Source: Jiella pacifica
GTDB taxonomy: Bacteria; Pseudomonadota; Alphaproteobacteria; Rhizobiales; Rhizobiaceae
DNA: 64,000 nt
Assembly (NCBI RefSeq): GCF_010500815.1
Contig: NZ_JAAAMG010000002.1
Coordinates: 135,730 to 199,729, forward strand
Reading direction: 5' to 3'
Shown here piece after piece: positions 1 through 64,000 of this stretch. The translations under genes and the position numbers were made by a program. The stretch's first letter is position 1. The number at the start of each line of letters is the position of its first letter. The notes below the pieces were generated by a model. It searched no databases, was not told where the DNA came from, and saw nothing but the letters and a program-made list of their open reading frames with translations.

Positions 1-31
1 GATGCAGCCCGCCGGTCCTCCCCCGGCGGGC
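1..31 (+). ncRNA. 3' end of a further anti-Shine-Dalgarno sRNA copy (5' part outside the window)
   Basis: A perfect 9-bp stem (7-15 with 23-31) closes the loop TCCTCCC. In the complete copies this is the third, 3'-most hairpin of the RNA, so the hairpin at 7-31 belongs to a copy that begins before base 1. The assignment to a separate upstream copy is inferred from the repeat phase. Confidence 0.7.
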
Positions 32-66
32 TCATTCGGAACCCAAGAGTTTCCAGGTTTGCCGAA

Positions 67-163
67 GCCCACCTCCTCCCGGGCCGAGGCGAAAGAGGTC
101 TGCCAACCTCCTCCCGAATAGGCAGACCATCCGATGCAGCCCGCCGGTCCTCCCCCGGCGGGC
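67..163 (+). ncRNA. alpha-r14/NfeR1-like ('cuckoo') anti-Shine-Dalgarno sRNA, copy 1
   Basis: Three consecutive hairpins are visible. Hairpin A is 67-84, a GCCC/GGGC stem with CCTCCTCCC in the loop. Hairpin B is 97-128, an 8-bp stem GGTCTGCC/GGCAGACC with CCTCCTCCC in a 16-nt loop. Hairpin C is 139-163, a 9-bp stem with loop TCCTCCC. The loop motif is complementary to a Shine-Dalgarno sequence. Rhizobial alpha-r14/NfeR1 RNAs and rhodobacterial CcsR RNAs have this architecture, and they act on ribosome-binding sites of target mRNAs. Exact 5' and 3' ends cannot be read from the sequence; the coordinates given are the hairpin boundaries. Confidence 0.8.
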
Positions 164-198
164 TCATTCGGAACCCAAGAGTTTCCAGGTTTGCCGAA

Positions 199-295
199 GC
201 CCACCTCCTCCCGGGCCGAGGCGAAAGAGGTCTGCCAACCTCCTCCCGAATAGGCAGACCGTCCGATGCAGCCCGCCGGTCCTCCCCCGGCGGGC
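199..295 (+). ncRNA. alpha-r14/NfeR1-like anti-Shine-Dalgarno sRNA, copy 2
   Basis: The same three hairpins recur 132 bp downstream: 199-216, 229-260 and 271-295, each with the CCTCC(TCCC) motif in its loop. All stems and loops are identical to copy 1. The only nearby change is A to G at 261, just outside hairpin B. No promoter or T-run separates it from copy 1, so co-transcription followed by processing is as likely as independent transcription. Confidence 0.8.
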
Positions 296-330
296 TCATT
301 CGGAACCCAAGAGTTTCAAGGTTTGCCAAA

Positions 331-427
331 GCCCACCTCCTCCCGGGCCGAGGCGAAAACGGTCTGCCAACCTCCTCCCGAATAGGCAGACCATCCGATG
401 CAGCCCGCCGGTCCTCCCCCGGCGGGC
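331..427 (+). ncRNA. alpha-r14/NfeR1-like anti-Shine-Dalgarno sRNA, copy 3
   Basis: Hairpins lie at 331-348, 361-392 and 403-427. The linker before hairpin A and the linker between A and B carry substitutions relative to copies 1 and 2, but all stems and the CCTCCTCCC loops are unchanged. Function follows from the shared architecture. Confidence 0.8.
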
Positions 428-462
428 TCATTCGGAACCCGAGAGTTTGAAGGTTTCGCGAT

Positions 463-560
463 GGCCCACCTCCTCCCGGGCCGGAGCGGATACGGCCTGC
501 AGATCCTCCTCCCAAATGCAGGTCAGAAAAGCGAAGCCCGTCGGTCCTCCCCCGACGGGC
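463..560 (+). ncRNA. alpha-r14/NfeR1-like anti-Shine-Dalgarno sRNA, terminal diverged copy
   Basis: Hairpins are at 463-482 (GGCCC/GGGCC), 494-524 (GGCCTGCA/TGCAGGTC, one G-T pair) and 536-560 (GCCCGTCGG/CCGACGGGC). The stems differ from copies 1-3 but both arms changed together, so pairing is kept. The loops still show CCTCCTCCC, CCTCCTCCC and TCCTCCC. The last hairpin is followed by TTTGTCGTT, so it probably terminates the whole array. This copy is the best evidence that the RNA structure is under selection. Confidence 0.82.
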
Positions 561-569
561 TTTGTCGTT
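536..569 (+). terminator. Probable intrinsic terminator of the sRNA array
   Basis: A 9-bp GC-rich stem (536-544 with 552-560) and loop TCCTCCC are followed by a moderately T-rich stretch at 561-569. It doubles as the third hairpin of the last sRNA copy. The upstream copies of this hairpin lack the T-run. Confidence 0.6.
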
Positions 570-580
570 CCTGGTGTTAA

Positions 581-620
581 AAAAGGCCGCGCCCCGCCGC
601 ATTCGGTGGCACGGCGCGGT
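581..620 (-). terminator. Terminator-like hairpin between the sRNA array and trmFO
   Basis: The 7-bp arms CCGCGCC (587-593) and GGCGCGG (613-619) pair, with further pairing inside. On the minus strand the stem is followed by TTTTTT (from bases 579-584), the classic intrinsic-terminator arrangement. On the plus strand it is followed only by TTT. No minus-strand gene lies immediately to its right, so it may be bidirectional or stop antisense transcription. Confidence 0.45.
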
Positions 621-654
621 TTCGCTTCGCCGGCGCATCGCTTAAATACCGGAC

Positions 655-2076
655 ATGAGCAATCAACCCATTCACGTCGTCGGCGGCGGTCTCGCCGGCT
701 CCGAGGCCGCCTGGCAGATCGCCGAGGCCAGCATTCCCGTCATCCTGCACGAGATGCGGCCGGTGCGCGGCACCGAGGCGCACAAGACCGACGGGCTCGC
801 CGAGCTCGTCTGCTCGAACTCGTTCCGGTCGGACGACGCGACGGCGAACGCCGTCGGCGTCATCCATGCCGAGATGCGGCTCGCCGGCTCGCTGATCATG
901 GCGACGGCCGACAGGCATCAGGTTCCGGCGGGCGGTGCGCTCGCCGTCGACCGCGAGGGCTTTTCCGCGGCCGTGACTCGGGCGCTCGCCGAGCATCCCC
1001 TGGTGACGATCGAGCGCGGCGAGGTCGACGGGCTGCCACCCGAAGACTGGGGCACGACCATCGTCGCCACCGGACCGCTCACAGCCCCCTCGCTCGCCGA
1101 ATCGATCCGCCAAGCCACGGGAGAGGACGCCCTCGCCTTCTTCGACGCCATCGCGCCGATCGTCCATTTCGACTCGATCGACCTCGACAAGGCCTGGTTC
1201 CAGTCGCGCTACGACAAGGTCGGCCCGGGCGGCACGGGCAAGGACTACATCAACTGCCCGCTCGACAAAGACATCTACGAGCGCTTCGTCGCCGCCCTCG
1301 TCGAGGGCGATCGCGCCGAGTTCAAGTCCTGGGAAGGGACGCCCTATTTCGACGGCTGCCTGCCGATCGAAGTGATGGCCGAGCGCGGACCCGAGACGCT
1401 CCGGCACGGCCCGATGAAGCCGATGGGCCTCACCAACGCCCACGATCCCGAGGTGAAGCCCTATGCCGTCGTCCAGCTTCGTCAGGACAATGCGCTCGGC
1501 ACCCTCTACAACATGGTCGGGTTCCAGACGAAGCTGAAATACGGCGCGCAGGCCGAGATCTTCCGGATGATCCCGGGACTCGAGAACGCCGAGTTCGCCC
1601 GTCTCGGCGGCCTCCACCGCAACACCTATCTGAACTCGCCGGTGCTGCTCGATGCGTCGCTCAGGCTGAAGGCGCGCCCGCATGTCCGCTTCGCCGGGCA
1701 GATCACCGGCTGCGAGGGGTATGTCGAATCGGCCGCCGTCGGGCTGATGGCGGGGCGCTTCACCGCCGCCGAGCGGCGCGGCGAGACGCTCCTTTCGCCG
1801 CCGCAGACGACCGCCATGGGTGCTCTGCTCGCCCACATCACCGGCGGCCATCTCGCCCACGAGGAAGAGGGTGGCAAGCGCTCCTTCCAGCCCATGAACG
1901 TCAATTTCGGCCTGTTCGCGCCGCTGGAGCCCGGCGCCATCCAGAAGCCGGAAGGGCAGAAGCGCTTCCGTGGCAAGGAAAAGGCCGTCGCCAAGAAGAA
2001 CGCCTTATCCCGCCGGGCGCTCGCCGACTTCGCGGCCTGGCTCGCAGGCGCCGAGACGCGGCAGGCGGCCGAGTAG
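655..2076 (+). CDS. trmFO: Methylenetetrahydrofolate--tRNA-(uracil-5-)-methyltransferase TrmFO
   Basis: A 473-residue flavoprotein that methylates U54 of tRNA (T-loop ribothymidine), using methylenetetrahydrofolate as carbon donor and FADH2 as reductant. The N-terminal FAD-binding motif [11 protein letters not shown] is at residues 10-20. Cys53, in ELVCSNSFR, aligns with the catalytic cysteine of the family, and the second conserved cysteine is Cys235 in [10 protein letters not shown]. Length is normal for the family. It is transcribed alone, about 90 bp downstream of the sRNA array, and no co-directional neighbour follows. The ATG start precedes the FAD motif at the expected distance. Confidence 0.97.
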
Positions 2077-2137
2077 GCCTTCGTCGGGTCGGTCACGCCA
2101 CCTTCATGCCGTCCATGAGCGACGGCGGCCGCTCCGC

Positions 2138-3970
2138 TCACCGCCATTCGGAAAGGCGATAGCACGCGTCGAATTCCAGGAAGCTGACGGCACCGTCGTC
2201 GTCCTGGGCAAGACGCCGGATGGCGAGGCGAAGGCTGCGCCCGTCCTTGCTGCTGAGATCGACCACCGGTGGCGCGGTTTCCCGCGCGTCGGCGGTGAAG
2301 AGCCCCGGCGGCAGGGCGGCGATCACGGCGGCAAGCGGAAACCGGTCTCGCGCATCGGCACGCGCGGCGACGAGATCGTCCCCCTCCAGCGTGAAGATCA
2401 TCCCTTCGACCCGTGTCCGCGAGGATGCATCCTCGGATGGCGGATCGGCCGTCGCGATCCGGGCGATGGCCACGCGGTCGTAGCCGCCGGCGTCGATCTC
2501 GCCCGGCTTCAGCGCCGCGAAGCCACGCGGGCGCGCCTGCGCCCAGGCCGAGACGTCCGCCCCGAGCCCCTCGTTGACGAGGGCGATCGCCTGCCCGGGC
2601 TCGCTGCGCAGTGCCGTCTGGAGGCGCTCGGCAAGCTCGGGTTCGAGATACGGCGTCAGATCGCCGAGACGGCCCGCCGCATCGAGGGCGAACAGCCGCG
2701 AACGAAGCCGGATCTGCGCTTCCGGACCGCGGCCGCCGGCCCGGACGGCGATGGAATCCGTGCCGGGAACACGCTGTCCGAATTCGGCGACGATCCGCCC
2801 GGCCTGGCTGCGGCCGACGAGGCTCGACGCCCCCCAGGGCCCGAAGGCGGAAAGCGCCAGGAGGACGACCGGGATCGCCGCCATCACGCGGATGTCCCGG
2901 CCGATCCGGGGAACCGGTTGGACGAGGAGGACGAGAGCGGCGGCGAAAACGGCGAGCGCGACGTAATAGCGCTCCAGCGTCACCCCCTCGGCACCGATTC
3001 GGATCCCGATACCGAGAGCCCCCAAAGCCAGGGGCACGACCAGGCTGACGTGCCAGAGCCGCGCGAACAGCCGCGTCGGCAGGGCCCCGCCTGCCAGAAA
3101 CGGCTCGGCGGCAATCCTCAGGGCCAGCACGAGGAGGGCGTAGAAGGTGACGATCCAGCCGATCTCGTTCTTCGGCAAGGTCCCCGTCACCGCGATCTTC
3201 GCGGCGTAGAGGTGCAGGATGACGGCCGTCGCAAGCGCCAGAGGGGCAGCCACCCAGTCGACCAGGAGGCGCACCCCGCCGACGAGGCGATCCTCGGCGA
3301 GTTCCGCATGTTCCTGAAAGTCGCGCGGCAGTCGCCCGAGAGCAAAGAGCGGCCCGACGAGGGTGAAGGCCGTGGTGTAGATGTGCTCGTAGTCGCTCGA
3401 ACTGAGCCCCAGTTCGAACAGGAAGCGGATCATCTCGAAGATCGCCGACAGGCCTAGGACGAAGAGCAGGACGGACAGGAAGGCGAGCCCCACCCCGACC
3501 GCCGCCCACAGGGCGAAGGTCCAGAAGCGGCCGGGCCCACCTCGACCGACATACGGCGCGAGCGGGATGGCAAGGGTCAGCGCCGAAGTGAGCGCCGGTA
3601 GATGGCTGTCGGCCCTACCACCCCAGTAAAGGGCGGCACCCGCGGCGAGCGCCACCACCAGCGCCAAGGCCTGCGAAACCGGGCGCCGCCAGCCGCGGGC
3701 TTCCGCCGCCAGCGTAATCGCCACGGCCGCCGCGGCCGCGCCGAAGAGCGCGGCGAGCAGCCAGACGAGCCGCCGCGGATCGGGAAACTCGACGCCCGCG
3801 ACCGCCATGTTGCTGAAGAGCGCGAACAGGCACACGCAGACGCACGCCACCGGAAAGCGCAGCAGCGCCGTCTCCGTGCCATGGGCGAGCGAGCCGGCAA
3901 ACCGACCGGCCCAGCCCCGCCAGTGCGGCGAACGGTCAGGTTCGGAGTCGGTGTTCATATCGCCGTCCAT
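2138..3970 (-). CDS. DUF4153-family integral membrane protein
   Basis: A 610-residue protein with many hydrophobic segments in its first two-thirds (about 10-12 predicted helices, ending near residue 390) and a soluble C-terminal part. It matches the general pattern of DUF4153 proteins, whose biochemical role is not established. It is the last gene of the minus-strand run from yajC and starts 81 bp after the squalene/phytoene-synthase-like gene. A second in-frame ATG four codons downstream (base 3958) is an equally possible start. Confidence 0.75.
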   Translation of the reverse strand: MDGDMNTDSEPDRSPHWRGWAGRFAGSLAHGTETALLRFPVACVCVCLFALFSNMAVAGVEFPDPRRLVWLLAALFGAAAAAVAITLAAEARGWRRPVSQALALVVALAAGAALYWGGRADSHLPALTSALTLAIPLAPYVGRGGPGRFWTFALWAAVGVGLAFLSVLLFVLGLSAIFEMIRFLFELGLSSSDYEHIYTTAFTLVGPLFALGRLPRDFQEHAELAEDRLVGGVRLLVDWVAAPLALATAVILHLYAAKIAVTGTLPKNEIGWIVTFYALLVLALRIAAEPFLAGGALPTRLFARLWHVSLVVPLALGALGIGIRIGAEGVTLERYYVALAVFAAALVLLVQPVPRIGRDIRVMAAIPVVLLALSAFGPWGASSLVGRSQAGRIVAEFGQRVPGTDSIAVRAGGRGPEAQIRLRSRLFALDAAGRLGDLTPYLEPELAERLQTALRSEPGQAIALVNEGLGADVSAWAQARPRGFAALKPGEIDAGGYDRVAIARIATADPPSEDASSRTRVEGMIFTLEGDDLVAARADARDRFPLAAVIAALPPGLFTADARETAPPVVDLSSKDGRSLRLAIRRLAQDDDGAVSFLEFDACYRLSEWR

Positions 3971-4051
3971 TCGCCCATCCGTACGAGAAAAGGATTCTAT
4001 GGCAGACGCAGCAGCGCGTTGCGCCGTCCCGGACCTGTCTCCACGAAGGTT

Positions 4052-4906
4052 TCACCCGCGCATCGACCGCCAATAGAGAAAGGCCTTGCGGGGTGCCGAG
4101 ACGTCCGGCGGGTGTCGCAGCACTTCCGCTCCTGAGCGTTCGATGCGGTCCAAATATGGCGTGGCGAGAAGCGCCGGCAGAAAGGCCGCGCGCACCGGCT
4201 TTGGCACACCGGCGAAATGCCCGCGCGCCTTCTCCGCATGATCCCGGCCGAAAGCGACCATCGCCGCCACCGCCCGCGTCGACGCCTCCCCCTCGCCCGT
4301 GATCAGATCCTCGGACGAACAGCCGGCCGCGGCGAGAATGTCGGCAGGAAGAAAGACCTTGCGCCGCGCCCTGTGGATCGGCAACAGGCGCAGAACGCCC
4401 GCCGTGGTCTGGGCGACGCCGGCATGGCCGGCGGCGTCGGCGATGGTATCGGCATCGCGCGGCGAGAGGATGGTGGCGGCGAGCATGATCAGCGTCGAGG
4501 CCGTCTCGCCGGCATAGGCTTCGAAGTGCTGCCGCGACGGCATCGGATCGTCGTAAAGGTCGAAGATCCTTGCCTCCAGCATCCGATCGAAGGCCGCGAC
4601 GGGCAGCCGATGCCGCGCGATGACGTCGACCAGCCGGCTCGCGACGGGATGCCCGGCCTCGCCGCCACCCGGCATCTCGTCCCTGGCGCCGGCCTGTGCG
4701 ATCACGTCCCGCCACCATTGCAGCCGGATCTCGCCCGGCAGCGGCTGGCTGATCTGGTCGCGCACCCGCGCCACCTCGACGTTGAAGGCGTAGAGCGCCG
4801 CCAGATCGGCCCGTCGATCCTGTGCGGCAAAGGCCAGAGAGAGCCCACGGTCGCGGTCGGCCTCTTCGACGAGATCACGGCAGGGATCGCTCTCGATACG
4901 GGCCAT
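4052..4906 (-). CDS. Squalene/phytoene-synthase-fold protein, NDUFAF6-like
   Basis: A 284-residue protein of the trans-isoprenyl diphosphate synthase superfamily. It keeps a weak first acidic region (VRDQISQP) and the family helix LQWWRDVI near residues 58-65. The fully Asp-rich substrate motifs of true squalene or phytoene synthases are not clear. Its place next to an Mth938-fold gene and secDF matches the bacterial relatives of mitochondrial complex I assembly factors NDUFAF6 and NDUFAF3. A role in complex I assembly rather than terpene synthesis is therefore inferred. The start at 4906 was chosen because the open frame upstream only shadows secDF. The 122-bp gap to the upstream gene shows no other feature. 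Confidence 0.8.
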   Translation of the reverse strand: MARIESDPCRDLVEEADRDRGLSLAFAAQDRRADLAALYAFNVEVARVRDQISQPLPGEIRLQWWRDVIAQAGARDEMPGGGEAGHPVASRLVDVIARHRLPVAAFDRMLEARIFDLYDDPMPSRQHFEAYAGETASTLIMLAATILSPRDADTIADAAGHAGVAQTTAGVLRLLPIHRARRKVFLPADILAAAGCSSEDLITGEGEASTRAVAAMVAFGRDHAEKARGHFAGVPKPVRAAFLPALLATPYLDRIERSGAEVLRHPPDVSAPRKAFLYWRSMRG

Positions 4907-5028
4907 TGAAGCTCCTCGCGGACGCATTGATCTTGCCTGGCGACGAAGACGGCGACGTCCGCGGGCCGACGCCGATTTCGCCGGCCACCTTCGAGCGGGA
5001 ACGGAGCGCTCTCCGGCCGCGCGGCCCC

Positions 5029-5412
5029 TCAGTCGACGGCGACGAGCGCCGCACCGACCGGGCGGCCTTCGGACAGCATGATGTTGAAGGTCCGCACCGC
5101 TGCCCCGGTGGACATCGGATCGCAGGAAATGCCCGCCCGCTTCAGCCGCTCGGCAAGCCCCGGCGGCAGACGCCGGATGTCCTTGCCGGTTCCGAACAGG
5201 AGGAACTTGATATCCTCCTTGAAGACGAGGTCGAGCCTGTCGCCGACGAAAGGCGTCTCGATCGTCGCAGGCCAGCCGTAGATGCCCGAGGGCAGGCAGA
5301 GAATCGAGCCGCGATGCGACATCGAGGCGAAGCGAAAGCCGCCATTGCCATAGGCCTCGATCGGCGCCCGGCCCGGAAAATGAGCCTCGCGGATCTCGAT
5401 CCCTTTCGGCAT
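5029..5412 (-). CDS. Mth938-fold (DUF498) protein, NDUFAF3-like
   Basis: A 127-residue protein with the Mth938/DUF498 pattern: an N-terminal beta segment, the central KFLLFGTGKDIRRLPP segment and a C-terminal segment with FNIMLSEGRPVGAALV. Mitochondrial NDUFAF3, a complex I assembly factor, belongs to this family, and the gene-order link to secDF is known for alphaproteobacteria. Only 3 bp separate it from the secDF stop, so the two are surely co-transcribed. The molecular activity in bacteria is unknown. Confidence 0.88.
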   Translation of the reverse strand: MPKGIEIREAHFPGRAPIEAYGNGGFRFASMSHRGSILCLPSGIYGWPATIETPFVGDRLDLVFKEDIKFLLFGTGKDIRRLPPGLAERLKRAGISCDPMSTGAAVRTFNIMLSEGRPVGAALVAVD

Positions 5413-5415
5413 CGA

Positions 5416-8013
5416 TCAGGCTCGGCCCGGATTGGTGGTGCCACGCTCGGTCGGGTCCTCGGCCTCCGCCTTCTCCCTGTCCTCGGCGGCCTGCGCCGCC
5501 TCGGCGGCATCGGTCGGCCGCAGCTTGAAGAAGATCAGAACCGGCGCGGCGACGAAGATCGACGAGAAGGTGCCGATGGCGACGCCGAACAGCATCGAGG
5601 CGACGAACGAGCGAATCACCTCTCCGCCGAAGACGAACAGCGCGGCGAGGGCGAGGAGTGTCGTCGCCGAGGTCATCGTCGTTCGCGACAGCATCTCGTT
5701 GTCCGACAGATCGAGCAGCTGGCCGAGCGGCATCTTCTTGTAGCGCCGGAGATTTTCGCGCACGCGGTCGTAGATGACCACGGTATCGTTCAGCGAGTAG
5801 CCGACGATGGTCAGGATCGCCGCGACGGTGGACAGGCTGACGTCGAGCTGCGTCACGGTGATGAAGCCCAGCGTGAGGATGACGTCGTTGATCGTCGCGA
5901 TGATTGCGCCCACGGCGAACTGCCATTCGAAGCGCAGCCAGACATAGAACATGATGGCTACCAACGAGGCCAGAACGCCGAGGATCGCAGCCCATGCAAG
6001 CTCGCCCGAGACGGTCGGGCCGACGACCTCAGTCCGGCGGATGTCGTAGTCCGCGGCGATCGCCTGGCTGGCGTTGTCGACCAGCGACTGCTGCGAGGCG
6101 TCCGAGACCTCGCCGGCCGAGCCGATGCGGATCAGCGCCTCACGGTCGGTGCCGAATTCCTGCACCTGCGGATCGGCGATCCCGGCCTGTGCCAGACGCT
6201 CGCGGATGTTGCCGATGTCGGCTTCGCCCTGCTTGGCCTGAACCTCGATCAGCGTACCGCCGGTGAAATCGATGCCGAAATTCGGCCCTATGGCGAACAG
6301 CGAGACGATCGAGGCGACGCACAACGCCATCGACAGGCCGAAGATCTTCAACCGCACCTTCATGAACGGGATGCTGGTGACGTCCGGGACGAGACGGAGC
6401 CAGCCCCTCGGCAGTTCGCGCGGACGGCGGCTGCGGACCCAGGCCGCGACCAGCCAGCGAGTCAGCGTGAAGGCGGTGAAGATGGTCGTGATGATACCGA
6501 CTGCGAGCGTCACGGCGAAGCCGCGAACGGGACCGGAGCCGAGGAAGAACAGGACGACGGCGGCGATCAGCGTGGTGATGTTGGCGTCGAGGATCGTCGC
6601 CAGCGCCTTCTGAAACCCGATGTCGATCGCCTGGACCACAGAGCGGCCCTGTCGTCGTTCATCGCGGATGCGTTCGTAGATCAGGACGTTCGAATCGACC
6701 GCCATGCCGACGGTCAGGACGATGCCGGCGATGCCGGGCAGCGTCAGCGTCGCGCCGATCACCGTGAGGATCGCGAACAGAAGAATGACGTTGGCGGCGA
6801 GAGCGATGTTGGCGACGATGCCGAGGAAGCCGTAGGCCGCCAGCATGAAGAAGACGACCGCGATCGCGCCGATGATGCCGGCGATCTCGCCGGCGGCGAT
6901 CGAGTCGGCGCCGAGGCCCGGACCGACGGTGCGCTCCTCGATGATGTCGAGGGTCGCCGGCAGGGCGCCGGCCCTCAGCAGGACCGCAAGGTCGTTGGCG
7001 CTCTGGACGGTGAAGGAGCCGGAAATCTGTGCCTGTCCGCCCAGGATGGCAGTGCGGATCACCGGAGCGGACAGCACCTTGTCGTCGAGGACGATGGCAA
7101 ACGGCTTGCCGACATTGGCCTGCGTCACGCGGCCGAAGCGCTGCGCCCCTTGCGAATCGAAGCGAATGTTGACGACCGGCTCGTTGGTCTGCGGATCGAA
7201 GCCGGCCTGCGCATCGGTCAGGTTCTCGCCCGAAACCATGACCTGGTTGCGTACGAGGATCGGCTGCGCCGGGGTATCGGTCGTATAGAGAAGCCGAGAG
7301 CCCGGCGGCACACGCCCGCCCCGCGCGACCTGCTCGGCATTCTCGCTCTGGTCGACGAGCTGGAAGGTCAGCTTGGCCGTCTGGTTCAACAGCTCCTTGA
7401 GTCGCTGCGGATCGCCGAGGCCGGGAACCTGCACCATGATCCGGTCGTCGCCCTGGCGCTGGATGACCGGCTCGGTGGTGCCGAGTTCGTCGACGCGCCG
7501 CCTGACCACCTCGATCGACTGAGTGACCGCGGTCGACACCCGGTACTGGACGCCCTCGTCGGTCAGCGACGCGGTCAAAACCCCGGGCTGGGGCTCATCC
7601 AACGCGACTTCCGCCACCGAACCGCCCGCCATCAGACCGCTCGAGATCGACTGGGTCAGCGGACGGAGCGCCTCGCGCGCGGCATCCGCCTGGGACGGAT
7701 CGCGCAGCCGTATCGTCACGACCCGCTCGTTCGCAGAAATCGCCGAATAGCCGATCCGCTCGTTGCGCAGGAGCTGGCGAACCTCGTCCTGCACGGCCTG
7801 CTGCCGCTCCTGGATGAGCGATTCGCGATCGATCTGCAGGAGGATGTAGGATCCGCCCTGGAGGTCGAGACCGAGCGTCACCGAATCCTTCGGCCAGAAG
7901 CCGGGCATGGCGTCGGTGACGTTGCGCGGAAGCACGTTCGGCGCGGCGTAGACGATCCCGATGAGAACCGTCAGCCAGATGAGAATCGTCTTCCAGCGCG
8001 AAAAATACAGCAT
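5416..8013 (-). CDS. secDF: Fused protein translocase subunit SecDF
   Basis: An 865-residue inner-membrane protein that uses the proton gradient to help complete export through SecYEG. The SecD half (residues 1 to about 525) has the N-terminal helix, the motif LGLDLQGGS and the proton-path motif VDSNVLIYERIRDE. The SecF half follows, with GIDFTGGT and the membrane motif LNDTVVIYDRVREN. About 12 membrane helices are expected, six per half. The fused form is common in rhizobial relatives. It lies downstream of yajC (127 bp) and abuts the Mth938-fold gene. Confidence 0.97.
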   Translation of the reverse strand: MLYFSRWKTILIWLTVLIGIVYAAPNVLPRNVTDAMPGFWPKDSVTLGLDLQGGSYILLQIDRESLIQERQQAVQDEVRQLLRNERIGYSAISANERVVTIRLRDPSQADAAREALRPLTQSISSGLMAGGSVAEVALDEPQPGVLTASLTDEGVQYRVSTAVTQSIEVVRRRVDELGTTEPVIQRQGDDRIMVQVPGLGDPQRLKELLNQTAKLTFQLVDQSENAEQVARGGRVPPGSRLLYTTDTPAQPILVRNQVMVSGENLTDAQAGFDPQTNEPVVNIRFDSQGAQRFGRVTQANVGKPFAIVLDDKVLSAPVIRTAILGGQAQISGSFTVQSANDLAVLLRAGALPATLDIIEERTVGPGLGADSIAAGEIAGIIGAIAVVFFMLAAYGFLGIVANIALAANVILLFAILTVIGATLTLPGIAGIVLTVGMAVDSNVLIYERIRDERRQGRSVVQAIDIGFQKALATILDANITTLIAAVVLFFLGSGPVRGFAVTLAVGIITTIFTAFTLTRWLVAAWVRSRRPRELPRGWLRLVPDVTSIPFMKVRLKIFGLSMALCVASIVSLFAIGPNFGIDFTGGTLIEVQAKQGEADIGNIRERLAQAGIADPQVQEFGTDREALIRIGSAGEVSDASQQSLVDNASQAIAADYDIRRTEVVGPTVSGELAWAAILGVLASLVAIMFYVWLRFEWQFAVGAIIATINDVILTLGFITVTQLDVSLSTVAAILTIVGYSLNDTVVIYDRVRENLRRYKKMPLGQLLDLSDNEMLSRTTMTSATTLLALAALFVFGGEVIRSFVASMLFGVAIGTFSSIFVAAPVLIFFKLRPTDAAEAAQAAEDREKAEAEDPTERGTTNPGRA

Positions 8014-8140
8014 GGCGGTCTCGGAAGTGGCGGACCTCGCGCCGTGCCCGAGTCCGATTTCAGCGTGTTTGCCGAGTGCCGCAAAGACAGCGGAACCCGG
8101 CGAGATTACGTCACGAGGTGACGTTCATTCAAGCAATTGA

Positions 8141-8488
8141 CTATTTGTTGTTCGCAGCCGTCGGCTCGCCCTTGACGCGGACGTCGCTCACCGTGCCCTG
8201 CACCACCCGAATGCGAACCTGCTCGGAGATCTGAACCTCGAGTTCGCCATTGTCGAGGACCTTCGTCACCTTCCCGACGATGCCGCCGCCGGTGACGACG
8301 GTATCGCCGCGCCGGATGTTCTGCAGCATCTCCGCGCGTTTCTTCATCTGCGTCCGCTGCGGGCGGATGATGAGGAAATACATGATCGCGAAAACCGCGA
8401 TGAACGGAAGAATGCTGATCAACAATTCGCTTCCGCCGCCGGCAATACCACCGGGGGTCTGGGCGAAAGCCTCGGAGACGAACATCAT
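8141..8488 (-). CDS. yajC: Preprotein translocase subunit YajC
   Basis: A 115-residue membrane protein and partner of SecDF. One membrane helix (about residues 22-42, ending FLIIRPQ) is followed by the conserved stretch RRGDTVVTGGGIVGKV. It is the first gene of the minus-strand sec operon. The frame opens with TTG-ATG-ATG; the ATG at 8488 is preferred over the TTG at 8491. A strong inverted repeat lies about 45 bp upstream in the region shared with the divergent DUF815 gene. Confidence 0.95.
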   Translation of the reverse strand: MMFVSEAFAQTPGGIAGGGSELLISILPFIAVFAIMYFLIIRPQRTQMKKRAEMLQNIRRGDTVVTGGGIVGKVTKVLDNGELEVQISEQVRIRVVQGTVSDVRVKGEPTAANNK

Positions 8489-8533
8489 CAACCTCGCTAG
8501 AAAGAGTTCTTCGGCAAAGGGCGCAACGGCTCT

Positions 8534-8566
8534 GAAAGGCCATCGGAAGGCGCCCGATGGCCTTTC
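8534..8566. repeat. 13-bp perfect inverted repeat in a divergent promoter region
   Basis: The arms GAAAGGCCATCGG (8534-8546) and CCGATGGCCTTTC (8554-8566) pair perfectly around a 7-nt loop. The element sits between yajC (minus) and the DUF815 ATPase gene (plus). No T-run follows on either strand, so it is not an obvious terminator. An operator or 5'-UTR hairpin is possible. Confidence 0.6.
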
Positions 8567-8748
8567 GAAAGACCCGCCGGACGTGGCCGCAATATACGAA
8601 CGCCCCCCCTCATTGCAACAAGCGCCGGCATTTGCGGCTGGGCGGGCGAGCGCCTATTCAGTGTCGCCGCATCGTCCCGTCGCCGCGTGCCGGCCAAAAG
8701 GCGACGCGACTGCCACTTATCGTGAATTCCAGACACACGGAACTTGTG

Positions 8749-9654
8749 ATGACCAACGAGAGCGAACTCGCCCGGATCGCCGCGGGCCTCGAGGCCGTCG
8801 CCGAAGCGCTCGGCCGACTCGGCCCCCGTCGGATGACCGAGCCGGACTTTGCCGCGGCCGATTGCTTCGTCTTCGAACCGCAGACGGGGCTCAAACCGGT
8901 GCCGCGCGTCAACCGGGTGCCGATCGTGCTTCTCAAGGGGATCGACCGGTCGCGCGACACGCTCTTCGACAACACGTCGCGCTTCGCCAAGGGCCTGCCT
9001 GCCAACAACGCGCTTCTTTGGGGCGCGCGCGGGATGGGGAAGTCGTCGCTGGTGAAGGCCGTCCACGCGGCTGTGAACGCCGAGTTGGCGGGCACCGGGC
9101 GGCCGCCGCTGAAGCTCGTCGAGATCCCGCGCGAGGACATCGCTCACCTGCCGGATCTGATGCATCTCCTGGTGCGGGCGCCCTACCCGATCCTCCTGTT
9201 CTGCGACGATCTGTCCTTCGATCACGACGACACCGCCTACAAGTCGCTGAAGGCCGCGCTCGAAGGGGGCGTCGAGGGACGCCCCGAGAACGTCCTGTTC
9301 TACGCGACGTCGAACCGACGCCACCTCTTGCCGCGGGACATGATCGAGAACGAGCGCTCGACGGCGATCAATCCCAGCGAGGCCGTGGAGGAAAAGGTTT
9401 CCCTGTCCGACCGCTTCGGGCTGTGGCTCGGCTTTCACAATTGCAGCCAGGATCAATATCTCGCGATGATCGAGGGCTATGTCGATGCCTATGGGCTGAC
9501 GAGCCTGGTTGCGGAAGACGAACTTCGCCAGGAAGCGCTCGAATGGGCGACCACGCGCGGCAGCCGCTCGGGCCGGGTTGCCCATCAGTTCATCATGGAT
9601 CTCGCCGGTCGGCTCGGCCGGCCGCTCCGAATCGCGGACGACAACGGCGGCTGA
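8749..9654 (+). CDS. DUF815-family AAA ATP-binding protein
   Basis: A 301-residue ATPase with Walker A GARGMGKSS (residues 92-100) and a Walker B-like ILLFCDDLSFD (148-158). It then has a sensor-type segment in which YATSNRRHLLPRDM is recognisable, a hallmark of the DUF815 group. The function is not established; these proteins resemble AAA+ clamp-loader or helicase-loader ATPases. The start is the ATG at 8749; the GTG immediately before it (8746) is an alternative. The gene stands alone, divergent from yajC. Confidence 0.85.
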   Translation: MTNESELARIAAGLEAVAEALGRLGPRRMTEPDFAAADCFVFEPQTGLKPVPRVNRVPIVLLKGIDRSRDTLFDNTSRFAKGLPANNALLWGARGMGKSSLVKAVHAAVNAELAGTGRPPLKLVEIPREDIAHLPDLMHLLVRAPYPILLFCDDLSFDHDDTAYKSLKAALEGGVEGRPENVLFYATSNRRHLLPRDMIENERSTAINPSEAVEEKVSLSDRFGLWLGFHNCSQDQYLAMIEGYVDAYGLTSLVAEDELRQEALEWATTRGSRSGRVAHQFIMDLAGRLGRPLRIADDNGG

Positions 9655-10283
9655 CGATCCTCAGCTCGGCTGATGGAGCGAGAGGCCGGCTCCGCATCCG
9701 CGATACACGAGCGAACCGCCGCCGTTGCTCTTCCATCACCGGAACGGTGCCGACGGGCAGGCGCATTTGCGGTACGAAGGGCGCCTCTCGGTGCTGACGC
9801 CTGGAAGGGCGTCGGAGAAGGAGCAGGTCCTTAGAAAACGCCGTCCGGCCCACGTCCTTCGAGGCCAGCTTCGGGCCGCGTCTCCGAAGGCATGGCCGGC
9901 AGGCGCCCCACCTGCCGGCGCACACCCTTCGGCACGCCGGGTATCCGAGGAGCCGGCGGGACGATGACGATGGGCCTTACTGGCCGCTGACCCACCGCCG
10001 GATAGAGAAGCGCGGCTCCGGCCGATCCGCCGGGTGAGCGAGCTCGAACGGAAAGCGCCGAACCAATCGCCGCGTCCGAGTCCGAGGTCAGGCGTCCTGC
10101 CTGACAATTCCGATCATCCCACCGTTGCACGGCAACCGCCGAATATTCCGTGAAGAGGGCTCGGCAATGCAAAGCGGAACGACAGCCCTGCAACTCTCTT
10201 AACGTAAGGACAGCATAGTTCCACGCTTGAGTCGAGCGCCGAGTCGGCCGCGCCGGATGATTTGTGATTGCATCGGCGGGATC
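9655..10283. other. 629-bp stretch without a convincing gene
   Basis: Open frames exist on both strands (for example minus 9831-10193 and minus 9736-10107), but their compositions are rich in Arg, Pro and Ser, with no domain, no clear ribosome-binding site and no family resemblance. The stretch separates the plus-strand DUF815 gene from the 3' end of the minus-strand DsbA-family gene. It could hold a decayed gene or a non-coding RNA, but I see nothing specific. Confidence 0.5.
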
Positions 10284-10922
10284 TCACGAAGCGTTGTTTC
10301 GCAGGAACTGCCCGACTGCTTCGAGCACGGCCTCAGTCTGGCGAAAGCCGATGGCAACGGCGACGTAGTCGGCGCGATTTTCGGCGGCAGGTCCGGCCAC
10401 CAAGGTGGGAAATCCGGTGACGCCGGAGGCCTGGCTGACGGCGAAATCCGCCAGGGTCTCTTCGCGCGTGGCATCGTCGTTCAAGACCGCCGCGAAGGCC
10501 TCGGCCTCCAGGCCCTCTTCGGCGGCGAGCGAGATCAGGACGTTCGGGTCGGTGACGTCGCGATTTTCGGCATAGAAGGCATGGGCGATGCGTCGGTTCA
10601 GCGGAAAGGCGTGGCCGGCATCCAATCGCCGCGCGGCGACGACGGCGCGCGCCGCCGGCTCGGTGTCGTAGACGAAGCTCTCGCGGTCGAAGAAGCCGTA
10701 GTCGAAGGGCTGACCGCTCGCCGCCTCGACATGCTGCCAATGCTGGCGCGTCTTCGCCTTCGCCTGCTCGTCCATCGGTGTTTCGGTGAAGGGGCGCAGG
10801 CCGCCGAGAACGAGGCGGATCGGCAGATCGGGATGGCTCCTGGCGATGGCGTCGATCGCCGGCGAAAAGCCCCAGCACCACGAGCACATCGGATCGGCGA
10901 AATAGACGAGATGCGGGATCAT
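10284..10922 (-). CDS. DsbA-family (FrnE-like) thioredoxin-fold protein
   Basis: A 212-residue thioredoxin-fold protein with the redox motif CSWC at residues 13-16, right after the first beta strand. There is no signal peptide, so it is cytoplasmic, as in the FrnE/2-hydroxychromene-isomerase-like branch. The cis-proline region is recognisable near the C-terminus as GVTGFPTLV. The start has a GGAGG ribosome-binding site six bases upstream. A thiol-disulfide oxidoreductase role is likely; the substrate is unknown. Confidence 0.87.
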   Translation of the reverse strand: MIPHLVYFADPMCSWCWGFSPAIDAIARSHPDLPIRLVLGGLRPFTETPMDEQAKAKTRQHWQHVEAASGQPFDYGFFDRESFVYDTEPAARAVVAARRLDAGHAFPLNRRIAHAFYAENRDVTDPNVLISLAAEEGLEAEAFAAVLNDDATREETLADFAVSQASGVTGFPTLVAGPAAENRADYVAVAIGFRQTEAVLEAVGQFLRNNAS

Positions 10923-11198
10923 CGACGACCTCCACGCTTGTGCCGACCAGATGGAACCCGCCTCGCTTCGATGCCGCGGGCAGAGGGCGCATGGATCGGA
11001 CGATTAAAAAATCTACCGTTGGTTGCATAGGCCAGTCAGATCGGCCATGATGGACCGGCAAGTCCATTTCAGTCAAAAATCGAGAGGCATCGGCCCCCCG
11101 AGACGACGACCGGAGCGCTGCGGAAACCGACCGGGGACCTCCGCATCGCCAGCGCCACGGCCGCACAGCCTGCTTCGAGCAACCGGGAGGCAATCACC

Positions 11199-11621
11199 AT
11201 GGCATTCACCCCGAAGCGCATGTTGTCGAGGCTCTCGCTGACAGTGCTTGCAACCGCCGTCGCGCTCATCGTCGCCCCCGCGACGCTTCCGGTTGGAACG
11301 CCTGTTGTCGGCTCGACCATGGCCGAAGCGGGACACTGGCGTTACCACCGTCATCATCACGGGATCGATGCCGGAGCGGCGGCGGTCATCGGCGGCATCA
11401 TCGGGCTCGGTCTGTCCGTCGCCGAACCGCCATACTACTACGACCCGTACTACGATTATGGGCCGCGCCCGCTCTACCGGATCCACCCCCAGCGGGTCCG
11501 CTACGGCCCCAGGCCCTACACGCGGGCATGGTACCGCTATTGCAATGCGCGGTACCGCTCCTTCGATGCCCGCTCGGGGACCTTCCAGCCCTATCACGGC
11601 CCCCGGCGCCTCTGTCGCTGA
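11199..11621 (+). CDS. BA14K-family secreted protein
   Basis: A 140-residue exported protein with an N-terminal hydrophobic signal segment (about residues 9-26) and a His/Tyr-rich middle. A glycine-rich hydrophobic stretch (about residues 60-75) follows. The C-terminal BA14K motif is built around WYRYCNARYRSFD and ends in Cys-Arg. The Brucella relative is a 14-kDa immunoreactive, lectin-like protein. A GGGAGG ribosome-binding site precedes the ATG. It converges on the aminopeptidase P gene with 40 bp between. Confidence 0.9.
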   Translation: MAFTPKRMLSRLSLTVLATAVALIVAPATLPVGTPVVGSTMAEAGHWRYHRHHHGIDAGAAAVIGGIIGLGLSVAEPPYYYDPYYDYGPRPLYRIHPQRVRYGPRPYTRAWYRYCNARYRSFDARSGTFQPYHGPRRLCR

Positions 11622-11661
11622 AGACCCTGAAGGTTCGCCCCCCGCATGCGGCGGGCGCAGC

Positions 11662-13482
11662 TCAGACCGGCCGGGTCGCCGCCTCCAGCCAGACCGCGTC
11701 CTCGGCCGGCAGATCGGCGGACAGGGCTTCGCGCACCATAGCGTGATAGGCGTTCAGCCAGTCGCGCTCGTCTTCGCTCAAGAGTGTCCTGTCGATCAAC
11801 CGGCGATCGACCGGCGCCAGCGTCAACGTCTCGAAGCCGTGCATCGGCGCATCGCCACCCTCGATCGCTTCGGCCTTCGTGACGACGAGGAGGTTCTCGA
11901 TGCGGATGCCGAAGGCGCCCTCCTTGTAGTAGCCCGGCTCGTTAGAGACGATCATGCCCGGCTGCAGCACCGCCATGCCGCGCCGAGAGATCGATTGCGG
12001 CCCCTCGTGAACGGCGAGAAACGCGCCGACGCCGTGGCCGGTGCCGTGGGCATAGTCGCAGCCGGCCTTCCACAGGGCGATGCGGGCGAGGACGTCGATG
12101 TCGACGCCGCGCGTCCCCTTCGGAAACCGCGCCAGCGAGATTGCGATCATGCCCTTGAGGACCTGGGTGAAACGGGTCCGCATCAGCGGCCCGGGTTCGC
12201 CGACTGGAACGGTGCGGGTGATGTCCGTCGTCCCGTCGAGATATTGCGCCCCCGAATCGATCAGGAAGAGTTCGCCGGCGCCGAGCGTCCGGTTGGTCTG
12301 CCGGTTGACCCGGTAGTGGACGATCGCGCCATTCGGCCCCGCGCCGGCAATGGTGTCGAAGGAAATGTCCATCAGCGCCATGCCGGCCGCCTTGCCGGCC
12401 TCGGCCCGGAAGGCTTCGAGACGCTCGGCAGCCGTTATCTCGTCCGTCGATCCCGGCGCCTGGCGATCGAGCCAAGAGAGGAAGCGAACCATCGCGATGC
12501 CGTCCCGGCGGTGGGCCGCCCGGCTGCCGGCGAGTTCGCCCTCGTTCTTGATCGCGCGCGGCAGCCGGGCGGGATCGGCGAGTTGCACCACCGCGCCGCC
12601 GGCCGCCTCGACGATCTCGGCGAGCCGGGCCGCGGCGAGACCGGGATCGAGAGCCGCGGCGCGATCTCTTGCCATAGTGCCCAGATCGCTCTCGAATTCA
12701 TCCGGCCCATGGATGTCGGCAAGGGTCGAAAGGTGGCCCGCGACGCCCTCGTCCAGCTTGTCCGGATCGACGTAGAGCCGTGGCTTGCCCTCGGTGGGCA
12801 CGATGGCGAAAGCAAGCATGAGCGGCGTGTGGTCGACGTCGGCACCGCGGATGTTGAAGGTCCACGCGATCGAGGACGGATCGGTGAGAACGGCGAGGTC
12901 GGCCTTCGCCTTGCCGATTGCCGCACGGATCTCGTCGAGCTTTTCGCGCGACGCCCGGCCGGCGAGGTTGTCGCCATGCAGGAAGGCGCGGCCTTTCGGC
13001 GGCGCCGGACGATCGGGCCAGACCACGTCGATGGGGTTGTGGTCGAGGGCGACGAGTTCGCCGCCCGTCGCCGCCATGACGTCGCGCAGCCGCTCGACCT
13101 CGGCGATGGTGTGAAGCCACGGATCGTAGCCTATCCGCAGGCCGGCGGCCTCTCGCTCGAGATAGGTCGATAGCGGCGTCTCGATCGACGAGAGCGGTTC
13201 GAAGACGGCAACGTCGACCTGATCGCGCACCTGCAGCGTATAGCGTCCATCGACCAGGATGGCTGCCCGGTCCTGAAGCACGACGGCAGCGCCGGCCGAG
13301 CCGGAAAAGCCGGTCAGCCATTCGAGCCGCGCGGCGGAGGGGGGAATGTATTCGCCCTGGTGCTCGTCGGCGCGCGGCACGACGAAGCCGTCGACGCCCG
13401 CCTCTTTCAGGCGCGATCGCAACGCCTCGACCCGTTCGGCGCTTTTCGAGAAATCGCTGGAACTATCGAAATTCTGGAACAT
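11662..13482 (-). CDS. pepP: Aminopeptidase P family metallopeptidase (Xaa-Pro aminopeptidase)
   Basis: A 606-residue, three-domain 'long' aminopeptidase P that removes N-terminal residues preceding proline. Two creatinase-like N-terminal domains come before the pita-bread catalytic domain (about residues 310-540). Its metal-ligand motifs are visible: LFLIDSGAQYLDGTTDITRT (two Asp), GTGHGVGAFLAVHEGP (His) and IVSNEPGYY with FGIRIENL (two Glu). The ATG at 13482 gives the normal N-terminus; the frame extends further upstream without family similarity. It is monocistronic. Confidence 0.93.
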   Translation of the reverse strand: MFQNFDSSSDFSKSAERVEALRSRLKEAGVDGFVVPRADEHQGEYIPPSAARLEWLTGFSGSAGAAVVLQDRAAILVDGRYTLQVRDQVDVAVFEPLSSIETPLSTYLEREAAGLRIGYDPWLHTIAEVERLRDVMAATGGELVALDHNPIDVVWPDRPAPPKGRAFLHGDNLAGRASREKLDEIRAAIGKAKADLAVLTDPSSIAWTFNIRGADVDHTPLMLAFAIVPTEGKPRLYVDPDKLDEGVAGHLSTLADIHGPDEFESDLGTMARDRAAALDPGLAAARLAEIVEAAGGAVVQLADPARLPRAIKNEGELAGSRAAHRRDGIAMVRFLSWLDRQAPGSTDEITAAERLEAFRAEAGKAAGMALMDISFDTIAGAGPNGAIVHYRVNRQTNRTLGAGELFLIDSGAQYLDGTTDITRTVPVGEPGPLMRTRFTQVLKGMIAISLARFPKGTRGVDIDVLARIALWKAGCDYAHGTGHGVGAFLAVHEGPQSISRRGMAVLQPGMIVSNEPGYYKEGAFGIRIENLLVVTKAEAIEGGDAPMHGFETLTLAPVDRRLIDRTLLSEDERDWLNAYHAMVREALSADLPAEDAVWLEAATRPV

Positions 13483-13622
13483 GCCCGCCTCTTTCCGCGG
13501 CCTCGCCGCGCCCCTTTCCGCCTGTGTCCGGTATTTTCCCGGACATCGCAAGACCGCGACGTGGTCTGCCGCCAAGCGGCGGCGAGGCGAGCCTTATCAT
13601 TCAGTGAACAAGCGGGTGATGC

Positions 13623-13700
13623 TGCATTGCAATATGCGGAAGGGACCTATGCGGCCGCGGGACTACCGACCTGCGGGCAACGCCGTCATATTGCATTGCA
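13623..13700. repeat. 14-bp imperfect inverted repeat upstream of the 67-residue gene
   Basis: TGCATTGCAATATG (13623-13636) and CATATTGCATTGCA (13687-13700) are inverted copies with one mismatch, 50 bp apart, in otherwise GC-rich DNA. They lie between the divergent starts of aminopeptidase P and the small gene at 13739. The spacing suggests a pair of protein-binding sites; no regulator can be named. Confidence 0.5.
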
Positions 13701-13738
13701 AGGGGAGGCCGGAACCAGCTTTCTGAAGGAGATAGCAA

Positions 13739-13942
13739 ATGGCCAACAACGAGACGAACACCACCCGCCCGCGCCAGCAGAGCGTCGGCATCATGCGCAG
13801 CGTCCTCAACCGGATGATGGAAGCCCGGGAGCGCGAGGCGCGCCGCTACATCGCCACCCATTACGGCAAGCGCTTCGGGACGGAACTCTTCGACGGCGAA
13901 ATGCCCTCGCAGTTCGAGAGCCGCGCGCCGCAGCGCGGCTGA
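13739..13942 (+). CDS. Small basic hypothetical protein, 67 residues
   Basis: I do not recognise the family. The protein is short, with no signal peptide, a predicted amphipathic helix in the middle (SVLNRMMEAREREARRYIA) and a charged tail. The reading frame is supported by an AAGGAG ribosome-binding site shortly before the ATG and a strong intrinsic terminator downstream at 14017-14056. Inverted AT-rich repeats lie upstream. These signs make a real, independently regulated gene likely. Confidence 0.75.
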   Translation: MANNETNTTRPRQQSVGIMRSVLNRMMEAREREARRYIATHYGKRFGTELFDGEMPSQFESRAPQRG

Positions 13943-14016
13943 GCCGGTGGCGCGCTCCAGCAGCGCGCGCTGCATGGAATGGCCCGCCGAGCGCGGCGAA
14001 GACGAGTTTCAAATCG

Positions 14017-14056
14017 ATGGCCCGGCGGCTCCCTGCGAGTGCCGGGCCATTTCTTT
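14017..14056 (+). terminator. Intrinsic terminator after the 67-residue gene
   Basis: The 10-bp arms ATGGCCCGGC (14017-14026) and GCCGGGCCAT (14041-14050) are followed by TTCTTT. It also lies just beyond the stop of prmA on the opposite strand and may serve both genes. Confidence 0.8.
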
Positions 14057-14068
14057 GCCGGTTGCACT

Positions 14069-14959
14069 TCAGGCCGAGGCGCGGCGAAGATGCAGCGTCA
14101 CCCAGGCGCCGAGGGTCAACGTATCCACGTGGACGAAGCCCTGGGCGCGGAATGCCGCGCGGACCGCTGCGGCCTGGCCGGTCAGGATTCCGGACAGAAT
14201 GACGTCTGCCCGACTTGTGGCATGCCGGCGAAAGCCCGGTGCAAGGGCGATCAACGGCCCGGCGAGAATGTTGGCGACGATCAGGTCGTAAGGCGCGCGA
14301 CGCCGGATGGCGACCGCGGCGAACCCGTCGGCGCGTGCCGTCTCGACCAGAGCGGAGACGCCATTGGCGCCGACATTCGCCTCTGCCACCGCGACGGCGA
14401 CCGGATCGACGTCGGTGGCGACGACGCCGACACGCGCCAGCTTGGCGAGCGCGATGGCGAGCACCGCGCTGCCGGTTCCCAGATCCAGCGCCGAGCGCGG
14501 CCTTCGCAGCCGGACGACCCGATCCAGCATCGTCAGGCATCCGGCTGTCGTGCCGTGATGGCCGGTGCCGAAGGCCAGCCCCGCCTCGATCTCGATGGAA
14601 AGCTCGTGCGCGCCGATCTTGTCGCGGTCATGGGCCCCGTGGACGACGAAGCGGCCGGCCCGCACGGGCTTCAGCTCGGCCAGCACGGCCGCCATCCAAT
14701 CCTGGTCCGGCAGCGCCTCGCGGCCGATCTCGGCGTCGGGCCCAAGCCCGGCAATATTGCGGAACTCCTCGGTCCGGTCGGTGTCCGCTTCGGCCTCATC
14801 ACCCGCATCGAGATAGGCCGCGACCTCCCACCGGTCCGCCGCCTCGTCAATCTCGGTGATAGCGACCGGCGCGCCTTCGTCCTCGAAGGCGACACCGAGC
14901 CTGGAATATGCGATTTCGGCTTCGCTGCGCGAGACCGTCACGAAGTATCGAACCTGCAC
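14069..14959 (-). CDS. prmA: Ribosomal protein L11 methyltransferase
   Basis: A 296-residue SAM-dependent methyltransferase that modifies lysines and the N-terminus of ribosomal protein L11. The Rossmann motif LDLGTGSAVLAIA and the acidic strand VVATDVDPVAV bind SAM, and the family motif DLIVANILAGPL follows. The start codon is GTG, two bases after the stop of the antiporter gene, so translation is coupled. Length is normal. Confidence 0.94.
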   Translation of the reverse strand: MQVRYFVTVSRSEAEIAYSRLGVAFEDEGAPVAITEIDEAADRWEVAAYLDAGDEAEADTDRTEEFRNIAGLGPDAEIGREALPDQDWMAAVLAELKPVRAGRFVVHGAHDRDKIGAHELSIEIEAGLAFGTGHHGTTAGCLTMLDRVVRLRRPRSALDLGTGSAVLAIALAKLARVGVVATDVDPVAVAVAEANVGANGVSALVETARADGFAAVAIRRRAPYDLIVANILAGPLIALAPGFRRHATSRADVILSGILTGQAAAVRAAFRAQGFVHVDTLTLGAWVTLHLRRASA

Positions 14960-14961
14960 GG

Positions 14962-16875
14962 TCAGCTCGTCCCTTCGGCCTGTTTGGTGGAAACCTCTTC
15001 GCCCGTCTTGCGGGCTCTTTCGCGCCTCGCCTCCCGTTCGGTCAACGTGCCGCGGACGATCTTCTCCTGGTCGCGCTCGGCGCGCGGCGGTCCGAAGGAC
15101 ACGATCGTGTCTCCCGGTCCCGGCTCGCCGGCCCCTTCCGCGGCAGCGAAGATGATCTCCTGCGACGGGCGGATCCAGAGGATGGGCAGCGTCTCGTCGG
15201 GGCGCGTATCGTGGAATTCCTTGATGCCGAACTCCTCCGACAGCCGCGTCGCCTGGAAGGCCCAGCCGTCGATGACGTGGTCGCGCACCTGGTTGTAGCT
15301 GCGCGGAGGCTTGAACAGGGGTATCCCGCCAAGGGCGAAATGCATGGTGTGGCGGGCGCCGCTGGTCTGCGGGCGGCCGGTGGCCGAGCTGATCTGGAAG
15401 ACCTCGGAGCGGCCGATCTCGGCGCCGAAATCGGTGCAGACGAGGGCGTTGTAGGCGTCGTTATCGGTGGCAGCGATCATGTGGTCGAAGCGCGACAGAT
15501 CCAAAGAGTGATGCGCCTCCTCCGACAGGATTTCGCCGAACCAGACCTCCACCTCGGCGAGTCTGGCCTCGGAAATATGCGACCAGTTGGAGTCGGCGAT
15601 CAGCACCGGCACGTTCTGCGCCTTCAGACGCTGCGCCAGCGCGATGGAAAATCGCGAGGCGCCGACGATGAGGATGCCGGGCCGATTGGTGACGCGCAGA
15701 TCGAGGATGCGGGCGAGCGGCTGCAGCGTGAAACCGTGCAGGATGATCGTCGCGGCGACGACGGCGAAGGTGTAGGCGACCATGCGGTCGGCATCGGGAA
15801 GGCCGTAGCGCGATAGCGTCGCGCCGAAGAGGCCTGCCACCGCCACCGCCACGATGCCGCGCGGCGCGATCCACGAGACCAGCAGCCGCTCCTTGAATTC
15901 GAGCCCCGCCCCGATCGTCGAGACGAAGATCGCGATCGGACGAATGACCACAAGAACCATGACGAGGAACGCCACCACCCGCCATTCGAGGCTGAGGATG
16001 ACCGAGCGCTGCAGCGACGCCGTCAGGATGATGAAGAGGCCCGAGACGAGCAGGACGGTGATCGTCTCCTTGAAGCGCCTGAGCTCATTGAGGCTGGCGA
16101 GCCGGGCGTTCGCCATGGTGACGCCCATCACCGTCACGGTCAGAAGACCTGCTTCTTCGAGGAGGAGGTTGGTGACGGCGTTCATCGCCACGACGACGGC
16201 GAGAAGGATCGGCGCCTTGAGATATTCCGGCGCATGGCCGTGGGTGAAGAAGCGCGCAAGCGTCCGCCCGGCGATGATGCCGCCTGCGACCGCGACGACC
16301 AAAGCGAGGATAGTCGTGAAGAAGAGGTTTTCGGCGTCGTGGGCGCCGCGCAGGACCAGATAGACCTCGAAGGACACGACGGCGAAGAGCGCACCGACGG
16401 GATCGTTGAGGATCGCCTCCCATCTCAGCATCGAGGCCGGCCGGGGGCGCAGCCGCGCGTGGCGCAGAAGCGGCATGATGACGGTCGGGCCGGTGACGAC
16501 GAGAAGCGCGCCGAGAATGATCGAGACGGGCCACGACATCGCGCCGACGTAATGGGCGGTGATCGCCGTCATGATCCAGACCATCGGCCCGGAAACCAGG
16601 ACGACGCGGCGCACGGCCGTCGAGGTCTCGCGGATCTCCCGGAAGTTCAGCGTCAGTCCGCCCTCGAACAGGATGATCGCCACTGCCGTCGAAACCAGCG
16701 GAGTATAGAGTTCACCGAAATCCGCCCGCGGGTTCATCAAGCCAGTGACCGGACCGAAGAGAAGGCCGACGCCGAGCAGCATGACGATGGCGGGGATCTG
16801 GAAGCGCCATGCCAGCCATTGCGAAGCGATGCCGGCCACGCCGATGACGGCGAGTTGCATGGCGAGATCGTGCAT
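14962..16875 (-). CDS. CPA1-type Na+/H+ antiporter with C-terminal nucleotide-binding (RCK-like) region
   Basis: A 637-residue protein of the NhaP-like monovalent cation:proton antiporter family. About 12-13 membrane helices fill residues 1-380, including FEGGLTLN and the ion-binding motif NDPVGALF. A Rossmann-like TrkA-N segment starts near residue 390 with GILIVGASRFSIALAQ, and a charged C-terminal tail follows. It exchanges Na+ or K+ for H+ at the inner membrane. It forms a two-gene operon with prmA. Confidence 0.9.
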   Translation of the reverse strand: MHDLAMQLAVIGVAGIASQWLAWRFQIPAIVMLLGVGLLFGPVTGLMNPRADFGELYTPLVSTAVAIILFEGGLTLNFREIRETSTAVRRVVLVSGPMVWIMTAITAHYVGAMSWPVSIILGALLVVTGPTVIMPLLRHARLRPRPASMLRWEAILNDPVGALFAVVSFEVYLVLRGAHDAENLFFTTILALVVAVAGGIIAGRTLARFFTHGHAPEYLKAPILLAVVVAMNAVTNLLLEEAGLLTVTVMGVTMANARLASLNELRRFKETITVLLVSGLFIILTASLQRSVILSLEWRVVAFLVMVLVVIRPIAIFVSTIGAGLEFKERLLVSWIAPRGIVAVAVAGLFGATLSRYGLPDADRMVAYTFAVVAATIILHGFTLQPLARILDLRVTNRPGILIVGASRFSIALAQRLKAQNVPVLIADSNWSHISEARLAEVEVWFGEILSEEAHHSLDLSRFDHMIAATDNDAYNALVCTDFGAEIGRSEVFQISSATGRPQTSGARHTMHFALGGIPLFKPPRSYNQVRDHVIDGWAFQATRLSEEFGIKEFHDTRPDETLPILWIRPSQEIIFAAAEGAGEPGPGDTIVSFGPPRAERDQEKIVRGTLTEREARRERARKTGEEVSTKQAEGTS

Positions 16876-17053
16876 GGATGTCTGATCCTGTCGGTTACGC
16901 GCGGAAGTTTCGTCCCGGCAGAGTCATTCGGCAAGGTGGAAGATATGGCGCGCGTCGAGGCGGCCCATGGTCTGCCTCAATCGGATTGGCGGAATTGGGT
17001 TCCGCCGGTTGCCGCTCGATATGGCGCGCGAAGCTGCGGGAGGATCGGCAGGA

Positions 17054-17644
17054 TCAGACGCCGGCCAGCCGTTCAAGCTTGGCCGTCACGGTCTTGGGAT
17101 CCTCGCCATAGGCGATGGTGCCGGCGAGCCGGCCGTCCCCGTCGATCAGGAATGTCGTCGCCGTGTGGTCCATCAGGTAGTCCTCGCCCTCGCCCGACTT
17201 GCGATAGAACGCGCCCCAGCCCTTCGCCGTCTCGGCGATCTCGGACTGATCGCCGGTGAGAGCGACGATCTGCGGCGACACCGCCTCGACGTATTCCTTC
17301 AGGATCCCGGGTGTGTCCCGGGCGGGATCGACGGTCACGAAGACGATCCTGAAATCGCCGCCCTCCTTCTCGATCTCCTGTTGATGCGAGGCGAGCTCGT
17401 AGAGCGTGGTCGGGCAGACGTCGGGGCAATGCGTGTAGCCGAAGAACAGGGCGTATGGCTCGCCCGAAAGTTCCGACGAAGCGAAGGGCTTGCCGTTCTG
17501 GTCGACGAGGGTGAAGGGCGTCCCGTACGGAGCGTCGGCAGCCCCGCCCTGCTGCGAAATCTGCAGATAGGTGAAGATCAGGGCGCCCGCCACCAGCGCC
17601 ACCACGGCCCACAGGCCCGCCTGGATGATCGTGCCAGTCTTCAT
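17054..17644 (-). CDS. SCO1/SenC/PrrC-family copper chaperone
   Basis: A 196-residue membrane-anchored thioredoxin-fold protein. One N-terminal helix (about residues 8-26) anchors a periplasmic domain. The copper-binding motif CPDVC is at residues 73-77 and the third ligand is His160 in LMDHTATT. SCO proteins deliver copper to the CuA site of cytochrome c oxidase. The ATG at 17644 was chosen because it places the membrane helix directly at the N-terminus. A 49-residue membrane protein is encoded 79 bp upstream. Confidence 0.95.
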   Translation of the reverse strand: MKTGTIIQAGLWAVVALVAGALIFTYLQISQQGGAADAPYGTPFTLVDQNGKPFASSELSGEPYALFFGYTHCPDVCPTTLYELASHQQEIEKEGGDFRIVFVTVDPARDTPGILKEYVEAVSPQIVALTGDQSEIAETAKGWGAFYRKSGEGEDYLMDHTATTFLIDGDGRLAGTIAYGEDPKTVTAKLERLAGV

Positions 17645-17723
17645 CGTCACCACTCCGCATATCGTTCGCAAGATCTGGCCGCCGCGGCCTCTTGCGGGAC
17701 GTCGACGCCATCGGGCGGCATCA

Positions 17724-17873
17724 TCAAAAGCAGCTCGCCCACGCGTCCGCCGCCAGCCTTACGAAAAGTGCCTCGCCCTGATCAAGCCACAGCGTGAAGC
17801 CGAGGACCGCCAGCGCAAGCAGCGCGGCGACGCCGGAAGCGGCCATCCGGCGTGAAGAGGCAGGCTTGGTCAT
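17724..17873 (-). CDS. Small single-helix membrane protein, 49 residues
   Basis: A short gene directly upstream of and co-directional with the SCO gene. The product begins MTKPASSRRM and has one hydrophobic helix at about residues 11-29 (AASGVAALLALAVLGFTLW). A short C-terminal segment ends in ASCF, with a single cysteine. A GGGGG stretch precedes the ATG. I do not recognise the family. Its position suggests a small partner in cytochrome oxidase copper handling, which is inference only. Confidence 0.6.
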   Translation of the reverse strand: MTKPASSRRMAASGVAALLALAVLGFTLWLDQGEALFVRLAADAWASCF

Positions 17874-18068
17874 AACTGCCCCCGAGCCGGCTTCGATGGC
17901 GACATCTTGACGAAAATTCCCTTAAAATCCCGCGCTGGGCATAAGCGATGCGTTAACGGCGCCGGCAATTTTCGCCTCCCCTGCAACCTGACGGGCCTGT
18001 CTCCGGCCACGGTGGCAGCGTAGTCGGAACAAGACTTCACGTCATCGTTTGAGCCGGACAACAGCCCG

Positions 18069-19259
18069 ATGTCGCCCCTGCGCGAAAACCGCATCGATCT
18101 CGTTCGCGGCATTTCGCTGCTGCTGATCTTCGTCGACCATGCCAGCGTCTCCTTCTCCGAAATGCTGCAGCAAAGCCGCGGTTTTTCCGACGCGGCCGAG
18201 CTCTTCGTGATGATGGCCGGGATGTCGGCGGTTCTCGCCTATCATCCCGCCGCCGGCCGCGCCGACTTCGCCACGGTCGCAGCCCGCACGCTGGCGCGAA
18301 GCTTCAAGCTCTACCGGGTCCATCTTACGCTGCTGCTGGCGCTGACGACAGCCGTTTTCCTCGTGCCGCTCCCCAACCACGAAACGCTCCTGTCGAACTG
18401 GTCGCTGCAGCCGTTGGCCGAGGATCCCGCGCGCTTTGCCATGGAGGCGCTGTTTCTGCGCTACCTGCCGGCGGAACTCGACATCCTGCCGCTTTACATC
18501 GTTCTCATCCCCACCGTGCCGCTCTGGTTCGCGCTGATCGGGCGATCGCCGCGCCTCGCCGTCGCCGCCTCGATCCTCCTGTGGCTCTCGGCGGGGCTCT
18601 TCCATGTCGGTCTGATCGATCTCTCCCAGCCGAAGGGCGTCTGGTATTTCAACCCGTTCTCCTGGCAGATCGTCTTTCTGATCGGCATTCTCGCCGGCCT
18701 TAGGGTCCGGCAGGGCTTGGTGGCGTTTCCCTACAGGCGATGGCTGTTCCTTGCCGCCCTCGCCTTCTGCGTGGGCGCCGTCCCGGCCAATCTCCTCGCC
18801 CATTTCGGCGGCTATGCCACCGACGGGCCGTTACGCTTTCTCGTCTCGAAGACGAGCGAGGGCCCCTTGCGGCTGATCAACGCGCTTGCCATCGTCTACG
18901 TCGTCTTCAACCTCGAGGTCCTGAGGCGGACCAGCCCCACCGGCTGGCTGCGGCCGATCTTTGCAGCCGGCCGAAACAGTCTGCCGGTCTTCGTCACCGG
19001 CACCATCCTGTCCGACATCGTCACGGCGTTCGTCATCGGCTCGAACGGCCTCCCTCTACCGCTGGAAGTCGGGCTCGTCGTCCTCGGCGTCGCCATCCAG
19101 CTGTTGCTGGCGGTTCACCTCGACCGCCGCAAGCGCAGGCCGTCGGCATCCCCGAAGCGCTCGATGCTGGTGGCATCCACCGACGATCGGGACTACGGTT
19201 GGCAGCCGCCGAAAGTTCTACCCCCGATGAGCAATGCCGCAAGAGATCCCGCGACCTGA
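18069..19259 (+). CDS. OpgC-domain acyltransferase-like membrane protein
   Basis: A 396-residue protein with about 10 membrane helices. It opens with NRIDLVRGISLLLIFVDH, which contains the Arg and His typical of the OpgC/acyltransferase-3 group. OpgC proteins add succinyl groups to periplasmic or cyclic glucans. Related proteins modify other polysaccharides, so the exact substrate is open. The last 26 bp overlap the next gene, indicating translational coupling with the hexapeptide acyltransferase. Confidence 0.88.
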   Translation: MSPLRENRIDLVRGISLLLIFVDHASVSFSEMLQQSRGFSDAAELFVMMAGMSAVLAYHPAAGRADFATVAARTLARSFKLYRVHLTLLLALTTAVFLVPLPNHETLLSNWSLQPLAEDPARFAMEALFLRYLPAELDILPLYIVLIPTVPLWFALIGRSPRLAVAASILLWLSAGLFHVGLIDLSQPKGVWYFNPFSWQIVFLIGILAGLRVRQGLVAFPYRRWLFLAALAFCVGAVPANLLAHFGGYATDGPLRFLVSKTSEGPLRLINALAIVYVVFNLEVLRRTSPTGWLRPIFAAGRNSLPVFVTGTILSDIVTAFVIGSNGLPLPLEVGLVVLGVAIQLLLAVHLDRRKRRPSASPKRSMLVASTDDRDYGWQPPKVLPPMSNAARDPAT

Positions 19260-19917
19260 GAATTTCGAAGAGCTGCGCTTTCGGCCGTCCGAACCGAGGA
19301 TCGCGACGACGGCGGAGCTGAAGAAGACCAGGCTCGGGCGCTATGCCGAGATCGGGCCCCGCGTCGTTCTGCGCGAGGTGGAGGTCGGCGACTTTTCCTA
19401 TTTCGAGCGCGGCGGCGAAGCGGTCTACACCCGGATCGGCAAGTTCTGCTCGATCGCGGCGAATGTCCGGATCAACGCCCTCGCCCATCCGCTGGAGCGG
19501 CTGACCACCCACAAGATCAGCTACCGGCCGAACGAATATTTCCGCTGGCTTGCCGTCGACCAGAGCGTCGTGGAAACCCGCAAGGCACATGCCGTGACGA
19601 TCGGCAACGACGTCTGGATCGGCCACGGAGCGATCGTCATGCCGGGCGTTTCGGTCGGCGACGGGGCGGTGATCGGCGGCGGTTCCGTCGTCACCCGGGA
19701 CGTCGCGCCCTACATGATCGTCGCCGGCGTTCCGGCCGGGCCGATTCGCGACCGGTTTCCCGCCCCGATCGCCGCGCGTATCGCGGCCCTCTCGTGGTGG
19801 GACTGGCCGCTGGAGACGCTGTTCGACGCCGTTCCGGACATGCAGACGCTGGCGATCGAGGCCTTTCTCGACAAATGGGAGAATCAGTCTCCCGTGCCTT
19901 CCGCCAGCGCGAAATAG
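19234..19917 (+). CDS. Hexapeptide-repeat (left-handed beta-helix) acetyltransferase
   Basis: A 227-residue LbetaH-fold transferase with repeats such as IGPRVVLREVEVGDFSYF and TIGNDVWIGHGAIVMPGVSV, ending in the DVAPYMIVAGVPAGPIRDRF segment. It closely follows the pattern of the xenobiotic/CAT-like transferases (DapH/GlmU-related) often annotated with phosphonate loci. No phosphonate genes are present here. It overlaps opgC by 26 bp and, tail to tail, overlaps the MFS gene by 34 bp. The acceptor may be a glycan, given its partner. Confidence 0.85.
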   Translation: MPQEIPRPENFEELRFRPSEPRIATTAELKKTRLGRYAEIGPRVVLREVEVGDFSYFERGGEAVYTRIGKFCSIAANVRINALAHPLERLTTHKISYRPNEYFRWLAVDQSVVETRKAHAVTIGNDVWIGHGAIVMPGVSVGDGAVIGGGSVVTRDVAPYMIVAGVPAGPIRDRFPAPIAARIAALSWWDWPLETLFDAVPDMQTLAIEAFLDKWENQSPVPSASAK

Positions 19918-21083
19918 ACCAGCGCCGCGCCCGGCATCGCCATGCCGATCACGCAGACGCCGAGCCAGCCGAAGTGTTGAAGGACCGGGCTCGCCATCGC
20001 CGAGCCGGCCGCCCCGCCGAGAAAGAACGTCGTCATGTAGACGGCGTTGAGGCGGTTGCGGATGTTCGGCGCCAGGCGGTAGATCTCGCGCTGGCCGAAG
20101 ACCAGATTGGCCTGAACGCCGAGATCGACGGCGACGGCGGCAATGACCAGGGCGGCGAGCGACGAGCCGTAGGTCGCGACGAGAAAGGCGGCGATCACCA
20201 TCGACAGCGCCGCGACCGTGCCGATGCGCGAATGGCCGCGATCGGCGAGCCGCCCCGAGACGGGCGCGGCGAAGACGCCGAGGACGCCCGCCAGCGCGAA
20301 CAGGGCGACGCCGCTCGGCGTGAAGTCGAACGGATCCTGCAGGAGAACGATCGGCGCCGCCGTCCAGAACAGCGAGAAGGCGGCGAACATCGCGGCGTGA
20401 TAGAGCCCGCGCCGGCGCAGCACCGGCTCTTCGACGAACAGCTTGCCGAGGGAGCGGATCAGGCTCCAGTAGCCGCGCTCGCCGCCGGGAACACGCCGCG
20501 GCAGCAATGCGAGCGAGACGAGCGCCAGGATGGCGATCAATCCGGCGGACAGCCCGAAGACGCCCCGCCAGCCGACGTAGTCGGCGAGAAAACTCGAGAT
20601 CGGGCGGGCCAGGAGAATGCCGCCGAGAAGGCCGCTCATGACGTTGCCGACGACCGCGCCGCGCTGTTCCTCCGGCGCCAGGTTGGCGGCGAGCGGAACC
20701 AGCATCTGGGCCGCGCAGGAGGTCGCGCCGACGACCAGCATCCCGGCGAACAGCGCGGCAAGCCCCGGCGCGAAGGCAAGACCGGCCAGGCTGACGACGT
20801 TTGCCGCCATAGTCGCGAGGATGAGCGTCCGATTTTCCAGAAGATCGCCGAGGGGGACGAGGAAGACCAGGCCGATGGCGTAGCCGATCTGGGCGAGCGT
20901 GACGATCGAACTCTCCGCCGCCACCGGCAGGCCGATGTCCGATCCCATCAGCGAGACCAGCGGCTGGGCGTAATAGAGGTTCGCCGCCAGCGCCCCGCAG
21001 GACAGGGCGAAGAGAAACGTCAGCGTCGGCCCAAGGCCGGCATTGTCGCGTCCCGACGCAGCTTTGGTCGCGGGTTGGCTCAT
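19884..21083 (-). CDS. MFS transporter (drug/metabolite exporter type)
   Basis: A 399-residue protein with 12 predicted membrane helices and the MFS cytoplasmic loop motif GDLLENR between helices 2 and 3. The pattern resembles the YnfM/arabinose-efflux-like branch. The substrate cannot be predicted. Its 3' end overlaps the convergent acetyltransferase gene by 34 bp. Confidence 0.88.
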   Translation of the reverse strand: MSQPATKAASGRDNAGLGPTLTFLFALSCGALAANLYYAQPLVSLMGSDIGLPVAAESSIVTLAQIGYAIGLVFLVPLGDLLENRTLILATMAANVVSLAGLAFAPGLAALFAGMLVVGATSCAAQMLVPLAANLAPEEQRGAVVGNVMSGLLGGILLARPISSFLADYVGWRGVFGLSAGLIAILALVSLALLPRRVPGGERGYWSLIRSLGKLFVEEPVLRRRGLYHAAMFAAFSLFWTAAPIVLLQDPFDFTPSGVALFALAGVLGVFAAPVSGRLADRGHSRIGTVAALSMVIAAFLVATYGSSLAALVIAAVAVDLGVQANLVFGQREIYRLAPNIRNRLNAVYMTTFFLGGAAGSAMASPVLQHFGWLGVCVIGMAMPGAALVYFALAEGTGD

Positions 21084-21417
21084 CGATGCTCGTTTCCGTC
21101 TGAGGAGCGGCCGTTCGAAGCAACGGGCCGCAAGAGCCTGCCTGTCGCATTCCGATGAACCGTCGAGGATAACCGTTTGGAACCGCGCGCCGAGCGGGGC
21201 GAACCCGCTGGCGGCACCAGCGCCTACCTATTCGCAACTACGAAAGAATCCAGGGACCGAAAGCCGCGAAAGCGGCGACGCACAGTCAAATGCCCCCGCC
21301 CTTCGGGCTTGCAAGCCCGCCGCCGAAGCCTATCGTTGGCGGCCGACGACGGGCGCCGTGCCGCCGGAACAGGCTGACGCGATTTCCCCGTCGAGACACC
21401 GATCTTCAGGATACCCG
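21084..21417. promoter_or_regulatory. Divergent intergenic region with a 16-bp palindrome
   Basis: A 334-bp region between the divergent MFS and MoxR genes with no convincing small gene. A perfect palindrome CGGGCTTGCAAGCCCG lies at 21304-21319, about 100 bp before the moxR start. It could be an operator or a hairpin in the moxR leader. Confidence 0.4.
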
Positions 21418-22254
21418 ATGCGCTTCACCGGAACCAAGTCTTATGTCGCCGGCAAGGACCTGATGGTCGCCGTTAATGCCGCGATCACGCTTCAAAGGCC
21501 CCTGCTGGTCAAGGGCGAGCCCGGCACCGGCAAGACCGAACTCGCCTTTCAGATCGCCGAGGCGCTCGGCCTGCGGCTCCTGCAATGGACGGTGAAGTCG
21601 ACCACCCGGGCGGCACAGGGCCTCTACGAATACGACGCCGTCTCGCGGCTGCGCGACAGCCAGCTCGGCGACGAGCGGGTGCATGACATCCGCAACTACA
21701 TCAGGCCCGGCAAGCTGTGGGATGCCTTCGCCTCGGAGGAACGGGTCGTTCTCCTGATCGACGAGATTGACAAAGCCGACATCGAGTTTCCGAACGATCT
21801 TCTCCAGGAGCTCGACAAGATGAGCTTCGACGTGGTTGAGACCGGGGAGACGATTGCGGCGCGGCACCGGCCGATCGTCGTCATCACCTCCAACAACGAG
21901 AAGGAGCTGCCGGACGCGTTCCTGCGCCGCTGCTTCTTCCACTACATCCAGTTCCCCGATTCCGAGACGCTGCAAAGGATCGTCGACGTCCACTATCCCG
22001 GCATCAAGCAGGATCTGGTTCGCGCCGCCCTCACCCAGTTCTACGAGATCCGCGAGCAGCCCGGCCTGAAGAAGAAGCCGTCGACCTCGGAGGCGCTCGA
22101 CTGGATCCGGCTTCTCGTCGCCGAGGACGTCGAGGCCAAGGACTTGCGCGAAAGTGCGACCAGCGTCCTGCCGAAGCTGCACGGCGCGCTCCTGAAGAAC
22201 GAACAGGACGTGCATCTGTTCGAGCGGCTGGCGTTTCTGGCACGGCGGGGCTGA
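21418..22254 (+). CDS. MoxR-family AAA+ ATPase
   Basis: A 278-residue ATPase with Walker A GEPGTGKT (residues 33-40), Walker B VLLIDEID (111-118) and sensor 1 VITSNNEKELPDAF. MoxR ATPases act as chaperones that mature metalloenzymes or complexes, usually with a VWA-domain partner. The ATG at 21418 gives the normal N-terminus; a longer upstream frame is spurious. Nudix and GNAT genes follow at 5 bp and with a 4-bp overlap, so the three form an operon. No VWA gene is present. Confidence 0.9.
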   Translation: MRFTGTKSYVAGKDLMVAVNAAITLQRPLLVKGEPGTGKTELAFQIAEALGLRLLQWTVKSTTRAAQGLYEYDAVSRLRDSQLGDERVHDIRNYIRPGKLWDAFASEERVVLLIDEIDKADIEFPNDLLQELDKMSFDVVETGETIAARHRPIVVITSNNEKELPDAFLRRCFFHYIQFPDSETLQRIVDVHYPGIKQDLVRAALTQFYEIREQPGLKKKPSTSEALDWIRLLVAEDVEAKDLRESATSVLPKLHGALLKNEQDVHLFERLAFLARRG

Positions 22255-22259
22255 AGACG

Positions 22260-22724
22260 ATGATGCACCTGCATTTCGACGAGACGAAAGTCCTCGTCTA
22301 TGCCCGTCGCGGCGGGACGCTTCTCGTCTTCGAGGAGCCGGATTGCCCCGAAGTGCTGACCCAGGTTCCGGGCGGGACGGTCGAGCCGGGCGAGAGCCCG
22401 CGCGAGGCGGCGTTTCGCGAGTTTGCCGAGGAGACGGGCTTCGAGATCACGGCACCGCTCGAAGAACTCGGCATCCAGGAGCACCGCTACCAGCCACACG
22501 ATCGCCCCGTCCGCCACGAGCGCCACTGCTTCGCCTTCGAGGCGCCGGCCGATCTGCCGGGCGAATGGACCCATGTGGAAGGCCAGCCGAGCCAGGGCGA
22601 TCCCGTCCTCTTCCGGCTGTTCTGGATTCCGATCGAAGAGGCCAGGACGCGCCTCGGCTACGGCATGGCCGAGATGCTCTCGGCTCCATTCTTTTCGCCG
22701 CGACCGTCGCGGCAGCAACCATGA
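22260..22724 (+). CDS. Nudix hydrolase
   Basis: A 154-residue Nudix-fold hydrolase. The full Nudix box runs from Gly39 through Phe61: G-x5-E-x7-REFAEETGF. Enzymes of this type cleave nucleoside diphosphates linked to another group; the substrate is unknown. The gene starts 5 bp after moxR and its stop overlaps the GNAT start (ATGA). Confidence 0.9.
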   Translation: MMHLHFDETKVLVYARRGGTLLVFEEPDCPEVLTQVPGGTVEPGESPREAAFREFAEETGFEITAPLEELGIQEHRYQPHDRPVRHERHCFAFEAPADLPGEWTHVEGQPSQGDPVLFRLFWIPIEEARTRLGYGMAEMLSAPFFSPRPSRQQP

Positions 22725-23191
22725 AGGCTCCCATGTCCCGGACCGACCTGCTCATCCGCCCGATCGCCCCCGAAGACGAGCCGGAATGGCGCCGGCTGTG
22801 GACCGGCTACTTGGAGTTCTACGGAACGCAGGTGCCGGAGCCCGTCTACGCCTCGACCTTCGCGCGGCTGATGGGGAACGAGCCCTATGATCCGATCGGC
22901 CTCTTCGCAGTCCACGACGGCCGGCCCGTCGGCCTGGTGCATTATCTCTTCCACCGCCACTGCTGGCGCATCGAGAACGTCTGCTACCTGCAGGATCTGT
23001 TCGCCGATCCCGCCGTGCGCGGCCAAGGCGTCGGCCGCGCCCTGATCGAGGCGGTCTATGAGGCCGCGGAGGAAGCGGGCTGCCCGACGGTCTACTGGAT
23101 GACCCAGGAATTCAACTATGCCGGCCGCATGCTCTACGACCGCATCGGCGAAAAGACGCCCTTCATCAAGTACCAGCGGCCGGCCGGATGA
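22721..23191 (+). CDS. GNAT-family N-acetyltransferase
   Basis: A 156-residue GNAT protein with the acetyl-CoA-binding motif VRGQGVGRALIEAV. The C-terminal part ends in YAGRMLYDRIGEKTPFIKYQR, a pattern found in L-amino-acid or small-molecule acetyltransferases. The 4-bp ATGA overlap with the Nudix gene supports the start at 22721; an ATG 12 bp downstream is an alternative. It is the last gene of the moxR operon. Confidence 0.9.
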   Translation: MKAPMSRTDLLIRPIAPEDEPEWRRLWTGYLEFYGTQVPEPVYASTFARLMGNEPYDPIGLFAVHDGRPVGLVHYLFHRHCWRIENVCYLQDLFADPAVRGQGVGRALIEAVYEAAEEAGCPTVYWMTQEFNYAGRMLYDRIGEKTPFIKYQRPAG

Positions 23192-23380
23192 AAGCCGTCC
23201 TATTCGGCAGGGCGTCCATCGAGAAGCGCGGACGCGGTAGAGCGAAAGCGCCCCTCCACCGCTCCGTGGACATCGCGCTCGCCCGAGCCTGTGTCCGTGC
23301 AGCGGCGAGAAGCGCACCGGCGGCAAGAATGCGGCGGATCACGTGGCGAACTCCATTTGCTACGGGGGTGGATAAGGAGC

Positions 23381-23412
23381 GGCACGGCGCCTGAGGGCGG
23401 CCGTGCCGGCTT
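23381..23412 (+). terminator. Possible terminator downstream of the moxR operon
   Basis: GGCACGG (23381-23387) and CCGTGCC (23401-23407) form a 7-bp stem followed by GGCTTT. The hairpin is 190 bp beyond the last plus-strand stop and just before the end of the convergent secreted-protein gene. The T-run is weak. Confidence 0.35.
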
Positions 23413-23459
23413 TCGTCACTTGCGTCGCCGCTTCTTCCCGACGGGGTTGATGCGGCGCA

Positions 23460-24440
23460 TCAAGGGCAGCGGATCCCCCCGAGTCGTGAGCCGCTGTCCG
23501 GGCCCTCGATGTCGGAGACCTGCCAGTAGCCGGACGAGCCGACGAGGGTCCAGACGATCGACTTCCTCTCGCCGAAATTGCGGAAATCAGCCTCGACCAG
23601 CATCTGACCGTTGGCGGCCCGCGAGGCGTTCAGCCTGAGCGTCCGCTTGATCTCGGCGATGTCGAAATCCTGCGCGTCGACGAACGGATTGACGTCGATG
23701 CAGGAGCCCCCCGGTCCGTTGTTCGCATGGATCACGTCGACGGCGGGATTGGTGAAGAAGCCCTCGTTGTCGGGGCTCAATCCCTCCATCAGCATCTCCT
23801 CGGTGTAGAACGTCGTCCGCACGTATTCCGCGGCGTCGGTGGCCTCGTCGGGCTCCGCGGTCGGGGCGGGCTGCGGGCCGCCTCCGCTGATGTCCTGCGC
23901 GCAGCTCGACAAGACGCCTTCGGGGGCCCTGCCCTCGGTGCAAAAGATGCCGCCCCAGTGGTAGCCGACGCCGATCGGCGAATCGACCTTGAACCACTTG
24001 TAATCGTTGAACCAGACGCCGGTGTCTTCGAGGATGTTGATGTCGTCGTCCGGCTGCAGGCTGCCAAGCTTGGCATAGTCCATCCCGGGGCCGGCGCGAA
24101 GGATGCCGCCGTAGGAAAGGCCCCGCTGAATTTCACGGCTTTGGCCGGCCGTCTGGCGATGCGCCGGGTTCTCGTTTCCCCGCGGTCGGGTGTTGCGGTC
24201 TTCGGCCTGCTGCTCCAGCGCCTCGCGCTCCATCTCGATCATCGTCTGGATGTCGCCGCTGCATTGTGAGCTGACCGACGCCCATAGGCTCTCGTCCTGA
24301 AAACAGCGCCCGACCGAAACCCGCCCGCACAGTTTCTCCACCAGATCCTGGCAAGCCGGGGGGAACCCCTGGGCCGCAGCCGGCCCCACCGAGCCGGCGG
24401 CGATCGCCAAGCCCGCCGCAAGAATTCGCCATGTCGGCAT
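23460..24440 (-). CDS. Secreted SH3-like-domain protein of unknown function
   Basis: A 326-residue exported protein with a signal peptide (MPTWRILAAGLAIAAGSVGPAAA, cut near residue 23). A Cys-containing, Gln/Arg-rich segment follows, then a bacterial SH3-like region (about residues 105-170: YGGILRAGPGMDYAKLGSL onward). The C-terminal beta-rich domain (about 205-326) has conserved-looking cysteines. I do not recognise the second domain. A periplasmic or cell-envelope role is likely. Confidence 0.7.
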   Translation of the reverse strand: MPTWRILAAGLAIAAGSVGPAAAQGFPPACQDLVEKLCGRVSVGRCFQDESLWASVSSQCSGDIQTMIEMEREALEQQAEDRNTRPRGNENPAHRQTAGQSREIQRGLSYGGILRAGPGMDYAKLGSLQPDDDINILEDTGVWFNDYKWFKVDSPIGVGYHWGGIFCTEGRAPEGVLSSCAQDISGGGPQPAPTAEPDEATDAAEYVRTTFYTEEMLMEGLSPDNEGFFTNPAVDVIHANNGPGGSCIDVNPFVDAQDFDIAEIKRTLRLNASRAANGQMLVEADFRNFGERKSIVWTLVGSSGYWQVSDIEGPDSGSRLGGIRCP

Positions 24441-24527
24441 TTTGTCACTCCCTATCGAGGTTTCGGCGAGGATGGATCGCGCGGCCGGCTGTACTCGAAG
24501 CGGCCGAACGGGCGCTGTCGTCGGACG

Positions 24528-24556
24528 CGCGAGTCGAAGAAGACCTTCGACTCGCG
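24528..24556. repeat. 12-bp perfect inverted repeat between two secreted-protein genes
   Basis: CGCGAGTCGAAG (24528-24539) and CTTCGACTCGCG (24545-24556) pair around a 5-nt loop. It lies after the stop of the 115-residue gene and before the start of the SH3-like gene, both minus strand. No T-run follows, so it may be a weak terminator, an RNA-stabilising hairpin or a binding site. Confidence 0.5.
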
Positions 24557-24708
24557 ACCAGTCAGAATCTTGAGAAGAAAGGCGGCCGGCGAGGGATTTG
24601 CGCCGATGGCGAGGCCGAGACGCGCCCCTATCGTCCGGCGATCGGCATCAGCCCGGATCGAACCACTCGGCCGAGCCAGTGGAGAGGCCGAGCGCGATCC
24701 GGCTCGTG

Positions 24709-25056
24709 TCATTCGGTGGTCAATCTCTTGGACGTCACGCGAACGATCGCGATGCCGCAGTAGTTGATCTCCCGGTCGTAGAAGGAACCATCGGAAAACT
24801 TCACATAGGTGCGGACGTCGCAGCGCGTGTCACCCTTGTCCTTGAAGCTCAGCGTCAGGCCGGTGCCGCGGTCCATCGGCTCGCGCAGCCAGTTGCGGCT
24901 CCACTTTCCGTTCCGCTGGATCGTGCTGATCTGCGTTACGGTCTGGCGCGAATCGTTGAAGAAATTGAAGCTCCAGTCGTCCTGGTGAAGATCGTCGGCG
25001 TGCGCTGCCCCGCTCGTAAAAACCACCGCAAGCGCGACGAAGAAGAGACGGTACAT
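24709..25056 (-). CDS. Small secreted protein, 115 residues
   Basis: The product has a signal peptide (MYRLFFVALAVVFTSGAAHA) and a mature domain of about 95 residues beginning DDLHQDDWSFNFFNDS. Two cysteines (in TRCDVRT and NYCGIAI) could form a disulfide. The pattern resembles small beta-sandwich periplasmic proteins common in Rhizobiales that lack a known function. The ATG at 25056 is chosen because the signal peptide starts there. Confidence 0.7.
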   Translation of the reverse strand: MYRLFFVALAVVFTSGAAHADDLHQDDWSFNFFNDSRQTVTQISTIQRNGKWSRNWLREPMDRGTGLTLSFKDKGDTRCDVRTYVKFSDGSFYDREINYCGIAIVRVTSKRLTTE

Positions 25057-25358
25057 GGGTTCACGGGTCCATCGTTGAGGTCGATGTTCCGTAAGGCGAG
25101 GCGCGCCACGCATCAATGCGAGGCCACGGTGGACGGCGGGAAATGGACGCTGCGGAAACAGATCGGGACGCTCGGACGACGGGGCGAGCGTTCAGACGAT
25201 CGGTCGGGGCCGCGCCGCGTCTTCATGGGACGCGATTTCAGTCGCCTCGACGTTCGAGCGGGGACGGCAAGCAGCCGCCCAAATGCCTTGGCATGGTGCG
25301 GGCCTGCCGCGTCAGCCGGGGAAGCTGCGGCCTCCCCGGCATGCCGTGACGGGCGAAA
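25057..25358. other. 302-bp intergenic stretch with a possible terminator
   Basis: No gene is supported here. Near the right end, GCCGGGGA (25315-25322) and TCCCCGGC (25333-25340) form an 8-bp stem just beyond the stop of the host-attachment gene (minus strand). It has no clear T-run and may end that transcript. Confidence 0.4.
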
Positions 25359-25805
25359 TTACGCCGCCAAGACCTTCTCGATCTGGTCGACCGGGTGGTT
25401 GGTGAGATCCTTGGCCAGCTCGCCGACGATCTTCGACTGCACCTCCTTGTGGAGATGCTGGCGCATCTCGCCAAGGATCTTCGGCGGCGCAACGACGACG
25501 AGTTTCTCGAAGCGACCGCGATGCGCCATTTTATACAGCATCTCGGCAATCTCGGCGGCGAAGCGCTCCTTGCCGAGCTCGTGCCAGTCGGTGTCCTCGA
25601 CGGCCGAGCGATGCGCCGTGCCACCGTCGCTCATCCGGCCAGGCACGTTGGCGCCCTGCTCCCGGCTCGGCGGATTGTCCTGTTCTTCGATGCGGCGGAT
25701 CTCGAAGTTCGGCAGTTCGCCATCACCCATGTTTTCCAGAAACAGCGCCTTCTCCCCGTCGGCGACGAGGATCCAGGTCTTGTAGTCGATCGGCTTGTCC
25801 AACAT
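25359..25805 (-). CDS. Host-attachment-family protein (AtsE-like)
   Basis: A 148-residue protein of the 'required for attachment to host cells' family. It starts with a WILVADGEKALFLEN strand and ends with LVVVAPPKILGEMRQHLHKEV, the family hallmark, related to the eRF1 domain-2 fold. There is no signal peptide, so it is cytoplasmic. The name derives from Agrobacterium attachment screens; the biochemical role is unclear. It is monocistronic. Confidence 0.88.
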   Translation of the reverse strand: MLDKPIDYKTWILVADGEKALFLENMGDGELPNFEIRRIEEQDNPPSREQGANVPGRMSDGGTAHRSAVEDTDWHELGKERFAAEIAEMLYKMAHRGRFEKLVVVAPPKILGEMRQHLHKEVQSKIVGELAKDLTNHPVDQIEKVLAA

Positions 25806-26052
25806 GACATTGCCCTTTCAGTCTGTCTGCGGCCGGCCCCACTCGGCCGGTCTCAGTCGACAACGCTGACGAGGCGCTTGCGTTTCGCCGGAACTCGAAA
25901 GCGTCGGGCAACTCGCTCGACTTTGCCGAAAATATTAACCTTGTTCGCCAATAAACAGCGATTCATGGCGGATCGGCACCACCCGTTAAGCTCGCGCGGA
26001 GGATATTGCAGGCTCCAAACGCCCGAATGGATTCAACCATCCGAGTTCTGCA

Positions 26053-26832
26053 ATGTCATCATCGAAATCAGCCCGCGCTTTCAGAAACGCCACCCTGCTT
26101 CTCCTCGCCGCCAGCCTATCGGGCTGCGGCTCCACGTCGTTCATGGGCCGCCGGGTCATGAGCGAGCACGAATGCATGACGCGGGTGATGTATTTCGAGT
26201 CCAACCGCTCGAGTCCCGAGGGCATGCTCGCCGTCGGCACGGTGGTGATGAATCGCGTCGAGAGCGAAAAATATCCCAACAGCGTCTGCGCCGTCGTCGG
26301 CCAGAAGAACCAGTTCGCGCCGGGCGTCCTCAGCCGAGAAATGGGCAAGGGAAGCAAACTGGCGGCGCAGATGGCCACGAAAGTGCTGAAGGGCGGCCGC
26401 CACAGCTACGTGCGCGATGCGAAGTTCTTCCACACCGCGGGCATGACCTTCCCCTATACGAACATGCATTACCTGGTGGAGGCGGGCGGCAACGTCTTTT
26501 ACGAGAAGCGCAAGAACGCCCGGCGCAAGAGCGACCCCGCCTTCGTCAATCCGCCAGGCCTCGAGGCGGCCAACCGCGCAGCCCGGGTGATGCTGACCGG
26601 TTACCAGACCACGCCGACGCAAAGCGGCTACGACTCCGCTCCGGTCCAGGCCCTTCGCGCCCAGGCGCCGAAACGCCTTGCGCCCGCCCCCAGGCAACCG
26701 CAGGCGGTGCCGCTGCCGGCGACGCCGCCGGCGGGACAGGAAATCCATGCCGCTTCGGCAACGAGCGCCGGCGCCGCCATGCTCGAACCGATCAGCCTCG
26801 ACGACGTCATCGCCGCCAATGGCGGTTTCTGA
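26053..26832 (+). CDS. SleB/CwlJ-type cell-wall hydrolase lipoprotein
   Basis: A 259-residue lipoprotein with lipobox LSGC ending at Cys25. The Hydrolase_2 (SleB) domain spans about residues 35-155 and includes CMTRVMYFESNRSSPEGM, carrying the putative catalytic Glu, and GQKNQFAPG. The C-terminal 90 residues are Pro/Ala-rich and probably unstructured. Such enzymes are lytic transglycosylase-like and act on peptidoglycan. It is monocistronic. Confidence 0.88.
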   Translation: MSSSKSARAFRNATLLLLAASLSGCGSTSFMGRRVMSEHECMTRVMYFESNRSSPEGMLAVGTVVMNRVESEKYPNSVCAVVGQKNQFAPGVLSREMGKGSKLAAQMATKVLKGGRHSYVRDAKFFHTAGMTFPYTNMHYLVEAGGNVFYEKRKNARRKSDPAFVNPPGLEAANRAARVMLTGYQTTPTQSGYDSAPVQALRAQAPKRLAPAPRQPQAVPLPATPPAGQEIHAASATSAGAAMLEPISLDDVIAANGGF

Positions 26833-26904
26833 CCGCGCCAGACCTCCATCCGAAAGACTGCCGAACGCCGCTGCGGCGCTCGGCTGCCTGAGAGCGACTT
26901 TCGA

Positions 26905-27807
26905 TCAGGCGAAGAGCCGCACCCCCTGCCCCGCATGTTCCCGAAAACTCTCGGCGATGTGTTCGGCGAGCGCTGCGGCAACCGGGCCGGCCTCCTCCCG
27001 CGTCATCATGTCGACCCGATAGGTGCCGAGCGGCGGTAGCCCGCCGGGCCCGTCGAGCCGCACCAGGCGAGGTGAGAGGACGCTCGCCGGCAGGGCGGCG
27101 ATGGCGAGATCAGCCTCCACGGCGGCGATCTGCGCCTGGCACTGCTCGCTCGAATAGGCAATGCGATAGTCGAGCCCAGCGCGGTCGAGAGCCTCCAGCG
27201 CCAGGGACCGCCAGAAGCAGCCATGCTCGGCCAGCGCCAGCGGCAGCGGATCGCGGGTCACCGCGCAGCCATTCTTCAACCCGACCCAGACGAGCATCTC
27301 GGTATGCACCTCGCGAACCGGAAGGCTCCCACCCTCCTCGCAGGTGAACAGCGCCACGTCGAGCTCTCGCGCGACGCATCGGCGCCTGAGTTCGGCGCTG
27401 GTATCGAGCCGCACTTCCACCTCGACATGGGGATGGGTCGAAGCGAAGCGTTTGAGGATTTCCGGGACGGCGAAGACACCGGAATCGTTCGGCGCGCCGA
27501 AGCGTACGCGCCCTTCCATCACCGGCCGGCGGAAGTGAGAGAGGACGTCGTCGTTGAGCTTCAACATCTTGCGGGCGAAGCCGAGCATATACTCACCGTC
27601 GCTCGTCAGTTCGACAGACCGCGTCTCGCGACGAAACAGCGGCCGGTCGAGCAGATCCTCCAGTTTCTTGACCTGCAGGCTGACCGCCGAGGGCGACCGG
27701 AACACCCGTTCGGCCGCCCGGGTGAAGTTGCCGGTCTCGCAGATCGCCACGAAAGTCCGGGCGAGATCGATATCGAGATTGGTGACGATCGGCGCCATCT
27801 GGTTCAT
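26905..27807 (-). CDS. LysR-family transcriptional regulator
   Basis: A 300-residue LTTR with an N-terminal winged helix-turn-helix (about residues 14-72, FVAICETGNFTRAAERVF) and a periplasmic-binding-protein-like effector domain. It is divergent from a DUF1127 gene, an arrangement repeatedly seen in Rhizobiales. A candidate operator lies just upstream at 27830-27844. The effector is unknown. The ATG at 27798 is an alternative start. Confidence 0.9.
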   Translation of the reverse strand: MNQMAPIVTNLDIDLARTFVAICETGNFTRAAERVFRSPSAVSLQVKKLEDLLDRPLFRRETRSVELTSDGEYMLGFARKMLKLNDDVLSHFRRPVMEGRVRFGAPNDSGVFAVPEILKRFASTHPHVEVEVRLDTSAELRRRCVARELDVALFTCEEGGSLPVREVHTEMLVWVGLKNGCAVTRDPLPLALAEHGCFWRSLALEALDRAGLDYRIAYSSEQCQAQIAAVEADLAIAALPASVLSPRLVRLDGPGGLPPLGTYRVDMMTREEAGPVAAALAEHIAESFREHAGQGVRLFA

Positions 27808-27829
27808 ATCGCTGGCCTTCCCTGTTTTA

Positions 27830-27844
27830 ATGAGCCGAGCTCAT
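27830..27844. promoter_or_regulatory. Candidate LysR operator (palindrome)
   Basis: ATGAGC-CGA-GCTCAT is a perfect interrupted palindrome 23 bp from the lysR start, in the LysR/DUF1127 divergent region. It has the dyad-symmetric shape of LTTR boxes. A further CTCATCAA-type half-site occurs at about 27870. Confidence 0.55.
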
Positions 27845-27927
27845 CAATGATCTTAGCCATTTTCGTTCGACTCATCAATCCCGCAATGCCACTCTCCCTT
27901 CAGACACGGGACACAAAGGAGAGTGCG

Positions 27928-28212
27928 ATGCTTCAGTGGGTTTATTCACCGCGCATAGAAGAGGCGGCTGCCGCGAACGTCCATCACGGATCCGCTGGGT
28001 GGCTTCGGTCATGGACGCGGGACCGCAGGCGCCAAAAGCTCCGCCGAGAGGCGATCGCGACGCTTCTCAGGGTCGACAACGACATACTCAGGGACGTCAC
28101 CGGGCTTGAGCGGCACCAGGTGGAGGCGGCGGCTCAGCTGCCTCTGGATGTCGACGCTCTGGAGCGGCTTCGGCAATTGCAGGACGCCCAGCCACGACGC
28201 GGAGAGGTCTGA
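27928..28212 (+). CDS. DUF1127-domain small protein
   Basis: A 94-residue basic protein. The DUF1127 core is at about residues 34-62: RRQKLRREAIATLLRVDNDI followed by LRDVTGL. DUF1127 proteins are small, Arg-rich and RNA-associated regulators of phosphate, carbon or stress responses. An AAGGAG ribosome-binding site precedes the ATG. The gene is divergent from LysR and is followed by a string of hairpins at 28236-28340. Confidence 0.82.
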   Translation: MLQWVYSPRIEEAAAANVHHGSAGWLRSWTRDRRRQKLRREAIATLLRVDNDILRDVTGLERHQVEAAAQLPLDVDALERLRQLQDAQPRRGEV

Positions 28213-28795
28213 CCCCCGGTTCGAGCGTGCCTGAGCGCCGCGGCGACCCGCGAAGTCAATTCGGTGGTCGCCGCGGCGTCGCGGAGAATCCGCAGCCTGC
28301 GGAACGGACCCCACAGGGCCGGACGGCCCCGCCACGGGGCGCGATGCGCATCCCTGGATGGCATCTTGACGTAACGCGATGGGGAGTAAGACACCCCGCG
28401 CTGATCGCCCGGTCGTCAATACAGTTCCAGAAAATTTACACTAATTCTCGTAAAATGTCTTTCAGATCTGCGATTTAGCGACTTCTTGTGCCATCACAGC
28501 GCCAAGTGGAAAGATGATAAGCCTCACCGAGCATAAAGCTAAACTGCCTTGAAATTTCAAATTCCCATCCAAACATCAGTACAATCATAGACTTAAAAAT
28601 GATCACGGCTGAATGATTCGCAAATCATTAACTCCTTCCAGGCTTAAGTGCGTCACATATCTCTGCCCGAATGAGTAAAATTGTGCAGATGCCGACGGAT
28701 ACCGTGAAGCCGGTTTGATGGCCGGCACCGCGTCGCTCTTCGGCCTGCCAATCGGCGCAACCAAGAAGCACCTGACGGTGTAAGTGGAGGAAAGC
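28213..28795. other. 583-bp intergenic region: hairpin string followed by an AT-rich segment
   Basis: No gene is convincing. The first 130 bp hold four successive stem-loops (annotated separately). About 28415-28665 is clearly poorer in GC than the rest of the window. It includes short inverted repeats such as AATGATT-cgca-AATCATT near 28611-28628. The last part (to 28795) is GC-rich again and leads into the chemoreceptor's GGAGG ribosome-binding site. The AT-rich part may hold the receptor promoter or a horizontally acquired remnant. Confidence 0.5.
28236..28340 (+). ncRNA. String of four stem-loops 3' of the DUF1127 gene (possible 3'-UTR RNA)
   Basis: Stem 1 is a perfect 13-bp pairing (28236-28248 with 28266-28278). 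Stem 2 is TCCGCAG/CTGCGGA (28289-28303). Stem 3 is GGGCC/GGCCC (28316-28329). Stem 4 is GCCCC/GGGGC (28326-28340) and partly competes with stem 3. None is followed by a T-run. The density of structure suggests a stable 3' UTR or a processed small RNA, but nothing identifies a family. Unlike the array at 1-560, no CCTCC motif is present. Confidence 0.35.
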
Positions 28796-30583
28796 ATGTT
28801 CGGAATGCAGGGCAAAGCAAGCGCGAGTTCCGGTGCAATCCTGCAGGCACTCGACAGGTCGCTGGCGATTATCGAATTCAAGCCGGACGGCACGATCATC
28901 AAGGCCAACGGGAATTTCTGTTCCGCGATGGGCTACGATGTCAGCGAGATCATCGGCAAGCACCATTCGATGTTCGTCGACCCGGCGGAAATTCAGTCCG
29001 CTGCCTATAGCGAATTCTGGGCCAAGCTCGGCCGCGGCGAATACGACGCCAGGCAGTACAAGCGCCTCGGCAAGGGCGGCAAGGAGATCTGGATCGAGGC
29101 CTCCTACAATCCGGTCTTCTCCGGCAGCAAGGTCGTCAAGGTCGTCAAGGTCGCCACCGACGTGACCGCTGCCAGGCTGCGTGTCGCCGAAAACGCCGGC
29201 AGGCTCGAGGCGATTTCCAGGGCCCAGGCAGTCATCGAGTTCCAAACCGACGGCACGATCCTCACGGCCAACGAGAATTTCTGCAACGCACTCGGCTACG
29301 GCCTCGACGAGATCCAGGGGCGGAATCATTCGATGTTCGTCGAGCCGGCCTATGCCAGCAGCGCCGACTATCGCGAATTTTGGGCCAAGCTCGGTCGCGG
29401 CGAGTTCGTCTCCGGCGAATTCAAGCGGATCGGCAAGGGCGGCAAGGAGGTCTACATCCAGGCCTCCTACAATCCGATCTTCGACATGAACGGCAAGGTC
29501 ATGAAGGTGGTGAAGCTCGCCAGCGACGTCACCGGCCGCGTCACGGCCGTCAACACGATCGCAACCGGTCTTGGCCGCCTCGCCGAGGGGGACGTCTCCC
29601 AGGAAATCGCCGAGCCGTTCATCCCGACGCTCGAAAGGCTGCGCACTGATTTCAACGCGTCGGTTGCGGTGTTGCGCCAGACTCTGAGCGCTGTCGGCGA
29701 GACCGCCTCGACGATCTCCTACGCAACCGAGGAGATTCGGGTTGCCTCGGACGACCTCGCCCGCCGCACCGAGCAGCAGGCCGCATCGGTCGAACAGACC
29801 TCGGCCGCGCTCGGCGAACTGACCGACACCGTCCGCGCTTCCGCCGCCAGAGCCGAAGAGGCCGGAACGCTCGTCGCCCGGACCAAGGCCGGTGCCGAGA
29901 GCTCCGGCGAGGTCGTGCAACGCGCCGTCGCGGCCATGGGCCAGATCGAAGCCTCGTCCACCCAGATCTCGCAGATCATCGGCGTGATCGACGAGATCGC
30001 CTTTCAGACCAATCTCCTCGCTCTCAACGCCGGCGTCGAAGCCGCGCGGGCCGGCGAGGCAGGCAAGGGCTTTGCGGTCGTTGCCCAAGAGGTCCGGGCC
30101 CTCGCCCAGCGTTCGGCGGAAGCAGCCAAGGAGATCAAGGGTCTGATCCAGAAGTCGACGTCGCAGGTCGAAGAGGGCGTCTCCCTCGTCGGAGAGACCG
30201 GCAAGGCGCTGCAGATGATCGTCACCGAGGTCAAGACGATCGACGAAAACGTCCGCGCCATCGTCGCGGCCGCTCGCAACCAGTCGATCGGACTTGCCGA
30301 GATCAACAAGGCGGTCGGCTCGATCGACGAGGGCACCCAGCAGAACGCCACCATGGTCGAGGAAGCGACCGCCGCCTGCCACAATCTGGCAGCACAAACG
30401 GTTGAGCTCGACAACCTGATCGCCAGGTTTTCCATCGCCCGTTCATCGCGGCAGGCGCCTGTCGTGGCGACGCGCCACAAGCCAGCGAATTCGCCCGCTC
30501 GTAAACTCCAAAGCAACCTCAATCGTGCATTCTCCACCAACGGCAACGCTGCACGCAAGCAGGACAATTGGGAAAACTTCTGA
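28796..30583 (+). CDS. Soluble PAS-PAS-HAMP methyl-accepting chemotaxis protein
   Basis: A 595-residue chemoreceptor without membrane helices. Two very similar PAS domains (about residues 12-120 and 134-242) are followed by a HAMP-like segment (about 245-300) and the signalling domain, whose hairpin tip [20 protein letters not shown] is intact. The layout resembles BdlA-type cytoplasmic receptors. The last five residues are NWENF, matching the CheR/CheB docking pentapeptide (NWETF in Tar and Tsr). A GGAGG ribosome-binding site supports the ATG at 28796. The cheW gene overlaps its stop codon. Confidence 0.93.
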
Positions 30584-31071
30584 TGCTGGCTCAGACTCTC
30601 GACACGATCCAAACAGATCTCGGCGACTCCGCCATCGAGATCATCGCCTTCGAAATCGGCGGCCAGCAGTTCTGCGTGCGCACGACGGCCGTCCGCGAGA
30701 TCCGGGGTTGGAGCAAATCCACCCCGCTGCCGGGATCGCCCCACGAGATCATGGGCATGATGAACCTGCGCGGCTCGATCATCCCCATCGTCAACATGGC
30801 CTCCAAGCTGGGCATGGCACCCTCTGAGCCGGATGCCCGCAGCGCCGTCATCGTCGCCGAGGTCCAGAACGCGGTGGTCGGTCTGCTCGTCGACCGGGTC
30901 GCCGACATCCTGACGGTCGAGTCGAAGACCGTTCAGCCGACGCCGGAAATGCGCGGCAGCTTCACCGGGGGCTACGTTACCGGAGTGCTGGCAACCGGCC
31001 AGGGCATGATCTGCTTCCTCGATCTCGGCAAGATGTTCGTCGGCTTCTCCCTGGAGGAGGAAGCCGCCTGA
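30583..31071 (+). CDS. cheW: Chemotaxis coupling protein CheW
   Basis: A 162-residue single CheW domain (about residues 20-158) with IIAFEIGGQQFCVRTTAVREI and the conserved MNLRGSIIPIVNM segment. It couples receptors to the kinase CheA. Its ATG overlaps the receptor stop (TGATG), so the two proteins are made together. No cheA is in the window, so a kinase must be supplied elsewhere. A TTG at 30568 in the same frame is less likely. Confidence 0.93.
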   Translation: MLAQTLDTIQTDLGDSAIEIIAFEIGGQQFCVRTTAVREIRGWSKSTPLPGSPHEIMGMMNLRGSIIPIVNMASKLGMAPSEPDARSAVIVAEVQNAVVGLLVDRVADILTVESKTVQPTPEMRGSFTGGYVTGVLATGQGMICFLDLGKMFVGFSLEEEAA

Positions 31072-31475
31072 CGAAAAGGGCCTTCGATCAGACGACCATG
31101 CGGGCACTCCACCGGAAAGGCGGAGCGCCCGCTTTTGGTTTGCGCCCGCCCTGCGCCTGGCGAATCGAGCACGTCATAACCACTGGCAGCTGACGCATCG
31201 TGCCGCCGACTGGCTCCCGTCATGTCGGCGGGCCTGTCTTGCGGCAAGGGCCGAGGGCGTTGCCGCCCGACCGATCGGCCTGGTTCTCGCAGCCAGTCGA
31301 TTCCACGGCACCCATCCCGTGAACGCGCCACCGCCGGACGCAACGGCGGTGGCGGTTCGCCGAAGAACGCCCACTCTGGCACTGCGACAACAACGACCGC
31401 TTTTTCGGATCGGGTCATCTTGTCGAATCCAGCGGCAGCGACAGCTTTGGCCGATCTCGTCTCTCACGGTTGTCC
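31072..31475. other. 404-bp intergenic region with terminator and inverted repeat
   Basis: No gene is supported. It contains the cheW terminator (31100-31136) and a 10-bp inverted repeat at 31327-31353 (GCCACCGCCG and CGGCGGTGGC, 7-nt loop) located 120 bp before the SLC13 gene. The repeat has no T-run and could be a leader hairpin or operator. Confidence 0.5.
31100..31136 (+). terminator. Intrinsic terminator after cheW
   Basis: GCGGGC-A-CTCC (31100-31110) pairs with GGAG-C-GCCCGC (31122-31132) and TTTT follows at 31133. It closes the receptor-cheW operon. Confidence 0.8.
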
Positions 31476-33257
31476 ATGGCCGAGTTCCTCGCCCAGCATT
31501 CCGCCCTCGTCGGGCTGGCCATCATTCTTCTCGTCTTCGTCGCCTTCGCCCTCGAGCGTTATCCGCCCGAGGTCGTCGCCTGCGGCGGCGCCGTCGCCTT
31601 CCTTCTGTGCGGCTATCTGGAGACCGACGAGATCACCTCGGTCTTCTCCAATCCCGCCCCGATCACGATCGCGGCGATGTTCATCCTGTCGGGTACGCTG
31701 ATCCGAACCGGCGTCCTCGACGCGGCGGCCGGCTGGCTGCTGACGCGGGTCGCCGACCGCCCGGCGACGGCGCTCCTCGTCACGGCGACCGGCGTCATCT
31801 TCGCCTCGGCCTTCATCAACAACACGCCCGTCGTCATCGTCCTCATTCCGATCGCCGCCGAGATCGCCCGTACGCTGAAGATCGCCGAGACCAAGCTGCT
31901 GATGCCGCTGTCCTTCATCACGATCCTCGGCGGGACCTGCTCGATGATCGGCACGTCGACCAACCTCCTCGTCGACGGCGTCGCACGCGCCCAGGGACTC
32001 GAGCCGTTCTCGATCTTCGAGATCGCTCCGGTGGGCATGGTGACTGCGGTGGTCGGGCTCGCTTATCTCGGCCTCGTCGGCTGGCGGCTGCTTCCGTCGC
32101 GAGACGGCGTGGGGGCAGCGCTCGCGGAAAACGGCAGGGACGGCTATTTCACCGAAGTCGTCGTCCGCGATGGGGCGAATGCCATCGGCAAGCCGTTGGG
32201 AGAGGTTGGGGCATTGTCGTCCCGCGGCATTCGGACAGTTGCCGTTCGCCGGGGCACCGAAACCCTGCGCCGTGACCTCGCCGACATCGTCCTGCAGAAG
32301 GCCGACCGCATCGTGATGTTCGCGACGCCCGAGGAAATCCTGACGCTGCGCGCCAGCGACGGGTTTCGGATCGCCCGCAGCCAGCCCCAGCGCCCCAACG
32401 AGGAGCGTGTCGTCGTCGAGGCGACCGTCGCGCCGCATCGCCGCGGCATCGGCCGCGGGGCGCTGGAACTGACGGGGCTTTCGGGCACCGGAACCTCGGT
32501 CCTCGGCGTCATGCGCCATCGTCACGTGCCGGGCCCCAGCTTGCAGGAGATCCGGCTGCGGCCTGCCGACAGGTTGCTGCTCGAAGGGCCGCCGGAGGCT
32601 ATCGCCCGGATTTCCGACGAGAACGACCTCGTCGGCGTGAACGTCTCACGCGCCCGGCGTTTCCGCCGGGAAAAAGCGCCTCTGGCAATTGCCGCCCTCG
32701 CCGCGGTGATTCTGGTCTCCGCCTTCGGCCTCGCCAATATCCAGACGGCCGCCTTCGTCGCCATCGCGGCGATCCTCTTGCTCAGGGTCATCGACGCAGA
32801 CGAAGCATGGCGGACGATCCGCGGCGATCTCCTGATCCTGATTTTCGCCATGCTGGCGATCGGCACCGGAATGGAGAAGGCCGGCACCGCGCAGATGATC
32901 GTCGACGCCGTGACGCCGCTGATCGAGCACGCCCCGCACCTCGTCGTGCTGCTGGTGATCTACGCGCTCTCCTCGCTGCTGACGGAGATCGTCACCAACA
33001 ATGCCGTCGCGGTAATCGTCACGCCCATCGCGGTTGCCCTCGCTGCGAAGCTCGGCGTCGATCCCCGCAGCCTGGTCGTCGCCGTCATGTTCGGTGCGTC
33101 TGCCTCCTTCGCGACGCCGATCGGCTACCAGACGAACACGCTGGTCTATGCGGCGGGCAATTACCGCTTCACCGACTTCGTCAAGGTCGGCCTGCCGATG
33201 AACATCATCGTCGGCATCGCCACGACCATCGCGATCTATTTCTACTATCCGGCCTGA
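31476..33257 (+). CDS. SLC13-family permease with two TrkA-C (RCK_C) domains
   Basis: A 593-residue transporter with about 11-12 membrane helices in two blocks. Each half ends in an SLC13-type motif: FINNTPVVIVLIP and IGTSTNLLVDG in the first, EIVTNNAVAVIVTPIA in the second. Between them (about residues 210-385) are two TrkA-C domains, which bind small ligands and gate transport. Family members carry sulfate, dicarboxylates or other anions; the substrate is not predictable. The ATG at 31476 is preferred over a TTG two codons upstream. Confidence 0.9.
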   Translation: MAEFLAQHSALVGLAIILLVFVAFALERYPPEVVACGGAVAFLLCGYLETDEITSVFSNPAPITIAAMFILSGTLIRTGVLDAAAGWLLTRVADRPATALLVTATGVIFASAFINNTPVVIVLIPIAAEIARTLKIAETKLLMPLSFITILGGTCSMIGTSTNLLVDGVARAQGLEPFSIFEIAPVGMVTAVVGLAYLGLVGWRLLPSRDGVGAALAENGRDGYFTEVVVRDGANAIGKPLGEVGALSSRGIRTVAVRRGTETLRRDLADIVLQKADRIVMFATPEEILTLRASDGFRIARSQPQRPNEERVVVEATVAPHRRGIGRGALELTGLSGTGTSVLGVMRHRHVPGPSLQEIRLRPADRLLLEGPPEAIARISDENDLVGVNVSRARRFRREKAPLAIAALAAVILVSAFGLANIQTAAFVAIAAILLLRVIDADEAWRTIRGDLLILIFAMLAIGTGMEKAGTAQMIVDAVTPLIEHAPHLVVLLVIYALSSLLTEIVTNNAVAVIVTPIAVALAAKLGVDPRSLVVAVMFGASASFATPIGYQTNTLVYAAGNYRFTDFVKVGLPMNIIVGIATTIAIYFYYPA

Positions 33258-33318
33258 TCAGCCGTCCGCGCGGGCATCGACCAAGCAGTCCCGCGCCAAG
33301 CGCGCTGCGTCGCACGCT

Positions 33319-35979
<2,661 letters not shown>

Positions 35980-36372
35980 CCCCTGCCGTACCGTTTCAAC
36001 GAGCGTCGTTCGGGCCGCAGCGCAGCCGTCCCGACGGTCGGGTGTGGCGGAATGGAAGTCCGCTTCAACTTCGGCGGAAGGCACCGACCCGAACCTCAAA
36101 CCGAAACCCACGTCGGATCAGATGTTTGACGAGGGATTTTCGATTCCGACGTTCGCGGGACGGCGCTCCCACCCGTGCCGAACTTCGGAACCGAGACACT
36201 AGTGCATAATCCCGCCGGCGCCAATTGCTGCGTTGCAAAAACGTTCTTCTGTCCGAGGAGGCAGCCGCTTCGGGGATTTGGGGGAGCGCTTGCACGAAAA
36301 GGGCCGGAGCGCGCCGCTCCGGCCCTTCGTCTCAGCAGGTTCGTGAATGGCCGGGATTGCCGACCTGTCCTC
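35980..36372. other. 393-bp intergenic region; only a terminator recognised
   Basis: The stretch lies between the start of the ppdK-like gene and the 3' end of the dsbA-like gene, both minus strand. Short frames on either strand have no support. The strong hairpin at 36297-36325 terminates the dsbA-like transcript. The remainder presumably holds the ppdK promoter. Confidence 0.55.
36297..36325 (-). terminator. Intrinsic terminator of the dsbA-like gene
   Basis: GGGCCGGAGCG (36301-36311) and CGCTCCGGCCC (36315-36325) form an 11-bp stem with a 3-nt loop. On the minus strand it is followed by TTTT, 48 bp past the stop codon. Confidence 0.85.
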
Positions 36373-37158
36373 TCACATATGCGCGTCGATGACCGCGCCC
36401 ATCTGGGCTGCGCTGAGCGCCCCGGAATACTTGTCGCCATTGACGAAGAAGGTCGGCGTGGCGTTGACGCCGAATTCCTTTTCGCCCGCCTGCTGCACGT
36501 CAACGACCTTCTTCTGAAGCTCCTTGTCGTTCAGGCAGGCTTTGAACTGCTCCTCGCTCATTCCGGCGAGCCGCGAGATCTTCAGGAGTTCGGCCGAGGC
36601 TTGGTTGGAGAACGCCCATTGCGGCTGCTGATCGAACAGCACGTCGACCATCGCGGTGCGCTTGGCGTCGTCGCCGGCGCAGCGGGCCAGCATGAAGGCG
36701 GCCAAGGCGCGCGGATCGAAGGGGAACTCGCGGATGATCAGCTTCGCCTTGCCGGTGTCGATGTAATCCTTCTTGATCTGCGGATAGGAGCTTTCGTGGA
36801 ACTCCCGGCAGTGGGAGCAGGTCATCGAGGCGTATTCGACGATCGTCACCGGAGCGTTCGCATCGCCGATGACGACGTCGGGAAGCGCCTGCTCGGCCAT
36901 CAACTTCTCGACATCGACTTTCCCCGAGGCCTCCGGCGCCGTCACGTCGCCGTTGGCTGCCGCGTCCGTTTCACTCGAAGACGAAGCCTGAGCGAGAAGC
37001 ATCGGCCGCTCCGCCGTCACGCCGTCGGCCGCGGCGGACGACACGACGAGAGGCGAGACACCGAGCGCGAATAGGCTCGCCAAAGCGAGCGACGCGGCAA
37101 AGGCCCGGCGCCGCATCGAGCGAGGGGCGGCGTGGGGTTTCGCGAACTGAACTTGCAT
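36373..37158 (-). CDS. Periplasmic DsbA-type thioredoxin-domain oxidoreductase
   Basis: A 261-residue exported protein. A signal or anchor segment lies at residues 17-43 and a low-complexity linker runs to about residue 85. The DsbA-like domain has the redox motif CSHC at residues 114-117 and cis-Pro segment GVNATPTFFVNG. It introduces or rearranges disulfides in the periplasm. The ATG at 37158 follows a GGAG ribosome-binding site. It lies 146 bp downstream of the DciA gene, in the mutY-dciA-dsbA neighbourhood common in Rhizobiales. Confidence 0.92.
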   Translation of the reverse strand: MQVQFAKPHAAPRSMRRRAFAASLALASLFALGVSPLVVSSAAADGVTAERPMLLAQASSSSETDAAANGDVTAPEASGKVDVEKLMAEQALPDVVIGDANAPVTIVEYASMTCSHCREFHESSYPQIKKDYIDTGKAKLIIREFPFDPRALAAFMLARCAGDDAKRTAMVDVLFDQQPQWAFSNQASAELLKISRLAGMSEEQFKACLNDKELQKKVVDVQQAGEKEFGVNATPTFFVNGDKYSGALSAAQMGAVIDAHM

Positions 37159-37304
37159 GGACGAACTTTCTCCTTTGCCGTTGCCGGCGACCCATGGCGG
37201 TTTAAGGAACATCGTGGCGATTTTAAAGGCTGGGTTATGGCCGGTGCCCCCGAGTGACGGCCTTGTGTTCGCAAGCGAGCTGTCCTCTGGAGGGCACCGG
37301 GCGG

Positions 37305-37877
37305 TCATTTTGCCGGCAGCCGCCCAAGCGTCGCCTCGGCATAGGCCGCCAGCGCCGACTTCAGTTTCGGATCATCGATCCTCGCGACCATGTCGGCGAT
37401 CCTGGCCTTCTCGTCGACGCCGAGCGAGCGGGTGCGGGGGCGAAGGTCTTTCTTCGGCTGCGCCACCGGCTTCTGCACCAGGCGGATTTTTGCCACGGCA
37501 TGAAAGCCGAAGAAGCCATTGACGCGGGAAAGGATCTCGCCCGTCTGGTGCTGCAGGCGCAGCGCCGCCTTGGGCTCGGCCGCAACGACGAGGGTGGCCG
37601 GCTCGAAGGGATCGCCGTCGGAACGATCCTTCGGCCATTGCAGCTTTTCCGGGCGGGTGGTCTCGGCAAGCCTCGACCCGACGATGCCGGACCAGGCCGC
37701 GACGAGGCCCGTGCTCATGCCGGCCTTGCGCCTGAGGATAGGGTCCATCAGCTCGCCCGACAATTCGGCGAGCGGCCGCGCCCCCCGCCGCGAACGCGGC
37801 GCAGCAGCCCGGCGCCCCTCGTATTCGTCGCCACCCGTCATGCCGTCGGCATTTCCTCTGCGGTTCGTCGGAGGCAT
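37305..37877 (-). CDS. dciA: DciA-family (DUF721) replicative helicase loader
   Basis: A 190-residue protein. Its DUF721 domain (about residues 37-135) includes LVAAWSGIVGSRLAETTRPEKLQW and the LRLQHQTGEILSRVNGFFG helix. DciA helps load the replicative helicase DnaB in bacteria that lack DnaC. The N-terminal 35 residues are basic and disordered. It is divergent from mutY and upstream of the dsbA-like gene. Confidence 0.85.
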   Translation of the reverse strand: MPPTNRRGNADGMTGGDEYEGRRAAAPRSRRGARPLAELSGELMDPILRRKAGMSTGLVAAWSGIVGSRLAETTRPEKLQWPKDRSDGDPFEPATLVVAAEPKAALRLQHQTGEILSRVNGFFGFHAVAKIRLVQKPVAQPKKDLRPRTRSLGVDEKARIADMVARIDDPKLKSALAAYAEATLGRLPAK

Positions 37878-38057
37878 AGCGCGGGTCGTGCGCTTGCCGC
37901 AAGCCGACGCTCAAATGATCGCGCCTCCCTCTGCGTCCGGGCCGGCCGTTGGCAGTTGCCAATGGGTTCGGCCCGTGCGACCAGACCCCGCTGCCGGACC
38001 GTCGCCAGAGACGCTCGGCGCTTCCGTCCATCGCCATCGCCGAGTTCGCTTTCCAGC

Positions 38058-39188
38058 ATGCCGACCATCGATCCGACGGCGTTTTCGGCCGCGCTCCTCG
38101 CCTGGTACGACATCCACCACCGCGACCTGCCGTGGCGGATCTCGCCACGCCAGCGTGCCGCCGGCGCCCGTCCCGATCCCTACCGCGTCTGGCTGTCGGA
38201 GATCATGCTGCAGCAGACGACCGTGGCGGCCGTGAAGGCCTACTACACGAAATTCCTGGCGCGATGGCCCAGCGTTTCCGATCTGGCCGCGGCGCCGGAA
38301 GGCGCCGTTCTCGCCGAATGGGCGGGGCTCGGCTACTACGCCCGCGCCCGCAACCTCCACGCTTGCGCCAAGGCCGTCGAGGCCGAGTACGGAGGCCGCT
38401 TTCCCGAGACGGCCGCGACCCTGAAGGCTCTCCCCGGCATCGGCGACTACACCTCCGCCGCCATCGCCACCATCGCCTTCGACGAACCGGCGGCGGTCGT
38501 CGATGGCAACATCGAGCGGGTGGTGACGCGGCTCCATGCGATCGAAACGCCCCTGCCCCGCGCCAAGCCTCTGATCAAGGCTGAAATCGCGGCGCTGACG
38601 CCGAAAGAGCGGCCCGGGGATTTTGCCCAGGCGATGATGGATCTCGGCGCGACGATCTGTACGCCGACCCGACCGGCCTGCGCCATCTGCCCCGTCCGCC
38701 CCTTCTGCACGGCGACGCGGACGGCCGAGGCCGAGCGCTATCCGGTGAAGGCGAAGAAGGCTGCGGTGCCGGAACGCCGCGGTGCCGCCTTCGTCGCGCG
38801 GCGCCCCGACGGCGCGGTGTTTCTGCGCAAACGCCCCGGCACCGGCATGCTCGGCGGCATGAGCGAGCCGCCGACCACCAACTGGTCTGCCCGCGCCGAC
38901 GGCGCACTCGGCGCAAGCGCCGCACCCTTCCCCAGCGACTGGCGGCGGGTGGGCGAGATCGAGCACGGCTTCACCCATTTTCGGCTGACGCTCGAAGTCT
39001 GGTCGGCCGCGGTGGGGGACGAACTTGCCATCGAAGGCTGGTGGTCGAAGCCGCAGGACATCGCCGCCGAAGCGCTGCCCACCGTCATGCGCAAGGTGCT
39101 GAAGGCGGCCGAGATCGGATCGAGCGAGGCGGAGCGGCCATCCGCAGTCCCGCAACGAAGAGGGAGAAGGCTCCATGGCGCAGAATAG
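38058..39188 (+). CDS. mutY: A/G-specific adenine glycosylase MutY
   Basis: A 376-residue base-excision repair enzyme that removes adenine mispaired with 8-oxoguanine. The catalytic Glu48 is in WLSEIMLQQT. The helix-hairpin-helix has LPGIGDYTS, and the catalytic Asp149 is in VVDGNIERV. The Fe-S cluster ligands are Cys201, 208, 211 and 217 (C-x6-C-x2-C-x5-C). The C-terminal half (from about residue 235) is the Nudix-like 8-oxoG-recognition domain. Its end overlaps the HAD gene by 14 bp. Confidence 0.96.
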   Translation: MPTIDPTAFSAALLAWYDIHHRDLPWRISPRQRAAGARPDPYRVWLSEIMLQQTTVAAVKAYYTKFLARWPSVSDLAAAPEGAVLAEWAGLGYYARARNLHACAKAVEAEYGGRFPETAATLKALPGIGDYTSAAIATIAFDEPAAVVDGNIERVVTRLHAIETPLPRAKPLIKAEIAALTPKERPGDFAQAMMDLGATICTPTRPACAICPVRPFCTATRTAEAERYPVKAKKAAVPERRGAAFVARRPDGAVFLRKRPGTGMLGGMSEPPTTNWSARADGALGASAAPFPSDWRRVGEIEHGFTHFRLTLEVWSAAVGDELAIEGWWSKPQDIAAEALPTVMRKVLKAAEIGSSEAERPSAVPQRRGRRLHGAE

Positions 39189-39801
39189 ACCCCGGCACGT
39201 CGTCTTCGACATCGGCCGCGTCCTCATCCATTACGACCCGCATCTGGCGTATCGGGAGATCATTCCGGACGACGACGAGCGGCACTTCTTCCTCAGCGAG
39301 GTGTGTTCCCACGAATGGAACCTCGAACAGGACCGCGGACGACCCTGGCCGGACGCCGAGGCGGAGGCGATCGCCCGGCATCCGGATCGCGTCGAGCAGA
39401 TCCGGGCGTTCCGCAAACGCTGGCACCAGATGGTGCCGCACGCCTATGACGGCAGCGTCGCCGTCATGCTCGGCCTGATCGAAGCAGGCATCGACGTGAC
39501 GATGCTGACCAATTTCGCTGCGGACACCTTCGAAGAGGCAACCGAGCGCTTCGCCTTTCTGAAACGGCCCCGCGGCGTCACGGTTTCCGGGGTGATCAGG
39601 CAGATCAAGCCGGACCGGGCGATCTACGACATTCACGTCGAGAGCTTCAGCCTCGACCCGGCGAAGACACTGTTCATCGACGATGCGGAAAAGAACGTCG
39701 AAGGCGCGCGCGCCGCCGGCTGGCAGGCGGTTCATTTCGTCTCGGCAGAAAAGCTCGCGAAAGATCTGGCCGAGCGCGGCCTGCCGGTTCCCCTCGCCTG
39801 A
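39175..39801 (+). CDS. HAD-family hydrolase (YihX-like)
   Basis: A 208-residue HAD-IA phosphatase-like protein. Motif I is FDIGRVL with nucleophile Asp12; the second Asp of the usual DxD is Gly, as in the YihX glucose-1-phosphatase subgroup (DLGNV). Motif II is in TMLTNF and motif IV is LFIDDAEKN. Sugar phosphates are plausible substrates. An AGGGAGAAGG ribosome-binding site precedes the ATG inside the mutY end, so the genes are coupled. Confidence 0.9.
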   Translation: MAQNRPRHVVFDIGRVLIHYDPHLAYREIIPDDDERHFFLSEVCSHEWNLEQDRGRPWPDAEAEAIARHPDRVEQIRAFRKRWHQMVPHAYDGSVAVMLGLIEAGIDVTMLTNFAADTFEEATERFAFLKRPRGVTVSGVIRQIKPDRAIYDIHVESFSLDPAKTLFIDDAEKNVEGARAAGWQAVHFVSAEKLAKDLAERGLPVPLA

Positions 39802-39853
39802 GCGGATGGCGGAGCGGGCAGGCGCGCCGGTGGCTTGCCCCCAGCGCCCGGCG

Positions 39854-41437
39854 TCACCGCGCGATGACGCGAAGCGGGATCCCTGCGTCCAGCTGCATGC
39901 CGCTCGCCGGCCACCGGATGGAAAGATCCCCCTCCAGCTGTGTCTCGATGCAAAGCTTGACGAGTTTGCAGCCGAAGCCGTGCCGGTCCGGCGCGCTGGC
40001 CATTTCGGGCCCGCCCGTCTCCGTCCATCGAAAGTCGACGACGTCGCCCTCGATCGTCCATTCGATCGCCAGGCTGCCGCCGGCGCGGGAGAGAGAGCCG
40101 TATTTGTTGGCGTTGGTGGTGAGCTCGTGGATGAACAGCGCCACATGCGTCGTCGAGTTGACGCCGAGGCGCAGGTCCGGCCCGCCGATCGTCAGGTGCC
40201 CCGCGCCCTGCCTGCGATAGGGCTCGACGAGAATCTTGACGAGGTCGCCCAGAAAGATCTCCTGATAGTCGCTCTCGAGATCGGGCGAAAGCGCCGGGCG
40301 GATCAGGTCGTGGGCGCGAGCGAGTGCGATCAGGCGCCCCTGAAGCGCCTCCGCCATCTCCCCCGGATCGGAGGCTCCACGCGCCGCCATGGAGATCATG
40401 CCGCGGACGATCGCAAAGAGGTTCTTGATCCGGTGGTGCAGCTCGCGCACCAGCAGCTGGCGCGACTCCTGCGCCCGCTGGCGGGCCGAGACGTCGCGGA
40501 AGAACAGTGTCACTTTGTCGCCGCTCGGCACGGCCCGTGCTTCCAGCCAGCGGCCGAGGCCTGAGCACAGCGCCGTCGCCTCCGCGGTCTGGCCGGTTGC
40601 AAAGGCCCTGTCGACCATCGCCTCGAAGACATCGCCGCAAGTCGTCGGAAACACCTCCCAGAGGGTCCTGCCATCCAGCTCTCCGGCGGTACCGAGGATC
40701 GTCCTCGCCCCGCGATTGGCATAGCCGACCGCAAGCTGCCGATCGATCGTGACGATGCCGTCGGCAGTGGATTCCAGGACCAGCGCCAGGCGAGCGCGGT
40801 CCGCGTCCGCCTTCTCCTGCAGGGCACGCCGATCATCGACCTCGATCCTCAACCGGATTTCGCTCTCGACGCCCTTGGCGATCGTCTGCAGCGTCTCCAC
40901 GTCGTCGCCCGTCCATGCCCGCGATTGCGAGTCGATGGCACAGAAGGAGCCGAGAACGTAGCCATCCGCCGTGACGATCGGCACGCCGAGATAGGCGACC
41001 ACGTCAAGATCGCGGATGGCGAGGTTTTCAGACACCAGAGGATGTTTTCTCGCATCCTCGATCATCAGCACGTCGCCGCTCTCGACGACGTGCTTGCAGA
41101 AGGAATGGGTAAGCGGCGTCTCCCGCGCCTCGGAATGCGGCTCAGGCAACCCATGCTGCGCCTTGAAGAATTGCCGATCCCGATCGACGAGCGAGAGAAG
41201 CGCAACGCGGGTGCCGAGAAGCTTCGTCGCCAGCCTCACCCCGCGGTCGAAGACGTCTTCCGCCTCCGTGTCGAGAAGGCCGGAGCGAGCCAGTCGGTCC
41301 AACCTGTCGCCTTCACCGATCCGGCCGCCGTCGTTGTGTCCGGCTTCGGCAAACGGGGACATGTCCTGCATCGACGCGAATTCTCCGTTTCTGGCGATCG
41401 CCGCCGAGCGTTCCGCTTTCGGTTTCGGCAATGGCAT
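39854..41437 (-). CDS. GAF-PAS HWE-family sensor histidine kinase
   Basis: A soluble kinase of up to 527 residues. A GAF domain (about residues 55-195) is followed by a PAS domain (about 215-320) and an HWE-type kinase core. The H-box ELHHRIKNLFAIVRGM has the phospho-acceptor His335. The N-box HELTTNANKYGSLS and the WTETGGP motif define the HWE class. It is divergent from the KaiC-like gene and the single-domain receiver at 43093, a likely partner set. The start is uncertain; the ATG at 41371 is an alternative. Confidence 0.9.
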   Translation of the reverse strand: MPLPKPKAERSAAIARNGEFASMQDMSPFAEAGHNDGGRIGEGDRLDRLARSGLLDTEAEDVFDRGVRLATKLLGTRVALLSLVDRDRQFFKAQHGLPEPHSEARETPLTHSFCKHVVESGDVLMIEDARKHPLVSENLAIRDLDVVAYLGVPIVTADGYVLGSFCAIDSQSRAWTGDDVETLQTIAKGVESEIRLRIEVDDRRALQEKADADRARLALVLESTADGIVTIDRQLAVGYANRGARTILGTAGELDGRTLWEVFPTTCGDVFEAMVDRAFATGQTAEATALCSGLGRWLEARAVPSGDKVTLFFRDVSARQRAQESRQLLVRELHHRIKNLFAIVRGMISMAARGASDPGEMAEALQGRLIALARAHDLIRPALSPDLESDYQEIFLGDLVKILVEPYRRQGAGHLTIGGPDLRLGVNSTTHVALFIHELTTNANKYGSLSRAGGSLAIEWTIEGDVVDFRWTETGGPEMASAPDRHGFGCKLVKLCIETQLEGDLSIRWPASGMQLDAGIPLRVIAR

Positions 41438-41605
41438 GTGCGCGGTGCGACACCTGCCGCAAAAGAGTATGCCTTGCGGATCAATGCTGCCTTACCCTAT
41501 GAGGAGGCATCATTCTCGGTGGCCAAGGTCGGCGGGACTTAGGCCCGATCGGGGCAAGGACAACGCCGGAATCGACCGGCGAGAAGGGGCAATCGACCGC
41601 AGCCG

Positions 41606-43093
41606 ATGACTTCAGACGCGTCCGACACCAGCGAACCCGCCCTCACCCGCTTCGAAAGTGGATTGCCGGAGCTCGATCAAATTCTCGGTGGCGGTCTCGT
41701 CACCGGCGGCTCCTACATCATCCAGGGCTCGCCCGGCACCGGCAAGACGATCCTCGCCAACCAGATCTGCTTCGCCCGGGCGGCGAAGGGCCAGAAGTCG
41801 CTCTACATGACGCTTCTGTCCGAGAGCTTCTCGCAGATGTTCGCATTCCTGCAGTCGCTCGACTTCTTCGAAATGGCGAAGGTTCCTGAATACATCTACT
41901 ACACCAGTGCCTATGCCACTCTGCGGCAGGACGGTCTCGACGCTCTCCTGCACCTGATCGTGCAGGAGATCAGGAAACGCCGGCCGAGCGTGCTGGTCTT
42001 CGAAGGGATCTTCGCCATTGGCGAACTCTCCGGCCCGAGCGGCGGCGAGACCGAGCTTCGGCGCTTCCTCAATGAGCTGGCAGCGCTCGCGGCCCAGCAT
42101 CGCATGACGATCGTGCTCGTGACCAATTCCGATCGCAGCCCGTCCTCGCCGGAATATGCGGTTGCGGACGGCTGGATCGAACTCGTCGACGACGCGGCGT
42201 CCCATCATCCTAGCCGCCATCTCGTCGTCCACAAGCAGCGCGGCGGTCCGATCCTTCGAGGCCGCCACCAGTATCGGATCAGCGATGCCGGTCTCGAGGT
42301 CTATCCCCGGCTGGAAAGCCTGCCGCGCCCGCGGGACCTGCAGGAGGCTTCCACGCGGCGCCTCGGCAGCGGCATTCCCGGGCTCGACCGGATGACCGGC
42401 GGCGGCATCCCGGAGCATTCCGCCACCGCGGTGATGGGGCCGGCCGGAAGCGGCAAGACCACGGTCGGGCTGCATTTCCTCGCCGATTCGACGCCGGAAG
42501 CGCTGGGCCTGTTCTTCGGTTTCTACGAGAAGCCGGAACGGCTGCTGCGAAAGGCGGCCGGGATCGGCATCGATCTCGAAGGCCTGATCGCTCACGGAGC
42601 GGCAAAGATCGTCCGCTTCCCGCCGGACGAGACGCTGATCGACGAGATCGGCCGCACGGCGATCCGCGAAGTCGAGGCCAGCGGCGCGAAACGGGTGGTT
42701 TTCGACGGCCTCATCGCGGCCTGCCGGCCCCTCGCCGACGACACGCGCCTTCGCGCCTTCCTGCGGGCCCTCAACGACCGCCTGCTGGCCCTCGGCGCGA
42801 CAGTCGTCTACACCTACGAGGTGCCGCAGCTGTTCTTCCCGGAGGTTCTCGGCTCCGGCCAGTTCTCGGGGCTCGTCGACAACACGCTGCTGCTGCACTA
42901 TTCGCTCGAGGGACCGAGCGTCGAGCGGCGGGCGACGCTCCTGAAGGTCAGAGACAGCGATTTCGACCATCGGGCCTGCGCCTACCGGATCACCCGGAAC
43001 GGTCTCGTCCTGGAGCCGCTTGAGGCCCACGACATTCGACCAACGACGGATGCTGCGCCCGCCGGGCCAGTCGGCACCGGAAGGACCGGATAA
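41606..43093 (+). CDS. KaiC-like double-domain RecA-fold ATPase
   Basis: A 495-residue protein with two KaiC-type domains and Walker A motifs GSPGTGKT (residues 41-48) and GPAGSGKT (278-285). At the CI/CII catalytic-glutamate positions it reads SES (72-74) and EK (308-309) instead of paired Glu. At the clock phospho-site position of CII the sequence is QFSGLVDN, so a Ser421 is present but the neighbouring Thr is Gly. No kaiA or kaiB is nearby. A signalling ATPase working with the adjacent receiver and kinase is more likely than a clock. It overlaps the receiver gene by one base (TAATG). Confidence 0.88.
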   Translation: MTSDASDTSEPALTRFESGLPELDQILGGGLVTGGSYIIQGSPGTGKTILANQICFARAAKGQKSLYMTLLSESFSQMFAFLQSLDFFEMAKVPEYIYYTSAYATLRQDGLDALLHLIVQEIRKRRPSVLVFEGIFAIGELSGPSGGETELRRFLNELAALAAQHRMTIVLVTNSDRSPSSPEYAVADGWIELVDDAASHHPSRHLVVHKQRGGPILRGRHQYRISDAGLEVYPRLESLPRPRDLQEASTRRLGSGIPGLDRMTGGGIPEHSATAVMGPAGSGKTTVGLHFLADSTPEALGLFFGFYEKPERLLRKAAGIGIDLEGLIAHGAAKIVRFPPDETLIDEIGRTAIREVEASGAKRVVFDGLIAACRPLADDTRLRAFLRALNDRLLALGATVVYTYEVPQLFFPEVLGSGQFSGLVDNTLLLHYSLEGPSVERRATLLKVRDSDFDHRACAYRITRNGLVLEPLEAHDIRPTTDAAPAGPVGTGRTG

Positions 43094-43485
43094 TGGCGCG
43101 CATTCTCGTCGTTGAGGACGAGGCGATGCTGTTGATGCTCGCTTCCATCGCCCTCGAAGATCACGGCTACGAGGTTCTCTCGGCAGCCAACGGCCGCAAG
43201 GGCCTCGAGCTTGCCCGCAGCGAGCATTTCGACGCCATCGTGACCGATTTCATGATGCCCGAGATGGACGGGATCGCCATGCTGTCGGCGCTGCGCGAGG
43301 AAGGGCACAAGGTGCCGGCGATCGTCACAACCGCCATTCCGCGCAATCAGTTGCCCCGCAACGGGGAAGGCCTCTTCGATCTCTACATGGCCAAGCCCTA
43401 CAACGAGGATCTTCTGGCCGATTCGATCCGCAAGATGCTGGGTCTCGCGGCGCCTGACGAGCCCCCGAGCACGCCGGCCCTCTGA
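43093..43485 (+). CDS. Single-domain response regulator (CheY-like receiver)
   Basis: A 130-residue receiver domain with no output domain. The phospho-acceptor is Asp52 in VTDFMMPEMDG, the acidic pair is at residues 8-9 and the conserved Lys is in MAKPYN. Its start overlaps the stop of the KaiC-like gene, so they are translationally coupled. The divergent HWE kinase is a natural phosphodonor candidate. Confidence 0.93.
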   Translation: MARILVVEDEAMLLMLASIALEDHGYEVLSAANGRKGLELARSEHFDAIVTDFMMPEMDGIAMLSALREEGHKVPAIVTTAIPRNQLPRNGEGLFDLYMAKPYNEDLLADSIRKMLGLAAPDEPPSTPAL

Positions 43486-43575
43486 CGGCTCGCGGCTTCA
43501 TCGCGCCCCCTGACGACATTTCCTCCAAACCGGCTATAACGGCGATCAGGGAGATGTCGGATCGGGGAGGACGAG

Positions 43576-45483
43576 ATGACGAGCCGCTATCGGGAAGTCC
43601 ACAGGACGTGGCGCGAGGATCCGTATGGGTTCTGGCTGGAGGCGAGCGGAGAAGTCGACTGGACGCGGCCGCCGCAGACGGCCTTCGATCCTGAAGCTGG
43701 CGTCTACGGCCGTTGGTTTCCCGACGGCGAACTCAACACCTGCCACAACGCCATCGACCGGCACGTCGCCGCCGGACATGGCGAGCGCACCGCGATCATC
43801 CACGATTCCCCGGTCACCGGGACGAGCCGTCGCATCAGCTATGGTGAACTCCTCACCGAGGTGCAGGCACTCGCCCTGACGCTGACCGGTCTCGGCGTCG
43901 CCAAGGGCGACCGCGTCATCGTCTACATGCCGATGATCCCCGAGGCGATCTTCGCCATGCTCGCCTGCGCGCGGATCGGCGCGATCCATTCCGTCGTCTT
44001 CGGCGGCTTTGCCGCCAAGGAACTCGCCGCGCGTATCGACGACGCGGCGCCCAAGCTGGTTCTTTCGGCAAGCTGCGGCATCGAGCCGGCCCGCACCGTT
44101 GAATACAAGCCGCTGCTCGACCGGGCGATCGAGCTTGCCGCTCACAAGCCGGGTGCCGTCGTCATCAAGCAGCGACCGCAACTTCAGGCCATACTCGTCG
44201 AGGGCCGTGACCACGACTGGGACGAGACCCGCGCCGCGGCCATGGCGAAGCTCGACGGGGGCGCGGAAAGCCCCTGCGTCCAGGTGAAGGCGACCGACCC
44301 GCTTTACGTCATCTACACCTCCGGCAGCACCGGCAAGCCGAAGGGGGTGGTGCGCGACAATGGCGGCCATGCCGTCTCGCTCGCCTGGTCGTTGAAGAAC
44401 ATTTTCGACACCGATGCGGGCGACACCTTCTTCTGCGCTTCCGACGTCGGCTGGGTGGTCGGCCACTGCTACATCGTCTACGCCCCGCTGATCCGCGGCG
44501 CGACGTCGATCCTCTTCGAGGGCAAGCCGGTCGGCACGCCCGACGCCGGCACCTACTGGCGCATCGTCGCCGAGCACGGCGCCAAGATCCTGTTCACTGC
44601 GCCGACGGCGATCCGGGCGATCCGCAAGGAGGATCCGACCGGCGAAATGCCGAAGCGCCATGACCTCACAAAGTTCAAGGCGCTGTTCCTCGCCGGCGAG
44701 CGCGCCGACCCGGAGACGATCATCTGGGCGGAGAATGCCCTCGACCGGCCGGTGGTCGACCATTGGTGGCAGACCGAATCCGGCTGGCCAATGGTCGCCA
44801 ACCCGCTGGGCCTCGGCCTCCTGCCGGTCAAGCGCGGCAGCCCGACGGTGCCGATGCCGGGCTTCGACGTCGCGGTGCTGGACCCGATGGGTCGCCCCGT
44901 CGCGGCGAACGAGATGGGCGCGATCGCCCTGAAGCTGCCGCTGCCGCCCGGCGCCCTGCCGACCCTGTGGAACGCCGACCAGAGGTTTCGCCAGAGCTAT
45001 CTGGCGGAGTTCCCCGGCTATTATTCGACGTCCGACGCCGGCTTCCTGGACGAGGACGGCTATCTCTACGTCATGGGCCGCACCGACGACGTCATCAACG
45101 TCGCCGGCCACCGCCTGTCCACCGGCGAGATGGAGGAGGCCGTCGGCACGCATCCGGCCGTCGCCGAATGCGCGGTCATCGGCATGCATGACGACGTCAA
45201 GGGCGAGATTCCCTGCGGCTTCGTCGTCCTGAAGAAGGGCGCCGAGATGGACCGCGCGGCGATCGAAAAGGAGCTGATCACCATCGTCCGCGACCAGATC
45301 GGTCCCGTCGCGGCCTTCCGCCGGGTGCTGGTGGTCGACCGGCTGCCGAAGACCCGGTCCGGCAAGATCCTCCGGCGGACGATCAAGGCGATCGTCGACG
45401 ACAAGCCCTTCGAGACACCGGCGACCATCGAAGATCCGGCGGCGATCGACGAGATCAGGGCGATCGTCGCGAACGGCCGATGA
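43576..45483 (+). CDS. prpE: Propionyl-CoA synthetase (acyl-CoA synthetase)
   Basis: A 635-residue AMP-forming acyl-CoA synthetase. The P-loop is VIYTSGSTGKPKG. Further motifs are DVGWVVGHCY, WWQTESGWPM and YSTSDAGFLDEDGYLYVMGR, and the acetylatable Lys is in KTRSGKILR near the C-terminus. The overall pattern, including N-terminal WRED-GFW and DWTRPP, matches PrpE rather than Acs. It activates propionate or acetate to the CoA ester. It is monocistronic with a GGGGAGG ribosome-binding site. Confidence 0.9.
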   Translation: MTSRYREVHRTWREDPYGFWLEASGEVDWTRPPQTAFDPEAGVYGRWFPDGELNTCHNAIDRHVAAGHGERTAIIHDSPVTGTSRRISYGELLTEVQALALTLTGLGVAKGDRVIVYMPMIPEAIFAMLACARIGAIHSVVFGGFAAKELAARIDDAAPKLVLSASCGIEPARTVEYKPLLDRAIELAAHKPGAVVIKQRPQLQAILVEGRDHDWDETRAAAMAKLDGGAESPCVQVKATDPLYVIYTSGSTGKPKGVVRDNGGHAVSLAWSLKNIFDTDAGDTFFCASDVGWVVGHCYIVYAPLIRGATSILFEGKPVGTPDAGTYWRIVAEHGAKILFTAPTAIRAIRKEDPTGEMPKRHDLTKFKALFLAGERADPETIIWAENALDRPVVDHWWQTESGWPMVANPLGLGLLPVKRGSPTVPMPGFDVAVLDPMGRPVAANEMGAIALKLPLPPGALPTLWNADQRFRQSYLAEFPGYYSTSDAGFLDEDGYLYVMGRTDDVINVAGHRLSTGEMEEAVGTHPAVAECAVIGMHDDVKGEIPCGFVVLKKGAEMDRAAIEKELITIVRDQIGPVAAFRRVLVVDRLPKTRSGKILRRTIKAIVDDKPFETPATIEDPAAIDEIRAIVANGR

Positions 45484-45486
45484 GGG

Positions 45487-46056
45487 CTACTGCGTCGCGA
45501 TCCGCCCCTCGACCGTCACTGCTCCATCTTCGCCGAGCGTGATCACCACGATCTCCCCCGACGAGGGATAGACGCCGGTGAGCGCCGTGATGTTGACCTG
45601 ATGGCTGACCAGCGCGGCCTTCTGTCCGGCCGCGTCGAGTTCGGCGATGCGCCGTTTCAGCGCCTCGGTCTGCGCTTGCCGGTCGCCCCTGCCGGCGAAG
45701 AAGGAGTTCAGCGACGGTTCGTTTTCGACCGGCTGAGAGCCGAGGCGCTCCGCCGTATCGCGCGCCCGGCACCACTGACTGGTCAGGACGAGGTCGACGG
45801 CCACGTCGTTCGCCTTCAGCGCCTCACCGATACGGCTCGCCTGCCGGCGCCCTTCCTCCGAAAGATTGCGCTGCGTCGCGCAGTCGCCGAGGTTGAAATC
45901 CGACGGGTCGCCCGTGCCCGGTGCGATGGCATGGCGCATCAGGAGATGCGTGCCCGCCGCGCGCGCGGCCGCCCAGGCGTCCTGTGCCGCCACGGGAGCG
46001 GCCTGGACCGCAGCCAAAGCCGCCGCCAGAATGATGCCCGCCCAGCGTTTCGTCAT
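45487..46056 (-). CDS. Exported histidine phosphatase family protein
   Basis: A 189-residue protein with a signal peptide ([24 protein letters not shown]). The histidine phosphatase core has the [10 protein letters not shown] motif (Arg-His), the [10 protein letters not shown] segment and the second catalytic His in [11 protein letters not shown]. Substrate unknown; location periplasmic. The ATG at 46056 has a GGAGGGG ribosome-binding site. It converges on prpE with 3 bp between stops. Confidence 0.88.
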
Positions 46057-46288
46057 CGACCCCTCCGTTTCATGCCATCCGGCATCATTGCACATCAAGC
46101 AACGGTGTGGACTAGCAACTTGCGCGCGGTGTTGCCGAGGGCCAGCGGCTGACGACCAACGATCGCGTGAGCTTGTTCGTGATCGCTCCTCGCCCTCGGG
46201 TCGGCACGCGCAAGGCTGGTTCCGCTTGCGAGGTTTTCACGCTAGAAGCCGCCCGACCAATCCATCTTCGACGCCTTCGGAGCGCGCC

Positions 46289-47188
46289 ATGAGCCAATCC
46301 CCCGACAGCGACAACGGCGAGACCAGGGCCCGGGTGCTCGCCGAGGCGCTGCCCTTCATGCAGGCCTATGAGAACAAGACCGTCGTCGTGAAATATGGCG
46401 GCCACGCCATGGGCGACGCCGAGCTCGGCCAGGCCTTCGCCCGCGACATCGCGCTGCTCAAGCAATCCGGCGTCAATCCGATCGTCGTCCATGGCGGCGG
46501 CCCGCAGATCGGCAAGATGCTCTCCCAGATGGGCATTGAATCCCGCTTCGAAGGGGGCCTGCGCGTCACCGACGAGGAGACGGTGAAGATCGTCGAGATG
46601 GTCCTCGCCGGCTCGATCAACAAGGAAATCGTCCGGCTGATCAACGCCGAGGGCGAATGGGCGATCGGCCTCTGCGGCAAGGACGGCAACATGGTCTTCG
46701 CCGAAAAGGCCAAGAAGACCGTCGTCGACCCGGACAGTAACATCGAGCGGGTGCTCGATCTCGGCTTCGTCGGCGAGCCGGTCGAGGTCGACCGCACGCT
46801 GCTCGACCTCCTCGCCCGCTCCGAGATGATCCCGGTCATCGCCCCCGTCGCCCCCGGCCGCGACGGCGCCACCTACAACATCAACGCCGACACGTTTGCC
46901 GGGGCGATTGCCGGTGCGCTGGAAGCCTCGCGCCTCCTCTTCCTCACCGACGTTCCCGGCGTCCTCGACAAGTCCGGCGCGCTGATCAAGGAACTGTCGG
47001 TCTCCGAAGCGAAGAACCTCATCCGCAACGGCACGATCTCGGGCGGCATGATCCCCAAGGTCGAAACCTGCATCGAGGCGATCGAGCGCGGCGTCGAAGG
47101 CGTCGTCATCCTCAACGGCAAGACCCGCCACTCGGTACTGCTGGAGTTGTTGACCGAGCATGGCGCGGGAACGCTGATCGTGAAGTGA
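46289..47188 (+). CDS. argB: Acetylglutamate kinase
   Basis: A 299-residue amino-acid kinase that phosphorylates N-acetylglutamate, the second step of arginine synthesis. The phosphate-binding motifs [12 protein letters not shown] and [13 protein letters not shown] and the C-terminal [11 protein letters not shown] are present. It stands alone, with 10 bp to the convergent peptidase gene. The ATG at 46289 gives the family-standard N-terminus. Confidence 0.97.
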
Positions 47189-47198
47189 GGCCGCCCCC

Positions 47199-48368
47199 TC
47201 ACCCCGCCGGCAACGCCCTCTCCACCAGCCGCACCCAGTAGCTGACGCCGAAGGTCAGCGCGTCGTCGGCGAAGTCATACGTCGCAGTATGGAGCCCCGA
47301 GGAATCGCCGTTGCCGATGAAGACGTAGGCGCCGGGTTTTTCCTCCAGCATGTAGGAGAAGTCCTCGCCGGCGAGGAGCGGCGGGGCGGCGGGGTCGACG
47401 TTGGCGGGGCCGACGACGTCCATTGCCACCTCGGCGCAGAAGTCGCTCTCGGCGGCGTCGTTGACGGTGACGGGATAGTTGCGGTCCCAGTCGATCACGG
47501 CTTGAAGGTCGTGGGCGGCGGCGATGCCGGCGGCGATCTCGCGAATGCGGCGTTCGGCGAGATCGCGGGTGTCGGTGCCCAGCGCCCTGACCGTGCCGGA
47601 GACCTCGGCGGTGTCGGGAATGACGTTGTGGGCGTAGCCGCCATGGAACTGCGTCACCGAGACCACCAGCGACTTCAACGGATCGGTGTTGCGCGCGACG
47701 ATGGCCTGCAGCGCCTGGACGAGCACGGCGCCGGCGAGGATCGGATCGGCCGAGCGGTGGGGCATCGCCGCGTGGCTGCCGCGGCCCTTCAGCGTGATGG
47801 CGAATTCGTCGGTCGATGCCATGATGGGGCCGTGGCGCATGCCGAACTTGCCCACCGGCATGCCCGGAAGATTGTGCATGCCATAGACCTTTTCCACCGG
47901 AAATCGCGCGAACAGCCCGTCCTCGATCATCGCCTTGCCGCCGGCGCCGCCCTCTTCCGCCGGCTGGAAGATCAGCGCCACCGTGCCGGAGAAGCCGCGC
48001 GTCTCGGAGAGGCTCTTGGCCGCCCCGAGCAGCATCGCCATGTGGCCGTCATGGCCGCAGGCATGCATCATGCCGGGGCGCTTGGAGGCATGGGGAAGGC
48101 CTGTCTCCTCGACGATCGGCAACGCGTCCATGTCTGCGCGAAGGCCGATCATTCGTCCGCCAGGCCCCTCGCGACCATGGATGAGACCAACGACTCCGGT
48201 CTGTCCGATACCGGTGATCACGTCGTCGCAGCCGAATTCTTGCAGGCGCGCGGTGACGAAGGCCGCCGTGTCGTTCACCTCGTAGAGCAGCTCGGGCGCG
48301 GCATGCAGCGCCCGGCGCCAAGCTTCGATCTCTGGCCTTAGGGCGGCGATTCGGTTACTGACGGGCAT
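47199..48368 (-). CDS. M20-family amidohydrolase (hippurate hydrolase/aminoacylase type)
   Basis: A 389-residue zinc peptidase-fold enzyme. Metal-ligand motifs are MHACGHDGHMAMLLG, QPAEEGGAGGKAMI and the C-terminal LLAGEDFSYML. These enzymes cleave N-acyl amino acids or related amides. The ATG at 48368 is chosen because it matches the family N-terminus. The codons upstream are not family-like. Confidence 0.92.
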   Translation of the reverse strand: MPVSNRIAALRPEIEAWRRALHAAPELLYEVNDTAAFVTARLQEFGCDDVITGIGQTGVVGLIHGREGPGGRMIGLRADMDALPIVEETGLPHASKRPGMMHACGHDGHMAMLLGAAKSLSETRGFSGTVALIFQPAEEGGAGGKAMIEDGLFARFPVEKVYGMHNLPGMPVGKFGMRHGPIMASTDEFAITLKGRGSHAAMPHRSADPILAGAVLVQALQAIVARNTDPLKSLVVSVTQFHGGYAHNVIPDTAEVSGTVRALGTDTRDLAERRIREIAAGIAAAHDLQAVIDWDRNYPVTVNDAAESDFCAEVAMDVVGPANVDPAAPPLLAGEDFSYMLEEKPGAYVFIGNGDSSGLHTATYDFADDALTFGVSYWVRLVERALPAG

Positions 48369-48611
48369 GATCCGTTTCCGTTCGAGGCAGGGTCCGGCGA
48401 AGGACGTCATTCGGCAGGCGTTTCGTGTGCGCGGCGGACGGGCCGACGCACGGGGCGGCCCCGTGCCGTTCGCAATGCGCGAGGCCCGGACCGCCCTGGA
48501 CGGCGCGACGCAGCCGGCCGGTCTTTCGCAGTGCGACACGCAGGCGGCGGCCTGTCAACAGACCCGGCACCGGCTAAGTTGCGTCGACGAGGACGAGCAC
48601 AGGAGAAATGC

Positions 48612-50264
48612 GTGGTGAGTCTGCCCCTCTTGCAGCGTCTGTTCTGCGGCGCGGCCCTTGCCCTCTCGGTCGCATGCATCGCCGCTCCGGCTTCTGCCAG
48701 GGCGCCGGCGGCGGCGGCCGTCGTGCCGACACCGAAACCCTCCGGCGAGGCGGCCGCAAAAGGCGAGGCGGCGCCTGCGAGCAAGCCTGCGGCCGAAAGC
48801 GCGCCGGCTCCGGCGGAACCGGGCGAAGCCGCGGCTCCGGCCCCGCCGGCGGAGGCGGACGCGGATGCCGAGGCGGCCGAGACGCCCGTGCCGGCGGCTG
48901 AGGCAAAGCCCGCCGCGGAGCCCATGTCGAGCATCGTCGTCGACGTCGCCACCGGCAAGGTTCTGTCCCAGTTGAACGCCACCGAGCGGCGCTATCCGGC
49001 CTCGACCACCAAGCTCATGACGGCCTATCTGGCACTGAAGGCGCTACGCGACGGCGACGTCCAGCTGGATTCGCCGGTCATCGTGACCCGCCTCGCGGCC
49101 GCCCAGGCGCCGAGCAAGATGGGTTATCCCGCCGGCTCGGTCATCCGCCTCGACAATGCGTTGAAGATGATGCTGGTGAAGTCGGCAAACGACATCGCCA
49201 TGGCGATCGGCCAGAGTCTCGCCGGCGAATCGGAAGAAGGCTTCGTCGCGATGATGAATGCCGCGGCGGAACGGCTCGGCATGAAGGACACCCGGTTCAT
49301 CAACCCGAACGGCCTGCCCGGCGAGGGGCAGCATTCGAGCGCCAAGGATCTCGCCATTCTGGCCGTCCAGATCCGCCGCGAATTTCCCGCCTTTTCCGGC
49401 TATTTCGACGTCGAGGCGATCACCAACGGCAAGGCCCTTATGAAGAACGGCAACAAGCTGCTCGGCCGCTTCGCGGGAGCCGACGGCATGAAGACCGGCT
49501 ATATCTGCGCCTCGGGCTTCAACCTCGTCTCCTCGGCGACACGGGACGGCCGCACGCTCGTCGCCGTCGTCCTCGGCGCCAACGGCACGATCGAGCGCGA
49601 GCGCCTGTCGGCGGCGATCCTCCAGGCCGGTTTCGAGACCGATCCCGCCACCAAGGACGTGACGGTCGAGGACCTGCCGGTCTCGTCCGGCGAGCCGCTC
49701 GACGTCTCGGACTACATCTGCTCCCAGGTCGGCCGCACGGCGCGGGCCAACGAGCGCGTCGAGGAAAGCGACCGCGAGGAGATGTTCGGCTCGCCCTACC
49801 TCACCGAGATGAAGCGGCCGCCGGTGACGGTGAAGGTCGGCCTCGGCGGCGCCAGCGGCAACGATCTCGTCGCACCGGGCGTCTCGATCATCGCCAATTT
49901 CGGCATTCCGATCCCGACACCGCGCCCGACGCCGCCCGTGGTCGAAAGCGTCGAGAACGCCGAGACGCCTGAGCCGGGCCCTTCGATGCCGAACCCATCG
50001 AAGGAGAGCGCCGAGCCGGCCGTGGATGCCGGGACGGCCGCGACGCCTTCGCGCGAACAGCCATTGCCGACCGCCGACGGGCCGGCCGAAAAGCCCGCGG
50101 CCGTCAATTCCTACAGCGGCGGCGAGAGCCGTCTGCGGTTTCCGCTCGGCGTCCGCAGCCCGATGGCCAAGCGCGGTCCGCGCCTCGACAGCGCGGCCCG
50201 CTTCGACCTTCGGCCCGCCGCATTTGGCCAACGCGAGACATCGCCCGACCATGCGACGAACTGA
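48612..50264 (+). CDS. dacF: D-alanyl-D-alanine carboxypeptidase (DacF/PBP5-like)
   Basis: A 550-residue exported penicillin-binding protein. The signal peptide is followed by an unusually long Ala/Pro/Glu-rich linker (about residues 25-102). The S11 peptidase domain has active-site STTK (in YPASTTKLM), SAN (in VKSANDIAM) and KTG (in GMKTGYICASG). A Pro-rich tail of about 100 residues follows. It trims the terminal D-Ala of peptidoglycan pentapeptides. The start is GTG at 48612 with AGGAG six bases upstream. The cobW gene begins 9 bp after its stop. Confidence 0.9.
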   Translation: MVSLPLLQRLFCGAALALSVACIAAPASARAPAAAAVVPTPKPSGEAAAKGEAAPASKPAAESAPAPAEPGEAAAPAPPAEADADAEAAETPVPAAEAKPAAEPMSSIVVDVATGKVLSQLNATERRYPASTTKLMTAYLALKALRDGDVQLDSPVIVTRLAAAQAPSKMGYPAGSVIRLDNALKMMLVKSANDIAMAIGQSLAGESEEGFVAMMNAAAERLGMKDTRFINPNGLPGEGQHSSAKDLAILAVQIRREFPAFSGYFDVEAITNGKALMKNGNKLLGRFAGADGMKTGYICASGFNLVSSATRDGRTLVAVVLGANGTIERERLSAAILQAGFETDPATKDVTVEDLPVSSGEPLDVSDYICSQVGRTARANERVEESDREEMFGSPYLTEMKRPPVTVKVGLGGASGNDLVAPGVSIIANFGIPIPTPRPTPPVVESVENAETPEPGPSMPNPSKESAEPAVDAGTAATPSREQPLPTADGPAEKPAAVNSYSGGESRLRFPLGVRSPMAKRGPRLDSAARFDLRPAAFGQRETSPDHATN

Positions 50265-50273
50265 GGTGGCGCG

Positions 50274-51503
50274 ATGACCCGATCCGACTCGACGGTTCGT
50301 CCGCCCGTGAAGCTCACCCTCCTGACCGGCTTCCTCGGGGCAGGCAAAACGACCCTCCTCAACCGCCTGATCGGCGATCCGGCTCTGGCCGATGCCGCCG
50401 TCGTCGTCAACGAGTTCGGCGAGGCGGCGATCGATCCGCTGCTGATCGAGGCGGTTTCCAGCAACGGCGTGATCTCGCTGTCGAACGGCTGCCTCTGCTG
50501 CACGGTGCGCGGCGAACTCGTCGACACGCTGGTCGAACTTGCCGAGGGGACGGGGGCGGACCTCGATCATGCGCTGCCGAAGCGGGTCGTGGTCGAGACG
50601 ACGGGGCTCGCCGATCCCGGCCCGATCCTCGCGGCGCTGATGTCCCACCCGGTGCTGTCGCAGGCCTATGCGCTGGACGGCGTCGTCACGGTGGTCGACG
50701 CGGCCAATGGTGCCGGGACGCTCGCCGAGCATGAGGACAGCCGGCGGCAGGTGGCCGTCGCCGATCGCATCGTCCTGACGAAGTCCGACCTCGCCTCCCC
50801 CGAGAGCCTGGCGGCGACGCGCCGTGCCGTCGGGCGGGTGAACCCGCGGGCAAAGATCGTCGATGCGGCGGCGATCGAAGGGGCCGAGGGCATTCTCGTC
50901 GGCTGCGGGCTTTCCGATGCGCTGTCGCGGGGCGAAGGCGTCTCCGCCTGGCTCGGCGAGACCGGGGACGCACATGTCGACGCCTCTTCCCCGGGTCGGC
51001 GAGGCGGCGAGGATGGCGCGAGCCATCACCACGGGAACCACGCTCACGCCGGCCATGACCATGGCGATCACCACGACCACGACCACGACCACGACCGTCG
51101 GCACGATCACGAGCATCGCCGCGACGGCATCCGGTCGTTCTCGCTCGAGACCGATCGGCCGGTTCCCTTCGACGCCATCGCCGGCTTCCTGCAGATCCTG
51201 TCCGAGACGGCCGGCAAACGCATTCTCAGGATGAAGGGCGTCGTGCTCCTTGCCGAGAGTCCCGGCCGCCCCTTGGTCCTCCATGGTGTTCAGGGTTTCA
51301 TGCATCCGCCGACGCAGCTGCCGGGATGGCCGGGGCAGACGCCGCCGATGACGCGCATCGTCCTGATCGGCCAGGGTCTCGACGAGCGCTATGCGCGCGA
51401 CCTGTTCTCGGCCTTCACCGGCGGGATCGCTCCCGATGCCGCGGACCGGACGGCGGTCGAGGCCAATCCCCTCGCCATTCCCGGTGTCGCCTTCCAGCGT
51501 TGA
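50274..51503 (+). CDS. CobW/COG0523 (G3E) GTPase with histidine-rich insert
   Basis: A 409-residue metallochaperone GTPase. The P-loop is GFLGAGKTTL, the family metal motif CLCC is in NGCLCCTVRG, and the guanine-specificity segment is VLTKSDL. Between the GTPase and C-terminal domains is an insert of about 30 residues dense in His and Asp (about residues 250-285), typical of zinc-binding members. It probably supplies zinc to a client under limitation. It follows the D,D-carboxypeptidase in the same operon. No regulator site is visible. Confidence 0.9.
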   Translation: MTRSDSTVRPPVKLTLLTGFLGAGKTTLLNRLIGDPALADAAVVVNEFGEAAIDPLLIEAVSSNGVISLSNGCLCCTVRGELVDTLVELAEGTGADLDHALPKRVVVETTGLADPGPILAALMSHPVLSQAYALDGVVTVVDAANGAGTLAEHEDSRRQVAVADRIVLTKSDLASPESLAATRRAVGRVNPRAKIVDAAAIEGAEGILVGCGLSDALSRGEGVSAWLGETGDAHVDASSPGRRGGEDGASHHHGNHAHAGHDHGDHHDHDHDHDRRHDHEHRRDGIRSFSLETDRPVPFDAIAGFLQILSETAGKRILRMKGVVLLAESPGRPLVLHGVQGFMHPPTQLPGWPGQTPPMTRIVLIGQGLDERYARDLFSAFTGGIAPDAADRTAVEANPLAIPGVAFQR

Positions 51504-51579
51504 AGGAAACACCGGCATCGCGCAAACGGCGATCTCCACAGCATCAGGCAAGGGCGCCGAGGCGACCGCCCGTCCGGAA

Positions 51580-51852
51580 TCAGTCCGTTCCGCCGACGAC
51601 GATCTCGAAGCAGGTGGCGGCCTCCACCCGGCGGCTTTCGACCAGCCTGTGCCCCTCCTGGCGGCAGAGATTGGCGATGTCGAGCGCCGCCAGCGGATCG
51701 TCTGCCAGAACGCGCAGCCGATCGCCGCTCTGCATCATCTTCAGGCGCTTTTGCGTCCGGAGCACGGGCATTGGGCATCGCAGGCCTCTGAGGTCGATCT
51801 CGACGGCCGTCTCCGTCCTGTCGCCCGTTGCGCTTTTCACCACATCATCCAC
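51580..51852 (-). CDS. TusA-family sulfurtransferase
   Basis: About 90 residues with the TusA signature DLRGLRCPMPVLRTQKRL, whose Cys carries the persulfide. The domain continues to EIVVGGTD. Such proteins relay sulfur to tRNA thiolation, molybdenum cofactor synthesis or other pathways. No ATG is suitably placed; the GTG at 51852 gives a normal length. Longer starts up to 51945 would overlap the divergent DUF924 gene. Confidence 0.85.
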   Translation of the reverse strand: MDDVVKSATGDRTETAVEIDLRGLRCPMPVLRTQKRLKMMQSGDRLRVLADDPLAALDIANLCRQEGHRLVESRRVEAATCFEIVVGGTD

Positions 51853-51936
51853 TGTGACGCCCGCCCACGCATTCCTATCTGTGCCGCTTGGGTCCGCCGG
51901 AGCCGGACCCGTCGTTTTCGCCGGAGAGTCCCGACC

Positions 51937-52491
51937 ATGCCGCACTCATCTTCTGCCGACCCCCAGACGATCGTCGACTTCTGGCGCGAGGCGGGCCCGC
52001 AACGTTGGTTCGGCAAGGACGAAACCTTCGACGAGACGATCAGACAGCGCTACGGCGACCTCTACGAGATGGCGGCGCGGGGCGAACTCGACCATTGGGC
52101 CGAGAACGCCAATGGCGCCCTCGCCCTGATCATCCTTCTCGATCAGTTTCCGCGCAACATGTTTCGCAATAGTCCGCTTGCCTTTGCGACCGACGGCAAG
52201 GCCCTGGCGATCGCCCGGATCGCACTGGAGCGCGGCGATCACGAAGTCGTGGCGGAGGACGTGAACCAGTTCCTGGCGATGCCTTTCATGCATTCCGAGG
52301 CCCATGCCGATCAGGAGGAGTGCGTCGCCTGGATGGAACGAATCGGCGATGAGAGCAATGTCCGATTTGCCGAGGAGCACCGCGATATCATCGCCAAGTT
52401 CGGCCGCTTTCCCCATCGAAATCCGATTCTCGGTCGCGAGCCCACCGAAGCGGAAGAGGCCTATCTCGATCAGGGCGGCTTTGCCGGCTGA
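51937..52491 (+). CDS. DUF924-family protein
   Basis: A 184-residue alpha-helical protein of the DUF924 (TPR-like) family. Recognisable segments are IVDFWREAGPQRWFGKD near the N-terminus, the central ILLDQFPRNMFR, and FGRFPHRNPILGRE near the C-terminus. The function is not established. A GGAGAG ribosome-binding site precedes the ATG. It is divergent from tusA. Confidence 0.92.
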   Translation: MPHSSSADPQTIVDFWREAGPQRWFGKDETFDETIRQRYGDLYEMAARGELDHWAENANGALALIILLDQFPRNMFRNSPLAFATDGKALAIARIALERGDHEVVAEDVNQFLAMPFMHSEAHADQEECVAWMERIGDESNVRFAEEHRDIIAKFGRFPHRNPILGREPTEAEEAYLDQGGFAG

Positions 52492-52680
52492 GCGTCCTTT
52501 CCGCAGCCCGGCGACCCGGGAGAGCCGGACAGTCGCTTCTGTCGCCGGAATGCTGAGGTATGCCTTGGCAGGCGCGACGATACGTCCGTCGTGGGATCTA
52601 CGACGAATTGTTAAAAACTCTCTGCGAAGCTGACGGCAGGTGACACCGACGACGGCGTCTCAACGAGCGTGTTTGCGAAT

Positions 52681-54012
52681 ATGCCGAGTATGGAGCGCAC
52701 TCCCATCGGGTTCGATGAACTGCCATCCGATCCGTCCCTGGGCGCCGCTTCCGCCCGCGAAGCGGAGGTGACGGACTCGCGCACCCCTCGCTCGAAGGAG
52801 CGGCGGAGCGAACGCGCGTTGCCAACGGAGTTCGACGTGGCAGTGGCGCGAAGCGGCGGCACGCGACGCTTCACGATCTATCGTCCCGAGCAGGCCTTCG
52901 GGCTGATCGAGGAACTGCAGCATCTGTCGCGTCGATCGATCGAGCCGAACGTCTTCTTCGATCCGCGATTCTTCGTGCCGGCCATGCCCCGGCTCGACGA
53001 CCGAAACGTTCGCCTGATGGTGCTTCGCGACGAAGGATCGGCGCGCAGCAGGCTGCGTCTGCTGATGCCCTACACCATCGAGCGGACGTCCCCGGTGCGG
53101 GGCGTTTCGACGATCAGGGCCTGGGTCCATCCGTTCGGCCGACTGGGCACTTTGCCGCTCGACGGCGACGACCCGGAAGAGACGCTGCTGGGCTTCTTCG
53201 AAATGCTCGTGGAGGCCGGCGCAGGTCTGCCGGGCGTTCTCGTCCTGCCGGAGACCCGCACCGATGGCCGGTTTGCCGCAGCCCTTCGAAACGCTGCCCG
53301 GACGGCAGGCCTTCCGCTCACCACCGTCGATGCCTACGAGCGCGCCGGCCTGGTGAAGAGCGAAGCAGCCGACTATCTGTCGTCGTCGGTCTCGCCGCGC
53401 CGCCGACGCGAACTCCAGCGTCAGCGTCGCCTGCTGGAGGCTCACGGGCCGGTCAGCTTGCACGTCTCACGCGACGCTTCCTCCGTCAGAACGGCGCTCG
53501 AGGAATTCCTCTCGCTCGAAGCCAGCGGCTGGAAGGGCAAGGCGCGCAGCGCCATGGTGCTCGACCGCTACCGCGCCGCCTTCGCGCGCGAGTCCGTCAA
53601 CGAGATCGCAGCCGACGGTCGGGCCCGGATCTATACGCTGCTCGCCGGGGCACGGCCGGTGGCGAGCCTCGTCGTCCTCATCCAGGCAGGCCAGGCTTTC
53701 GCCTGGAAGATGGCCTATGACGAAAGCTTCGCCAAAGCCTCGCCGGGCCAGCAACTCATCGACGAGACGACCCGCGCCTTGATCGCCGATCCGGCGATCA
53801 AGGCCGCCGATTCCTGCGCGATGCCCGACAATCTCGTGATGAACCGCTTCTGGCCCGAGCGTCTGCCGATCGCGATCCACGTCGTGGGCCTTCGCCCCGG
53901 CAGCGACAAGGCGGTGGAGGCGGCCGTCAAGGGCATCGCCCGCGGCAGTCGGTCGCGCAACCTCACCCGGATCGCCCGCGAATGGGTCAGCGAGACGCTA
54001 CTGCGGCGCTAA
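52681..54012 (+). CDS. CelD/BioF2-like GNAT acetyltransferase
   Basis: A 443-residue protein with the tandem-GNAT pattern of CelD/Acetyltransf_6 proteins. The central motif FLSLEASGWKGKARSAM is the family signature, followed by an acetyl-CoA-type region around ASPGQQLIDETTRALI. Relatives act in cellulose or other exopolysaccharide modification. There is no polysaccharide locus next to it, so its substrate is unknown. A GTG at 52669 in frame is an alternative start. Confidence 0.78.
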   Translation: MPSMERTPIGFDELPSDPSLGAASAREAEVTDSRTPRSKERRSERALPTEFDVAVARSGGTRRFTIYRPEQAFGLIEELQHLSRRSIEPNVFFDPRFFVPAMPRLDDRNVRLMVLRDEGSARSRLRLLMPYTIERTSPVRGVSTIRAWVHPFGRLGTLPLDGDDPEETLLGFFEMLVEAGAGLPGVLVLPETRTDGRFAAALRNAARTAGLPLTTVDAYERAGLVKSEAADYLSSSVSPRRRRELQRQRRLLEAHGPVSLHVSRDASSVRTALEEFLSLEASGWKGKARSAMVLDRYRAAFARESVNEIAADGRARIYTLLAGARPVASLVVLIQAGQAFAWKMAYDESFAKASPGQQLIDETTRALIADPAIKAADSCAMPDNLVMNRFWPERLPIAIHVVGLRPGSDKAVEAAVKGIARGSRSRNLTRIAREWVSETLLRR

Positions 54013-54124
54013 TGCCACCGGCTGAGGCAACGACGTCGACGCGTTTGCCCGTCGCGTGACCATCGCCGCCTCGCAAGGCGGTGGCGGCCTTGCATTCGCC
54101 GCCCCTCGGCAGTTAATTCGCGTC

Positions 54125-54574
54125 ATGGCAACGATCTTCTGCATCAACGGACCGAACCTCAATCTGCTCGGAAAGCGGCAGCCGGCGATCTACGGCACCG
54201 AGACGCTGGCCGACGTCGAGGCGCGGCTGCAAAGGACGGCGGACGAACGCGGCCACGCGCTGCGTTGCCGCCAGTCGAACCGGGAATACGAGATCATCGA
54301 CTGGATCCACGAGGCGCGGGAAGCGGCCGAGGCGATCCTGATCAATCCCGGCGCCTTCAGCCACACCTCGGTCGCGATCCTCGACGCGCTCAACGCCTTC
54401 GAGGGCTGCGTCTTCGAGGTCCACATCTCGAACATCCACAAGCGCGAGGAATTCCGCCACCATTCCTTCGTCTCAGGACGGGCGGAGGGCGTGATCGCCG
54501 GCTTCGGGACAAAGGGGTACGATTTCGCGTTGTTGCGCGCGGTCGAACTCATCGAGGCGAACGCCAAGGGCTGA
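54125..54574 (+). CDS. aroQ: Type II 3-dehydroquinate dehydratase
   Basis: A 149-residue shikimate-pathway enzyme. The family motifs are [17 protein letters not shown], with catalytic Tyr in AIYG and the lid Arg, then [14 protein letters not shown] and [13 protein letters not shown] with catalytic His. It lies alone, without the accB-accC genes that often follow it in proteobacteria. Confidence 0.96.
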
Positions 54575-54638
54575 GCTCGGGGCATCGTTTGCTCGGACGC
54601 TCCGGCATGCCGAGAGGGCGCAGGAACGGTGGCGCCCG

Positions 54639-55436
54639 TCAGCCGGCCTCGCCGGCTGTGACCCGACGGCCGAAACTGCGCGCCAGAAATGCTTCCAGCC
54701 ATCTGAGGATCGGCGCGTCGTAGACGCCGCGGCCGTCGAAATGGGCTCGGCGCGCCTGCGCTCCCGGCAGGCGCAGCCGCTCATGCCCGCGGGTTGTCCA
54801 GCGATGCATCATCGCGAGCGTCAGTTCGGCGTGAAACTGGACACCATAAGCCGCCGGTCCATACTGAAACGCCTGGTTGGGATACCAGTCGCCCTCGGCC
54901 AGAAGCTTGCCGCCCCGCGGCAGATCGAAGCCTTCCCTGTGCCACTGATAGACCATCTCCGGCCAGTGACGCAGGACCTGCCGTCCGTGCGGCGTGACGC
55001 GCAGCTGATAGTAGCCGACCTCCGCGTAGCCCTCGGGATGGGAGGCGACGCCGGCCCCGAGGTGTTTCGCCAGCATCTGGGCCCCGAGGCAGATACCGAG
55101 GAACGGGCGCTCCTCGGCCAGAGGCACCTTCAGCCAATCGATCTCCGCCTTGATGTAGTCGTGCGCGTCGTTGGCGCTCGGCGGTCCACCGAAGACGATG
55201 GCGCCGCGATGCTCGTCGAGGGTTTCGGGAAGCGCGTCGCCGAGCACCGGCCGGCGGATGTCGAGCCGAATGTCGTGACGCTGCAGGACCTGGCCCACTC
55301 TCCCGGGCGTCGACGTCTCCTGGTGCAGCACGATCAGCATGGGCCGGGTGTCCGCCGCGTCGAGAACGTATTCCGGCTGCCCCAAGTTCGGGGCCGGCGC
55401 CGCATCATTGGTCGGTGAGTGCTCGTGAAATGCCAT
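54639..55436 (-). CDS. Class I glutamine amidotransferase-like protein
   Basis: A GATase1-fold protein of about 265 residues. The nucleophile elbow is GICLGAQMLAKHLG with catalytic Cys, and the His of the triad is in AAYGVQFHAEL. It resembles the GMP-synthase-like stand-alone amidotransferases acting on small amides. The ATG at 55436 is a cautious choice; in-frame starts at 55484 and 55529 are possible. Confidence 0.85.
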   Translation of the reverse strand: MAFHEHSPTNDAAPAPNLGQPEYVLDAADTRPMLIVLHQETSTPGRVGQVLQRHDIRLDIRRPVLGDALPETLDEHRGAIVFGGPPSANDAHDYIKAEIDWLKVPLAEERPFLGICLGAQMLAKHLGAGVASHPEGYAEVGYYQLRVTPHGRQVLRHWPEMVYQWHREGFDLPRGGKLLAEGDWYPNQAFQYGPAAYGVQFHAELTLAMMHRWTTRGHERLRLPGAQARRAHFDGRGVYDAPILRWLEAFLARSFGRRVTAGEAG

Positions 55437-55572
55437 GGCTCTATGGTGCAACCCGGTCGTTGCGTCGGAAAGCTCGGTTTTCATCACCCTTCGGCTACGC
55501 CGCAAAGGGCTTCGATGCAAGAAAAGCAAGTCGCGTGCCGACCGGGCCTCGGCGGCGGTCGATCCTCCGCCC

Positions 55573-56034
55573 CTATCCGCTCTTGCGACCGGCCGCCTCG
55601 TGCTTCATCAGCATGCGCTCGCGGGTCGAGACGCCGAGCAGCTCGGAGATCCGCCAGATGAGATTGTCCTCGAGCTCGTGCACCTCCCCGTCCGCATAGG
55701 TCACCTCCCACAGGAGTTCGACGAAACGAATGCGATGGTCCTCGCCGAGCTCGCGTTTGAGGACCGAGGTGAACTGGTAGAGGTCGACCGACTGCTGGTC
55801 CGCCAGCTTGCCCTCCCCCGCCAGGCGCTCGGCCTCCGTCACCGAAAGCCCGAACTCCCCGCCGAGGACGTCGATCAGTCGCTGGCGCTCTTCATCGGTG
55901 ACGATGCCGTCGGCCTCGATGATGTGGAAGAGCAGAGCGGCGCTCGCCACGCGAACCTCGTGCTCGCGGCGGTCGCCGCCATTCTCGTCGCCGACGACAA
56001 CCGAGCGGAAGAACTCTTTGATCTGCTCGAACAT
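55573..56034 (-). CDS. TerB-family protein
   Basis: A 153-residue all-helical TerB-domain protein with two acidic metal-binding-like segments, EADGIVTDEE and YADGEVHELED. Such proteins are linked to tellurite resistance or envelope stress, but many members have other roles. It is downstream of hemY (81 bp) on the same strand and may be the tail of that operon. Confidence 0.88.
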   Translation of the reverse strand: MFEQIKEFFRSVVVGDENGGDRREHEVRVASAALLFHIIEADGIVTDEERQRLIDVLGGEFGLSVTEAERLAGEGKLADQQSVDLYQFTSVLKRELGEDHRIRFVELLWEVTYADGEVHELEDNLIWRISELLGVSTRERMLMKHEAAGRKSG

Positions 56035-56115
56035 GCGTCCTCGTCGTCTTGGCCAGCCCCTCGCGGGAACCTTCGAAGCGACTTCGACCGCCTCGAAGGA
56101 TCTCGCGGGAATAAA

Positions 56116-57717
56116 TCAGCCGAACCGCGCTTCCTTGCGCTCTGGGCTGCTAGGACCGAATTCGGCCTTTGGTGTCGGGGCCGGCTTGCCGGTTTCCGCC
56201 TTTTTCGACGATGCCGCCGCGCTGCCATTGCTCGGCGCTTCGGCCGATTTCGCCGCAGGCGATTCCGGCTGCGAGCCCGCCGGGCGAGATTTCTCAGCCG
56301 ATTTGCTTTCGCCCGAGATTTCGGACGTCGCGCCGCCCTCGGCCGAATGCGAGACCGGTTTCGGCGCGGACGCTGCTTCGGTCGCCACAACCTTCGTTTC
56401 GTCGAGAACATGCGCCTGCGCGGAGATCACCCGATGCGGCGGCGACTTCCATTCGAAAGCGTCGAGATGCCCTGTGACCGGCGATATCGGGGCCCAGTGC
56501 TCGGAAACGACGCCGTCGGCCGTCCAGGCCGGGTCGCGCGGCGCGCGGATCGCCTTGGCCATCCACTCGCGCACCCGCCCGACTTCGCCGGTGTCCTCTT
56601 CCTCGATGTCGGCGAGAAGGAGATAGACGCTTTCGCGCGGTTCGATCTCGGCCGCTTCCAGCGCCGACTTGCGGGCGAGTTGGAGGTCGTGAGCGTCGAG
56701 CGCCGCCCGGGCCAGGCAGATCGCCGATTCGACATGGCCCGGCCGAAGGCTCGCCAGATGGCGCGCCCGCTTCAGCCGATCCTCGACCGAATCACCCGCG
56801 CGCGCCGATACATAGGCATCGGCGACCTCCGGATGGGGCCCATAGGTCCAGCTCTTCTCCAGCACCTTCACCGCCTTGCGCAGATCGCCGAGACGAATGC
56901 AGGCCTGCGCCGCCACCAGAGCGGCGGGCACCAGCTCCGGCGCGAGATTGTGGGCCTCGAGGGCCGCCGCCTTCGCTGTCTTCGGGTCCGCCTCGACATG
57001 CTCCATGGCCTTGGCGGTCAGAAGCACGGCGCGGCTGCGTTTGGATTCGTCGCGATCGATCAGCCGGGTGTTCTTCTGGGCTTCGAGAACGTGGATCGCA
57101 CCGTCCCAGTCGCCGGCAAGCGACTTGCCTTCCAGCACTGCGCCGCCTGCCCAAGGGACATGCGGTGCCAGGCGAACCGCCCGTTCGGCATAGAAGCGGG
57201 CGGCATCCTCGTCGCCGACGCGCTCGGCCTCGAGATAGAGGCCGCGCATGGCGAGAAGACGCGTCTCGGAATCGCCCTCCATGCTCTGGAACACCGAGCG
57301 TGCATGGGCGTGATCGCCCTCGATCATCGCCGTCTGGGCGTCGAGGAAGCGGATCAGCGGCTCCTTGCGCTTGTCGAGCAGCTTCTGGCTGCGCTTGGTC
57401 ATCCGTCGTGCCTCGATCGCATCGCCGGCCCCCGCGGCGATGATGCCGCTCGACAGCGCAGCGTACCCCTTGTCGCGGCGCCGCGCCGCGAAGTAGCTGT
57501 TGATCGTATGGGGCGTGCGGAAGAAGGCCGAGATCAGCCAGACGACGAACATCACCGCGACGATGACGACGGCGAGCCCGATCAGGAAAACCATCAGACT
57601 GGTCTGGACCGTCTGGCCCTGCCAGTCGAAGGTGACCGAACCGGGATTGTCCGCAAGCCAGCCGAAGCCCAGGGAAAGCGCCAGAATGACGAGGAAAAAG
57701 GCGAGAATTCGCAGCAT
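56116..57717 (-). CDS. hemY: HemY-type membrane protein of the heme operon
   Basis: A 533-residue inner-membrane protein. Two N-terminal membrane helices (about residues 3-20 and 39-66) are followed by a HemY_N domain and TPR-like helical repeats to about residue 400. A disordered Ser/Ala/Lys/Pro-rich tail of about 100 residues completes it. The precise role is unclear. It is 15 bp after the Mic60-like gene, in the conserved alphaproteobacterial heme cluster. Confidence 0.93.
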   Translation of the reverse strand: MLRILAFFLVILALSLGFGWLADNPGSVTFDWQGQTVQTSLMVFLIGLAVVIVAVMFVVWLISAFFRTPHTINSYFAARRRDKGYAALSSGIIAAGAGDAIEARRMTKRSQKLLDKRKEPLIRFLDAQTAMIEGDHAHARSVFQSMEGDSETRLLAMRGLYLEAERVGDEDAARFYAERAVRLAPHVPWAGGAVLEGKSLAGDWDGAIHVLEAQKNTRLIDRDESKRSRAVLLTAKAMEHVEADPKTAKAAALEAHNLAPELVPAALVAAQACIRLGDLRKAVKVLEKSWTYGPHPEVADAYVSARAGDSVEDRLKRARHLASLRPGHVESAICLARAALDAHDLQLARKSALEAAEIEPRESVYLLLADIEEEDTGEVGRVREWMAKAIRAPRDPAWTADGVVSEHWAPISPVTGHLDAFEWKSPPHRVISAQAHVLDETKVVATEAASAPKPVSHSAEGGATSEISGESKSAEKSRPAGSQPESPAAKSAEAPSNGSAAASSKKAETGKPAPTPKAEFGPSSPERKEARFG

Positions 57718-57732
57718 TGAGTCTTTCCCGGG

Positions 57733-59739
57733 CTAGCCCTGGTTGGCGGGTTCGGCGGTGGTGGGCGCGTCCGTCGAGGCCGGCTCGGAACCCGAGATCG
57801 CCTCCTGCAGGGTCGAGGAAACGATCTGCTGGGCCGTCAGCCTCGCCCGCACATTGTCGGCGAAATCGGCACTGGCCTGCTTGGCGTTGTCGGGAAGCTT
57901 GTCCCACTCCGACACGAAACCCTGGAGATCTCCCGCACGCATCGCCGCGTCGAGGCGGGACAAGACGGCGCTGTCGCTCTGATCGGCCGGCGGCGGCGTG
58001 TCGGAGGAGCGCACGTTCACCAGCGACCGCAGTCCTGCCATGAACTGATCGCCCACCGGCGCATTCGGCCGCGGCGGCGAGAGCGCCGCGGAAATCTTGC
58101 TTTCGACCTCGGGCCACTGCTGAGCGATCTGGCGCTCCGAGGGAACCCCCTCGGCGGCGAAGGTCCTGAGGCTCTCGGTCGCCTGCCCGGCGCCCGCCGT
58201 CGTGGCGAAGGTTTCGAGCTGTTCGGCGAAAGGCCCGCCGGCATCGATGGCCGATTTCAGGTTGGCAGCGGCAAGCGCGGTGGCGGCCCGATCGTTGGCT
58301 TCCTCGACCGACGCGAGCCGTTGTCCGAGATCCGTCACTGCCCCGTCGACCTTGGCGCTCGCCGCGGATGCCGCTTCGTTGGCAGATTTCGCGTCGGTTG
58401 CGGCCGTGTTCGCGGTTTCCAGCGCCGACTGCGCCGTCGTCTGGGCGGTGTTGGCCGTCTGCTGGGCGTTCGTCGCCGCCTGCTGGGCCGCACCGGCGGT
58501 CTGGTTGGCCGCCGATGCCTGCTTCAGCGCGTCCGCAGCGTCGCGGGAACCGCGCTCGCTCGCCTCGGTCGCGCCTCGGACGGCCTGCTGCGCGGCCGCC
58601 GCGGTCTGGTTGGCCTCCTCGGCGGTCTTGCCGGCGCTCTCGGCCGATTGCTGGAGAGAGGCCAAGTCCGCGGTTGAGTTTTCGAGCGTCGCGATCCGCT
58701 GTTCGAGCGGCGAGAGATCGACCGCCGGAGCCGCCTCGCCGGACGTGCCGGCGGCGAGTTGCTCGCGCAACCGGGCGACTTCCTCGTTCACGTTGTTCAA
58801 GGCATCGGTGGTCGCGTAGTCGCCGCCGGTGGCCTGGGGTGCGGCACCGAGGCCCGGCAGCGCACCGCTCGCCATCAGGGCCCAGGCACCGCCGAGGGCC
58901 AGCACCGCGCCGAGGACGGCAGCGCCGATCACACCGCCGACGCCGACGCCGCCGGAACGGTTGGGCGGCGGCGGCGATGCCGGCTTGGCTTCGGTGCGAG
59001 CCGCGCCGGACGCGGAACCGGACGAGGCATATGACCGACCGGACGAGGCATCCGCAGGCTTCGACCCGCTGGTTGTCGCGCCGGATGTCCCGGAAGTGGA
59101 AGCAGATCCCGCCGCGGCGGCGGCAGCCGGTTTCGATGCAGCGGAAGACGAGGACGAAGCTGCGGCGGCCGAAGGCGCGGCCTTGGGGGCGGCCGTGCCT
59201 GCGGCGCCTGCCGGTGCCGCGGCCGCACCGGCGCTCGGCTTGCCGGGCTCCGGGGACGGCCCTGTCGCCGCCTTCGGCGGCGTAGCCGCGGCGATCTTGG
59301 CCGGATTGCCGGCAGCGCTGGCGATACCGGCCTTGGACGGGCTCCCGACCGCCGATGCATTTCCGGCCGGACCGCTCGCCGTCGCAGGGGCAACGCCGCC
59401 AGTCGCAGGCATCCTCGCCGAGGAGGTGCCGACGGAGGACGGTGCGGTCGAGAGCGATTCGCTCGTCTCGCTCTTCGCTGGAGCGCCGCCCGTGGCCGCC
59501 GTCGCCGAGGGAGCCGGGGCTGCGGGGTGTGCCGACGTCGCCGGTTGAGCCGGGCCTGCCGCTGCGGGCTGCGCCCGCGTCGATGGATCGCCGGCGGGCT
59601 TGACTGCATCGCCGGGCGTGGCGGTCGCCGCCGTCTTCGTCTTGTCGCCTTCGCTCACTGTCGTTTTCTTTTCCGCCTTGAGATCGATCGTCTGGCTGCG
59701 CGGCTTGGTCGGTCTAGATCGCCGGGGACGGTTGGTCAT
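57733..59739 (-). CDS. Mitofilin/Mic60-like membrane protein (COG4223)
   Basis: A 668-residue protein. A basic N-terminus (MTNRPRRSRPTKPRS) and about 210 residues of Ala/Pro/Ser/Gly-rich low complexity precede one membrane helix (about 275-297). A long coiled coil rich in Ala/Gln/Thr follows (about 320-500), then the C-terminal mitofilin-like region. Alphaproteobacterial Mic60 shapes intracytoplasmic membranes and is the ancestor of the mitochondrial cristae protein. The position between hemD and hemY is the diagnostic gene order. The low-complexity part is unusually long. Confidence 0.88.
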   Translation of the reverse strand: MTNRPRRSRPTKPRSQTIDLKAEKKTTVSEGDKTKTAATATPGDAVKPAGDPSTRAQPAAAGPAQPATSAHPAAPAPSATAATGGAPAKSETSESLSTAPSSVGTSSARMPATGGVAPATASGPAGNASAVGSPSKAGIASAAGNPAKIAAATPPKAATGPSPEPGKPSAGAAAAPAGAAGTAAPKAAPSAAAASSSSSAASKPAAAAAAGSASTSGTSGATTSGSKPADASSGRSYASSGSASGAARTEAKPASPPPPNRSGGVGVGGVIGAAVLGAVLALGGAWALMASGALPGLGAAPQATGGDYATTDALNNVNEEVARLREQLAAGTSGEAAPAVDLSPLEQRIATLENSTADLASLQQSAESAGKTAEEANQTAAAAQQAVRGATEASERGSRDAADALKQASAANQTAGAAQQAATNAQQTANTAQTTAQSALETANTAATDAKSANEAASAASAKVDGAVTDLGQRLASVEEANDRAATALAAANLKSAIDAGGPFAEQLETFATTAGAGQATESLRTFAAEGVPSERQIAQQWPEVESKISAALSPPRPNAPVGDQFMAGLRSLVNVRSSDTPPPADQSDSAVLSRLDAAMRAGDLQGFVSEWDKLPDNAKQASADFADNVRARLTAQQIVSSTLQEAISGSEPASTDAPTTAEPANQG

Positions 59740-59877
59740 AGCGTCGGCTCCATGCTCGCGGGTCGCGGCCGCGGGTTGGGATCACCCTCGGCGCGACATG
59801 TCTGGCACACTGGCACATTGGTCCTTCATTCGCGCGCATGGCGCAAGCTTCGAGTGCACATTGAACCGTGATGTAGG

Positions 59878-60588
59878 TTAGCCGAGGCGTTCGAAAAGCG
59901 AGGCGAGGTTCCGCTCCGCCGCGATATGTGCGTTCCCGCATAATTCGTGCGGCAATGCCGCGGCGATGCGGGCCGACAACGTCAGCAGCAAGGGTTGCGG
60001 ATCGAACAGCTGCGGCATCTCTTCATAGAGCCGCCGGTAACCCTCGGCCTGGCCGACCGACAGGATGAGCACGGCATCCGGCGGACCACCGACAAGGACG
60101 CTCCGCACCATCGCCTCGGACCACGCCACCGGGACGACGTCGTAGACCTCCCAGATCCGGCAGAGAATGCCGGCGGCTGCGAGCGCGCGTTCGAGCGTTC
60201 CGGTCCGCCGTCGGCCGGCGGCATAGAGCAGCGTCTCGCCCGGGCCGATCCCGGCCGCGAGCGCCAGACCTCCCATTGCCGCCGCCGCGCCCTCGGCGAC
60301 GTGGACATTGGCAAATCCAGCTGCTCTCACCGCCTCGCCCGTCCTGCCGCCGACACAGAGGACGGGCCGCAAGTCGCCCGGAAAGCGCCTTGCAAAGGGC
60401 GGAACCGCTCGGGCGCTGGTCAGCGCAAAGCCCGCCGCACCTTCGTCACCCTCCGCGGTCGGCGACGGAAGCTCGACGCTCCGCTCCAGTGGCAGGATCA
60501 ACGGCTGATGGCCGCGCTCGGCGAGTTGCCGGGCGGTCCGCTCCGCTTCGCCCGCCTCGCGCAGGATGAGGACGCGCGCGTGTCCCAC
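59878..60588 (-). CDS. hemD: Uroporphyrinogen-III synthase
   Basis: A 236-residue two-lobed enzyme that closes hydroxymethylbilane to uroporphyrinogen III. The family is poorly conserved, but VLILREAGEAERTA at the start, FALTSARAV, the hinge segment CVGGRTGEAVRAAGF and the C-terminal LLTLSARIAAAL fit. The GTG start at 60588 is 11 bp after hemC. It sits between hemC and the Mic60-like gene, which confirms it. Confidence 0.92.
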   Translation of the reverse strand: MGHARVLILREAGEAERTARQLAERGHQPLILPLERSVELPSPTAEGDEGAAGFALTSARAVPPFARRFPGDLRPVLCVGGRTGEAVRAAGFANVHVAEGAAAAMGGLALAAGIGPGETLLYAAGRRRTGTLERALAAAGILCRIWEVYDVVPVAWSEAMVRSVLVGGPPDAVLILSVGQAEGYRRLYEEMPQLFDPQPLLLTLSARIAAALPHELCGNAHIAAERNLASLFERLG

Positions 60589-60599
60589 GGCCGCTCGCG

Positions 60600-61538
60600 T
60601 CAGCTCGCCCAGCCGTCGAAGAAGCCGGGCCCGGCGGCTTCGAGCACCGTGCGGCCGGCGAGCCGGCCGATCAGCTCCGCATCCTCGGCAACCCCCTCGC
60701 GGCGGGTCTCGTGCATCTCGCTACCGTCCGGCTTCAGAATCATGCCGTGGAGGACAAGGATGCCGTCGCCGTTGACCGTCGCATGGGCGGCGATCGGCGT
60801 GCGGCAGGAGCCGTCGAGTTCTGCGAGGAACGCCCGCTCGGCGAGGAGCGCGACGGTCGTCGGGCGATCGGCGATCGCGGCGACGAGGCCCTTCGTCGTC
60901 TCGTCTCCACGGCGGCTCTCGATGCAGATGGCGCCCTGCCCCGGGGCCGGCGGGAAGACCTCGGGAGCGAGGATCTCAGTCGCGACGTTCGCCATCTCCA
61001 TCCGGTTGAGGCCGGCCATGGCAAGCAGCGTGCCGTCGGCCTGCCCTTCGTCGAGCTTGCGCAGCCGCGTCTGGACGTTGCCGCGGAAGATGACGACCTC
61101 GAGATCCGGCCGCATGCGCTTGACGATCGCCTGCCGCCGCAGCGAGGCCGTCCCGACGATGGCCCCTTTGGGCAGTTCCGCGATGGTCGGCGCGGCACGG
61201 CCGATGAAGACGTCGCGGACGTCCTCGCGCGGCAGGAAGGCCGAGATCTCAAGACCGTCGGGCAGCGCGGTCGCCATGTCCTTGGAAGAATGGACGGCGA
61301 CGTCGATCCGGTCTTCGATCAGCGCCAGTTCGATTTCCTTGGTGAACAGGCCCTTGCCGCCGACCTCCGACAAGGGTCTGTCGAGGATGCGGTCGCCTGA
61401 GGTGGAGATCACCTCGATCGCGAAGGCTTCTTCCGGCAGCTGGTGGGCCGCCATCAGCCGGGCTCGCACCTCGCTCGCCTGCGCCAGCGCCAACTGGCTG
61501 CCGCGCGTCCCGATTCGGATGGTCCTGTCGCTCGCCAT
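60600..61538 (-). CDS. hemC: Hydroxymethylbilane synthase (porphobilinogen deaminase)
   Basis: A 312-residue tetrapyrrole enzyme that condenses four porphobilinogens. Motifs include [14 protein letters not shown] at the N-terminus and VHSSKDM. The dipyrromethane-cofactor Cys is in [12 protein letters not shown]. It is the first gene of the hemC-hemD-Mic60-hemY run, and the ATG at 61538 starts directly before the family N-terminus. Confidence 0.97.
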
Positions 61539-61742
61539 CGCCTGCCGTCCGCCCCCTGAAAACGTTTCCCGTCGAAGCCGCAACTTAGATCGCGACACCG
61601 CGGACCGGAACCGCCCGCCCCGCCTTTTTCGACGGAGCGTCCGCGGCGCCGCCACGCCGATCACGTTTTCGCGTTCATGTTGCGGCCTCCGCGAGACAGA
61701 CGAACAGCAGCCGGGCACCAACATTCGATTGGATAACTTATC

Positions 61743-62375
61743 ATGCAACGGTCTCTCGCGCGCCGCACGACGCTCGCCTTCGTGCTCGGCCTCGGCGCCG
61801 CAACCGCATTTCTTCCCGCGGCATTCGCTCAGTCCTCCGGCCAACCGGAACGCGTTCGGGGCACGATCGAGTCCCTCGAGGACACGACCCTGACGGTCAA
61901 GTCACGGGAGGGAGACAGCGTCGCGATCACGCTCGCACCCGGCTACCGGATCACCGGCATCGCCAAGGCCTCGGTCGCCGACATCAAGGAAGGCGACTTC
62001 GTCGGTGTCGCCTCCGTTCCCGGCTCCAGCGGCGGCGCCGACGCCGTCGAGGTTCTGATCTTTCCCAAAGCCATGGCCGGCACTGGCGAGGGCAGCTATC
62101 CTTGGGATCTCGAGCCGGATTCCACGATGACGAACGCCACAGTCTCCAACAAGGTCGAGAATGCCGACGGCCGCGAGCTCACCTTGACCTACCCGTCCGG
62201 CGAAAAGACCGTGTCGCTGCCGGAGGGCATCCCGATCGTCACCTTTGCCGAAGCGACGAAAGCCGACCTCGAACCCGGCGCCCCGGTCTTCGTGCCGGCG
62301 CAGAAGGCATCCGACGGATCGATCTCCACCGCCTTCGTCGTCGTCGGCAACCAGGGCGTCGTCCCGCCGATGTGA
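61743..62375 (+). CDS. Secreted DUF5666-like protein
   Basis: A 210-residue exported protein with a signal peptide (about residues 1-29, ending AAFAQ). The first beta-barrel-like unit ([18 protein letters not shown]) is followed by a second, similar one at about 120-205. The pattern is that of DUF5666/OB-like periplasmic proteins without known function. It is divergent from hemC, with 204 bp between starts. Confidence 0.7.
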
Positions 62376-62510
62376 TCGTCTGCGCGATCGGATCGACGCA
62401 TTCAGCCGGCCGGCCGGGGCTCCGGTCCCGGCCGGCGTCATCGCCGCGCGGAGCCTGGCGCCGATCTTCCTGGTTGGCATCGGGAAGCGCTTTCGCCTAT
62501 CTGAGGCGAG

Positions 62511-63692
62511 TTGCCTCAGCCAGCGAACGGGCGCCCCTTGTCTTCGACCGAAACGTTACCGTCTTCGAGCGAAACGATACCGAAGCCCGGCAAGGCTCTC
62601 GCCGGCGATAACGCCGTGGTTCTCGGCATCGAGACGAGCTGTGACGAGACCGCCGCCGCCGTGGTCCGGCGTACGCCGGCGGGCGGGGCGGAGATCCTGT
62701 CCAACGTCGTCCTGTCGCAGATCGAGGAACACGCGGCCTTCGGCGGCGTCGTGCCGGAGATCGCGGCACGAGCCCATGTCGAAGCCATCGACGGCATCGT
62801 GCGCGCCGCGCTGATCGAGGCCGAGGTGACGCTCGCCGACATCGACGCCGTCGCCGCGACGGTCGGGCCCGGCCTCGTCGGCGGGCTGCTCGTCGGGGCG
62901 ATGACCGGTAAAGCGATCGCCGCCGCACGGGGTCTGCCCTTCCTCGCGATCAATCATCTCGAGGGCCACGCCCTGTCGCCGCGCCTGTCGGACGGCGTCG
63001 CCTACCCCTATCTGCTGCTGCTGGTTTCCGGCGGCCACAGCCAGATCCTGCTGGTCCGGGCGCTCGACGACTACGAACGCTGGGGCTCGACCATCGACGA
63101 CGCGCTGGGCGAGGCCTTCGACAAGACGGCGAAGCTCCTGTCGCTGCCCCAGCCAGGCGGGCCGAACGTCGAGAAAATGGCGGCCGGAGGCGATCCGAAG
63201 CGCTTCGCCCTGCCCCGGCCGATGAAGGGGGATGCACGGCTCGACTTCTCGTTTTCCGGACTGAAGACGGCAGTCCGCCTCGTCGCCGAGGCCCATGCGC
63301 CGCTTTCCGACGAAGACGTCGCCGATCTCTGCGCCAGCTTTCAGCGCGCCGCGGCCGAGACCGTCGCCGACCGCGTCCGGCGCGCCCTGATCCGCTTCCG
63401 GGAGACCTTTCCGGGCCTCGCCGATCCCGTCCTCGGAGTCGCGGGCGGGGTCGGCGCCAACCAGGCGATCCGGGACGCGCTTCTCACCGAATGCGAGGCC
63501 GCCGGTGCCCGGTTGGTCGCACCGCCGCTGAAGCTCTGCTCGGACAATGGGGCGATGATCGCCTATGCCGGGCTGGAGCGCTTCGAGGCGGGGCTGATCG
63601 ATCGACTGGACGCGCCCGTGCGCTCGCGCTGGCCGCTCGACGAAAAATCCGCGCCGCTCGTCGGCCATGGCAGACGGGGAGCCAAGGCATGA
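62511..63692 (+). CDS. tsaD: tRNA N6-adenosine threonylcarbamoyltransferase TsaD
   Basis: An enzyme of up to 393 residues that transfers the threonylcarbamoyl group to A37 of ANN-decoding tRNAs. The motifs are [24 protein letters not shown] with metal-binding His residues, [12 protein letters not shown] and [13 protein letters not shown]. No ATG lies in frame before the first motif; the TTG at 62511 is the longest start and the GTG at 62616 the shortest. The stop overlaps the gpsA start (ATGA). Confidence 0.95.
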
Positions 63693-64000
63693 GCACGATC
63701 GCCGTTCTCGGCGCCGGCGCCTGGGGCACCGCGCTCGCCGCGCTTTATGCCCGGGGCGGCGAAGCGGTGCGCCTGTGGGGCCGCGACGCCGCAACGATCG
63801 CCGCAATCGAGGCGCGCCGCGAGAACCCGCGCTATCTCCCAGGGATCGCCCTGCCGCCTTCGATCCGCCCCACGACCGCCCCCGCCAAAGCATTGGCGGG
63901 GGCGGACCTCGTCCTTCTGGTGGTTCCCGCGCAAAGCCTCGGCGGGCTTGCGGCCGATCTCGCCGAGGACCTCCCGGCGCATGCGACGCTCGTCCTCTGC
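63689..64000 (+). CDS. gpsA: Glycerol-3-phosphate dehydrogenase [NAD(P)+], 5' part
   Basis: The first 104 codons of a gene truncated by the window edge. The N-terminus [19 protein letters not shown] contains the NAD(P)-binding motif GAGAWG. LWGRD and a segment resembling [11 protein letters not shown] follow, as in GpsA. The enzyme reduces dihydroxyacetone phosphate to sn-glycerol 3-phosphate for phospholipid synthesis. The 4-bp overlap with tsaD shows an operon. Confidence 0.95.

Follow-up and report, generated by a model that had tools for sequence, protein, structure and literature searches.

A tandem array of ar14-type anti-Shine–Dalgarno RNA units behind a DUF1127 gene in Jiella pacifica and its relatives

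Introduction

Several RNA systems of alphaproteobacteria carry anti-Shine–Dalgarno (anti-SD) motifs in hairpin loops. A 2011 description has SmelA075-type RNAs, which carry CCUCCUCCC loops, as widespread in Rhizobiales (PMC3927594). NfeR1, which belongs to the ar14 family, is reported to have redundant loops, to silence mRNAs at the ribosome-binding site and to depend on LsrB, and the founding ar14 member is given as a separate transcript of 123 nt (PMC10746234). Six NfeR1 copies are known in Sinorhizobium meliloti (PMC7143759).

A second system couples such RNAs to a protein gene. In alphaproteobacteria, short DUF1127 proteins are described as frequent companions of CcsR-like sRNAs, an arrangement labelled the CIN1 locus, and one of them, CcaF1, is reported to be an RNA-binding protein (PMC10253847, for the locus citing Reinkensmeier and Giegerich 2015). 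In Rhodobacter, RNase E is reported to cleave AU-rich regions and to be involved in the production of CcsR1-4 from the ccaF1 3' UTR (PMC8625941). Raised CcaF1 is said there to hinder CcsR maturation (PMC8307010). RNA binding by DUF1127 proteins is disputed, and one report presents the DUF1127 protein YjiS as having none (PMC12501420).

Here we analyse 64,000 nucleotides of Jiella pacifica (G000:C12:135730-199729), referred to below as the window, whose first 570 bases hold a tandem repeat of anti-SD hairpins. The locus is of the kind already known from alphaproteobacteria, a DUF1127 gene with CcsR-like sRNAs (CIN1 locus), here with NfeR1-type units. We propose, with a probability of roughly 60%, that window positions 1-570 are the 3' part of a DUF1127–anti-SD operon, in which one regulated precursor would be cut to silencing sRNAs. 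Array anatomy, structure, conservation, promoter box and homogenisation were computed directly from the genomes.

Results

Array anatomy and structure

The first-pass annotation described a 132-bp tandem array of three-hairpin anti-SD units, with at least 12 loops in complete copies and one more at the edge. Tandem Repeats Finder (TRF) places the array at window positions 1-483 with a period of 132, 3.7 copies and 96% matches, and the register between units is 132, 132 and 133. Counted in the sequence, the window holds 13 anti-SD loops when the TCCTCCC loops of the third hairpins are included, in agreement with that description. The motif CCTCCTCCC occurs nine times on both strands of the window, eight of them within 72-513; 100 shuffles of the window contained 1.16 on average and never more than 4. 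Its sole occurrence outside the array is at 26991-26999. The 27-nt copies of the third hairpin starting at 6, 138, 270 and 402 are identical. The copies present in the window share 99% and 95% identity over 202 nt, and the terminal unit is about 65% identical to its neighbours. The features of the locus are collected in Table 1.

In every one of the four complete units, folding yields three hairpins whose loops expose the unpaired C-rich motif (z -4.0 to -4.9). For two units we also folded the reverse complement, with z -2.4 and -1.2. The whole array reached z -9.34 against shuffles. We then aligned 32 units from eight genomes (alignment A1). The consensus structure pairs 97.1% of cells, and control structures slid along the same alignment pair only 32.6-50.8%. 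Both sides have changed in 12 of the 26 stem pairs; the shuffled mean is 4.5 and none of 500 shuffles reaches 12, a control that leaves in place the kinship of the units, which share ancestry. Units of G003, G005 and G006 lie outside A1 and enter the unit tree, while unit 1 of J. pacifica (G000) was excluded from alignments and trees because of a gap of N. Repeat register, folds and covariation thus bear out the array as first described.

Table 1. Features of the array and its surroundings. Plain coordinates refer to the window; those marked L033 refer to the locus extending to its left, in which window base 1 is position 7731. The first six rows follow L033 from left to right.
Feature	Position	Strand	Support or remark
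tig-like gene		-	
tRNA-Leu		-	
VtlR-type box	L033 7265-7279		1 mismatch to the published motif
DUF1127 gene, 47 codons	L033 7395-7538	same as array	PF06568, E 5.7e-15
Hairpins 1 and 2 of the first unit			
Gap of 95 N	L033 7636-7730		cuts first unit after hairpins 1 and 2
Third hairpin, TCCTCCC loop	6..32	+	partial ar14 match 1-38, 20.5 bits
AGTTT in linker, candidate processing site	48..52	+	AGTTT in 27/31 linkers
Complete three-hairpin anti-SD unit, repeat type	53..170	+	ar14 55.7 bits (below 58.8); fold z -4.58
AGTTT in linker, candidate processing site	180..184	+	AGTTT in 27/31 linkers
Complete three-hairpin anti-SD unit, repeat type	185..302	+	ar14 54.7 bits (below 58.8); fold z -4.01
AGTTT in linker, candidate processing site	312..316	+	AGTTT in 27/31 linkers
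Complete three-hairpin anti-SD unit, repeat type	317..434	+	ar14 57.8 bits (below 58.8); fold z -4.91
AGTTT in linker, candidate processing site	444..448	+	AGTTT in 27/31 linkers
Terminal unit, separate type common to six genomes of the genus	451..567	+	ar14 72.4 bits (above 58.8); clade support 1.000; fold z -4.54
Last hairpin and T-rich tail, presumed transcript end	535..571	+	7 T in 14 bases after the stem, 3 after the other third hairpins here
trmFO (presumed), GIDA family, flanking gene outside array	655..2076	+	PF01134, E 1.8e-94

RNA family assignment

The units had been likened to ar14/NfeR1 and to CcsR RNAs, with a search by covariance models as the way to decide. The ar14 model (RF02344) does match. 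One of the four complete units, the terminal one, exceeds the gathering cut-off of 58.8 bits, and the other three fall just below it at 54.7-57.8 bits (E 3.8e-9 or better). Membership in the CcsR1 family (RF02791) was rejected, with 23.2-29.3 bits against a cut-off of 65.3.

A model built from the 32 units, run on the whole genome at E 0.001, finds five places, all in the array, one of them the unit cut by the gap. The ar14 search of 61 genomes, J. pacifica included, gave a match in 45 and a score above the cut-off in 34; none of 14 control genomes matched. This search found no second ar14-like match elsewhere in J. pacifica. Second, weaker matches of about 85-117 nt occur in seven other genomes of the genus (G001:C1:906438, G002:C3:43069, G004:C13:180745, G005:C38:89424, G007:C12:160673, G008:C29:79716 and G009:C6:10477). 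No copy of the array was found on plasmids, window positions 1-575 having no match among 72,556 plasmid records. A search of the J. pacifica genome for ar15/AbcR gave no match, as did its controls.

The DUF1127 gene and gene order

A DUF1127 gene and further copies had been predicted to the left of base 1, and both are there: the gene lies on the strand of the array, followed by at least one more unit that the 95-N gap cuts (Table 1). From GATGC to GATGC, the start-to-start distance across the gap is 100. Since this is no multiple of 132, the size of the gap is nominal or estimated. The hairpin at 6..32 comes either from the unit with hairpins 1 and 2 left of the gap or from a unit lost in it, and J. 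pacifica has at least five units and may have more.

The order DUF1127–array–trmFO, with tig on the other side, holds in all ten genomes examined of the genus. Both names are our assumption: we take the minus-strand gene far left in L033 to be tig and the gene downstream of the array to be trmFO. The order in G008 was inferred from two contig ends that share the DUF1127 gene and units, one carrying tig and the other trmFO. Among the matches listed, the closest TrmFO is that of Aurantimonas sp. 22II-16-19i (94%).

Two side observations concern these genes. No SD-like sequence precedes trmFO (window 630-657) in any of the ten genomes, and a TAAATA/TAGATA-like element stands directly 5' of the ATG, although a strict TANNNT scan matched in only one of the ten. 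The trmFO mRNA may therefore be leaderless and beyond the reach of anti-SD loops. The DUF1127 gene of G001 (L034 5116-5257) is read in two frames, possibly through a sequencing error, the genome being given as 84% complete.

A VtlR/LsrB-type box upstream of DUF1127

The published VtlR motif is CAATGCAGCCATGCA (PMC12595884). It lies 127-139 bp upstream of the DUF1127 start, with one mismatch in five genomes of the genus and two mismatches in five; in shuffled leaders, at most 1 in 300 per leader equals it. The box given for NfeR1 is TGCA-N6-GCAT (PMC10746234). Relaxed to TGCA-N6-GCA(T/A), it overlaps the VtlR motif in 11 of the 12 leaders compared; in its strict form (GCAT) it is found in 7 of 12, J. 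pacifica not among them. A box proposed for Agrobacterium (PMC7486931) fits the same place in 7 of 12. These scans covered the plus strand of the leaders. Five DUF1127 genes were found in J. pacifica, and only that of the array has a VtlR motif at up to four mismatches and a series of loops within its 3-kb locus. No VtlR motif with two or fewer mismatches was found within the window.

A candidate regulator is encoded in the same genome, where a LysR gene adjoins trxB. At E 1e-40 its only solved relative is 9HH1 (E 2e-134), the LsrB structure from Agrobacterium (PMC11975290). This trxB-adjacent LsrB has one match, at 62-100% identity, in each of the eight genomes searched. In Brucella, trxB is reported as a neighbour of vtlR (PMC12595884).

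We also scanned for an RpoHI/HII-type pattern. At two mismatches it occurs 29 times in 10.5 kb against 20.4 expected, a number reached by 6 of 200 shuffles, and three of the 29 fall in the DUF1127 leader region (L033 7217-7315). The other spacing gave 17 against 20.0.

Related loci outside the genus

DUF1127–ar14 loci beside trmFO also occur, among the loci listed, in Mesorhizobium, Aminobacter, Pseudaminobacter, Brucella, Phyllobacterium, Aureimonas and others. They share an order: one or more DUF1127 genes, at least one three-loop unit, and trmFO downstream. Nine of the 27 operons listed have two DUF1127 genes. The Mesorhizobium group has fewer units, one to three, and the distance between loops of neighbouring units is 77-101 nt in these loci compared with mostly 56-64 nt in the genus. 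In Pleomorphomonas (L115 3573-3891), nine anti-SD loops stand behind DUF1127 without regular triplets, and two stretches match the unit model.

The VtlR motif goes with the array. Among the 80 trmFO loci listed, it is present at up to three mismatches (box within 2-3) in 16 of 27 DUF1127–array operons and in 3 of 69 DUF1127 genes or pairs not counted as array operons. Here, too, the scan covered the plus strand of the leaders. Six more array operons have it at four mismatches, which gives 22/27 against 7/69; 11 of the 27 lack a box at up to three. For the loci listed, Fisher's test gives p 1.3e-8, a value that ignores relatedness, and 9 of the 16 belong to Mesorhizobium and its near kin. An array operon was defined by at least three chained loops and counted per operon, with DUF1127 matches on the minus strand and leaders shorter than 100 nt left out. 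This count supersedes an earlier per-gene tally at three mismatches (array 8/36, first genes of pairs 9/9, others 2/61), whose array class held second genes of pairs and single chance loops.

Linkers and transcript end

The units end differently depending on their place in the array. Across 11 genomes, the T count of the 14 nt that follow the third hairpin is 6-8 for each last unit and 0-5 for all the rest. A terminator scan of the plus strand left the last hairpin uncalled and predicted 2 sites in the region, where 1.5 are expected. A sigma-70 promoter scan of L033 7000-8500 found none.

The linkers between units are about 20-30 nt long and 56% A+T, compared with 29% in the units. AGTTT is present in 27 of 31 linkers overall and in 27 of 28 within the genus. 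RNWTT, a form of RNase E site, is found in 30 of 31 linkers but only six times in 4460 bases of units. With a T-rich tail solely after the last unit, the likely product is one precursor, cut to unit-length sRNAs at the A/U-rich linkers. On these sequence patterns, it is more probable that the units are cut from a single DUF1127 transcript than that each is a gene by itself.

Copy number and homogenisation

The number of units varies within the genus: at least five in J. pacifica, five in G001, six in G004, four in G003 and G007, three in G002, G005, G008 and G009, and two in G006. G035, from another genus of the same family, has four.

The annotation had read the near-identity of copies as recent amplification or homogenisation, and the comparison across genomes upholds homogenisation. 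Compared within a genome, inner units (those with a unit on either side) show 94.4% identity (14 pairs), as against 82.3% between genomes (139 pairs). Where a genome has two or more non-terminal units, 26 such units in all, the best match is in the same genome for 19, tied for one and elsewhere for six, and none of 5000 label permutations reached the difference between within- and between-genome values. The data support homogenisation of non-terminal units within genomes.

Terminal units follow a different course. Those of G000, G001, G003, G006, G007 and G009 group together in a single clade (support 1.000). The last unit is nearest its own neighbour in G002 and G005; those of G004 and G008 are nearest each other and are placed among repeat-type units. 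In these four genomes the terminal type has probably been overwritten and the T-rich tail retained.

Discussion

Regulator, processing and silencing are modelled here on relatives of the locus. An LsrB/VtlR-type regulator would most likely act at one promoter upstream of the 47-codon DUF1127 gene. Transcription would pass through at least five three-hairpin units and stop at or after the last hairpin. By analogy with Rhodobacter, RNase E may cut this precursor in the A/U-rich AGUUU linkers, yielding ar14/NfeR1-type sRNAs of about 120 nt, and the DUF1127 protein might modulate the cutting, for better or worse. In each sRNA, three interchangeable C-rich loops would cover the SD sequences of other mRNAs and block translation.

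Could each unit instead be an sRNA gene in its own right, with a promoter and a terminator to itself, like NfeR1 in Sinorhizobium, the tandem being a product of duplication? The units do match ar14, whose founding member is a transcript of its own (PMC10746234), and unit spacing is wider in the Mesorhizobium relatives. Against separate genes stand the non-terminal third hairpins, which lack a T-rich tail, the short linkers, and a region with no sigma-70-like promoter and a window with no VtlR motif at up to two mismatches; we consider this reading unlikely. It is quite unlikely, too, that the array works mostly as an uncut RNA whose many loops engage several mRNAs or ribosome-binding sites at once, or that it acts in cis on the SD of DUF1127. 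That SD, AAAGGAGGTT, is complementary to the loops in eight of ten genomes of the genus, its duplexes with loops 1 and 2 reach -10.0 to -14.0 kcal/mol in those eight, and the array as a whole folds far better than its shuffles. However, any strong SD would pair in this way. G002 and G006 have another SD sequence (-4.1 to -8.7 kcal/mol) but unchanged loops, so SD and loops have not changed together. The CcsR relatives, moreover, are processed.

Near-identical copies in variable number might also be expected of a recently amplified, mostly silent repeat without a function of its own, and in S. meliloti just one of the six NfeR1 loci is reported as well detected (PMC7143759). Yet loops and pairing are preserved across the genus, every genome examined has at least two units, and the terminator tail is retained where the terminal unit was overwritten, which makes a silent repeat distinctly improbable. 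That the repeats encode a repetitive protein is extremely improbable. Most spacings in J. pacifica are 132, divisible by three, and ORFs cross its units, but across 11 genomes the spacing is divisible by three in only 12 of 30 cases, so ORFs through the array are not conserved. Stems are also preserved through changes on both sides, and the coding reading was rejected on the out-of-frame spacing.

A wider proposal, put forward tentatively, is that DUF1127 genes controlled by the redox regulator LsrB/VtlR in Rhizobiales are largely precursors of anti-SD RNAs. One switch might then yield a small DUF1127 protein together with a tunable number of RNAs that block ribosome-binding sites. The length of the array, which in this genus ranges from 2 to 6 units and from 6 to 18 loops, would set the dosage and evolve fast, and recombination between units would keep the copies uniform. 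This would unite two lines that the literature, as far as seen in the sources cited, treats separately: on one side the control of DUF1127 genes and of NfeR1 by LsrB/VtlR, on the other the anti-SD RNAs linked to DUF1127. The genus itself supplies arrays of 2, 3, 4, 5 and 6 units behind the same type of box, so the question of why redundant sibling sRNAs are retained is open to dosage tests. In the open-licence literature, searched by title and the start of the abstract, we found no paper that describes this array or links LsrB/VtlR to DUF1127–anti-SD arrays. As far as that literature shows, the species-level pattern of copy number and homogenisation is new, and so is the tie, relatedness ignored, between the LsrB/VtlR box and array-bearing DUF1127 genes.

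Besides the loci of related genera, three known systems frame the locus. With ar14/NfeR1 (RF02344; S. meliloti) it shares three hairpins with an anti-SD motif in each loop, a length of about 120 nt and an LsrB-type box upstream. It differs in having at least five consecutive units downstream of a DUF1127 gene, non-terminal units without a T-rich tail and TCCTCCC as the loop of third hairpins. Judged from sequence scans for T-rich tails, promoters and VtlR motifs, the units also seem to lack a promoter-like site between them, and those before the last a terminator, where NfeR1 has a promoter and a terminator of its own. AbcR/ar15 RNAs likewise carry CU-rich anti-SD motifs, occur in tandem and are reported to be LsrB/VtlR-controlled in S. 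meliloti, Agrobacterium and Brucella (PMC7143759, PMC12595884, PMC7486931), but they are a separate RNA family from the array units. In gene order, the locus matches the CcaF1–CcsR1-4 operon (CIN1 locus) of Rhodobacter sphaeroides, which is described with a DUF1127 gene, then homologous anti-SD units and a terminator at the end (PMC10253847). Unlike that operon, the array has three-hairpin units that score below the CcsR1 cut-off, two to six of them per species, and an LsrB/VtlR-type box upstream, where an RpoHI/HII promoter is possible but not clear-cut.
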